DNA of 34,965 nucleotides from Gemmatimonadota bacterium (GTDB lineage: Bacteria > Gemmatimonadota > Gemmatimonadetes > Palauibacterales > Palauibacteraceae): NCBI GenBank assembly GCA_029861425.1, contig JAOTZH010000015.1, positions 1 to 34,965 on the forward strand, read 5' to 3'. Position numbers and translations under genes: made by a program. How positions within the stretch are numbered: the stretch's first letter is position 1; each line of letters begins with the position of its first letter. Below, piece after piece: positions 1-34,965 of this stretch. The notes beneath the pieces are model-generated. The model saw nothing but the letters and a program-made list of their open reading frames with translations. It was not told where the DNA came from and did not search any database.

Positions 1-2
1 TG

Positions 3-431
3 GCCCTTTCGACGGACGTGATCGTCGCGTTTCCGGGAGAAACGGACGACGAATACGGTGAGACGCTCGCCCTGATGGAGCGGGTGCGCTTCGACGAAGC
101 GTATCTCTACAAGTACTCGCTCCGGGACGGGACGCCCGCGACGCGTCTGCCGGAGGCGGACTTCGTCGAGGACGAGATCGGTTCGGCACGGCTGGAGCGC
201 CTGATCGGGCTCCAGCGCGGCATCCAGCGTGAGATCGCGGAATCGGAGGTCGGTGAGACGCGGGAGGTTCTGATCGAACGAGAGGCGCGCTCCGACGGTG
301 ACATGCTGGGTCGGACCGAGCACAACAAGGTCGTGGCGTTTCCGGAGATCGCCGACTCGATCGGTCGCTACCGGAAGGTCCGCCTTACCGGAACCACGGG
401 TGCGACGTTCATGGGGGTGGCTTGCGATTGA
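3..431 (+). CDS. miaB: MiaB-type tRNA methylthiotransferase, C-terminal part (5' end outside window)
   Basis: The gene enters from the left edge and only the last 142 or so codons are present. The fragment starts inside the radical-SAM barrel, at the characteristic ALSTDVIVAFPGET strand, which matches the T-D-x-I-V-G-F-P-G-E motif of the MiaB/RimO family. It continues through YKYSLRDGTPA (family: Y-S-x-R-x-G-T-x-A) to a C-terminal TRAM-like segment (GRTEHNKVVAF to LTGTTGATFMG). MiaB adds a methylthio group to position 2 of N6-isopentenyl-adenosine 37 in tRNA, using SAM and two 4Fe-4S clusters. The cluster-binding cysteines would lie upstream of the window. The MiaB call over RimO or MtaB is based on the TRAM tail and general resemblance and is probable, not certain. 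The stop overlaps the start of the next gene. Confidence 0.85.
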   Translation, partial: ALSTDVIVAFPGETDDEYGETLALMERVRFDEAYLYKYSLRDGTPATRLPEADFVEDEIGSARLERLIGLQRGIQREIAESEVGETREVLIEREARSDGDMLGRTEHNKVVAFPEIADSIGRYRKVRLTGTTGATFMGVACD

Positions 432-736
432 CGTCTAGGTTCGTCGGACTCGCCCTGGTGATCTTCGCGGCGTTCTGGTTCGCCGCGGCGAACGCGGACG
501 AAGTCGTGCTGGTCGATCTGGTCCTGCTTCGGCTTCGCGTCTCTCTGCCACTCCTCATGTTCGGCAGTGTCCTGATGGGGATGGGCGTCGCCTTTCTCGT
601 CGGCTGGCGCGCCGACCGGAAGGAGCACCGTCAGGCGCTCGAAGAGCCGGCCCGACTCCACGAGCGCGCCGATCTGTTCGACCCGGGCGTGCACGAGTTC
701 GAAGCGACGGACCGTGAGCGGACGGAGTGGCACTGA
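428..736 (+). CDS. LapA-like small membrane protein (DUF1049 type)
   Basis: A protein of 102 residues with two hydrophobic segments: residues about 5-22 (VGLALVIFAAFWFAAANA) and about 33-58 (LRVSLPLLMFGSVLMGMGVAFLVGW). A charged, basic-then-acidic cytoplasmic tail follows. This is the layout of the lipopolysaccharide assembly protein A (LapA/DUF1049) family. In enterobacteria such proteins help control LPS synthesis, but in other phyla their role is unknown. The TTG at 428 is chosen because GGGGGTGG (413-420) lies 7 bases upstream and the codon overlaps the upstream stop as TTGA. A TTG at 422 is the alternative and adds two residues. Translational coupling to the methylthiotransferase gene is likely. 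Family assignment rests on topology and a weak motif match. Confidence 0.6.
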   Translation: MTSRFVGLALVIFAAFWFAAANADEVVLVDLVLLRLRVSLPLLMFGSVLMGMGVAFLVGWRADRKEHRQALEEPARLHERADLFDPGVHEFEATDRERTEWH

Positions 737-866
737 ACGGATGACGGGCGGTTGACGTCCGCCTCCAGCATCGGGGTGAGTAGCCACCGACTGCCGGATC
801 CTAGCCATTCGCATTCCCGCTCTCGTCATCGCAGCGCTGTCCCTCGCGTCCGGCACGCTCGCCGGC

Positions 867-3227
867 TTGACGCTTTCCATGCTGCCGGAGGCCCCGGTAT
901 CGCCCGGCCCGATGCTCCGCTTCGGGATCCCGATCGCGCTCCTCGCGCTGGGCGCCCGCGGGCGGCACGTGGCGCCTCCCGCTCTGCTCTGGGGCCTTGT
1001 TTCGCTCTGCGGAGCGATCTCCGGTGCCGCCGCCGGGTCCGCCAGCCGCGCCGCGTGTACCGCGACGGTCGAGTCGGGCGCGACGGTCATGCTGACGGCC
1101 CGGCTCGGCGATCGGATTCCGCCGCTGCGCCAGCCGGACCGCACGGCCGGATCCATGCGGCTCCGTGCGAGCGTGAACGTGAGCCACGCCACGCTCGTGG
1201 CCGATGGGAAGATGTGTTCCCCGGGGCGGCTGCGGCTCTCGGCACCGCGCGTCGAAGAGGGCTTCGAGTGGGGAGCCGGCATCCTCGTGAAGGGCGAATG
1301 GCGCCGCTCCGGCGAGAGTGCCCTGCCACGGGCCGAGTCGCGCTACGGGTACGTCTCCGCCCGCTCGCTCGAAGCGGCGGAGGGGCCGGTCCGCGAAGGA
1401 CTCGGTCTCCCGGGGCGCCTCCGCGCCATGCTCGCCTCCCGGCTGGACGGCCGGATGCGCACCGAGGAGCTGGCGGGAGTGGCGAAGGCCCTGGTGCTGG
1501 CGGACCGGTCGACCCTCGACCGGGAGACGCGCCAACGCTTTATCGATGCCGGGATCGTACACCTGCTGGCGATCTCCGGACTTCATGTCGGGATGATCGC
1601 GGGTGGCATCGTATGGATCCTCGGATTCGTCGACCGCGGGCGGGCGCGCTGGGTGCGCGCCGCCGCTGTGGTCACGGCGTACGTGGTCCTCATCGGCGCT
1701 CCCCCCGCCGCGACTCGCGCCGCCCTTCTTTTCGCGGGTCACGCCTACTGCCGGTGGCGTGACCGCCCCGGTAGAGTCCTGGATCTCGCGGCGCTCGCCG
1801 CCCTCCTGGCGGTCGGGATCGAGCCGCTCCTGATCCTCGACCCGGGCTTTCAGCTCTCATTCGCTGGCTTCGCGGGGGTGATCGCGGGGCACGGAGTGGG
1901 AAGCCGCGTTGCGCGGCGTCTGACGCTGGCGAGGACAGGCCGTCTCCGACCCATCCTACGCAAGGTCGCCCCTCTCCTCTCCCTCACGATCGCGAGTACA
2001 GGCGCGTTCGCCTGCACGGCACCCATCGCCGCCGTCCATTTCGGGCGCGTCGTCGCGACCTCGATTCCCGCCAGCGTCGCATCGACGGGGATCGTCGCCA
2101 TGGCGCTGCCGGCGGTGGGGGCGGCCACGGTCCTCCCTGGCATCGCGGGGGAGCTTGCGGCGGACGCGGCCTCGTCGCTGCTCACCGTACTGGTGGCGAT
2201 CGCGGACTGGTTCGCCCGAGCGCCGTTTCGGTGGCAGGTCGCCCCGGCCTTGGGTTGGCTCTGGGCAACGTGCGGACTTCTGGCAGTGGCCGCCCTGCTG
2301 TCGCCCCGCCGGACGCGCTCGCGCCACCTGGTTTCGATCGCGGCGATCGTGGCGCTCGCGCTCTTTCGACCGGCCGCGCGCCGCCTCGCCGGCGACGGTA
2401 CGCCGCTGTTGTGTACCCTCGACGTGGGGCAGGGGGACGCGGCCGTGTTGCGGACCGGTGCCGGGCGCTGGCTCGTCTTCGACGCGGGACCGGGGACGAG
2501 CATACTCGACGGGCGCGATCTTTCACCCGACGATCGCCGGCTGGCGTCCTGGATGGGTGACGCGGGCCGCGACGTGATCGTTCCGTTTCTTCGCTCTCAT
2601 GGCGTAACCGAGATCGAGCTCTTCGCCCTCTCGCACCCACATCTCGATCATTTCGGCGGCGCGGGATCGCTGTTCGATCGATTCCGCGTCCATCATGTCC
2701 TCGACCCCGGCCTCGCCGAGCCGAGCGCCGCGTATCTGGGTCTCCTCGAACGGGTGGACGACGAAAGGGCCCTGTGGGTTCGCGGGCTGGCGGGGGATCG
2801 GATCGCCATCGATGACGCCACGATCACCGTGCTGTGGCCCACGACGGGCATGACGGCCGGGGCCAACGAGACGTCGCTCTCGTTCCGGCTGGATGTCGGG
2901 GGGTTCGCATACCTCAACACGGGAGACGCGCCGGTCGACACAGAGCTGTCGATCCTGCGCGACACGCCGGAGGGGGGACTGCGGGTCGACCTCCTGAAAC
3001 TCGGACACCACGGAAGCCGCACGTCAAGCTCGGTTCGCTGGCTCGAGGCAGCCCGGCCGGCGCTCGTCGTGATGTCGCTCGGCCGCGACAACCGCTACGG
3101 CCACCCTCACGCGGCGACGCTCCGTCGGCTCGACTCGGCGGGCGTTCGACGGGCGTGGCGCACCGATCGGGAGGGAACGCTCTGTATCGAGGTGGGGCCC
3201 GACGGCTGGAGGGTCGTAGATCCCTGA
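867..3227 (+). CDS. comEC: ComEC/Rec2 DNA-uptake channel protein
   Basis: About 786 residues with the full ComEC architecture. An N-terminal membrane segment and extracytoplasmic OB-like region (about 1-200) precede the competence domain with many membrane helices (about 220-510). A C-terminal metallo-beta-lactamase-like domain (about 515-780) follows. Diagnostic motifs are HLLAISGLHVGMIAG in the competence domain, LDVGQGDAAVLRTG at the start of the lactamase-like domain, SHPHLDHFGG (metal-binding HxHxDH) and LLKLGHHGSRTSSS. ComEC forms the inner-membrane pore that imports single-stranded DNA during natural transformation; the lactamase-like domain is thought to degrade the other strand. The start is unresolved: TTG 867 has no Shine-Dalgarno, and the in-frame codons back to the stop at 777-779 (for example 804-866) already read like a membrane helix (RIPALVIAALSLASGTLAGL). 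A non-standard start or a small sequence error near 780-800 is possible. Confidence 0.9.
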   Translation: MTLSMLPEAPVSPGPMLRFGIPIALLALGARGRHVAPPALLWGLVSLCGAISGAAAGSASRAACTATVESGATVMLTARLGDRIPPLRQPDRTAGSMRLRASVNVSHATLVADGKMCSPGRLRLSAPRVEEGFEWGAGILVKGEWRRSGESALPRAESRYGYVSARSLEAAEGPVREGLGLPGRLRAMLASRLDGRMRTEELAGVAKALVLADRSTLDRETRQRFIDAGIVHLLAISGLHVGMIAGGIVWILGFVDRGRARWVRAAAVVTAYVVLIGAPPAATRAALLFAGHAYCRWRDRPGRVLDLAALAALLAVGIEPLLILDPGFQLSFAGFAGVIAGHGVGSRVARRLTLARTGRLRPILRKVAPLLSLTIASTGAFACTAPIAAVHFGRVVATSIPASVASTGIVAMALPAVGAATVLPGIAGELAADAASSLLTVLVAIADWFARAPFRWQVAPALGWLWATCGLLAVAALLSPRRTRSRHLVSIAAIVALALFRPAARRLAGDGTPLLCTLDVGQGDAAVLRTGAGRWLVFDAGPGTSILDGRDLSPDDRRLASWMGDAGRDVIVPFLRSHGVTEIELFALSHPHLDHFGGAGSLFDRFRVHHVLDPGLAEPSAAYLGLLERVDDERALWVRGLAGDRIAIDDATITVLWPTTGMTAGANETSLSFRLDVGGFAYLNTGDAPVDTELSILRDTPEGGLRVDLLKLGHHGSRTSSSVRWLEAARPALVVMSLGRDNRYGHPHAATLRRLDSAGVRRAWRTDREGTLCIEVGPDGWRVVDP

Positions 3228-3270
3228 CATGCGTCGAGGCGCCGGGTGGCGACCTCGCCGTGTACCGATT

Positions 3271-3290
3271 AGCCGCATCCGGATGCGGCT
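3271..3290. promoter_or_regulatory. Perfect 20-bp palindrome between comEC and fbp
   Basis: The sequence agccgcatccggatgcggct is its own exact reverse complement. It sits 44 bases after the comEC stop, and its last base is the first T of the proposed fbp -35 hexamer. It could be an operator for a dimeric regulator acting on fbp, or an intrinsic hairpin at the end of comEC. No T-tract follows (the next bases are tgacgggcg), which makes a simple terminator less likely. Confidence 0.55.
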
Positions 3291-3319
3291 TGACGGGCGA
3301 AATCCGTGGCCCCTAACCT
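3290..3319 (+). promoter_or_regulatory. Putative sigma-70-type promoter of fbp
   Basis: A good -35 box TTGACG (3290-3295) is followed after 18 bases by TAACCT (3314-3319), which keeps the T, A and final T of TATAAT. The predicted transcript would start near 3326, about 60 bases before the fbp GTG. The -35 box touches the 20-bp palindrome at 3271-3290. Recognised by eye only. Confidence 0.4.
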
Positions 3320-3385
3320 GCGCACACCGCTCGGGGAAGCGTGGAATCGAGCGCGTGGAGCCGAATCGACCCGAAAGGAGCGATC

Positions 3386-4387
3386 GTGTCGGACCCCATC
3401 GTCACCGTCGAGCACTTCATCGCCGAGCAGGAGCGCAGGCACCCCGAGGCCACCGGGGCCTTCACCGACGTCCTTCTGCAGCTGAGCCTGGCGGCGAAGC
3501 TCATCTCGCGGTCGGTCAACAAGGCCGGCCTCGTCGACATCCTCGGGGACGCCGGCAAGGAGAACGTGCAGGGCGAGTTGGTCCAGAAGCTCGATGAATA
3601 CGCCAACGACGTGCTGATCCATGTGCTCACGCGCTGCGGGAGCCTCGCCGGGATCGCCTCGGAGGAGTCGGAGGAGATCGTTCCGATTCCGGCGGCCTAC
3701 GAAGCCGGCCCGTACGTCATCGCGTTCGATCCTCTCGACGGCAGCTCCAACATCGACGTGAACATCTCGATCGGCACGATCTTCTCGATCCACCGGAAAC
3801 GGTCTCGTGGACGGGACGCCACGCTCGAGGATCTCCTTCAGCCGGGCCGGGATCAGTGCGCCGCCGGCTACGTTCTCTACGGATCCTCCACGATGCTGGT
3901 GTTCACGACCGGGGCTGGAGTCCACGGATTCACCCTGGACCCGACGATCGGCGAGTTCCTGCTGTCGCACCCCGACATGATGATCCCCGAACCGGGCAAG
4001 CGGATCTACTCGGTCAACGAGGGGCACTCGACGACGTGGACCGAGGGTCAGCAGCGGCTCGTGAGGCACTTCCGAGGCGAGGAGGGGGGGGGCACGCCGT
4101 TTTCCTCACGGTACGTGGGCTCCATGGTCGCCGACTTTCACCGGACGCTTCAGTACGGCGGCATTTTCATGTACCCCGGCACTCGCGACAAGCCGGAAGG
4201 GAAGCTGCGGCTTCTCTACGAGGTGGCGCCCCTCGCCTTCATATGCGAACAGGCGGGCGGGGCGTCGACCGATGGGGTGACCCGCGTCCTCGATATCCAG
4301 CCGACGGACGTGCACCAGCGGGTGCCCGTGTACCTGGGGAGCCGATCCCACGTCGAACTCGCGTCGCGCTACCTGTCCGAGGATTAG
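3386..4387 (+). CDS. fbp: Fructose-1,6-bisphosphatase, class 1
   Basis: A cytoplasmic enzyme of 333 residues, normal length for class 1 FBPase. It hydrolyses fructose-1,6-bisphosphate to fructose-6-phosphate in gluconeogenesis (or the Calvin cycle in autotrophs). The metal-binding signature FDPLDGSSNIDVNISIGTIF is at residues 114-133, and the acidic ASEESEE stretch that supplies further metal ligands is at about 91-97. The C-terminal YEVAPLAFICEQAGGAST, typical of the family, is also present. GTG 3386 is chosen because AAAGGAG (3374-3380) lies 5 bases upstream. An earlier in-frame start at 3341 would add 15 residues that do not fit the family. It has its own probable promoter and a strong terminator and looks monocistronic. 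Confidence 0.95.
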   Translation: MSDPIVTVEHFIAEQERRHPEATGAFTDVLLQLSLAAKLISRSVNKAGLVDILGDAGKENVQGELVQKLDEYANDVLIHVLTRCGSLAGIASEESEEIVPIPAAYEAGPYVIAFDPLDGSSNIDVNISIGTIFSIHRKRSRGRDATLEDLLQPGRDQCAAGYVLYGSSTMLVFTTGAGVHGFTLDPTIGEFLLSHPDMMIPEPGKRIYSVNEGHSTTWTEGQQRLVRHFRGEEGGGTPFSSRYVGSMVADFHRTLQYGGIFMYPGTRDKPEGKLRLLYEVAPLAFICEQAGGASTDGVTRVLDIQPTDVHQRVPVYLGSRSHVELASRYLSED

Positions 4388-4422
4388 CCACGCCCGCGTG
4401 ACCGCGCGCCGGCAGTGATGAG

Positions 4423-4448
4423 GAAAGGGGGCCCGCAGGCCCCCTTTC
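4423..4448. terminator. Bidirectional hairpin terminator between fbp and the receptor gene
   Basis: The 11-bp perfect stem GAAAGGGGGCC (4423-4433) pairs with GGCCCCCTTTC (4438-4448) around a 4-base loop CGCA. A pyrimidine-rich tail (tcgtt) follows on the + side and a short purine-rich flank on the other. It lies between two convergent genes, as expected for a shared terminator. Confidence 0.75.
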
Positions 4449-4478
4449 TCGTTGTAGAGTCAGTCGCTCCTTGCGCGG

Positions 4479-7400
4479 CTAGAACCTGACGCGTGCGCCC
4501 AGCTGGAACCTTCGGTTCGATTGCGGACTCAACGTCGAGAACGGATCGATTCTGCCTTCCGAGTCCGCCTGCGGACCGCGGTAGTCATACACGAACCGCC
4601 CGTTGTCCGCGCCGCCCTCCCGGCCCGTGACCCGAAGGACCTCGATGCCGCGGTCGACCCGTGACAGCCGGTACTCGGTCGCGAACAGGTTCTGGACGAT
4701 CCCGACCAGCTCGACGACGCGGTTGCCGGCACCCGGAATCGGAATCCCGACCGTGAAGTTGATGTCGAACGTGCTGTTCCACGGATTGCGGCAGCTGTTA
4801 CGCGTCATCAGGCCGCCCCGCTGGCTGGTGAGACACTCATCCGAGTTGATGAGAGCGTCGAACGCCGCGGCTTCGTCGGGGTCCGTGAACGCGAGCTCGC
4901 TGACGTCGTTCGGGATGTAGATCAGATCGTTGTCACGGCTGATCACCCGGTTCCGGTAGTTGTCGCCGTTCGGATCGCCCCGCACCACGTACGAGTACGG
5001 AAGCCCGGACTGTCCGAGATACGTCGGCGTCACCTGGAAATACCAGCCATCAGCGAAGTCCCACTGACCCGTCGCTCCGATGACGATCTTGTTCTCGACC
5101 TCGTAGTTCGAATCGGTCTTCTCGGGGTTGTTCGGATCGCCGTTGATCGGGTTACGACCGAAGTTCGAAGTGGCCTGGCTCGACTGCTGAACCTGGATGT
5201 CCTGCACGTCGGCCCAGGTGTACGACGATCGGAGGCGGAGCCAGTCGCTGAACTGCTTCTGCAGACCCAGCGTCAGCAGGAGGGCCGAGCTCTCCGACCG
5301 GTTCGTCAGGTTCACGACGTTGCGATAGTCGTCGCTCAGCGTGTTGCCGGTGAAGCAGCCACCCCGGCTGCCGCACCCGGACGCCGTTGGAGTTCCGAAA
5401 TACGGCCGGCCCTCGATGGGGTCGGTGCCCGTGATCGGACCGAGGTTGACCTCTTCGAAGAAGACCTCTTCCATGGCCTTGCTGTAGAGGACCTCCACCG
5501 TGCCCGAGAAGCCGCCGGGCAGCTCTCGGTCGATGCCCGCCGAGATCTTGAGGTCGAGCGGGAACTTGAAGCTCTCGTCGACCGTGTTGATCACCGGCAG
5601 CCCGGACTCGTCCGCCCCGCTGCCGTCCAAGCACGTCGTCGGCGCGGGCGCGCTCGGGTCGAACAGCGGCGCGTTGCCGCTCTCGCAAACCAGATCGACC
5701 GACTGGATCCCGGTGTTGCCGTACGCGTTCGAGATCCACACGAACGGCGAGCGTCCCGCGAACAGCCCTATCCCGCCGCGGAGCTGCGTCAGGTATTCGC
5801 CCGGCATCGTGTAGTTGATGCCCAACCGAGGCTGCCAGAGTGGGTTGCTCGGGATGTTCGTGTTGTCGACGCCGAACTCGCTGTTGAAGGCGGAGTTCTC
5901 ACGCGGCGAGTCCGGGAAGATGGGGATCTCCGCCCGGAGCCCCGCCGTGAACGTAAGGTTGTCGCTCGCTGCCCACTGGTCCTGGACGTAGAAGGCGAGC
6001 TGCGTGGCATTGAACTTCGCGGGCAGGTCCTCCGGCGACACACCGGACGCGGGGACGCGCTTCACGTATTCGTCGGGCACGTTGTTCTCGAGGTCGTCGA
6101 TGCTGGCGTACGTCCACAGACCCAGCAGCCCCGGCTCGAACAGGTTCTCGAACGAGTAGAACTCGTTGGACGTGCCGAATGTGACCCGGTGATCCCCGAA
6201 ACGCCCGGTCAGGTTGTTGGTCAGCTGGAAGATCGTCTGATCGAGCGAGTTGGCCTGCGAGAAGCGCTCCGCCCCGACCAGGAAGTCGAAGCTGGCTTCG
6301 GTCGTGACCTGCCCGAAGGCCACCGACGGATCACGCTCGTCGTTGATGAAGCTCAGGTTGAGCAGGAGCTCGTTCTCCCAGCGGTCGCCGAACCTGGAGA
6401 ACAGCTGCCCGACCGTCGAGTTCGTGTTGCTGACGAACGGTGAGATGTTCGACGTGTAGCAATACTCCCCGAAGCCGCCCCGATTGCACGAGAGGCTGTT
6501 CCGGGCGCGCGAGTAGTTGTGCCGCAGCACGAGCTTGTGGCGCTCGGCGATCTGCCAGTCGAGGCGCCCGAAGATGTTCGTCCGCGGGTTCTCTACCTGG
6601 AACGCGGCCGTGGTGCCGGGATCGACTCCATACACGTTCCGGAAGATGTCCTGGATATCGACCGCGTCCTGCGGATCGATTCCGAGACCGTCGCTGAAAT
6701 CGTTCCCCACGCCCGGCTCGAAGCCCAGGCGGGGATTGTCGAACGCCTGGAATTCGAAGGCGCCGAAGAAGAACAGCTTCTCCCGTACCAGCGGGCCGCC
6801 GAGCGTGCCTCCGAGCTGCGTGTCGCTGAACTCCCCGAACTCGTCGCCGTCGAGGTCGCTCACGAACGACTCGTTCGTGAACAGCCCGAACCCCGAGAAC
6901 TCCCACTGGTTCGTGCCCGCCTTGGTTACCGCGTTGATCAGCCCCCCGCTGAAGTTCGACTGGCGGACGTCGAACGGCGCGACGAGGACCTGGAACTCCT
7001 CGATCGCCTCCAGCGTGATCGGCTTCGCGTTCCCCTGGCCCCCGGGTGTTCCCGTCTCGCCAACGCCGAAGACGTCGTTGTTCACGGCGCCGTCGATCTG
7101 GATGTTGTTGAGCCGGTTCGCCTTTCCGGCGATGGAGGGGGCGTCCTCGAAGGTGTTGGCGTAGGGGGAAAGAAGTGCGATATCGAGTAGCTGACGATTG
7201 ATCGTCGGAAAAGACTCGATCTCGTTCGTGCCGACCGTCGTCGACACTCCGGTCTTGCTCTGACTGAAGACTGGATTGCTCTCGACGGAAACTGTGAGCT
7301 CTTCCACCTGCACGGCGGTTTCCTGCAGCACGAAGTTGACGGTCTCCGCCGCCGACAGCGTGACCTGGACGTCCGCCTGGCTGGTCGTCCGGTATCCGAT

Positions 7401-7670
7401 CAACTGGGCGGTGACCGTGTAGGGCCCGCCCGGCTGAAGCTGAGAGACGAAGTAGCGGCCGTTGTTCCCGCTCAGGCTGCCTGTGGTGATGTTGGTGCGC
7501 AGGTCTGTGACCGACACCTGAGCGCCGCTCAGCGGACGCCCGTCCTGGTCGGTCACTGTTCCACGGATCTCCGACGTTACGACCTGCGCGCTAAGAGCGG
7601 GCGCGAGGGCAATCGCCATGGCGAAGAAGAACGCGAAGGGAAGAAGACGCTTCGTAAAGGGACTTCGCAT
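4479..7670 (-). CDS. Oar-like TonB-dependent outer-membrane receptor
   Basis: A protein of 1063 residues. A Sec signal peptide (about 1-28, ending ALAPALSA-Q) is followed by a carboxypeptidase-regulatory-like beta-sandwich (about 33-112; IRGTVTDQDGRPLSGAQVSV through GYRTT). Next come a plug domain (about 125-260; INRQLLDIALLSP, IQIDGAVNNDVFG, VLVAPFDVRQSNFSGGLINAVTKAGTN) and a long beta-barrel ending in ...GARVRF, with the terminal Phe used for barrel insertion. The plug sequence matches the Oar-like subfamily rather than classical siderophore receptors. The substrate cannot be told from sequence; proteins of this group import large or scarce nutrients using TonB energy. ATG 7670 is supported by AGGAGGTG 6 bases upstream. 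An upstream in-frame open reading extension is only a shadow of the neighbouring deaminase gene. Confidence 0.93.
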   Translation of the reverse strand: MRSPFTKRLLPFAFFFAMAIALAPALSAQVVTSEIRGTVTDQDGRPLSGAQVSVTDLRTNITTGSLSGNNGRYFVSQLQPGGPYTVTAQLIGYRTTSQADVQVTLSAAETVNFVLQETAVQVEELTVSVESNPVFSQSKTGVSTTVGTNEIESFPTINRQLLDIALLSPYANTFEDAPSIAGKANRLNNIQIDGAVNNDVFGVGETGTPGGQGNAKPITLEAIEEFQVLVAPFDVRQSNFSGGLINAVTKAGTNQWEFSGFGLFTNESFVSDLDGDEFGEFSDTQLGGTLGGPLVREKLFFFGAFEFQAFDNPRLGFEPGVGNDFSDGLGIDPQDAVDIQDIFRNVYGVDPGTTAAFQVENPRTNIFGRLDWQIAERHKLVLRHNYSRARNSLSCNRGGFGEYCYTSNISPFVSNTNSTVGQLFSRFGDRWENELLLNLSFINDERDPSVAFGQVTTEASFDFLVGAERFSQANSLDQTIFQLTNNLTGRFGDHRVTFGTSNEFYSFENLFEPGLLGLWTYASIDDLENNVPDEYVKRVPASGVSPEDLPAKFNATQLAFYVQDQWAASDNLTFTAGLRAEIPIFPDSPRENSAFNSEFGVDNTNIPSNPLWQPRLGINYTMPGEYLTQLRGGIGLFAGRSPFVWISNAYGNTGIQSVDLVCESGNAPLFDPSAPAPTTCLDGSGADESGLPVINTVDESFKFPLDLKISAGIDRELPGGFSGTVEVLYSKAMEEVFFEEVNLGPITGTDPIEGRPYFGTPTASGCGSRGGCFTGNTLSDDYRNVVNLTNRSESSALLLTLGLQKQFSDWLRLRSSYTWADVQDIQVQQSSQATSNFGRNPINGDPNNPEKTDSNYEVENKIVIGATGQWDFADGWYFQVTPTYLGQSGLPYSYVVRGDPNGDNYRNRVISRDNDLIYIPNDVSELAFTDPDEAAAFDALINSDECLTSQRGGLMTRNSCRNPWNSTFDINFTVGIPIPGAGNRVVELVGIVQNLFATEYRLSRVDRGIEVLRVTGREGGADNGRFVYDYRGPQADSEGRIDPFSTLSPQSNRRFQLGARVRF

Positions 7671-7785
7671 ATCACACCTCCTATCCGAACTGACGAAGGT
7701 GGTCACAGAGCCACTCGCGCGAAAAAGGGGCCGGACGAGCACTGCCGTGCGACTCACCGGTGATCCTGAACGAGGGTGCAACTCT

Positions 7786-7814
7786 ATCCTAGGAGCTACA
7801 CGGGTCTGCAACAA
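7786..7814 (-). promoter_or_regulatory. Possible promoter of the Oar-like receptor gene
   Basis: Reading leftward, TTGTTG (7814-7809) is followed after 17 bases by TAGGAT (7791-7786). This gives a start site near 7779 and a leader of roughly 110 bases before ATG 7670. The matches to consensus are partial. A short palindrome, tcaccggtga (7754-7763), lies in the leader. Confidence 0.3.
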
Positions 7815-7875
7815 CGGGCTCGCCAAGGGCCTCCTCCGTTCTTCGCGGTCCCGGCTACGAGGCCGACCTGCGCGT

Positions 7876-7898
7876 CCCGTCGGCCTCCCTCCGACGGG
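7876..7898 (-). terminator. GC-rich hairpin just after the adenosine deaminase gene
   Basis: An 8-bp perfect stem, CCCGTCGG (7876-7883) with CCGACGGG (7891-7898), has a 7-base loop and begins 5 bases beyond the deaminase stop on the minus strand. There is no T-tract, so termination efficiency is uncertain, but the position fits a transcript end or RNA-stabilising hairpin. Confidence 0.4.
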
Positions 7899-7903
7899 CC
7901 ATG

Positions 7904-8959
7904 TCACGAAGCCTGGGCGAGTCGCGCGAGACCTGGCTCCACGTCGGCCAGAAGCGCCTGCTTTTCCTCCTGATGCAGGAAGGCGCTTCGAAACCCGTGG
8001 CGGATCATCTCGGCAATCTCTACGAGCGTGAAGCCGAGGTGTTTCCACGCGCGGACATACTCCTCCGTCACGGTCGTGCCGCTCATGAGCCGATTGTCCG
8101 TGTGCAGGCTCACGACCAGGCCACGGTCGAAGTATTCGCGCACCGGGTGGCTCTCGAAATCGGAGACCGCCCGGGTCTGGACGTTGCTCGTGAGACAGAT
8201 CTCCAGGGGAATACGGAAGTCGTTCACGTAGGTCATGAGGTCCTCGTCCTCGAACAGACGCGTCCCGTGTCCGATCCGCTGTGCCCCGCAGTAGTGGATC
8301 GCCTGGTGGATCGATTCGGGTCCGTATGCTTCCCCGGCGTGAATCGTGGCGCCGATGTTGGCGTTTCGGACCCGGTAGAAGGCGTTCTTGTGCTTCTTCG
8401 CCGGGTAGTTGTATTCGGCGCCGGCCAGGTCGAACGCGACGACCCCACGGTCCTTGTAGGCGATCGTCAGGTCGGCGAGGTCGCGCGAGACGTCCGGATC
8501 CATGTTCCGGATCCCGCAGACGATCAGATTCGAACGGATGCCAAATTCCTCCTGGGCTCGTTTCATCCCGCGAAGCGGCGCGTCGACCGTCTCGGGGAGA
8601 GGGAGTCCCGCTTCGGTATGGAGGATCGGCGAGTAGCGGATCTCCATGTATCGGATGTTCTCCGATGCCGCGTCCTCGCAGAGCTCGTACGCGATTCTCT
8701 CCAGTGCGGCGGGTCGTTGCATCACGGAGAGCGTCACGCCAAACCGGGCCAGGTAGTCCTCGAGATTCCCGGCGTCGCGGACGAGGAGATAGTCGCCCAG
8801 CGCGTCGACGTCGTGCGTGGGGAGCTCGACGTCGTACTGGTTCGCCAGTTCGACGATGGTGGCGGCTCTCGGCGACCCATCGAGATGGACATGCAACTCG
8901 GTCTTCGGCGCGGCGTGGATCGCCGCGCGGACGTCGTTCTCGTTCAAGCCTCGCCTCAT
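7904..8959 (-). CDS. add: Adenosine deaminase
   Basis: A cytoplasmic enzyme of 351 residues that converts adenosine to inosine in purine salvage. The amidohydrolase-fold metal and catalytic motifs are in order. TELHVHLDGS holds the HxH zinc ligands, near residue 20. IHAGEAYGPESI holds the zinc His and catalytic Glu, near 203. RIGHGTRL supplies a catalytic His, near 226, and SLHTDNRLMSGT supplies the zinc Asp, near 283; the DN in place of DD is common in bacterial members. The ATG at 8959 gives the usual short N-terminus (MRRGLNENDVRAAIHAAPKTELH); no strong Shine-Dalgarno is visible. It starts 26 bases after the stop of the upstream minus-strand gene, so read-through from the cytochrome b operon is possible. 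A longer open frame reaching 9088 overlaps the neighbouring gene and is not needed. Confidence 0.93.
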   Translation of the reverse strand: MRRGLNENDVRAAIHAAPKTELHVHLDGSPRAATIVELANQYDVELPTHDVDALGDYLLVRDAGNLEDYLARFGVTLSVMQRPAALERIAYELCEDAASENIRYMEIRYSPILHTEAGLPLPETVDAPLRGMKRAQEEFGIRSNLIVCGIRNMDPDVSRDLADLTIAYKDRGVVAFDLAGAEYNYPAKKHKNAFYRVRNANIGATIHAGEAYGPESIHQAIHYCGAQRIGHGTRLFEDEDLMTYVNDFRIPLEICLTSNVQTRAVSDFESHPVREYFDRGLVVSLHTDNRLMSGTTVTEEYVRAWKHLGFTLVEIAEMIRHGFRSAFLHQEEKQALLADVEPGLARLAQAS

Positions 8960-8985
8960 CGCTCGAAGTGGATCCGGGCCGGGGC

Positions 8986-9510
8986 TCAGGGCCCCTGCCC
9001 CCCCACATGTCGAAAGAGCCTGCCCGTCTCGCGGTCGTAGCCGATCAGGGCGATCTCCCGCGGCCGGACCATGACCGGTTCGGCCCAAGATAGCGACAGG
9101 GGCTCCGTGCCGTCGGGTTCCTCCGGGCGCGCCTCGAACCTGATTTCGATCTCGTGCTCGCCGGCAGCGACGTCGAACTCCCGGAACACGAATACCGGCC
9201 GATCCTGACGCGCGCCCCCGGCCAGAATCCGTTCATCCACGATCGTCTCGCCATCGATGACGACCGTCAGGTGATAGGGCACCGGCGCCGAGATGCACGC
9301 GTTCGGGTTCCTCATGTGTGGCGGGAGCTCGGCGAGCTCCTCCTCTGTCGGACGGCGACACCCCGACGAGCCATCCGGTTGATAGCGCCACGACAGACGC
9401 AGGAGCGCCTGGCCGGATGGCGTCGCGTCGTACGGCAATCGCGACAGCCCGGCGATCGCCGCCGTCCCGACCACGGCGAGGCCGAGACCGAGCAGGGAAG
9501 GGCGGTTCAC
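8986..9510 (-). CDS. Membrane-anchored periplasmic protein coupled to the cytochrome b fusion gene
   Basis: I do not recognise this family. The 174-residue protein has one N-terminal hydrophobic helix (about 5-22, LLGLGLAVVGTAAIAGL) and then a soluble domain with a beta-rich, Ig-like pattern. One conserved-looking patch holds C51, the PTEEELAELPPHMRNPNAC segment with H65, M66 and C72, and later the paired strands VFVFREFDVAAGEHEIEIRF. The Cys/His/Met residues could form a disulfide or a metal or heme site on the periplasmic side, which is inference. Start GTG 9510 overlaps the upstream stop as GTGA, so it is almost certainly translated with the cytochrome b fusion and may be its small subunit. 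The longer open frame reaching 9867 is a shadow of that gene. Confidence 0.7.
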   Translation of the reverse strand: MNRPSLLGLGLAVVGTAAIAGLSRLPYDATPSGQALLRLSWRYQPDGSSGCRRPTEEELAELPPHMRNPNACISAPVPYHLTVVIDGETIVDERILAGGARQDRPVFVFREFDVAAGEHEIEIRFEARPEEPDGTEPLSLSWAEPVMVRPREIALIGYDRETGRLFRHVGGQGP

Positions 9511-11096
9511 GGTCCCGTTCCGATCGTCTCGGGCCGCTCGGTCTCGGGCACCGGCTCGCACTCCTCGTCGATGATGATGTCGCGTTCGGCCACGGCGGGT
9601 GCACGCCCCTCGATCTCGGACACGAAGGCGCGAATCGAGGCGACGAGCCCCGTCGCGCCGCCTTCGGCCGCGTTCACGACGCGTACCCGTTGTCGATCGA
9701 CTCGTTTCAGCAACTCGGCCTCGCGTCCGTGATTGACTCGGGCATCGAGCCAGGTGACGCCTTCGCGATTCCAGCAGTCGCGGGGCGGACATGTCGCGAT
9801 GAGGACCCCCCCTACCCCGGCACGGACCATGAGCTCGACGGTCGAGCTGTGGAGGCTCCCGGCGCACGACACCGGATAGGTGAACAGCTGCGCGTCGCTA
9901 TCGACGGCATGGCGGGCGAGGAGCCAGTCGGCGGACTGCGAGCACGCGAGGACGATGACGGATTCGGCTCCGGGGCGTTGATCGCGAAGGAACGCCCTCG
10001 CCTCGGCGAGCTGATCCCGTCCCGTCCGCCCCGGCGGACCTACACCCATCGGCTTGCACGACCCGGCGCAGATCCCGCAACTGACGCACAGCTTCGGGTC
10101 GACGCGGGCGACGAAATCGAACCGTCCGTCCTCGCGCGGAACCATCGCGATCGCCTCGTACGGGCAGTCGATCGAGCACTGGTAACATTCCGTGCAGTGC
10201 CGCTCGTTGACGGACGACGCGGGCGGACGTCGTTCATCGGCCGGACGCGTCCAGGCGGGGACGGCCAGGAGCGTCACCGACGTCAGACCGACGATCACCC
10301 ACCCCGCCCACACCGGCAGCGCGCGGCTCACCGGAATCCAGAAGCTGTAGAACAGATCGAGCGGCATCGTGCCCGGGAGCCGGGTGGCGCTCGCCTGCTC
10401 GGTCATCCCGATCGGCCAGAAGACGGAGAACGCGACCAGCAACCCCGTCGCCGTCCACGTGAGGGCACGCGGCGGCATCAGGGCCGGACGAGCGATGCGA
10501 GATACGTGCAGCCAGAGGATCACGCCGACCCCGATCGGCAGCACGATGTGCAGGAACAGGTTCATGAAGAAGAACGCGCCCGGCAGCGTGTCCGCCGTCG
10601 CGAACGTGCGGCCGATCGGCTCCGCGAAGATCGGCAGTTGGTCGAGCAGCCGCGCGCCCTCGATCGCCAGCGCCTGTCCCTGGGTGTCCCAGATCATGAT
10701 GTAACCGGTCCAGCCACACAGGAAGAACACGCCCGTGAGCACGACTCCGCTGACCCACGCCAGCGTCCGAGGACCCCAGCTGCGCCCCTGTGCGAACATC
10801 CTCAACGCGTGAACGGCGATCGCGACAATGGCGGCGTCGGAGGCGTACCGGTGGAGGGTACGGATCCACCGCCCGCCCCAGACCTGACCCGTCATCGTGG
10901 CCACCGACTCCCACGGCGAGCCGATCCGGTAGAAGAGAAGGAGGTAGACGCCCGTGATGAGCAGGATGACGAGCATCAGGACGGCGATGGTCCCCGTCTG
11001 ATACATCGGGTTGTACTTCCACCCGTAGAGTCGGTTGCACGCTCGATCGAGCCGACGAAGCAGCCCGAGAGCGGACGTTCTCATCATGCCGATCAC
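9507..11096 (-). CDS. Fusion: cytochrome b + two [4Fe-4S] ferredoxin + MvhD-like iron-sulfur domain
   Basis: An inner-membrane redox protein of 529 residues. Residues 1-210 are a cytochrome b N-terminal domain with four helices and two His pairs, H82/H96 and H183/H197. These have the 14-residue spacing of bc1-type cytochromes and would bind two b hemes. Residues 210-282 hold two or three more helices with a degenerate PEWY position (P245-L-D-L-F-Y). Residues 300-350 carry CxxCxxCxxxC twice (C301/304/307/311 and C337/340/343/347), a dicluster ferredoxin. Residues 375-490 resemble MvhD, the delta subunit of methyl-viologen hydrogenase, with C385, C411, C436 and C441. GTG 11096 is preferred because AAGGGGGA lies 8 bases upstream; ATG 11087 is the alternative. 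It probably passes electrons between an iron-sulfur partner and quinone or a periplasmic carrier. No hydrogenase or Hdr gene is nearby. Confidence 0.85.
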   Translation of the reverse strand: MIGMMRTSALGLLRRLDRACNRLYGWKYNPMYQTGTIAVLMLVILLITGVYLLLFYRIGSPWESVATMTGQVWGGRWIRTLHRYASDAAIVAIAVHALRMFAQGRSWGPRTLAWVSGVVLTGVFFLCGWTGYIMIWDTQGQALAIEGARLLDQLPIFAEPIGRTFATADTLPGAFFFMNLFLHIVLPIGVGVILWLHVSRIARPALMPPRALTWTATGLLVAFSVFWPIGMTEQASATRLPGTMPLDLFYSFWIPVSRALPVWAGWVIVGLTSVTLLAVPAWTRPADERRPPASSVNERHCTECYQCSIDCPYEAIAMVPREDGRFDFVARVDPKLCVSCGICAGSCKPMGVGPPGRTGRDQLAEARAFLRDQRPGAESVIVLACSQSADWLLARHAVDSDAQLFTYPVSCAGSLHSSTVELMVRAGVGGVLIATCPPRDCWNREGVTWLDARVNHGREAELLKRVDRQRVRVVNAAEGGATGLVASIRAFVSEIEGRAPAVAERDIIIDEECEPVPETERPETIGTGP

Positions 11097-11121
11097 CCGG
11101 TATTCCCCCTTGCGTCGGACG

Positions 11122-11150
11122 TATTTATCATATAGACATGAGAAACACAA
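11122..11150 (-). promoter_or_regulatory. Promoter of the cytochrome b fusion operon, in the rrf2 divergent region
   Basis: Reading leftward, TTGTGT (11150-11145) is followed after 17 bases by TAAATA (11127-11122), predicting a start near 11115 and a leader of about 20 bases to GTG 11096. It lies in an AT-rich island (11121-11155) that stands out from the GC-rich surroundings and separates this operon from the Rrf2 gene. An Rrf2 dimer bound here would cover both promoters. No perfect palindrome is present in the island. Confidence 0.5.
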
Positions 11151-11162
11151 GAAATGTCGGAG

Positions 11163-11180
11163 GGCGGCTCCCGAGCCGCC
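11163..11180 (+). promoter_or_regulatory. Hairpin in the leader of the Rrf2 gene
   Basis: The stem GGCGGCT (11163-11169) pairs perfectly with AGCCGCC (11174-11180) around CCCG, ending 11 bases before the GGAGG ribosome-binding site at 11192-11196. It may tune mRNA stability or translation of the regulator; it has no T-tract and is not a terminator. Confidence 0.4.
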
Positions 11181-11199
11181 ACCAGCGGGGTGGAGGACG

Positions 11200-11628
11200 A
11201 TGCTCTCACAGACTGCCGAGTACGCCTTGCGCGCCGCGGTCCGTCTTGCCGAGCTGCACCCCGAGGGTCCGATCCGGGTGGACGACATCGCCGCCGACCT
11301 CCGGGTGCCCCGGAACTACCTGTCGAAGATCCTGCACTCGCTAGTGAAGGCCGGCGTGTGCGCTTCGACTCGTGGGCCTCACGGCGGGTTCCAGCTCGTT
11401 CGTCCGCCCGATCAGATCCGGCTGGTCGAGGTAGTCGGAGAGTTCGACCCGGCCCTCGTGAGCTCCGAGCGAGCATGCCTGCTGGGTCGCGAGGCGTGCA
11501 GCGACGAAGACCCGTGTGCGGCGCACGAACGGTGGGGCGGAGTCCGTCAAAGGGTCACCTCGTTCTTCGAGGAAACGACATTGGACCTTCTGGTCAGGGG
11601 CGGCGCGGCGCTGCCGGCCGGCAACTGA
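11200..11628 (+). CDS. Rrf2-family iron-sulfur transcription regulator (IscR/NsrR type)
   Basis: A DNA-binding protein of 142 residues. The N-terminal winged helix is typical of Rrf2 proteins (MLSQTAEYALRAAVRLAEL, then the recognition region NYLSKILHSLVKAGVCAS and the wing TRGPHGGFQLVRPP). Three cysteines in CLLGREACSDEDPC (C-x6-C-x5-C) are in the place where IscR, NsrR and RsrR bind an Fe-S cluster. The spacing is close to, but not identical with, the x5/x5 or x4/x5 patterns known from those proteins. Start ATG 11200 has GGAGG 3 bases upstream, and the family begins exactly so. It is the first gene of the rightward operon and divergent from the cytochrome b operon, so it probably controls both and itself. 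NO sensing, as in NsrR, would fit the context but is inferred. Confidence 0.9.
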   Translation: MLSQTAEYALRAAVRLAELHPEGPIRVDDIAADLRVPRNYLSKILHSLVKAGVCASTRGPHGGFQLVRPPDQIRLVEVVGEFDPALVSSERACLLGREACSDEDPCAAHERWGGVRQRVTSFFEETTLDLLVRGGAALPAGN

Positions 11629-11658
11629 CTCCGGGGCCCGACAGGAAAGGAAGCGAAT

Positions 11659-11817
11659 ATGGCTGACGAACACGATCCGACCGAGGTTCCGCTCGGTCAA
11701 CGGCTGTTCGATCGTCCGTTCTTGCTGTTGGCGTTCGGAATGGCCGTGATGTTGGTCTTCTTCACGCTCTGGGGCCTCTGGGAAATCCAGACGCTTCCGA
11801 CCGCGACACTTCCCTGA
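11659..11817 (+). CDS. 52-residue single-helix membrane peptide of the heme-copper operon
   Basis: A short gene with an excellent AGGAAAGGAAG ribosome-binding site upstream of ATG 11659. The product has a charged N-terminus (MADEHDPTEVPLGQRLFDRP), one hydrophobic helix (about 21-41, FLLLAFGMAVMLVFFTLWGLW) and a short tail. It lies 30 bases after the Rrf2 gene and 14 bases before the CuA subunit. In ba3-type oxidases a single-helix small subunit (subunit IIa, CbaD) occupies the same relative position and packs against subunit I. This peptide is therefore the likely small subunit of the complex encoded here. Its sequence is too short to assign by motif, so the call relies on size, topology and position. 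Confidence 0.7.
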   Translation: MADEHDPTEVPLGQRLFDRPFLLLAFGMAVMLVFFTLWGLWEIQTLPTATLP

Positions 11818-11831
11818 TCAGGAGATTCGAG

Positions 11832-12428
11832 ATGCATCACACTGGCTTCGAGTCGGCTCAGGGCGTGTGGTGGAAGCCGGCTCACAAATCGGAGAAGATC
11901 TGGGTCGCGATCGCATTCGCATGGTGCATGGTACTCTTCGCGATGATGCCGCTCTGGCATTTACGCGGCGGGCAGAACCCCTCCGGCATTCGCGCTCGCG
12001 TCGAGCCCGTGGCCTTTCAGGACCGGGTGAATGAGTTCGTCGCCGAATACGGCGTGACGGACGCAAACGGTTCCCAGGTGCTGGAGAACGGCATCCCGGT
12101 GGTCCAGCCGCCCCCAGGGAGCGACGTCTACATGATGGGCCGGATGTGGGCCTGGACTCCCGTCCTCTTCCTCGAGAAGAACGCGCAGTACACGCTTCAT
12201 CTGTCCTCGTTCGACGTGAACCACGGGTTCAACCTCTACCCGTTCAACGTCAACTTCCAGGTGGTCCCGGGCTACGATTACGGACTTCGCGTCACGCCGA
12301 CCCAGGAAGGCGAATTCCGAATCGTCTGCAACGAATTCTGCGGTATCGGGCACCACCTGATGATCGGCCGGATCTTCGTGGAGGACACCGGCCTACCCGC
12401 CCCGGGGAGTGAAGGAGGTGCACAATGA
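11832..12428 (+). CDS. Heme-copper enzyme subunit II with CuA site (NorS-like / ba3-type CoxB)
   Basis: A protein of 198 residues with one N-terminal membrane anchor (about 22-42) and a periplasmic cupredoxin domain. The binuclear CuA ligands are all present: H131 (DVNHGF) and C166-x3-C170-x3-H174-x2-M177 in CNEFCGIGHHLM. The short form with a single anchor is that of B-family (ba3) enzymes. CuA receives electrons from a soluble cytochrome c or a cupredoxin and passes them to heme b of subunit I. No cytochrome c gene lies in the cluster. AGGAG lies upstream of ATG 11832. Its stop overlaps the start of subunit I as ATGA, so the two are made together. In the proposed NO-reductase reading this subunit corresponds to NorS. 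Confidence 0.9.
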   Translation: MHHTGFESAQGVWWKPAHKSEKIWVAIAFAWCMVLFAMMPLWHLRGGQNPSGIRARVEPVAFQDRVNEFVAEYGVTDANGSQVLENGIPVVQPPPGSDVYMMGRMWAWTPVLFLEKNAQYTLHLSSFDVNHGFNLYPFNVNFQVVPGYDYGLRVTPTQEGEFRIVCNEFCGIGHHLMIGRIFVEDTGLPAPGSEGGAQ

Positions 12429-14167
12429 CGGGCGACGGCGGAGTCGTGGGCCGCTGGGCGCACCGGATCTGCCCGACCACCGGGCTCAAGGTGCATACGC
12501 AGGCAGATCGACTGATCAGGGCGCACGCGGTCGTGGCGACCGTCTCTCTGTTGATCGGCGGGATCGCGGCGATCCTCGTGCTCCTCACCCGCTGGCAAGC
12601 CGTTCACCTGCTGGACGCGGTCTGGTTCTACCGGATCCTGACCGTCCACGGGATGAACATGCTGATCTTCTTCATCATCTTCTTCGAGATGGCGATCCTG
12701 ATATTCGCCGGGCCGGTGCTGCTGAACTGCAGGGTGCCGGCGGTGAAGACGACCTGGGCCGGGTTCGGGCTCATGGTGGTCGGGATGCTCATGGTCGAGT
12801 GGATGATGTGGACCGGGCAGGCGGACGTGCTCTTCACGTCGTACGTGCCGCTGCGCGCGGAGCCGCCGTTCTATCTCGGCGTAATCCTCTTTGCGGTGGG
12901 AGCGCTGATCACGACGGCCGTCTTCATGGCCACCCTCGTGGTCGCGAAGCGCGAGAAGACCTACGAGGGCTCGGTCCCGCTCGTCACATACGGCGGGATC
13001 ACCGCTGCAATCATCGCCATCATCACGCTGGTCCACGGTGCCGCGATCTACATCCCGACGTTCCTGTGGTCGATCGGCGTGATGAACGTCGACCCCCAGA
13101 TCTATCGTCTCGTCTGGTGGGGACTGGGTCACTCGTCCCAGCAGATCAACGTCGCCGCCATGGTCGCCGTCTGGTACATGCTCGGAGGGCTGACGGTCGG
13201 AGCGGTCGTGCTCAACGAGAAGGTCAGCCGCACCGCCTTCGTGCTCTACATCGGCTTCATTTCCATGGCGTCGGCTCACCACCTGCTCGTCGATCCGGGA
13301 TTCGGTCCCGCCTGGAAGATCTGGAACACTAGCTACTTCATGTATATGGCCGTACTGGCCAGCATGGTTCACGGGTTCACCGTGCCCGCCGGCATGGAAA
13401 TGGGCATGCGGCTCAGGGGGTTCACACAGGGGCTGTTCGGGTGGCTGCGAAAGGCGCCCTGGGGTGATCCCGGGTTCAGCGCTCTGGTCTTCTCGGTGAC
13501 CGTGTTCGGGTTCGTCGGCGGTATCACCGGCGTGACATTCGGCACGGAGCAGATCAACATCATCGCCCACAACACGCTTCGGATCCCGGGGCACTTCCAC
13601 GCCACAGTCGTGTCGGGCACGGCGATGGCGTTCATGGGCGTCACGTACTACGTGATCCCGCTGATCTTCAGGAAGCGGATCGCGTTCTTCAAGCTGGCGA
13701 AGATCCAGCCCTATCTGTTCGCGGGCGGCATGCTCGTCTTCTCCATGGCGATGACGTTCGCCGGCACGTTCGGCGTCCCGCGCCGTCACTGGGACGTCAC
13801 GTTCCAGGGTGCAGCCTACACGGTGGAGTACAGCCCGGCCGTCGACCTGCTCCTCGCGATCACGGCGATCGGCGGACTGATCGCGGCGCTTGGCGGCGGG
13901 ATCTACATCCTCGTGACCGTCGTTTCGGTCTTCTTCGGCAAGCCGCTTCCGGCGGGTCGAGAGGCGGAGTTCGCCGACTCGATCCCGCAGGGTCTCCTGT
14001 CGCAGCCCTGGGCGCAGATCCCCAAGACCGAAGAAGAACCCGAGTCTCCATGGAAGATCGGTCCAGTGCCGGGAACGATGGTACTGGTGTTCATCTTCCT
14101 GGCGGCCTTCATTACCTACTACTTCGCGAACTGGAAGCTGCTGTCGTTCGCCTGGAAGGTCGGTTGA
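12425..14167 (+). CDS. ba3-like heme-copper subunit I with Tyr-to-Gln active-site change; probable NO reductase (NorY-like)
   Basis: An integral membrane protein of 580 residues with 13-14 helices, aligning by eye with Thermus ba3 subunit I along its length. Low-spin heme ligands are H75 and H392, the high-spin heme ligand is H390, and CuB ligands are H236, H285 and H286. The segments SAHHLLVDPGFGPAWK and HNTLRIPGHFHATV match the ba3 versions closely. The striking change is in helix VI, where oxidases read GHPxVY with a His-Tyr cross-link. This protein reads G-H236-S-S-Q-Q240, so the tyrosine at H+4 is glutamine (codon 13142-13144). Loss of that tyrosine is a hallmark of heme-copper NO reductases. 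With subunit II, SenC and a membrane protein downstream, it resembles norSY-senC-orf1 clusters. Reduction of NO to N2O is the favoured role; an inactive oxidase is less likely because all ligands are kept. GAAGGAGGTG precedes ATG 12425. Confidence 0.85.
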   Translation: MTGDGGVVGRWAHRICPTTGLKVHTQADRLIRAHAVVATVSLLIGGIAAILVLLTRWQAVHLLDAVWFYRILTVHGMNMLIFFIIFFEMAILIFAGPVLLNCRVPAVKTTWAGFGLMVVGMLMVEWMMWTGQADVLFTSYVPLRAEPPFYLGVILFAVGALITTAVFMATLVVAKREKTYEGSVPLVTYGGITAAIIAIITLVHGAAIYIPTFLWSIGVMNVDPQIYRLVWWGLGHSSQQINVAAMVAVWYMLGGLTVGAVVLNEKVSRTAFVLYIGFISMASAHHLLVDPGFGPAWKIWNTSYFMYMAVLASMVHGFTVPAGMEMGMRLRGFTQGLFGWLRKAPWGDPGFSALVFSVTVFGFVGGITGVTFGTEQINIIAHNTLRIPGHFHATVVSGTAMAFMGVTYYVIPLIFRKRIAFFKLAKIQPYLFAGGMLVFSMAMTFAGTFGVPRRHWDVTFQGAAYTVEYSPAVDLLLAITAIGGLIAALGGGIYILVTVVSVFFGKPLPAGREAEFADSIPQGLLSQPWAQIPKTEEEPESPWKIGPVPGTMVLVFIFLAAFITYYFANWKLLSFAWKVG

Positions 14168-14183
14168 TCCGGAGGGGTCGGGC

Positions 14184-15086
14184 GTGAAAGAACCAAACCG
14201 AGGGCCCACGGCGATCGAGCCGTGGGCCCTCGCGGCTCTGGTCTCGTGGCTGGCGATCACCATCGGCTGGTGGGCGCTGGCGCTATGGCCGCTCCCCGGC
14301 GAGGCGCCGGACTGGCTCACGCGCGCGCGGGCCGTCTGCTTCAACACCACGGGGACGGGCCTGCCGGACGCATCGGGCTGGTTGCTGTTGATCGGGCAAC
14401 CGATCGGGATGCTCGGAGTCCTGCTGGTGGGCTGGCCGAAAGCGATCGGGTCGACGCTGCGGGGACTGTCGGGGCGAGCGCCCGGTCGCCTCGCCCTCGT
14501 CACGGGGCTCACCATCGTCATGGGTGGCCTTCTGGCGGCCGGCGTGCGAGTCGCCAACGCACGGGCGGCGGCAGTGGTCCGAATCGTCCCCGACGCCGCC
14601 CACCCGGCCGCCGAGCAGCGTCACGAGCCGGTGCCGGCGGACATCGACCTGATCGACCAGGACGGAGGCCGGGTGTCGATGGCTCGCCTGCGGGGCCGAC
14701 CCGTACTCCTCACCTTCGCCTTCGGTCACTGCGAGACCGTCTGCCCCGTCGTGGTGAAGAACGCGAACGCGGTTCGAGCGGGAATGGCAGAGTCCGATCG
14801 CCCCGTGCTCGTGGTCGTGACTCTGGATCCGTGGCGTGACACGCCAGCGCGTCTCGATCACCTGGCGACCGTCTGGGAGCTCGGCGACGACGACCTCGCC
14901 GCGGGGGGAACGGTCGGTCAGGTCAACGCGATGCTCGACGCCTGGGGCGTCGCCCGGACGAGAGACGAGCGGACCGGCGACATCATCCATTCGCCTCTCG
15001 TGTACGGCATCGATCGCGAGGGGCGAATCGCCTTCGTCTCGACCGGCGAGTCGGGCTCGCTGCGAGATCGAGTCGGCCGGCTCTGA
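14184..15086 (+). CDS. senC: SenC/SCO1-type copper chaperone with N-terminal membrane domain
   Basis: A protein of 300 residues. Residues 1-125 contain about three hydrophobic helices with an unusual stretch, AVCFNTTGTGLPDASGWLLL, between the first two. Residues 150-300 form a thioredoxin-like SCO domain with the copper-binding C183-E-T-V-C187 motif and the conserved distal His H269 (IIHSPLVYGID). VTLDPWRDTP is also typical of SCO. SCO/SenC proteins deliver copper to, or reduce, the CuA site of heme-copper enzymes, which agrees with the CuA subunit two genes upstream. GTG 14184 has GGAGGGG about 7 bases upstream and lies 16 bases after subunit I. Most SCO proteins have a single anchor; the extra helices are notable. 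A strong 13-bp hairpin covers codons about 6-17. Confidence 0.88.
   Translation: MKEPNRGPTAIEPWALAALVSWLAITIGWWALALWPLPGEAPDWLTRARAVCFNTTGTGLPDASGWLLLIGQPIGMLGVLLVGWPKAIGSTLRGLSGRAPGRLALVTGLTIVMGGLLAAGVRVANARAAAVVRIVPDAAHPAAEQRHEPVPADIDLIDQDGGRVSMARLRGRPVLLTFAFGHCETVCPVVVKNANAVRAGMAESDRPVLVVVTLDPWRDTPARLDHLATVWELGDDDLAAGGTVGQVNAMLDAWGVARTRDERTGDIIHSPLVYGIDREGRIAFVSTGESGSLRDRVGRL
14199..14232 (+). promoter_or_regulatory. 13-bp perfect hairpin at the start of the senC reading frame
   Basis: The arm CGAGGGCCCACGG (14199-14211) pairs without mismatch with CCGTGGGCCCTCG (14220-14232), leaving an 8-base loop CGATCGAG. It begins 15 bases inside senC and 32 bases after the subunit I stop. With no T-run it is not a normal terminator. 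It could reduce expression of senC relative to the enzyme subunits, or protect the 3' end of the upstream message. Confidence 0.55.
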
Positions 15087-15089
15087 TCC

Positions 15090-15584
15090 GTGCGCTCACT
15101 CTACATCCTGAACGTCACGGTTCACGTGTTGGCCGCCTTCGTGTGGCTGGGTGGCATGCTCTTCCTCGCCATCGTCGCACCGATACTCCGCGACCTGGAG
15201 TCGCCTGAGCTCCGGTCCCGGCTGTTCCGCGAGATCGGGGAACGCTTCCGCTGGGTCGGGTGGACATGCATCGGGATTCTGCTCGTCACCGGAGTCCTCA
15301 ACCTCCAGTTTGCCGGTGTCCTCAACGCGGCCTCTCTTCTTGACGCGAGCTTCTGGGCGACGCCCTACGGCCGGACGCTCGGAGGCAAGCTGGGCGCCGT
15401 TCTCGCCATGCTGTTGATCAGCGCAGTGCATGACTTCTTCCTGGGTCCACGTGCCACGTCCCTCCTTCCGGGCTCCGCGGAGAGCATCGTCTTTCGAAGG
15501 CGCGCTTCCTACCTGGCGAGAGTGAACGCGCTGCTCGGGCTGCTCGTGGTGTGGGCGGCCGTCCTCATCGCGCGCGGGGGATAG
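15090..15584 (+). CDS. CopD-like four-helix membrane protein (orf1 of the cluster)
   Basis: A protein of 164 residues with four hydrophobic helices: about 5-31, 53-75, 98-116 and 143-162. The first helix reads LYILNVTVHVLAAFVWLGGMLFLAIVAP when traced through residues 4-31. It carries a His followed by VWLGG, as in the CopD/DUF4149-type copper-transport membrane proteins. A second His (VHDFF) is near residue 114. It starts at GTG 15090, 3 bases after the senC stop, and is the last gene of the operon. It may move copper or help assemble the CuA/CuB centres. In ammonia oxidisers a membrane protein gene called orf1 follows senC in norSY clusters, and this gene holds the same place; homology to it could not be tested here. 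Confidence 0.65.
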   Translation: MRSLYILNVTVHVLAAFVWLGGMLFLAIVAPILRDLESPELRSRLFREIGERFRWVGWTCIGILLVTGVLNLQFAGVLNAASLLDASFWATPYGRTLGGKLGAVLAMLLISAVHDFFLGPRATSLLPGSAESIVFRRRASYLARVNALLGLLVVWAAVLIARGG

Positions 15585-15617
15585 CGCCCCGGCAAGAAGG
15601 GCCCGTGCGCCCAGGTC

Positions 15618-15689
15618 GCGGCAAACGTCCGCCTCGACCACCTTGACTGCAGGTCGGCGAGACGGCGCAGATGTATGGCGGCAAACGTC
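15618..15689 (+). repeat. Two 12-bp direct repeats 60 bp apart upstream of the aminotransferase gene
   Basis: GCGGCAAACGTC occurs at 15618-15629 and again at 15678-15689, exactly 60 bp apart, in the 207-bp gap before the sugar operon. A TTGACT box (15643-15648) lies between the copies, without a clear -10 at normal spacing. The repeats may be regulator half-sites, or chance in this GC-rich context. Confidence 0.35.
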
Positions 15690-15791
15690 TTGCATGCTTC
15701 CGGCCCCCGACGGGATGGCGGAGTCCGAAAGGAGGTCTCCGGCCCCACAGTTCGGTCCGAAACCGGGAAACGGTAGGTGAGAGACATCGCG

Positions 15792-16877
15792 ATGCGCGTG
15801 CCGTACGTGGATCTCGCGGCGCAACACCGGGCTCTGCAGGACGAGATCCTGGCATCCGTGCGTCGTGTTCTCGACCACGGACAGTTCATCCTCGGCCCAG
15901 AGGTCGCCGCGCTCGAGTCGGAGCTGGCCACCCGCGTCGGAGCCGATCACGTCGTCGGGGTCAATTCGGGGACCGATGCGCTCGTGCTCGCGTTGCGTCT
16001 CGCCGGCGTCGATCGCGGGGACGAAGTGCTCACCGTCTCCCACTCGTTCGTCGCCACCGCGACCGCGATCCGTCTGGTCGGCGCCCGTCCGGTGTTCGTC
16101 GACGTGGATGAGGCGACCATGTTGATGGATCCCGGTCTGCTGGCCGAGGCCGTGACCCCCCGCACGGCGGCGGTCATGCCTGTCCATCTGAACGGCTCGA
16201 TCTGCGCGATGGACGACATCCTGGCGTTCGCGGAGGGACGGCGTCTACCGGTCATCGAGGACGCCGCCCAGGCGCTCGGCGCCAGTCGGGACGGGCGCTC
16301 CGCCGGCACGTGGGGCATCGGTGCGTTTTCGCTCCACCCGTTGAAGGTGCTCGGGGCCTGCGGCGACGCCGGGTTCATCACGGTCGGAGACGCCGAGCGA
16401 GCCGACCGCCTCAGGAAGATGAGAAACATCGGTCTCAGGGACCGTGACCACTGCGAGATCGTGGCGGGGAACACACGGCTCGATGCGTTGCAGGCGGCCG
16501 TCCTGAGAGTGAAGCTCCGGCACCTCGACGAGTGGTTACTGGCCCGTCGCGGGCACGTCGACGCGTATCGGAGCGCGCTGGCGGGGCGGGTGATTCTGCC
16601 TCCGGAGACCAGCGGTTCATCGTTTGTCATCCGTCACCCGGAGAGGGACGCCCTCCTCGCGGGTCTCGTCGACCGGGGAGTCGACGCGAAGATCCATTAC
16701 CCCCTCGCCATCCACCAGCAGGAGGCCTTCCTGGACGTCTCTCACGGACCGTTGCCCGTGACCGAACGCGTGGTCTCGACGATGATCAGCCTTCCGGTGA
16801 GCCCCGAGTTGACGGAGGAGGGGCGAGACCGGGTGATCTACGTCCTCGACGAGGCCCTCGCGGAGGTCGGGTCGTGA
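15792..16877 (+). CDS. DegT/DnrJ/EryC1/StrS-type sugar aminotransferase
   Basis: A PLP enzyme of 361 residues that aminates (or, in a few relatives, dehydrates) a nucleotide-linked keto-sugar. Family features are the N-terminal VPYVDLAAQH, NSGTDALVLAL (59-69, phosphate binding), VIEDAAQALGA (154-164; D157 and Q160 contact PLP) and FSLHPLKVLGACGDAGF with the Schiff-base lysine K185. The C-terminal KIHYPLAIHQQEAF is typical too. ATG 15792 is chosen because the family begins M-x-V-P-x-x-D-L. A GTG at 15777 would add five residues. The stop overlaps the next gene as GTGA. It opens a five-gene operon for a sugar or surface glycan. The exact substrate cannot be read from sequence. Confidence 0.92.
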   Translation: MRVPYVDLAAQHRALQDEILASVRRVLDHGQFILGPEVAALESELATRVGADHVVGVNSGTDALVLALRLAGVDRGDEVLTVSHSFVATATAIRLVGARPVFVDVDEATMLMDPGLLAEAVTPRTAAVMPVHLNGSICAMDDILAFAEGRRLPVIEDAAQALGASRDGRSAGTWGIGAFSLHPLKVLGACGDAGFITVGDAERADRLRKMRNIGLRDRDHCEIVAGNTRLDALQAAVLRVKLRHLDEWLLARRGHVDAYRSALAGRVILPPETSGSSFVIRHPERDALLAGLVDRGVDAKIHYPLAIHQQEAFLDVSHGPLPVTERVVSTMISLPVSPELTEEGRDRVIYVLDEALAEVGS

Positions 16878-18406
16878 ACAAGATCGTGACCCTAGAAGAG
16901 CTGAAAACCCTCCGTGCCGAGCTGGCGGCGGCCGGGAAGACCGTGGTCCAGTGCCACGGTTGTTTCGACATCGTCCACCCCGGCCATATCCGGCACCTCT
17001 CCTTCGCGCGAGCGCAGGGAGATGCGCTGATCGTGACGATCACCGCGGATCGCTCGATCGAGAAGGGGTTCGACCGACCGTACATCCACGAGGGGCTCCG
17101 GGCCGAGAACGTGGCAGCGCTCGCATGCGTGGACTTCGTCTGCGTCGACGAATCGGAGAGCGCCCAGCCCGTCCTCGAGGCGCTCCAACCGGACATCTTC
17201 GTGAAGGGGAAGGAGTACGAGACCAACCTCCATCCTCATTTCCTGGAGGAGAAGGCGCTGGTCGAGGGGTATGGCGGCAAGGTGATCTACAGCTCGGGCG
17301 ACGTCGTCTACTCGTCCACGTACATCATCAACGAGTTCCGAGAGCGCTTCGACTTCGAACAGGAGCGCATCTCCGCCTACTGCGCGAAGAACGAGCTGTC
17401 GGCGGACGATCTGGAAGAGACGCTGGCCGCCATGGCCGGTCGGAAGGTCCTCGTGCTGGGCGACCCGATATTCGACCACTACGTCCACTGCGATGCGCTC
17501 GGGGTGGCGGCCGAGGGCCCCGTGCTCAACGTGGCGCCTCTGTCGGAGGAGGCATATGTGGGCGCCGGCGCGCTCGTCGCCGCGCAGATGGCGGCGCTCG
17601 GCGCGAAGCCCACGTTTCTGACCGTGCTCGGGCCGGGAAGCCGGGCCGACCGGTTTCTGGCCAAGCTCGATGGGCTGGGAGTCGAGCACGCGGTCGTTTC
17701 GGTCGACGATCGCCCGGTATTCAAGAAGACGCGGTTTCTGGTCGACGAGCACAAGGTCTTCAAAGTGAACCGTGGGTGGCCGTCTCCCCTCTCGTCGATC
17801 GCGAACCGGAAGCTTGTCGCGGCGCTGGACGACCTCCTGCCGGAACACGAGGCACTGACCGTGATCGATTTCGGCTACGGGTTGTATCAGGCCGAGTTGG
17901 TCGCGGCCCTGGAGCGACTGACCACGCGGCACGAGCGACCGTACTACGTGGACGTGAGTAACACCCGGCACGCGGACATTCTCCGGTTCAAGGGACAGAG
18001 AATCGGCACGCCCACGGAAGACGAGCTGCGTAGCGCATTCAACGATCACGAGGCGGGGCTCTCGAACCTCGCGTCGAGGTATTACGAAGAGACCGGCGGC
18101 GACCAGCTGGTGCTCACGCTGGGGAAGAAGGGTGCGTTGACGTTCTCGCGTCCGCCGGGCTCGGGCACGCGTCTGATCGCCGACTACCTTCCGGCCCTCT
18201 CGCGGGTGGCCAGGGATCCCGTTGGAGCCGGCGACGTCTTCCACGCGGCGACGGTTCTCGCAGATCTTGCGGGTGCGTCGATCCAGCGTGCGGTCTATCT
18301 GGCGAGCTGTCTGTCGGCGATCCACGTGCGACGCGTCGGGAACGGACCGGTCAGCCTGCTGGACGTCCAAGACTATCTGGCTGCCCGACCCGAGCTCACC
18401 GACTGA
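16874..18406 (+). CDS. HldE-like bifunctional enzyme with reversed domains: nucleotidyltransferase then PfkB kinase
   Basis: A protein of 510 residues. Residues 1-155 form a cytidylyltransferase-like domain (QCHGCFDIVHPGHIRHL with the HPGH nucleotide motif at 35-38, then DIFVKGKEYE at about 107-116). Residues 185-505 form a PfkB/ribokinase-fold kinase (GAGALVAAQMAALGA, and the anion-hole/catalytic DPVGAGDVFHA near 450). E. coli HldE has the same two activities, making ADP-glycero-manno-heptose, but with the kinase first. Here the order is inverted. The product is probably a nucleotide-activated heptose or a related sugar-phosphate, which the adjacent aminotransferase or epimerase could modify. 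GTG 16874 overlaps the upstream stop as GTGA. The earlier in-frame codons are a shadow of the aminotransferase gene. Confidence 0.88.
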   Translation: MNKIVTLEELKTLRAELAAAGKTVVQCHGCFDIVHPGHIRHLSFARAQGDALIVTITADRSIEKGFDRPYIHEGLRAENVAALACVDFVCVDESESAQPVLEALQPDIFVKGKEYETNLHPHFLEEKALVEGYGGKVIYSSGDVVYSSTYIINEFRERFDFEQERISAYCAKNELSADDLEETLAAMAGRKVLVLGDPIFDHYVHCDALGVAAEGPVLNVAPLSEEAYVGAGALVAAQMAALGAKPTFLTVLGPGSRADRFLAKLDGLGVEHAVVSVDDRPVFKKTRFLVDEHKVFKVNRGWPSPLSSIANRKLVAALDDLLPEHEALTVIDFGYGLYQAELVAALERLTTRHERPYYVDVSNTRHADILRFKGQRIGTPTEDELRSAFNDHEAGLSNLASRYYEETGGDQLVLTLGKKGALTFSRPPGSGTRLIADYLPALSRVARDPVGAGDVFHAATVLADLAGASIQRAVYLASCLSAIHVRRVGNGPVSLLDVQDYLAARPELTD

Positions 18407-18425
18407 TCGCGCGGCTTCCCGATCG

Positions 18426-19406
18426 ATGACGGCTCCCACGAGGGGTGGATCACGCGCCCGGCGCACGGTCATGGTGCTGATGGGAGTGGGCGTCTCGACC
18501 GCCCTCCTGTGGCTGGCCTTCCGAGACACGGATTTCTCCGAGATCCGTCGACACGCCGCCGAAGCATCGATCGCGATCCTCTCGCTGGTCCTGGTCACGA
18601 AGGCGGCGGCTCTGACAGCGGCTGCCGTCCGATCGGTGGTCATCCTCCGGAAGCTTCACCCGTACACGTTCTGGCAGGTGCTCAAGAGCCTGCTCGTCGG
18701 CTACTTCGGGAACGCGGCGCTCCCGTTTCGGGCCGGTGAAGTGATGCGCGTGGCCTATCTGGCGCGGGAGTCGGACGGCAACGTGCCCCCGACCTCCGCC
18801 ATCGCCGTCCTCGTCGTCGAGCGGATGATGGACAGTCTGTGTCTGCTCCTGCTGCTCGTTTGTGTGGTCCTCAGCGGTGTCGCGGAGGTCCCGGTCGGAA
18901 CCGTCGTTTACGCCGTCGGTGCCCTGATCGCCATCGGGATGGCCGTCCTCGTCTGGGTCAGCCGGTCGCCGGAGCGGGTGACGAGCCTCTTCGCCCGGTC
19001 GACGTTCCTGTCGGACAAGGTGCGCCGGTTCGCAAACGGGCTGGCGGCGCTGCGACGCGGGAACGGGTTGGCCGCGGTGGCGGTGGCGACGGCCGCATAT
19101 TGGGGATGCCAGGCGCTCGCGATCTCGGTCTGGGTGTGGGCGTTCGGCCTCTCATTGCCGTGGTACGCGCCGATGGTGGTCCTCGTCTTCATCGCGTTCG
19201 GCGCTGCCCTCCCGTCCGCGCCCGGGTTCATCGGGACGTACCACTTCTTCGCGATCAGCGCCTTCGTGCTTCTGGGTGCCGACCGAAGCGCCGCCGCCTC
19301 CGTGGCGACGGTCGGGCATTTCCTCGCCATCGTGCCGCCCGCGTTGCTCGGAGCGGCCGTGCTCGCCGCCGAGTTTCGAGCGCGTCCCGATCGAGGGTCG
19401 GGATGA
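18426..19406 (+). CDS. Flippase-like / lysylphosphatidylglycerol synthase TM-domain protein
   Basis: An inner-membrane protein of 326 residues with about seven or eight helices. It matches the UPF0104 / AglD-like family (LKSLLVGYFGNAALPFRAGEVMRVAYLAR, SAIAVLVVERMMDSL, ALPSAPGFIGTYHFFAISAFVLLG). These residues recur in the transmembrane domain of MprF and in stand-alone relatives associated with glycolipid or polyprenol-glycan transfer. No soluble catalytic domain is present. It begins 20 bases after the HldE-like gene at ATG 18426 and ends in an ATGA overlap with the next gene. Its place between sugar-activation and glycosyltransferase genes suggests a role in moving or processing a lipid-linked sugar; the molecular activity of this family is not well established. 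Confidence 0.82.
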   Translation: MTAPTRGGSRARRTVMVLMGVGVSTALLWLAFRDTDFSEIRRHAAEASIAILSLVLVTKAAALTAAAVRSVVILRKLHPYTFWQVLKSLLVGYFGNAALPFRAGEVMRVAYLARESDGNVPPTSAIAVLVVERMMDSLCLLLLLVCVVLSGVAEVPVGTVVYAVGALIAIGMAVLVWVSRSPERVTSLFARSTFLSDKVRRFANGLAALRRGNGLAAVAVATAAYWGCQALAISVWVWAFGLSLPWYAPMVVLVFIAFGAALPSAPGFIGTYHFFAISAFVLLGADRSAAASVATVGHFLAIVPPALLGAAVLAAEFRARPDRGSG

Positions 19407-21064
19407 CAGGCTCCTCGTCAGCACGGCTCGGGGCCCTGGTCGTCGTCGGACTGCTGGTCGCGGCCCTCGCGACCGGGGTGGCGTGGAACAAGAGGTACCA
19501 GGTGGACGAGGTCCAACATGTCCACATCGCCTACGAGATCGATGAGGGGCGAGTCCCCTACGCCGATTTCTGGGACGGCCACCCCCCGGCTCTCTGGGCC
19601 GTCCTGCAGCCCGTCGTGTCGAGCGCGGATCCCGAAGGGAGCTTCAGGCGTTCGCGACTCGTGATGCTGTTGATCCTCTTCGGTCATCTCGCGCTCATCG
19701 GGTACTGCGGAGTGAAACTGGGCGGTCGGACGGGTGGCCTGCTCGCGGCAGGCATGACCGGACTCCACTCGACGATGATCGAGCGCGCGGTGGAGGTGCG
19801 GCCCGACGGCCCGTTGTCCCTGTGCGTGACCGCCGCACTCGCCCTCGAGCTGTCGGGCCGGCCCCGTGTCCGCAGGTTCGCGGCGCAGGGAGTCCTTCTC
19901 GGGGTCGCCTGTCTGTTCTCGCAGAAAGCGGCGTTCGCCTGCGTCGCGTTCGGCCTCTTGTGGCTGACGCACTCCGTACGCGAACGAAGGCCGGGTCTCG
20001 TGGTGCTCCCGATGCTCGGTTGGGCGCTTCCCATCGCGATCGGCGCCGCCGTCCTCGGGGCCGCCGGCGCACTCGATGACTTCATCGCCACCACGGTCCG
20101 GGCGTCCGCGGCGTCCGTCGCGCGCGTCGAAAGCTGGCGGCAGCCCTTCGGCCCCGCGATGTACCTGTTTCGCGAAGGGATGCGGAACCCGCTCTTCCTG
20201 GCAGTCGCGTCCTGGGGGCTCGTATCCGGGGCCATCGGCGCCCGGGCAAACCGGTCGCTGCTGTTTCCGGTCGCGCTTGGTTGGATCCTCCTGGGCTCTC
20301 TATGGTTCAACCCGTTCCCTTATCCGTATCTACACGTCACCGTGATCCCCGTACTCGCGATCCTCGGCGGAAGGGCCGTCTCCGAGGTCATGGATCGAGG
20401 GCTGCCGGAGCGGGTCGGCGCCTTCGCCGCCGTCGTCCTGGTCGCCGTGTTCGGTTTGCTGAGCGTGCCGCGGCTGGTGAGGAAAGCGATCCCCGACCAG
20501 GCGGTTCAGATCGAGACGTTGCTCGAAGTCCAACGCATCACCGACGAGGACGACGCCGTCTTCGATCTCGTGGGGCTCTATTTCAGACCCGATGGCTATC
20601 GCGTGTTCAGCCTGCCGCGGCCGCTGGTCTCCCGGTACCTCGCCGATCAGCTGCCGTCCATACCGGAGTCGCTTCGGCGGAACGAGGTGGGGGTCGTGAT
20701 CGACAATTACCGCCTCGACTGGTTCCGTGAGCTGGCGCCACTGGAGCCTCGGGCGGCCGAGGTCGAGGCGTTTATCCGGGAGCACTATGTCCCGCACGCC
20801 GGCAACATCCTCATCCATGGCACGGATCTGGCCCCGGGGGAAACGCGCGAGTTCGAGGTGCTCAGGAGCGCCGTGTATCGGTTCGAGAGGTCCGACGGCA
20901 CGCCGGGTGATGTCCTCCTCGACGGACGCGCATTCGGCGGCGGAAGCGTGGACCGCGGCAGGGTCGAGCTGCAGGCCTCCGAGGCGGGGCGATTCGTGAT
21001 GGTGGTACCCGAGCCGCTTCCCGCTCGCGGATCGCGTACGACTCTGTTTCTTCACTTCTTCTAG
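19403..21064 (+). CDS. GT-C fold (family 39/ArnT-like) integral membrane glycosyltransferase
   Basis: A protein of 553 residues. The first helix (about 9-27) is followed by a periplasmic loop with the acidic pair D35-E36 (YQVDEVQHVH) and DFWDGHPPALWAVLQP, as in polyprenol-sugar-dependent GT-C transferases where the acidic residues are catalytic. About ten more helices extend to residue 390, and a periplasmic C-terminal domain (about 390-553) ends ...TTLFLHFF. Such enzymes transfer a sugar from a lipid carrier to lipid A, protein or glycan in the periplasm. Start ATG 19403 overlaps the flippase-like gene stop. The acceptor and sugar are unknown. The call is on topology and loop motifs. Confidence 0.75.
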   Translation: MTGSSSARLGALVVVGLLVAALATGVAWNKRYQVDEVQHVHIAYEIDEGRVPYADFWDGHPPALWAVLQPVVSSADPEGSFRRSRLVMLLILFGHLALIGYCGVKLGGRTGGLLAAGMTGLHSTMIERAVEVRPDGPLSLCVTAALALELSGRPRVRRFAAQGVLLGVACLFSQKAAFACVAFGLLWLTHSVRERRPGLVVLPMLGWALPIAIGAAVLGAAGALDDFIATTVRASAASVARVESWRQPFGPAMYLFREGMRNPLFLAVASWGLVSGAIGARANRSLLFPVALGWILLGSLWFNPFPYPYLHVTVIPVLAILGGRAVSEVMDRGLPERVGAFAAVVLVAVFGLLSVPRLVRKAIPDQAVQIETLLEVQRITDEDDAVFDLVGLYFRPDGYRVFSLPRPLVSRYLADQLPSIPESLRRNEVGVVIDNYRLDWFRELAPLEPRAAEVEAFIREHYVPHAGNILIHGTDLAPGETREFEVLRSAVYRFERSDGTPGDVLLDGRAFGGGSVDRGRVELQASEAGRFVMVVPEPLPARGSRTTLFLHFF

Positions 21065-21074
21065 GGGACTGGCA

Positions 21075-22076
21075 ATGCGGATTCTGGTGACCGGAGCCGG
21101 CGGATACATCGGCACCGTGCTCGTCCCGAAGCTGCTGGCGGAGGGCCACACGGTCACCGGGCTCGATCTGTTCTACTATGGGGCGGATCGGTTGCCACCG
21201 GCCACGGGTCTGTACCGAATCATGGGAGATATCCGGGATGAGGGTCGTGTCGCCGATCTGCTCCGGGACGGCCGGTTCGACGCCGTCGTTCACCTCGCGG
21301 CGATCTCGAACGATCCGAGCTCCGAACTCGACCCGGACCTCACCAGGAGCGTCAACCTTGTCGCCAGTCGGCATCTCATGGAGGCCAGCCATGCGCACGG
21401 CGTGGGCCGGTTTCTATTTGCTTCCTCGGCCAGCGTCTATGGAATCAAGGACACGCCGAACGTGACGGAGGAGCACTCGCTCGACCCGATCACCCTCTAC
21501 GCGCGGTACAAGGCCGAGTGCGAGGGGATACTGAACGGACTCGTTGATGAGTCCTTCTGTGGGGTCTCGGTCCGGTCCGCGACGGTGTGCGGGCTCTCGC
21601 CACGTCTGCGTCTGGATTTGACCATCAACATTCTGACGCACTTCGCGCTCACCCGCGGGGCGATCCGGGTGTTCGGCGGGGACCAGATGCGCCCGAATAT
21701 CCACGTCGAGGACATCGCGGACTTCTACGTACACGCTCTCTCCCTGGACGCGGACGTCGTGAGGGGCAGGGCCTTCAACATCTCGCGGGAGAACAGCTCC
21801 GTGATGGGCCTGGCCGAGATGGTGAGGGCGGAGATCGGGCCGGACGTGAAGATCGGAATCGTCGAGACAGACGATCACCGGTCCTACAGTCTGTCGGCGG
21901 ACCTGGCTCGCAGGGAGTTGGGCTTCAGCCCGCGACGGGAGCTTCAGTACGCGTGCACGCAGCTCAGGGACGCATACGCCACCGGCCGCGTGCCGGACCC
22001 CGAGAGCGACGTATACCGGAACGTCGAGCTGATGAAGACTCGGCCGTTCGGACCCGTGGAGTGGACGGAGCTCTAG
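21075..22076 (+). CDS. NAD-dependent sugar epimerase/dehydratase (extended SDR)
   Basis: An enzyme of 333 residues with the Rossmann nucleotide motif GAGGYIG (7-13), D31 for NAD ribose binding, HLAAISNDPSS, the SSASVYG strand with the catalytic Ser/Thr, and the catalytic YARYK (Y-x-x-x-K). RPNIHVEDIADF is typical of nucleotide-sugar epimerases and reductases. It resembles the branch found in polysaccharide clusters rather than a classical GalE. It starts 10 bases after the GT-C gene with AGGGGAC upstream of ATG 21075, and closes the five-gene operon. Its stop codon TAG lies within CTAG, which also holds the stop of the convergent HAD gene. Confidence 0.9.
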   Translation: MRILVTGAGGYIGTVLVPKLLAEGHTVTGLDLFYYGADRLPPATGLYRIMGDIRDEGRVADLLRDGRFDAVVHLAAISNDPSSELDPDLTRSVNLVASRHLMEASHAHGVGRFLFASSASVYGIKDTPNVTEEHSLDPITLYARYKAECEGILNGLVDESFCGVSVRSATVCGLSPRLRLDLTINILTHFALTRGAIRVFGGDQMRPNIHVEDIADFYVHALSLDADVVRGRAFNISRENSSVMGLAEMVRAEIGPDVKIGIVETDDHRSYSLSADLARRELGFSPRRELQYACTQLRDAYATGRVPDPESDVYRNVELMKTRPFGPVEWTEL

Positions 22077-22783
22077 CCTTCCGGAGCCTCCGCGCCGTCT
22101 CGATTCGCCACCTCCCCCAGGAGATGCGCGGTCACGCCCAGTAGATCGGGGAACGAGACGTCGGCATCGACGATCGATTCGCCGGCGGAGACCGGGTTCA
22201 GCGCATCCGAACGATCGACTCGAATCGTGCGCCAACCCAACTCACGTGGTGCGCGGAAGTCCTTTCGCGGGTCGTTCGCCACGTATGCGGCCCCGCGCCC
22301 AGCGACCTCGAAGTGCTCGGCGGCGAGGGTGAAAGCCCGTGGGTGCGGCTTCCAGTAGGGCGGGCCCCATCGGTCGGTGCAGAGGATGAGGTCGAAGCGA
22401 TCGGCCAGCCCGAGCGCGGCGATCTTCCGTTCCTGGCAGACCAGCGGCCCGTCGGTGATGAGCACCAGGTGCGCGCGAGAAGAAAGCGCGTCGAGCACCG
22501 GCGACACGTCCGGGTAGAGGGCAATGTCCGGCGCATGCGATCGATACTGCTCCACCAGGCCCGGTACGAGGTCGGGAGGCAATCCACACTCCGTCAGGAC
22601 CGCGTCGAAAATGTCGCCGCGCCGTCCGGCCTGGAGTTCCTCGATCAGTCGGTCGGGGATCGTGGGGATTCCGTACCGGGTCGCGAGCTGTCGTCCGACG
22701 TGCAGGAGCCCGCTGCGCGCGTACGCGCGTTCCGGGTAGAGCGTGTCATCGAGATCGAATCCGACGAGGTGGCCGGGACTCAC
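22073..22783 (-). CDS. HAD-family hydrolase
   Basis: A protein of 236 residues with the HAD motifs: DLDDTLYPE (motif I, nucleophile Asp and general acid), LITDGP (motif II, Thr), the Lys region YWKPHPRAF (motif III) and YVANDPRKDFRAPRELGW (motif IV, acidic metal site). A helical cap lies between motifs I and II. It would remove phosphate from a small metabolite such as a sugar phosphate. Start GTG 22783 overlaps the ATP-grasp stop as GTGA, so it is the last gene of a three-gene minus-strand operon. An upstream in-frame extension to 22831 lies inside that gene. The substrate is unknown. Confidence 0.88.
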   Translation of the reverse strand: MSPGHLVGFDLDDTLYPERAYARSGLLHVGRQLATRYGIPTIPDRLIEELQAGRRGDIFDAVLTECGLPPDLVPGLVEQYRSHAPDIALYPDVSPVLDALSSRAHLVLITDGPLVCQERKIAALGLADRFDLILCTDRWGPPYWKPHPRAFTLAAEHFEVAGRGAAYVANDPRKDFRAPRELGWRTIRVDRSDALNPVSAGESIVDADVSFPDLLGVTAHLLGEVANRDGAEAPEG

Positions 22784-23745
22784 CGGTCGACCGCCGCTCC
22801 TTCGGCCGGCTCGATCAGAACGTTCTCCCAACGCCGGAACAGCCGCAGTCCGATGGTCGCCGTTCCGCCCGGTTCCAGCTGCGCCCCACTGAGCCGCGCG
22901 TTCAGATATCGCGGGGCGTCCAGGCCCGCTGCGAACGACAACGCCATGGCGCCGGCCGGGCGTGGGTTGAGGTCGAAGAACCGGGTAACTCCCTCGGGAT
23001 CCTCGAGGTACTGGGCGTTGAAGAAACCGTCGAGTCGCAGGTCGTCGCAGAGCGCCTCGACGAGCGCCCGCACCGTCTCGTCGAGCGCCACCACCTCCGA
23101 TCGGACGGCCAGGCCACCACGTACTTCGTCGCGACGCCGGGCAATCGCGTGGATGAGCCGTCCGTCCGTCGCGTATCCGTCGATGCTGAACTCGGGTCCC
23201 TCCACCACCTCGCTCAGCACCAGGTCGGGCTCCTTGGCCAGCGCCGTCCCGAGGTCCTCGACGGCGAGGACTCGCGCCCCGCGACTGCCAGACCCGCAGT
23301 CCGGTCTGGCGAACGCCCGGTCTCCGACCTGATCCGGGCGCAGGACTCGTGGGCAGGGGACGCCGAGGCGCTCGAATCGGGCGGTGAGTGCGCGTTTCGA
23401 GCGGCAGACCGAGATCGCCTCCTCCGGGGAGACGACGGCGTCGAGCCCCACGGCCGCGAATGCATCCACATGTGCGGAGGCGGCGAGAAGCTCCGGCTCC
23501 ATCACCGGAAGGAAGGCGGAGGCTCCCTCTCGCCGTGCGATCTCCTTGATCGCGTCGATGTAGTCAGGCTCGTCGGCCCACGGAACCGGGACATCGAGAT
23601 CGAAGAGCCCCGCGGACCCGTTCGGCACCGCGGCGTCCACACCGATCAGGAGGGAGGGGGCGGCTGCCCGGCGCAGGGCCCAGGCGACGTTCTGCGCCGC
23701 CGTGCTGCCCGAACTCCCGATGATCACGCGCAGCTCGTCAGACAT
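22780..23745 (-). CDS. ATP-grasp ligase (carbamoyl-phosphate-synthase-like)
   Basis: A protein of 321 residues with a pre-ATP-grasp Rossmann-like part (1-110; RVIIGSSGSTAAQNVAWALRRA) and a compact ATP-grasp domain. SKRALTARFERLGVPCP and ARPDCGSGSRGARVL form the ATP lid. LSEVVEGPEFSIDGYATDGR and FFDLNPRPAG supply the metal and nucleotide acid residues. Small stand-alone enzymes of this type join an amine or amino acid to a carboxylate with ATP, often in peptide-like or carbohydrate modification pathways. The start overlaps the end of the methyltransferase-kinase gene by 8 bases and its stop overlaps the HAD gene. The partner substrate is not evident. The surrounding genes suggest decoration of a surface or secreted metabolite. 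Confidence 0.85.
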   Translation of the reverse strand: MSDELRVIIGSSGSTAAQNVAWALRRAAAPSLLIGVDAAVPNGSAGLFDLDVPVPWADEPDYIDAIKEIARREGASAFLPVMEPELLAASAHVDAFAAVGLDAVVSPEEAISVCRSKRALTARFERLGVPCPRVLRPDQVGDRAFARPDCGSGSRGARVLAVEDLGTALAKEPDLVLSEVVEGPEFSIDGYATDGRLIHAIARRRDEVRGGLAVRSEVVALDETVRALVEALCDDLRLDGFFNAQYLEDPEGVTRFFDLNPRPAGAMALSFAAGLDAPRYLNARLSGAQLEPGGTATIGLRLFRRWENVLIEPAEGAAVDR

Positions 23746-25159
23746 CGATCATGCCGAGCAGTTCGAGATATCGGGCGCGCTCGTCGTCGGTGATCGGCGG
23801 CAGACCCCACTCGCCGAGCACCCGATCCGCGCCCAGTAGATCCGCCAGGAACCAATCGTCGCTTTCGTGCAGGTCACGGTCGTACGCGCCGACTCCCAGC
23901 GCAGGGTTCGGTTCGAACACTTCGGCCCTCCATCCGTCCCGGGCTTCGTCCAGCCAGTACGCGGTTTCCAGGTCCAGGAGCGTCAGACGTCCCGGCTTGG
24001 CCGATCCCTCGGCGGCCGGCGGGTCGACGTCGAGCAGCAGGTGCAGCGAATTCACCTCGTTGTGGAGCAGTCGGTGCTCGGCAAGAGCGAAAACCCGTTC
24101 AAGAAGCTGCCGTCGCAGGTCATCCCCGAAACGCTCTGCGTCCTCCGGCGTGACCTCACGAAGCGTCATCGCGCGCATCCGGACCAGCCCACAGCCGAGG
24201 TCGGCCCCCGCCTCATGCGGCGCGAGAAGACGAGGGAAGCCCGGCGCATCCGCGAGGGTCTCGAGACCCCGGACCTCGCGTGCAGCCAGCGAAGCGCCGG
24301 CGACGACAGTCTTCCAGATCTCGCCATCTCCCGTCTCGACGATCTCCATGTAGATTCCGTTCCGGTGTCGCTTTCTCAGGATCCTTCGGATCGTATCCGT
24401 GCGAGGCCTCCGCGAGCAGCCCACGAGGATGCGACCGGCGCCCTCTCGATCGTCCCGCGCCCCGCTCAGGTAGCGGCCCATCCCGACGATGAAGCACCGC
24501 TCTTCCGGGATCCCGCAGGCTTCGAGCATGCTGGTCAGCCTGCTGATCGCATGGGTCGCGAACGGCTCGTCCCGACCGGTCCATTCCTCGTATTCCGCTT
24601 GCGTGAGACTCCCCTGCTCGAGGACCAGAGTCCCCACGCCCTCGTACAATCGACGGATCAACTCGCGTGTCTCCTCGAACCCGACATCTCGGACCAGATG
24701 ATGGTGGACCGACAGCAGATGGCAGACGTCCCACGAGTCGTCCTGGAGTCGTCGCTGGATCGCGTCGGAATCGATCGACGCATGCTCGAATTCGAGGACG
24801 TCCGAAAGCCCGTGCAGGTCGGCCAGCAAGGCGTTTGTGGCGATGTTCCCTTTGAAGTGATCGAGGCCGCGACCGTGCGAGAGCACGCCGTCCTGCGCCA
24901 GCCGGAAGAGGAAGAAACCGTTCGCGCACCCGAGATCGAGTACCCGGGCATCGCGGTAGTCGACCTTCCGACGCAGGAACCGGTATCGATCCTCGCTCGA
25001 GTTCCGCTCGGCTCCGAGTTGCTCGAAGCCCGGGAACGGCACGGGCTGGTACAGGAGGCCGGTCTGCGGAGGCATCCCGCGCGGTCGCTCCCGGACGCCC
25101 TGGAGCTGGAGAATGCGTTCCACGGCTCGATCTATCTCGTTTGCCGACGGTCGTTTCAT
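23738..25159 (-). CDS. SAM methyltransferase fused to a kinase-like domain
   Basis: A protein of 473 residues. Residues 50-245 form a class I SAM methyltransferase (VLDLGCANGFFLFRLA at 73-88 with D75 and G77). Residues 265-473 look like a protein-kinase/aminoglycoside-phosphotransferase fold. K283 (IWKTVV) and the following AREVRGLETL fit the ATP lysine and helix-C glutamate. LHNEVNSLHLLLDVD (365-379) fits the catalytic loop, but with Glu368 where Asp is usual. LLDLETA (D396) fits the DFG site. The kinase half may be active on a small molecule, or may be a degenerate binding domain. It is the first gene of the minus-strand operon with ATP-grasp and HAD, divergent from the GT2 gene 53 bases away. 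Methyl acceptor unknown. Confidence 0.78.
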   Translation of the reverse strand: MKRPSANEIDRAVERILQLQGVRERPRGMPPQTGLLYQPVPFPGFEQLGAERNSSEDRYRFLRRKVDYRDARVLDLGCANGFFLFRLAQDGVLSHGRGLDHFKGNIATNALLADLHGLSDVLEFEHASIDSDAIQRRLQDDSWDVCHLLSVHHHLVRDVGFEETRELIRRLYEGVGTLVLEQGSLTQAEYEEWTGRDEPFATHAISRLTSMLEACGIPEERCFIVGMGRYLSGARDDREGAGRILVGCSRRPRTDTIRRILRKRHRNGIYMEIVETGDGEIWKTVVAGASLAAREVRGLETLADAPGFPRLLAPHEAGADLGCGLVRMRAMTLREVTPEDAERFGDDLRRQLLERVFALAEHRLLHNEVNSLHLLLDVDPPAAEGSAKPGRLTLLDLETAYWLDEARDGWRAEVFEPNPALGVGAYDRDLHESDDWFLADLLGADRVLGEWGLPPITDDERARYLELLGMIDV

Positions 25160-25212
25160 GTGCCCGGTTCTTGCACCATGTTGGCCCGGCCTACACTCGA
25201 AAGGAGTCGTTG

Positions 25213-25953
25213 GTGAACGCTTCCGGTGACCGTCTGGCAGTCATCGTGCCGTGTTTCAACGAGGAGAAGACCGTCGAGGCGACCGTGGAGGAAATCTACG
25301 CGTTCGCCCCGGAGCTTCCCGTCGAGGTACAGGTTGTTCTGGTCGACGACGGGTCCACCGACGACACCGTTCGTGTGCTGCACGGACTGGAGGAACGGTT
25401 CGGGGCACGGGTCGTCATCAACGAAGGCAACCTCGGTGTAGGGCGCAGCATCCTGAACCTCTACGACACCTTCGACCCGGAGACCTGGGTCAGCGTCATG
25501 CCGGGGGACGGGGAAATCATCTTCGCCTCCATGAGGAACTACGTCGAGGTGCGCGAGAGGTACGACATCATCCTTGGCTACCTTCACAATCCGGTCATTC
25601 GCACGGCTGGGCGGAGGATCGCTTCTTCCGCGTTCACGCGGATCACCGCGAGTCTCTACGGCTTTCCCTATCGCTATCTGAACGGGCTCAAGATGTACCG
25701 CGCGCGTGCTTTTCAGGGAATCGATGTGGTATCCGGCGGTCACGCGTTCGTCGCGGAGTTGCTCGCCAAGGCCATACTCCGCGACCCGGGGCTGCGGGTC
25801 GGCGAGGTGCCGTTCATGATGCGCGGCCGACAGGCGGGGATGTCGAAGGCCATCCGCCCGGGATCGGTGTTTCGTGCCGTCCGGGAAGTCGTCGCCGGGT
25901 ACAGATCGGTCTCGCGATACCGCGCCGAGGTCATTCGCCAGGATCAGTTCTGA
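25213..25953 (+). CDS. Family 2 glycosyltransferase
   Basis: A protein of 246 residues of the dolichol-phosphate-mannose-synthase-like GT2 group, without C-terminal helices. Motifs are VIVPCFNEEKTVEATVEEI, VLVDDGSTDDT (nucleotide-sugar binding) and SVMPGDGEI where the metal-binding DxD normally lies. GTG 25213 is chosen because AAAGGAG lies 6 bases upstream; an open extension back to 25141 overlaps the divergent gene. It would transfer a sugar from a nucleotide donor to polyprenol phosphate or a glycan, and could feed the GT-C enzymes in this window, which use lipid-linked sugars. Its 3' end overlaps the convergent HAD gene by 23 bases. Confidence 0.88.
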   Translation: MNASGDRLAVIVPCFNEEKTVEATVEEIYAFAPELPVEVQVVLVDDGSTDDTVRVLHGLEERFGARVVINEGNLGVGRSILNLYDTFDPETWVSVMPGDGEIIFASMRNYVEVRERYDIILGYLHNPVIRTAGRRIASSAFTRITASLYGFPYRYLNGLKMYRARAFQGIDVVSGGHAFVAELLAKAILRDPGLRVGEVPFMMRGRQAGMSKAIRPGSVFRAVREVVAGYRSVSRYRAEVIRQDQF

Positions 25954-26614
25954 CTCCTTCCGTCAGCCACTCGGCGACCGGAATCGAGCTCACCGAATCG
26001 ACCCGCAGATCCACACTCCCATCGCCCACCCGGTCGCCGATCCCGATCACGAAGGCACCGGAGTCTCTGCCGGCTTTCACACCTATCGGGGCGTCCTCGA
26101 CGACGACGGAAGACGTCGCCGGCGCTCCGAGGAGCTCCGCGGCGAGCAGGTAGCCTGCCGGTGACGGCTTGAGAGAAGGTGCCGAGCCGCCATCCACAAC
26201 CGCACCGAACGCCCAGTCGAGTTCGGTTGCCTGCACCCACGTGGTGGCCATGAGGCTGTTCGAAACCAGAGCGCAGGGCATGCCGTGATCGCGCAGGACC
26301 CGAAGAAACCGACGCTCGGATTCGCCCGGACGCAGACTGCCGCGCTCGAGGGCCTGCTCCAGCGCCGACGCCTTCGCCCGCGAGAGCGCGTCGAGTCGGT
26401 CGGGTGGCGCCCCGGACGCCGCGAGGACCTCCGCTCGCGCCATGCCCGACCGTACGAGATCCTCAGCGTCCAGGGGAAAGACGAGATCGTAGGATCGGAA
26501 CGCCTCTCGATACGCGGCGATGTGGGCCGCGTGCGAGTCGATGAGCACGCCATCCAGGTCGAGTAGAAACGCCTCGGGCCGAAACGTCGGTCGGTTCAGA
26601 TCGCCTCCCACCAT
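25931..26614 (-). CDS. HAD-family phosphatase / beta-phosphoglucomutase-like protein
   Basis: A protein of 227 residues with LLDLDGVLIDSH (motif I), ALVSNSLMATT (motif II), LKPSPAGYLLAAELLG (Lys motif III) and VVVEDAPIGVKAGRDSGAFVIGI (motif IV). This set is characteristic of the beta-phosphoglucomutase / GPH-phosphatase branch. ATG 26614 is preferred because GGAGAG lies about 8 bases upstream; the open frame runs on to 26794, but those residues are basic and unlike the family. A second HAD gene lies about 3 kb away (22073-22783) and differs in sequence. It probably acts on a sugar phosphate of the neighbouring glycan pathway. Confidence 0.85.
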   Translation of the reverse strand: MVGGDLNRPTFRPEAFLLDLDGVLIDSHAAHIAAYREAFRSYDLVFPLDAEDLVRSGMARAEVLAASGAPPDRLDALSRAKASALEQALERGSLRPGESERRFLRVLRDHGMPCALVSNSLMATTWVQATELDWAFGAVVDGGSAPSLKPSPAGYLLAAELLGAPATSSVVVEDAPIGVKAGRDSGAFVIGIGDRVGDGSVDLRVDSVSSIPVAEWLTEGVRTDPGE

Positions 26615-26823
26615 CTGCGCTCTCCACGCCACTTCGAGAAGACGCGCGGGATTGCCGAGCATTCTCCCTCGCGAGAAGGAATACCACAACGGCCGACGAC
26701 TCGCATTCACGCGACGCTCGGTCTGACCACGACCGGGCCTCGGCGTTCCCGCCCAACGTGCCCATGGGTATGTAACTTGCCCTAGCTTACGCACTTATCG
26801 ACGGAGGAGGCTGGTCGGGACGG

Positions 26824-28920
26824 ATGGGCATGCAGAGAGAGAACGAACCGGCGGTCACACAGCGCGAACGCGGTGCGTTCGTCCGGTTCGCCGCGATGGG
26901 CGGACTCACGTGGCTGGCCGCGTGTTTCGGCGCGATCGCGCTCCACGTCGGGGCGTCCGGATCGGCGTGGCAGGACGACGCCATTCCGCTCACCGCGAAG
27001 GCGTCGCTGATCGGTCTGGAGCTGTTCCTGCTCTCCTACCCGGCGATTCTGATCGCGCTGGCGGTGTACGTCCTGCTCGGTCGGCCCGATCGGCCGGGCG
27101 CCGAGAAGCGTTGGTGGAGGACGCGCCTGGTCGCGGCGATCCTCGCGGTCTCGGTACCCGCGCTCGCGTACGCCGCCTCATGGGCGGTCTTTCGCAGCAC
27201 AGGGCACTTCCTGAGCCGATCGACGTTCGTCCTGTGGTGGCGGAACCCCGTTCAGATGGCGCAGCACACCGCCCACTTCGAACCGACGACCCCGGCCCTC
27301 ATCGCTTTCGGGGCGATCGCCTTCGGCACGATCCTCGTGTTCGGCCTCGGCCGGATCCACGGACGACTCAAGGGGAGGCTGGGCTGGGGGGTCGTCGCGG
27401 TCAACGCGGTCCTCATCGTCTCCTCGCTTCTTCTCCCCGGCGTCATCGGTTGGCAGGCCGTCGACGCGTTCATGCGAGCTCGCCGGGCGGACTCGACCGG
27501 CCCGCTACTGCGGGTCGCCTCGGACCTGCGATCGAGCGCGGCTGCGAACGCGGACTCGTTCTACCGCGCCAGCGTCCCCGTGGCGGCGCGAAACCCGATC
27601 ATCCCCCTGGAAGAGTATGTCGCCGCGCTTCCGGAATCCGCCGCGCGTCCCACGACCAACGTCCTCGTGATCGTCGTCGAGTCGCTACGGCCCGATCAGC
27701 TGGTGTCGTTCGGCGGGGTGCGGAGCGCGATGCCGACAGTAGACTCGCTTGCGCAATCGGGTCTGCGGTTCAGCCGCCACTACACGCAAGCGAGTCACTC
27801 CGACTACGCCGATCCCGCGATCCTGTCTTCTCATTTCCCGCTTCGATCGAGCACGTATCACGTCTATCCGGAGTCGCCTCCGTATCCGCGGGTGCTCCTG
27901 TACGACGTGCTGTCCGCCCTCGGGTATCGGGTCGGGATCTTCTCGTCTCAGAACGAGTCATGGGGCGGGATGAAACACTACCTGGACACGGGCTCGGTCG
28001 ATCGCTTTCTGCACTCCGAAACCTACGACGGCGAAACCTACGTCCCCGATCGCGACGAGGGGTTCGCCGGCTGGGCTTCGGGGGCGCGGAAGTCGGGGAA
28101 GATCGACGACCGCTTCACCGTGGGCGAGGCGATCGAGTGGATCGGCGAGGATCAGAAGCCGTTCGTCATCTACATGAACCTTCAGAACAGCCATGTTCCG
28201 TACGTCATCCCCGCCGACTTCGACGCGCCGTTCGGCGCCGGCGAGGTGTCGTTCCCCATCAAGTTCGGATCGTTCCCGAAGGACTCGGTCGAGGCGGTGA
28301 AGGACCTCTACGCGAGCAGCCTGGCGTACGTCGACGCCCAGATCGCCAGGCTTGTCGAGTTCCTAGTAGAGAGCGGGCGCATGGACGAGACGCTGGTGGT
28401 CCTGACGGCCGACACGGGCCAGGCGTTCTACGAGCACGACTTCACATCCCACGGCAGCGCCCTCTACGACGAGGTCATGCGAGTACCGCTCGTGCTGCAC
28501 GGCCCGGGAGTGGAGCCATCGAGTCGGGAGCTGGTCTCACAGCACGTCGACATCCCGCCGACGGTGCTCGGCCTGTTGGGGCTTCCGCCACACCCCGCGT
28601 TCCAGGGCGACGACGTCCTCGGCCTCGCGGGAAGCGGTGGGCACAACGTGTTCATGGTCGGGCAGGCTCTCGAGGAGCAATACGCCGTCGTCCAGGGACA
28701 GTGGAAGCTCATCTTCGACGCCCGGAAGCTCACATACGAACTCTATGACCTGGCCGTCGATCCCGGGGAGCTAACCGACCTCGGCCCCGTTCGAGGGGCG
28801 GAACTGAGCGAGCTCGCGAGGCTCCTGCACGCCTGGCGGAAGGTTCAGCTGGAGTACTACACCAACCCAGCGAACTTCGACAGCCACTATCCGCCGAGGG
28901 TGACCGATGCCCGAGACTAG
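26824..28920 (+). CDS. Membrane-anchored alkaline-phosphatase-superfamily enzyme (sulfatase / LTA-synthase-like)
   Basis: A protein of 698 residues. The first 225 residues carry about five membrane helices; residues 275-640 form an extracytoplasmic sulfatase-like domain. The strand VLVIVVESLRPD (about 280-291) holds the first metal ligand. SHSDYADPAILS (324-335) occupies the nucleophile region, but there is no C-x-P-S-R formylglycine signature, so it is not a classical sulfatase. ADTGQ (529-533) stands where related enzymes have SDHGE, losing the usual His, while H543-G544 and LYDEVMRVPLV are kept. Such enzymes often transfer phospho-groups to lipids or glycans. The altered residues make activity uncertain. 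The 209-bp gap upstream contains an AT-richer patch (26764-26798) but no convincing promoter. Confidence 0.8.
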   Translation: MGMQRENEPAVTQRERGAFVRFAAMGGLTWLAACFGAIALHVGASGSAWQDDAIPLTAKASLIGLELFLLSYPAILIALAVYVLLGRPDRPGAEKRWWRTRLVAAILAVSVPALAYAASWAVFRSTGHFLSRSTFVLWWRNPVQMAQHTAHFEPTTPALIAFGAIAFGTILVFGLGRIHGRLKGRLGWGVVAVNAVLIVSSLLLPGVIGWQAVDAFMRARRADSTGPLLRVASDLRSSAAANADSFYRASVPVAARNPIIPLEEYVAALPESAARPTTNVLVIVVESLRPDQLVSFGGVRSAMPTVDSLAQSGLRFSRHYTQASHSDYADPAILSSHFPLRSSTYHVYPESPPYPRVLLYDVLSALGYRVGIFSSQNESWGGMKHYLDTGSVDRFLHSETYDGETYVPDRDEGFAGWASGARKSGKIDDRFTVGEAIEWIGEDQKPFVIYMNLQNSHVPYVIPADFDAPFGAGEVSFPIKFGSFPKDSVEAVKDLYASSLAYVDAQIARLVEFLVESGRMDETLVVLTADTGQAFYEHDFTSHGSALYDEVMRVPLVLHGPGVEPSSRELVSQHVDIPPTVLGLLGLPPHPAFQGDDVLGLAGSGGHNVFMVGQALEEQYAVVQGQWKLIFDARKLTYELYDLAVDPGELTDLGPVRGAELSELARLLHAWRKVQLEYYTNPANFDSHYPPRVTDARD

Positions 28921-30487
28921 CGCCTCGAAGGTGCCCCGGCTGGACGCCGCCAGGTGGTGGCGCGGCTCGATCATCTTCCTCACGCTGGGCGTGTGCTTCT
29001 TCATCGTCGCACGCGCCGCGACCGATCCGGACCTGCTGGGGCACATCCGATTCGGACAGGAGATTCTCGAGGAGGGGGAAATCCCTCGGGTCGACCAGTA
29101 CTCCTTCACCAGCGGTGGGCAGGACTGGATCAACCACGAATGGATGGCCGAGGTCTCGTTCGCCCTGATCTACAATGCGTTCGGCAACTTCGGTCTCCAC
29201 ATGCTGAGGCTCCTCGTCGCGATGACGATCATCGTGGCGCTCTACCGCCACAGCATGAAGTCGGGGCTGGAGCCGTTGCGGGCGGGGATTCTCCTCGTCC
29301 TGATCTCGCTGCTGCTCGTGAACGGGACGGTGACTGTCCGTCCCCAGCTATTCACGTTCGTCTTTCTCTTGCTGCTGCTTCTGATCCTGAGCGCAGTGGA
29401 ACGTGGGCACCGCCGACTGGTGTGGGTGATCCCGCTCATCATGATGGCCTGGATCAACTTCCACGGGGGTGTATTGGCGGGCCTGGTGCTGGTCGCGGCC
29501 TGGATGGCCGGGCACTGGCTCGCGTGGTTGTTGCCCGATGACAACGTGGCCCGGCGGGACAGTATCGGGCTTCCCCTGACGGCGACTGCCGTGCTCGCGC
29601 TATGTCCGATCGCGATGCTCATCAATCCCTACGGGTGGGAGCTGCTGGACTTCCTGTTCGAGACGGCGACGGTCTCGCGACCGGACATCACGGAGTGGAT
29701 GCCGACGCCGATGCGCAGCCGCAGGGGTCGGATCTACCTGTTGCTCACGGTCGGCTCGTTGTTGGCATTGCACTGGACGAAATCGAAGAGACACCCGCCG
29801 CTGCTGCTAGTCTTCGCGACGATCGCCGTCCTGCCGCTCCTGGCCGTGCGTCACATTCCGTTGTTCGGGATCGGCGTGGGCGTGCTGCTCCCCGTGCACT
29901 TCGCGAGCGTCGCCTATGGCCGTGCCGGAGCCGAAGGGTCCGTCTCGTCCGGATCCGGGGTGCTTCGACCGGCGATGATCGCCGTCACGATCCTCACGGG
30001 TTTCATGCTGATCACGGCGGCGCTGCCCGACCTGAGATGCGTGAAGATCGACGGGATTCGGTCGATCACCTTCCCAGTGAGGGCAGTGGAGTGGATCCGC
30101 CGGAGCGAGGTGGAGGGCAAACTCGCGACGTTCTTCGACTGGGGGGAGTACGCGATCTGGCACCTCGAGCCGAGCGTGCGGGTCTCGATGGACGGCCGCC
30201 GCGAGACCGTCTACACCGACAGCATCTACGACGAATACCTGCGGTTTCGAAACGGTCTGACCGGTTGGGAAGATCATATCGACAAACGCGGAGCGGAGAT
30301 GGCGCTCGTCTCGGTGGAGACCCCGATGTTCAGCCTGATGCAGCTCAAGCCCGGGTGGGATCTGATGTACCAGGACTCGCTGTCGGCGATCTTCGCGCCG
30401 ACCGGCTCACCTCACGCGGCCCGGCTGGCCGGGACCCCGATTCCGACGGACTATCCGCAGCACGGCATCGGGTATTGTATGCCCTAG
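28907..30487 (+). CDS. GT-C-like multi-pass membrane protein
   Basis: A protein of 526 residues with about ten helices. The loop after the first helix reads ATDPDLLGHIRFGQEILEEGEIPRVDQYSF and then WINHEWMAEV. This fits a family of uncharacterised, probably polyprenol-dependent glycosyltransferases with an acidic DPD and a following HEW. A soluble C-terminal part (about 385-526; TFFDWGEYAIWHLEPSVRVSMDGR) is shared by the same family. Start ATG 28907 overlaps the upstream gene by 14 bases, so it is co-expressed with the alkaline-phosphatase-superfamily protein. Substrate unknown; the assignment to GT-C fold is on topology and the acidic loop. Confidence 0.68.
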   Translation: MPETSASKVPRLDAARWWRGSIIFLTLGVCFFIVARAATDPDLLGHIRFGQEILEEGEIPRVDQYSFTSGGQDWINHEWMAEVSFALIYNAFGNFGLHMLRLLVAMTIIVALYRHSMKSGLEPLRAGILLVLISLLLVNGTVTVRPQLFTFVFLLLLLLILSAVERGHRRLVWVIPLIMMAWINFHGGVLAGLVLVAAWMAGHWLAWLLPDDNVARRDSIGLPLTATAVLALCPIAMLINPYGWELLDFLFETATVSRPDITEWMPTPMRSRRGRIYLLLTVGSLLALHWTKSKRHPPLLLVFATIAVLPLLAVRHIPLFGIGVGVLLPVHFASVAYGRAGAEGSVSSGSGVLRPAMIAVTILTGFMLITAALPDLRCVKIDGIRSITFPVRAVEWIRRSEVEGKLATFFDWGEYAIWHLEPSVRVSMDGRRETVYTDSIYDEYLRFRNGLTGWEDHIDKRGAEMALVSVETPMFSLMQLKPGWDLMYQDSLSAIFAPTGSPHAARLAGTPIPTDYPQHGIGYCMP

Positions 30488-30519
30488 GGCCGCGGACCCC
30501 GATCGGCGGAGAGACGGTC

Positions 30520-30537
30520 GCCACCGGGATCGGTGGC
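30520..30537. terminator. Weak hairpin between convergent genes
   Basis: GCCACC (30520-30525) pairs with GGTGGC (30532-30537) around GGGATC in the 51-bp gap between the GT-C-like gene and the convergent nucleotidase gene. The stem is only 6 bp and has no long T-tract, so this is a tentative terminator. Confidence 0.3.
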
Positions 30538-30538
30538 T

Positions 30539-32110
30539 TCAGCCGCCGCCGGCGATCCAGCGCGGCTCGGTTGGCAGGGGGAGTGGTCTCGGCCGTGCGG
30601 CGAGGTACTCCACCAGCGCATCCAGATCGACGATCCCGGTGTCGACGATGTCCATGGCGTCGAGAAACATGGTGTACCCGCCACCGCCCGTCGCCATGAA
30701 GTCGTTCACGGTCAGCGAGTACGTCCCCGCCGGATCGATAGGTGTGCCGTCCCCCAGCTCGGCGCCGATGATCCTGGAGCCCGAGGGCGCATCGGGATCG
30801 AAGTGAGCCCGCATCCCGCTGATCTGGGCGTCGGCCCCGGCGTCCGTCATCCCGTGATCGAGCGCGGCCAGCAACTGAGCTCCGGAGACGTTCATCGTCA
30901 CCATCCGATTCGCGAACGGCTGAAGCTCGAACAGCGTCGCGAACGTGATGTCGCCCGCGGGGAGCGGCCGACGGATACCGCCGCTGTTCATCAACGCCAC
31001 CTGCGTCCCGGTGGACGCCCGCTGCGCGTCGGCGATGATCCGGCCGAGGATGAGATCTCCACGCCGGGGTTTCGTGATCGCCCGCGACAGCGTCGTCACC
31101 ACCCGTCCGACCAGATGCGCCACTTCGCCCTCGAACCCGCCCACGAGGTCCGCGATCGCGGGGTCGGGCGTGACCTCATCCACGTAGGTCTGTCGGATTT
31201 CGACGAGTCGTGCGCTGACCTGTCCCGACGCGTCGCGATCGATCCGGCCGAGTCCGTACGCCGTGCTGTTGGAGAAGGACTGCACGACCGGCACCCCATC
31301 GATTTCCGCGTCGATGCGAGAGTGTGAGTGGCCGGTCACCGCATAGTCGAAGCGCTCCGTCGCAGCCGCGAGCTCCTCGAGCGCCTCCCCCTCGCAGACC
31401 CCGCTGTTGCAGAACCCGCCCTCGTGCATGAGCGCGACCACGAAGTCGACCCCTTCGGCCCGCACCTCCGGGATGTAGCGGTCGAGAGCCTCCGAGATGG
31501 GGTGGAAGTCGAGCCCGACCACGTTCACCGGACGCGTCACCACGGGCGTCGCGGTCGTGGTCATGCCGATGAACCCGACGCGCACTCCGTCCTTCTCCAC
31601 GATCCTCCACGGCTCCACCCAGGCGGGGTGGTCGCCCGTCCCCGTCTCGTAAATGTTCGCACCGAGCCACGCGAAGTCTGCCTGCTCGACCCGTTGCCGC
31701 AGGATGTCGATGCCCCAGTCGAACTCGTGATTCCCGATTGCCGCGGCGTCGTACCCGAGCGCGTTGAACGCGCTGATCGTGGAGGCGCCGTCCGAGAGGT
31801 TCGAGATCAGCGTACCCTGCATGATGTCGCCGCCCGACACGACGAAGAGCGGGCACTCCGGGGCTCGGTCGGCCGCCTGCCGCGCGTACCCCGCAAGGGC
31901 CGCGGACCCTCCGACGAGCCGGCCTTCCGACCAGCTCTGCTCCGCGGGAAGCAGTCGCCCGTGGGTATCGTTCGTGGAGAAGATCTGCGCGCATGCCGGG
32001 CCGCTGGCGGCCTCGGGCGGCGGCGGAGCGGAGTCGGACGAGGAGGCGCACCCGGCGAGTGCGATGAACAGACCGATCGAGAGCGCGACGAGCGCGCGCC
32101 GGCGGTTCAT
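30539..32110 (-). CDS. Lipoprotein 5'-nucleotidase / UshA-type metallophosphatase
   Basis: A protein of 523 residues. It starts with a lipoprotein signal (MNRRRALVALSIGLFIALAGC) with the lipobox LAGC at residues 18-21, so the mature protein is lipid-anchored in the envelope. The metallophosphatase domain has STNDTHGRLLP, SGGDIMQG, GNHEFDWG, MHEGG and GHSHSRID, which supply the two-metal site. The C-terminal 5'-nucleotidase domain has NSGGIRRPLPAGDITFATLFELQPFAN and NDFMATGGGGY. It would release phosphate from external nucleotides such as AMP, giving nucleosides for uptake. Start ATG 32110 overlaps the purF stop as ATGA, coupling an outside-facing salvage enzyme to de novo purine synthesis. 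A longer frame to 32227 lies inside purF. Confidence 0.92.
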   Translation of the reverse strand: MNRRRALVALSIGLFIALAGCASSSDSAPPPPEAASGPACAQIFSTNDTHGRLLPAEQSWSEGRLVGGSAALAGYARQAADRAPECPLFVVSGGDIMQGTLISNLSDGASTISAFNALGYDAAAIGNHEFDWGIDILRQRVEQADFAWLGANIYETGTGDHPAWVEPWRIVEKDGVRVGFIGMTTTATPVVTRPVNVVGLDFHPISEALDRYIPEVRAEGVDFVVALMHEGGFCNSGVCEGEALEELAAATERFDYAVTGHSHSRIDAEIDGVPVVQSFSNSTAYGLGRIDRDASGQVSARLVEIRQTYVDEVTPDPAIADLVGGFEGEVAHLVGRVVTTLSRAITKPRRGDLILGRIIADAQRASTGTQVALMNSGGIRRPLPAGDITFATLFELQPFANRMVTMNVSGAQLLAALDHGMTDAGADAQISGMRAHFDPDAPSGSRIIGAELGDGTPIDPAGTYSLTVNDFMATGGGGYTMFLDAMDIVDTGIVDLDALVEYLAARPRPLPLPTEPRWIAGGG

Positions 32111-33564
32111 TGCCCCTGGTCTGCCTTCGATTCGAGCCACCCGCGGGCGCCGACCGGCTCCGGCTTGCGGGCCGCTGGCTCGCGCTCGAGATCGACTAGT
32201 GGGGCGCGGTAGTCGCCCGACCAGCACGCGTCGCAGAACGTGCCGCGCCCCTTCACGACCCCGTGGAGTCCCTCCATGGAGAGGTACCCCAGCGAGTCCA
32301 CGCCCAGGTGCTTCCGGATCTCCTCGACCGTGTGCGAAGACCCGATCAGCTCTTCCCGCGTGGGCATGTCGATGCCGTAGTAGCAGGGGAACTTCACTGG
32401 AGGCGAGGCGACCCTGAAGTGCACCTCCGCCGCGCCGTTCTCCCGGAGCAGCGCGACCAGACCGCGACTCGTCGTGCCGCGCACGAGCGAATCGTCGACG
32501 ACGATGAGCCGCTTGCCCTCGATCAACTCCCGGACCGGGTTGTACTTGACCCTGACCTTGAAGTCGCGACCCGCCTGCGAGGGGTGAATGAACGTCCGCC
32601 CCACATAGTGGTTGCGGATCAGGGCGAGCTCGAAGGGGATCGCGCTCTCCTCCGCGTAGCCGAGCGCCGCGGAATTCGACGAGTCGGGAACGGCGAACAC
32701 ACAGTCGCCCTCGACGGGGTGCTCACGCGCCAGCTGACGACCGAACTCGCGTCGAGCCCCGTCCACGCTGACGCCCCACATGGTCGAGTCGGGTCTCGCG
32801 AAGTAGACCAGCTCGAACAGACACGAGCTCATCTCCTCGGGCGGCAGAGGCCGCATCTCTTCGACGTGCCCGTCCCGGATCTTGAGCACCTCGCCGGGGC
32901 GCACATCACGCACGTACGCGGCGCCGATCAGATCGAGCGCACATGTCTCGGATGCCACGACCACGGCTTCGCCGAGCCGTCCCAGGACGAGTGGCCGGAA
33001 CCCGCGCGAGTCGCGGGCTGCGTAAATCGTGTCCCCGATGCAGAGGATGAGGGAGAAGGCCCCGACCACCTGCGAGAGCGCGCTGTCGACCCGCTGGTCC
33101 AGGTCGTCGCGGCGCGAACGCGCGATCAGGTGGATGATCGCCTCGGAGTCCGAGTCCGTTTGGAAGATCGCGCCTTCACGCGAAAGCCGATCCCTCAGCT
33201 CACCGGCGTTCGTGAGGTTCCCGTTGTGCGCGAGCGCGAGCGGCTTCTCGCGATAGTCGACCAGGATCGGCTGCGCGTTCCGCAGGCTCGAACGCCCCGC
33301 GGTGGAGTATCGGACGTGCCCGACCGCCACGGAGCCCTCGAGCATGTCGAGCGTCTCCCCATCGAAGATATCTGCGACGAGACCCATCCCCTTGTGGGCC
33401 CTCGGTCTCCCGTCATCGCCGACGGTCACGATGCCGGCGGACTCCTGCCCCCGGTGCTGCAGGGCATACAGCGACAGAAAAGCGAGCTCCGCGGCAGCCC
33501 GCGACCCGCTGACCGCGACGATCCCGCATTCGTCCCTCGGCTTGTCGTCCTCGAGCCAGCTCAT
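32107..33564 (-). CDS. purF: Amidophosphoribosyltransferase
   Basis: The committed enzyme of purine synthesis, 485 residues. It makes phosphoribosylamine from PRPP and glutamine. The N-terminal Ntn-hydrolase glutaminase begins after a short propeptide at C13 (DECGIVAV), with LQHRGQESAGI and HNGNLTN. The C-terminal phosphoribosyltransferase has the PRPP loop RLIVVDDSLVRGTT. Cysteines in the C-terminal part (FPCYYGID and FCDACWSG) match PurF enzymes of the Bacillus type that carry a 4Fe-4S cluster. ATG 33564 gives the usual start. It lies 46 bases after purL and overlaps the nucleotidase gene, forming a purL-purF-nucleotidase operon. Confidence 0.96.
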   Translation of the reverse strand: MSWLEDDKPRDECGIVAVSGSRAAAELAFLSLYALQHRGQESAGIVTVGDDGRPRAHKGMGLVADIFDGETLDMLEGSVAVGHVRYSTAGRSSLRNAQPILVDYREKPLALAHNGNLTNAGELRDRLSREGAIFQTDSDSEAIIHLIARSRRDDLDQRVDSALSQVVGAFSLILCIGDTIYAARDSRGFRPLVLGRLGEAVVVASETCALDLIGAAYVRDVRPGEVLKIRDGHVEEMRPLPPEEMSSCLFELVYFARPDSTMWGVSVDGARREFGRQLAREHPVEGDCVFAVPDSSNSAALGYAEESAIPFELALIRNHYVGRTFIHPSQAGRDFKVRVKYNPVRELIEGKRLIVVDDSLVRGTTSRGLVALLRENGAAEVHFRVASPPVKFPCYYGIDMPTREELIGSSHTVEEIRKHLGVDSLGYLSMEGLHGVVKGRGTFCDACWSGDYRAPLVDLEREPAARKPEPVGARGWLESKADQGQ

Positions 33565-33610
33565 GTGCTCGTCCCCGATCGTGTGTCCTGGCTCCGGCGA
33601 GGCCGGTCGC

Positions 33611-34965
33611 TCAGGACGTCAGGCCAGCCTGCTCCCGCATGCGGCGGGGCAGGGCGTTATCGAACGTACGCCGCAGGTCGGCGATCGCCGCCACCACCGT
33701 GTGGCCGCCACCACTGACACTCCAGTCTCCGCTTCGGTCACCCACTTCGCCGACCGACTCGATCGGGACCGCATGTTCCGCGGCGAGGCCGAAGAGCTCC
33801 TCGCGCCGCCCGGAATCGCAGCTCACCACCACGCGGGACTGCGACTCGCCGAACCAGAGCGCGGCGGTCGAGACCTCTCCCTCCGTGGTCGCCAGGTCGA
33901 GATTCACGGTCAACCCGGTCGAGCCGTCGTCGGCCAGGATGGCGCACTCCGCCAGGGCCACCGCGAGTCCGCCGTCGGAGCAGTCATGCGCCGAACGCAT
34001 CAGTCCCGCATCCGCCGCGGCGACCAGAAAGTCGACCAGCCGCACCGCCTCATCCAGGTCGAGATCCGGCGGCGCGCCGGCCACGAGTCCGTGACACGCG
34101 GCCAGATACTCCGAAGCCCCGATCTCCTCGCGGGTCGTCCCGACGACCAGCACCTCGTCACCGACCTCCTGGAAGTGCGAGGGAACCCGCCGATCCCGGT
34201 GCTCGATCAAGCCGAGCATTCCGATGACCGGAGTCGGATATACCGGCGAGCCGCCGGTCTCGTTGTAGAGCGAGACGTTCCCGCCGGTGACCGGGGTACC
34301 GAGCGCACGGCAGGCCTCCCCCATCCCGGCGACGGCCTCGGAGAGCTGGAAGTACACCGACGGCCGGAGGGGGCTCCCGAAGTTCAGGCAGTTCGTGACC
34401 GCGACCGGTCTCGCCCCCGAGCAAGCGACGTTGCGCGCAGACTCGGCGACCGCGATCCGACCGCCCGTCCGCGCTCCGAGATAGGTGTATCGACCGTTCC
34501 CATCCGTGGACGCGGCCAGCGCGCGATCTCCCCCGGGCAAACGCAGCACGGCCGCGTCAGACCCCGGGCCCTCGAGCGTATTCGTCTGGACGGTCGTGTC
34601 GTACTGCTCGTGGATCCAGCGTCGGGACCCGATAGTGGGAGCGTCGAGGAGGGTCATGACGGCCCCGCTCACCGCGTCGTCGTCCTCGAAGGACCGATAC
34701 GGCTCCAGATCCGTTTCGCGCGCCGCCACCGCTTCGGGCGACTCGACGCCGTCGCGGACGTACGTGGGGCAGTCGTCGACGAGCGGCAAAACGGGGATCT
34801 CGCAGACGATCTCGCCGTCCTCCCGGACCCTGAAGAATCCGTCGTCGGTCACCTGTCCGATCGTGGCGGCCTGGAGGTCCCACCGCTCGAGAACCTGGCG
34901 GACGTCCTCTTCGTGTTCGGGCTTGGCCACGAGCAGCATCCTCTCCTGCGATTCCGAAAGGAGCA
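33611..34965 (-). CDS. purL: Phosphoribosylformylglycinamidine synthase, C-terminal part (5' end outside window)
   Basis: About 450 C-terminal residues of PurL; the reading frame continues past the right edge, where it reads LLSESQERMLLV, a family hallmark. Other matching regions are LEGPGSDAAVLRL, NVACSGARPVAVTNCLNFGSP (ATP and Mg binding in the second AIR-synthase-like half), ALGTPVTGGNVSLYNETGG and SAHDCSDGGLAVALAE. PurL converts FGAR to FGAM using glutamine-derived ammonia and ATP. The size and motif order fit the short, PurS/PurQ-dependent type, so those partners are expected elsewhere. It ends 46 bases before purF in the same orientation. Confidence 0.95.
   Translation of the reverse strand, partial: LLSESQERMLLVAKPEHEEDVRQVLERWDLQAATIGQVTDDGFFRVREDGEIVCEIPVLPLVDDCPTYVRDGVESPEAVAARETDLEPYRSFEDDDAVSGAVMTLLDAPTIGSRRWIHEQYDTTVQTNTLEGPGSDAAVLRLPGGDRALAASTDGNGRYTYLGARTGGRIAVAESARNVACSGARPVAVTNCLNFGSPLRPSVYFQLSEAVAGMGEACRALGTPVTGGNVSLYNETGGSPVYPTPVIGMLGLIEHRDRRVPSHFQEVGDEVLVVGTTREEIGASEYLAACHGLVAGAPPDLDLDEAVRLVDFLVAAADAGLMRSAHDCSDGGLAVALAECAILADDGSTGLTVNLDLATTEGEVSTAALWFGESQSRVVVSCDSGRREELFGLAAEHAVPIESVGEVGDRSGDWSVSGGGHTVVAAIADLRRTFDNALPRRMREQAGLTS

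What the first reader, a model, noticed from the sequence alone, without database searches (positions are those of the whole stretch)
11659..15584. Probable norSY-senC-orf1-type nitric oxide reductase in which the oxidase tyrosine is glutamine
Seen: subunit I keeps H75, H236, H285, H286, H390 and H392, but the helix-VI motif is GHSSQQ, so the residue four after the CuB histidine is Gln240 instead of the cross-linked Tyr (Y237 in Thermus ba3). Residue 239 is also Gln where oxidases have a small hydrophobic residue. Subunit II has a full CuA site. Known: the tyrosine donates an electron and proton in O2 reduction, and heme-copper NO reductases lack it. From memory, norSY-senC-orf1 clusters (sNOR) in ammonia-oxidising bacteria have the same gene order. 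Inferred: this operon makes a CuA-containing, B-family NO reductase. The double Gln may form a distinct active site, and a non-haem iron may replace CuB.
Basis: partly seen in the sequence, partly recalled or inferred. Interest (0 to 1): 0.85.

Follow-up and report, generated by a model that had tools for sequence, protein, structure and literature searches.

The report
Tyrosine-less CuA-type nitric oxide reductase
A bacterium carries a relative of an oxygen-consuming respiratory enzyme whose key tyrosine is a glutamine, which most likely makes it an enzyme that turns toxic nitric oxide into nitrous oxide; the type is already known as eNOR, but here it travels with a membrane electron carrier that may be its partner.

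Summary
Window 12425-14167 encodes a B-family haem-copper subunit I whose helix VI reads GHSSQQ, with Gln240 where ba3 oxidases have the active-site tyrosine. Subunit II has a full CuA site. The substitution is not unique: all 80 loci kept from a named-genome scan carry QQ (one search pattern selects Gln239, not Gln240). In the tree 37 QQ proteins form one clade, 100/99, apart from 24 tyrosine-bearing ba3 proteins. The label sNOR is not supported: a published table gives sNOR an Asn and eNOR a Gln here, and B-type 'ba3-a1', which lacks the tyrosine, has been renamed eNOR. So this is an eNOR-type NO reductase in a Gemmatimonadota draft genome with no other NOR found and no NirK, NirS or NosZ over cut-off: probably NO detoxification. 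New to me is the context. A divergent cytochrome b / 2[4Fe-4S] / FlpD fusion accompanies it: of 298 genomes 66 have the NOR, 67 the fusion, 64 both, 62 as divergent neighbours. A conserved palindrome lies between them. I found no description of the pairing, but the key eNOR paper (PNAS 2024) could not be read.

The parts
12425..14167 (+). subunit I of an eNOR-type B-family NO reductase (580 aa; GHSSQQ in helix VI, Q240 at the Tyr position)
11832..12428 (+). subunit II with one N-terminal helix and a complete CuA site; overlaps the start of subunit I by four bases
11659..11817 (+). 52-aa single-helix protein, subunit IIa-like; a match lies upstream of subunit I in 73 of 84 loci
14184..15086 (+). 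SCO1/SenC copper chaperone with an N-terminal membrane part, presumably for CuA assembly; an SCO match in 74 of 84 loci
15090..15584 (+). CopD-like membrane protein; found in 7 of 84 loci, so probably not a core part
11200..11628 (+). Rrf2-family regulator with C-x6-C-x5-C (Fe-S sensor type; NsrR-like by position and cysteines only, below the NsrR cut-off); start inferred
11125..11144 (.). 20-bp dyad TTATCATATAGACATGAGAA (consensus TTATCAT-N6-ATGATAA, 1 mismatch), candidate operator between the divergent genes
9507..11087 (-). cytochrome b (two-haem type) / two [4Fe-4S] / FlpD fusion, divergent from the NOR operon; conserved partner gene (start inferred)

Best explanation
The operon makes an eNOR-type nitric oxide reductase: a B-family haem-copper enzyme with CuA in subunit II, a low-spin haem and a haem-CuB (or FeB) site in subunit I, in which Gln240 replaces the tyrosine. 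Electrons enter at CuA and pass to the haem-metal site, where 2 NO + 2 e- + 2 H+ give N2O + H2O. NO reduction breaks no O-O bond, so the tyrosine that supplies an electron and proton to O2 is not needed; Gln239, Gln240 and the clade-specific His316 (Thr in ba3) would hold water and carry protons. Expression is probably released when NO damages the Fe-S cluster of the Rrf2 regulator bound at the palindrome, which also controls the divergent cytochrome b/Fe-S/FlpD protein, a likely redox partner. In this genome, with no nitrite reductase or N2O reductase found, the job is most likely NO detoxification. Shown: sequence, residues, clade, gene association, conserved palindrome. Inferred: substrate, proton path, regulation, direction of electron flow in the partner.
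For: Gln at the Tyr position in 81 of 81, with the metal-ligand His kept (H75 80 of 80; H236, H285, H286, H390 81 of 81; H392 80 of 81). One clade apart from Tyr-ba3, 100/99. Published criterion: eNOR ingroup defined by this Gln, subunit II immediately upstream in the example shown (PMC8756737 passages). 'ba3-a1' lacking the tyrosine tends to form a sister clade of true B oxidases (PMC6431628 passages) and was renamed eNOR after NO reductase activity was reported (PMC8879329 passage); eNOR is listed as biochemically characterised (PMC11388526 passages).
Against: No activity was measured, and no sequence of a characterised eNOR (Rhodothermus) was available to place in the tree. 24 of 66 NOR genomes, this one included, have neither NirK over cut-off nor NosZ. 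The NosZ association is weak (32 of 66 against 70 of 232, p 0.008); no test is corrected for relatedness. In the 80 named loci DUF542 gave no match at 1e-5 and nosZ one weak match only. In N. europaea the related sNOR has been argued to be a high-affinity oxidase (PMC6967387 passages).
Confidence: 0.85

Rival explanations
1. sNOR (norSY-senC-orf1) as in ammonia oxidisers.
Against: sNOR has Asn at the Tyr position according to PMC8756737 Table A4; here Gln in 81 of 81. The order is shared with a Tyr-bearing ba3 operon. No Nitrosomonas sequence could be fetched for a direct test.
Confidence: 0.06
2. A tyrosine-less but still O2-reducing enzyme, with a tyrosine from another helix acting as in cbb3 oxidases.
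For: Y304 and Y307, on the helix of residues 295-330, mark the clade (Y304 in 37 of 37 and Y307 in 36 of 37 QQ rows; other residues are commonest in the ba3 rows). cbb3 oxidases take their tyrosine from another helix (recalled).
Against: They lie after the HH pair, whereas the cbb3 tyrosine lies before it (recalled). Distances could not be measured because no coordinates were available to scripts. NO-linked neighbourhoods in part of the loci.
Confidence: 0.07
3. A decayed or non-catalytic oxidase (sensor or electron sink) without NO turnover.
For: In three genomes of one related genus the subunit I frame is split near residue 515.
Against: 118 positions, five of the six ligand histidines among them and the sixth (H392) nearly so, are invariant across 42 sequences (my count); the CuA motif is intact in 79 of 79.
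Confidence: 0.02

Closest known systems
eNOR (B-type ba3-a1 lacking the tyrosine)
   Same: Gln at the Tyr position, CuA subunit II immediately upstream, SCO gene in the operon, sister position to true B oxidases.
   Different: Known sequences (Rhodothermus, Natronomonas, Ardenticatena) were not available to align; the cytochrome b/Fe-S/FlpD partner and the palindrome are not mentioned in the passages read.
sNOR (norSY-senC-orf1)
   Same: B-family, CuA, SCO gene.
   Different: Asn instead of Gln by the published table.
ba3 cytochrome c oxidase (Thermus; the host's own second B-family enzyme, L002)
   Same: Fold (Foldseek E 7e-18), metal ligands, CuA; the small third subunit is recalled.
   Different: Q240 for Y, Q239 for V, N242 for W, V or I at 247 for Y, H316 for T, plus E88.
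bNOR (CuANOR of Bacillus)
   Same: CuA-containing B-family NOR.
   Different: CuANOR is listed with Asn at the position, and bNOR is said to be found only in Bacillota so far.
MvhD/FlpD of heterodisulfide reductase-hydrogenase, and cytochrome b of bc1/b6f
   Same: The partner matches cytochrome b of bc1/b6f and, over about 137 columns, the Hdr-hydrogenase chain 5odc_D.
   Different: Here they are one fused membrane protein with two [4Fe-4S] motifs, next to a NO reductase.

Membership tests
eNOR | Gln at the position of the cross-linked Tyr in subunit I | tested here: met
   Q240; 81 of 81 family members; criterion from PMC8756737
eNOR | cupredoxin/CuA subunit II immediately upstream | tested here: met
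   11832-12428, overlapping by 4 bases
eNOR | own clade, sister to tyrosine-bearing B-family oxidases | tested here: met
   37 QQ rows one clade 100/99 against 24 Y rows, matching the description in PMC6431628; the outgroup is a single A-family row
eNOR | groups with characterised Rhodothermus / archaeal eNOR | not testable with these tools
eNOR | one proton channel | tested here: inconclusive
   Y251 and S313 in 81 of 81, T319 in 76 of 81, but the ba3 Tyr at 247 is V/I and the ba3 Thr at 316 is His; that these columns belong to the channel is recalled
eNOR | NO reductase activity | not testable with these tools
   no experiment
sNOR | Asn at the Tyr position | tested here: not met
   Gln in 81 of 81; criterion from a table, not from sequences
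cNOR/qNOR | Glu at the Tyr position, no CuA (recalled) | tested here: not met
   Gln, and CuA subunit present
B-family (ba3) O2 reductase | helix VI HxxxY | tested here: not met
   HSSQQ; Y in 24 of 24 ba3 rows
bNOR (CuANOR) | Asn at the Tyr position | tested here: not met
   Gln; criterion

The most novel reading that the evidence does not exclude
The cytochrome b/2[4Fe-4S]/FlpD fusion is a dedicated redox partner of this NO reductase: a quinone-reactive membrane protein that links a cytoplasmic low-potential donor to NO reduction, under one NO-sensing switch. That would be a NO-reducing module wired differently from cNOR, qNOR or eNOR as I know them.
Probability: 0.35. Interest if true: 0.7.

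Novelty: new member of a known kind. Interest (0 to 1): 0.42.

Why it matters
B-family NO reductases without the tyrosine are easily annotated as oxidases: the 12 plasmid records in which one place covers at least 80% of the query are all labelled cbb3-type or b(o/a)3-type cytochrome c oxidase. Recognising them changes which bacteria are counted as N2O producers, Gemmatimonadota among them. The tightly linked cytochrome b/Fe-S/FlpD protein gives a concrete, testable guess at how electrons reach such an enzyme or how it is controlled, and the invariant QQ/His316 set gives targets for asking what separates NO from O2 chemistry in one fold.

Tried and rejected
Rejected: the sNOR label (Asn expected). 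Rejected as a core part: the CopD gene, 7 of 84 loci. Rejected: clustering all neighbouring ORFs by single linkage, which merged shadow frames; I used named reference proteins with tblastn instead. Led nowhere: PADLOC on the partner, Rfam on the window, a first regular-expression search for Rrf2 starts with 3 hits only (replaced by tblastn). The G204 homologue (45% identity, GHGTQQ, no cytochrome b partner in the 12-kb stretch fetched) shows that QQ and the partner are separable, as do Thermus and Thermomicrobium.

The palindrome consensus was read by eye from the same 24 upstream regions on which I then counted matches (14 of 24 with up to 3 mismatches, 19 of 24 with up to 4; in shuffled regions about 0.15% and 1.3%), so that is not a held-out test. 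In the 80 named loci (1.32 Mb) there were 13 hits with up to 2 mismatches against 0 in one mononucleotide shuffle, 12 of the 13 in loci of the reading set. In 33 further loci, some of them the same contigs as read loci, 15 had a hit with up to 3 mismatches; sites in L144, L021, L031 (1 mismatch each), L006 and L018 (2) differ from every read sequence. In L052, where the partner lies 8.4 kb away, one hit lies about 70 bp from the partner's match; a second at +8.9 kb is unexplained. Only one strand was scanned; the motif is a dyad.

Parts given to calls and rows dropped: one search matches under 65% identity were not counted as orthologues (G204 at 45%; the rest 29-35% except a 53% piece of G106, which is counted by its other piece), and 16 of the low ones were fetched for the tree. 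The tree took 32 of the 80 named loci, alignment A2 41 of the 80, alignment A3 30 of 64 partner sequences. The Caballeronia locus L122 was fetched but not used (no clean frame). Five duplicate loci were left out.
Full report
Observation. The ORF 12425-14167 (+) encodes 580 residues with all six haem-copper histidines and the helix-VI motif GHSSQQ. It is COX1 by Pfam (197 bits), aligns with Thermus ba3 so that Q240 stands on the tyrosine, and its AlphaFold model (pLDDT 82.7, pTM 0.86) finds ba3 oxidases first in the PDB (E 7e-18). Upstream lie a 52-aa single-helix protein and a CuA subunit II that overlaps subunit I by four bases; downstream are SCO and CopD-like genes.

The genome. The window belongs to a 3.85-Mb, 291-contig draft, 90% complete. 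The phylum is Gemmatimonadota: genomes drawn from its phylum hold contigs with the same lengths as contigs named Gemmatimonadota in the named scan. It has three COX1-family matches: an A-family oxidase (GHPEVY), a canonical ba3 (GHPLVY) and this one, so no other NOR was found in the draft. NosZ matches reach only CuA-like stretches below cut-off, NirK matches stay below cut-off (best E 1.6e-25), NirS gives no match. Thirteen other genomes of the same genus lack a match at 1e-30, so the gene is patchy in this genus and was probably acquired (inference).

Family. All 80 read QQ (67 of them GHSSQQ). One of the two search patterns ends at Gln239; Gln240 was not selected, and nine of the 80 have variants outside that pattern. 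Hosts include Gemmatimonadota, Pseudomonadota, Bacteroidota, Myxococcota, Nitrospirota, Verrucomicrobiota and others. Plasmids of Defluviimonas, Thermomicrobium and Thermus carry homologues at 51, 49 and 45%; the three records read, one of each, also have QQ. In the tree 37 QQ rows form one clade (100/99) and 24 Tyr rows the other (95/92), with the host's own A-family oxidase as the only outgroup row. Besides QQ, the clade differs from ba3 by E88, N242, V/I247, N301, Y304 and H316.

Which known kind. PMC8756737 (passages) defines eNOR by Gln at the tyrosine position and tabulates Asn for sNOR and CuANOR, Asp for gNOR, Glu for cNOR/qNOR. PMC6431628 (passages) describes a B-type 'ba3-a1' with SCO in its operon that lacks the tyrosine and tends to form a sister clade of true B oxidases; PMC8879329 (passage) says this subtype was reported to reduce NO and renamed eNOR. 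PMC11388526 (passages) lists eNOR among the biochemically characterised NORs and sNOR among the proposed ones. The window's enzyme therefore works like, and by the tested features is, an eNOR; placement beside a characterised sequence could not be tested. The primary paper (Murali et al., PNAS 2024) was not held.

Evidence that NO is the substrate. In 298 genomes of the phylum, 99 match the protein at 1e-30 and 66 have an orthologue (at least 65% identity, fragments included). NirK over its cut-off occurs in 18 of these 66 and in 23 of the other 232 (odds ratio 3.4, p 0.0009); NosZ (E up to 1e-100) in 32 of 66 against 70 of 232 (odds ratio 2.2, p 0.008); neither test allows for relatedness. 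In four of the 18 genomes NirK lies within about 6 kb of the NOR. DUF542 lies nearby in 3 of 10 fetched neighbourhoods and is annotated near the Thermus gene, but in the 80 named loci it gave no match at 1e-5. Hemerythrin occurs in 16 of 80 loci; nosZ gave one weak match. The neighbouring Rrf2 regulator has C-x6-C-x5-C, with a three-cysteine pattern of this general kind in 22 of 22 homologues; it does not reach the NsrR cut-off. Against: 24 of 66 NOR genomes have neither NirK over cut-off nor NosZ, which fits detoxification of outside NO better than respiration.

The partner. Divergent from the NOR operon, 9507-11087 (-) encodes a cytochrome b / two [4Fe-4S] / FlpD fusion. In 64 sequences the four haem histidines H79, H93, H180, H194 and eight cluster cysteines are invariant, and in a 30-row alignment four FlpD cysteines too. 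The model (pLDDT 88.9) matches cytochrome b of bc1/b6f and chains of heterodisulfide reductase complexes. Of 298 genomes, 67 have it and 66 the NOR; 64 have both, 62 as divergent neighbours within 10 kb on one contig, the other two on different contigs of drafts. Of the five genomes with only one of the pair, four have it at or near a contig end and one (G109) is a true exception. Among 84 loci (80 named, three plasmids, the window) 68 have it: 27 upstream and divergent, 41 downstream on the same strand. Of the 16 without, L035, L036, L061, L072 and L095 have over 3 kb on both sides, and L066 and L109 over 9 kb downstream, and lack it there; the other nine have a short flank on at least one side. 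Two different gene orders, divergent in Gemmatimonadota (22 of 24) and downstream in Pseudomonadota (31 of 37), argue for selection to keep the genes together. The paper searches (listings) gave no description of this pairing; PMC8756737 lists a cytochrome b6, a DMSOR-beta-like and an FlpD domain under one accession in a table that I saw only as a passage.

Shared control. Between the divergent genes lies a 20-bp dyad, TTATCAT-N6-ATGATAA; the window copy at 11125-11144 has one mismatch and is the only match with up to three mismatches on the scanned strand of the window. It also occurs between the same genes in L144, where no Rrf2 match was found (1 mismatch), and in L052, where the partner lies 8.4 kb away, next to the partner. 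The consensus was read from the data, so the counts are descriptive.

Mechanism. Shown: residues, clade, gene association, palindrome. Inferred: electrons reach CuA, then the low-spin haem, then the haem-metal site; Gln240, Gln239 and His316 handle water and protons in place of the tyrosine; Y251, S313 and mostly T319 keep parts of a K-type proton path (their role in ba3 is recalled). The partner could deliver electrons to, or take them from, the quinone pool; its direction is unknown, and with CuA on the outer face it is unlikely to donate directly.

Verdict. The conserved cytochrome b/Fe-S/FlpD partner is the part worth following.

Noticed in passing
window 9507-11087 (-) and 67 further loci of 84: Cytochrome b/2[4Fe-4S]/FlpD fusion that mostly accompanies this NOR; now treated as part of the finding.
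   Followed up: yes
L141, L142, L165 (genomes G120, G125, G176 of one related genus): The subunit I reading frame is split near residue 515, with the last helix in another frame, at the same place in three genomes: probably an inherited gene split.
   Followed up: partly
L036 (Thermus thermophilus plasmid): The homologue reads GHFK instead of GHFH, so a haem-ligand histidine is Lys; one of 81 other family members also has Lys there.
   Followed up: no
window - strand, match ending near 9456: A small protein (no Pfam match for the Defluviimonas copy) follows the cytochrome b/FlpD gene; a weak match in 56 of 84 loci, 29% identity in the window.
   Followed up: no
L035:7823-9625: Thermomicrobium has a fused CtaA-CyoE-like haem synthesis gene next to the NOR; CyoE-like matches occur in 31 of 37 Pseudomonadota loci.
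   Followed up: no
L140 (genome G204): A 45% identical subunit I with GHGTQQ beside a CyoE-like gene and without the cytochrome b partner in the fetched stretch: a second QQ lineage in the phylum.
   Followed up: partly
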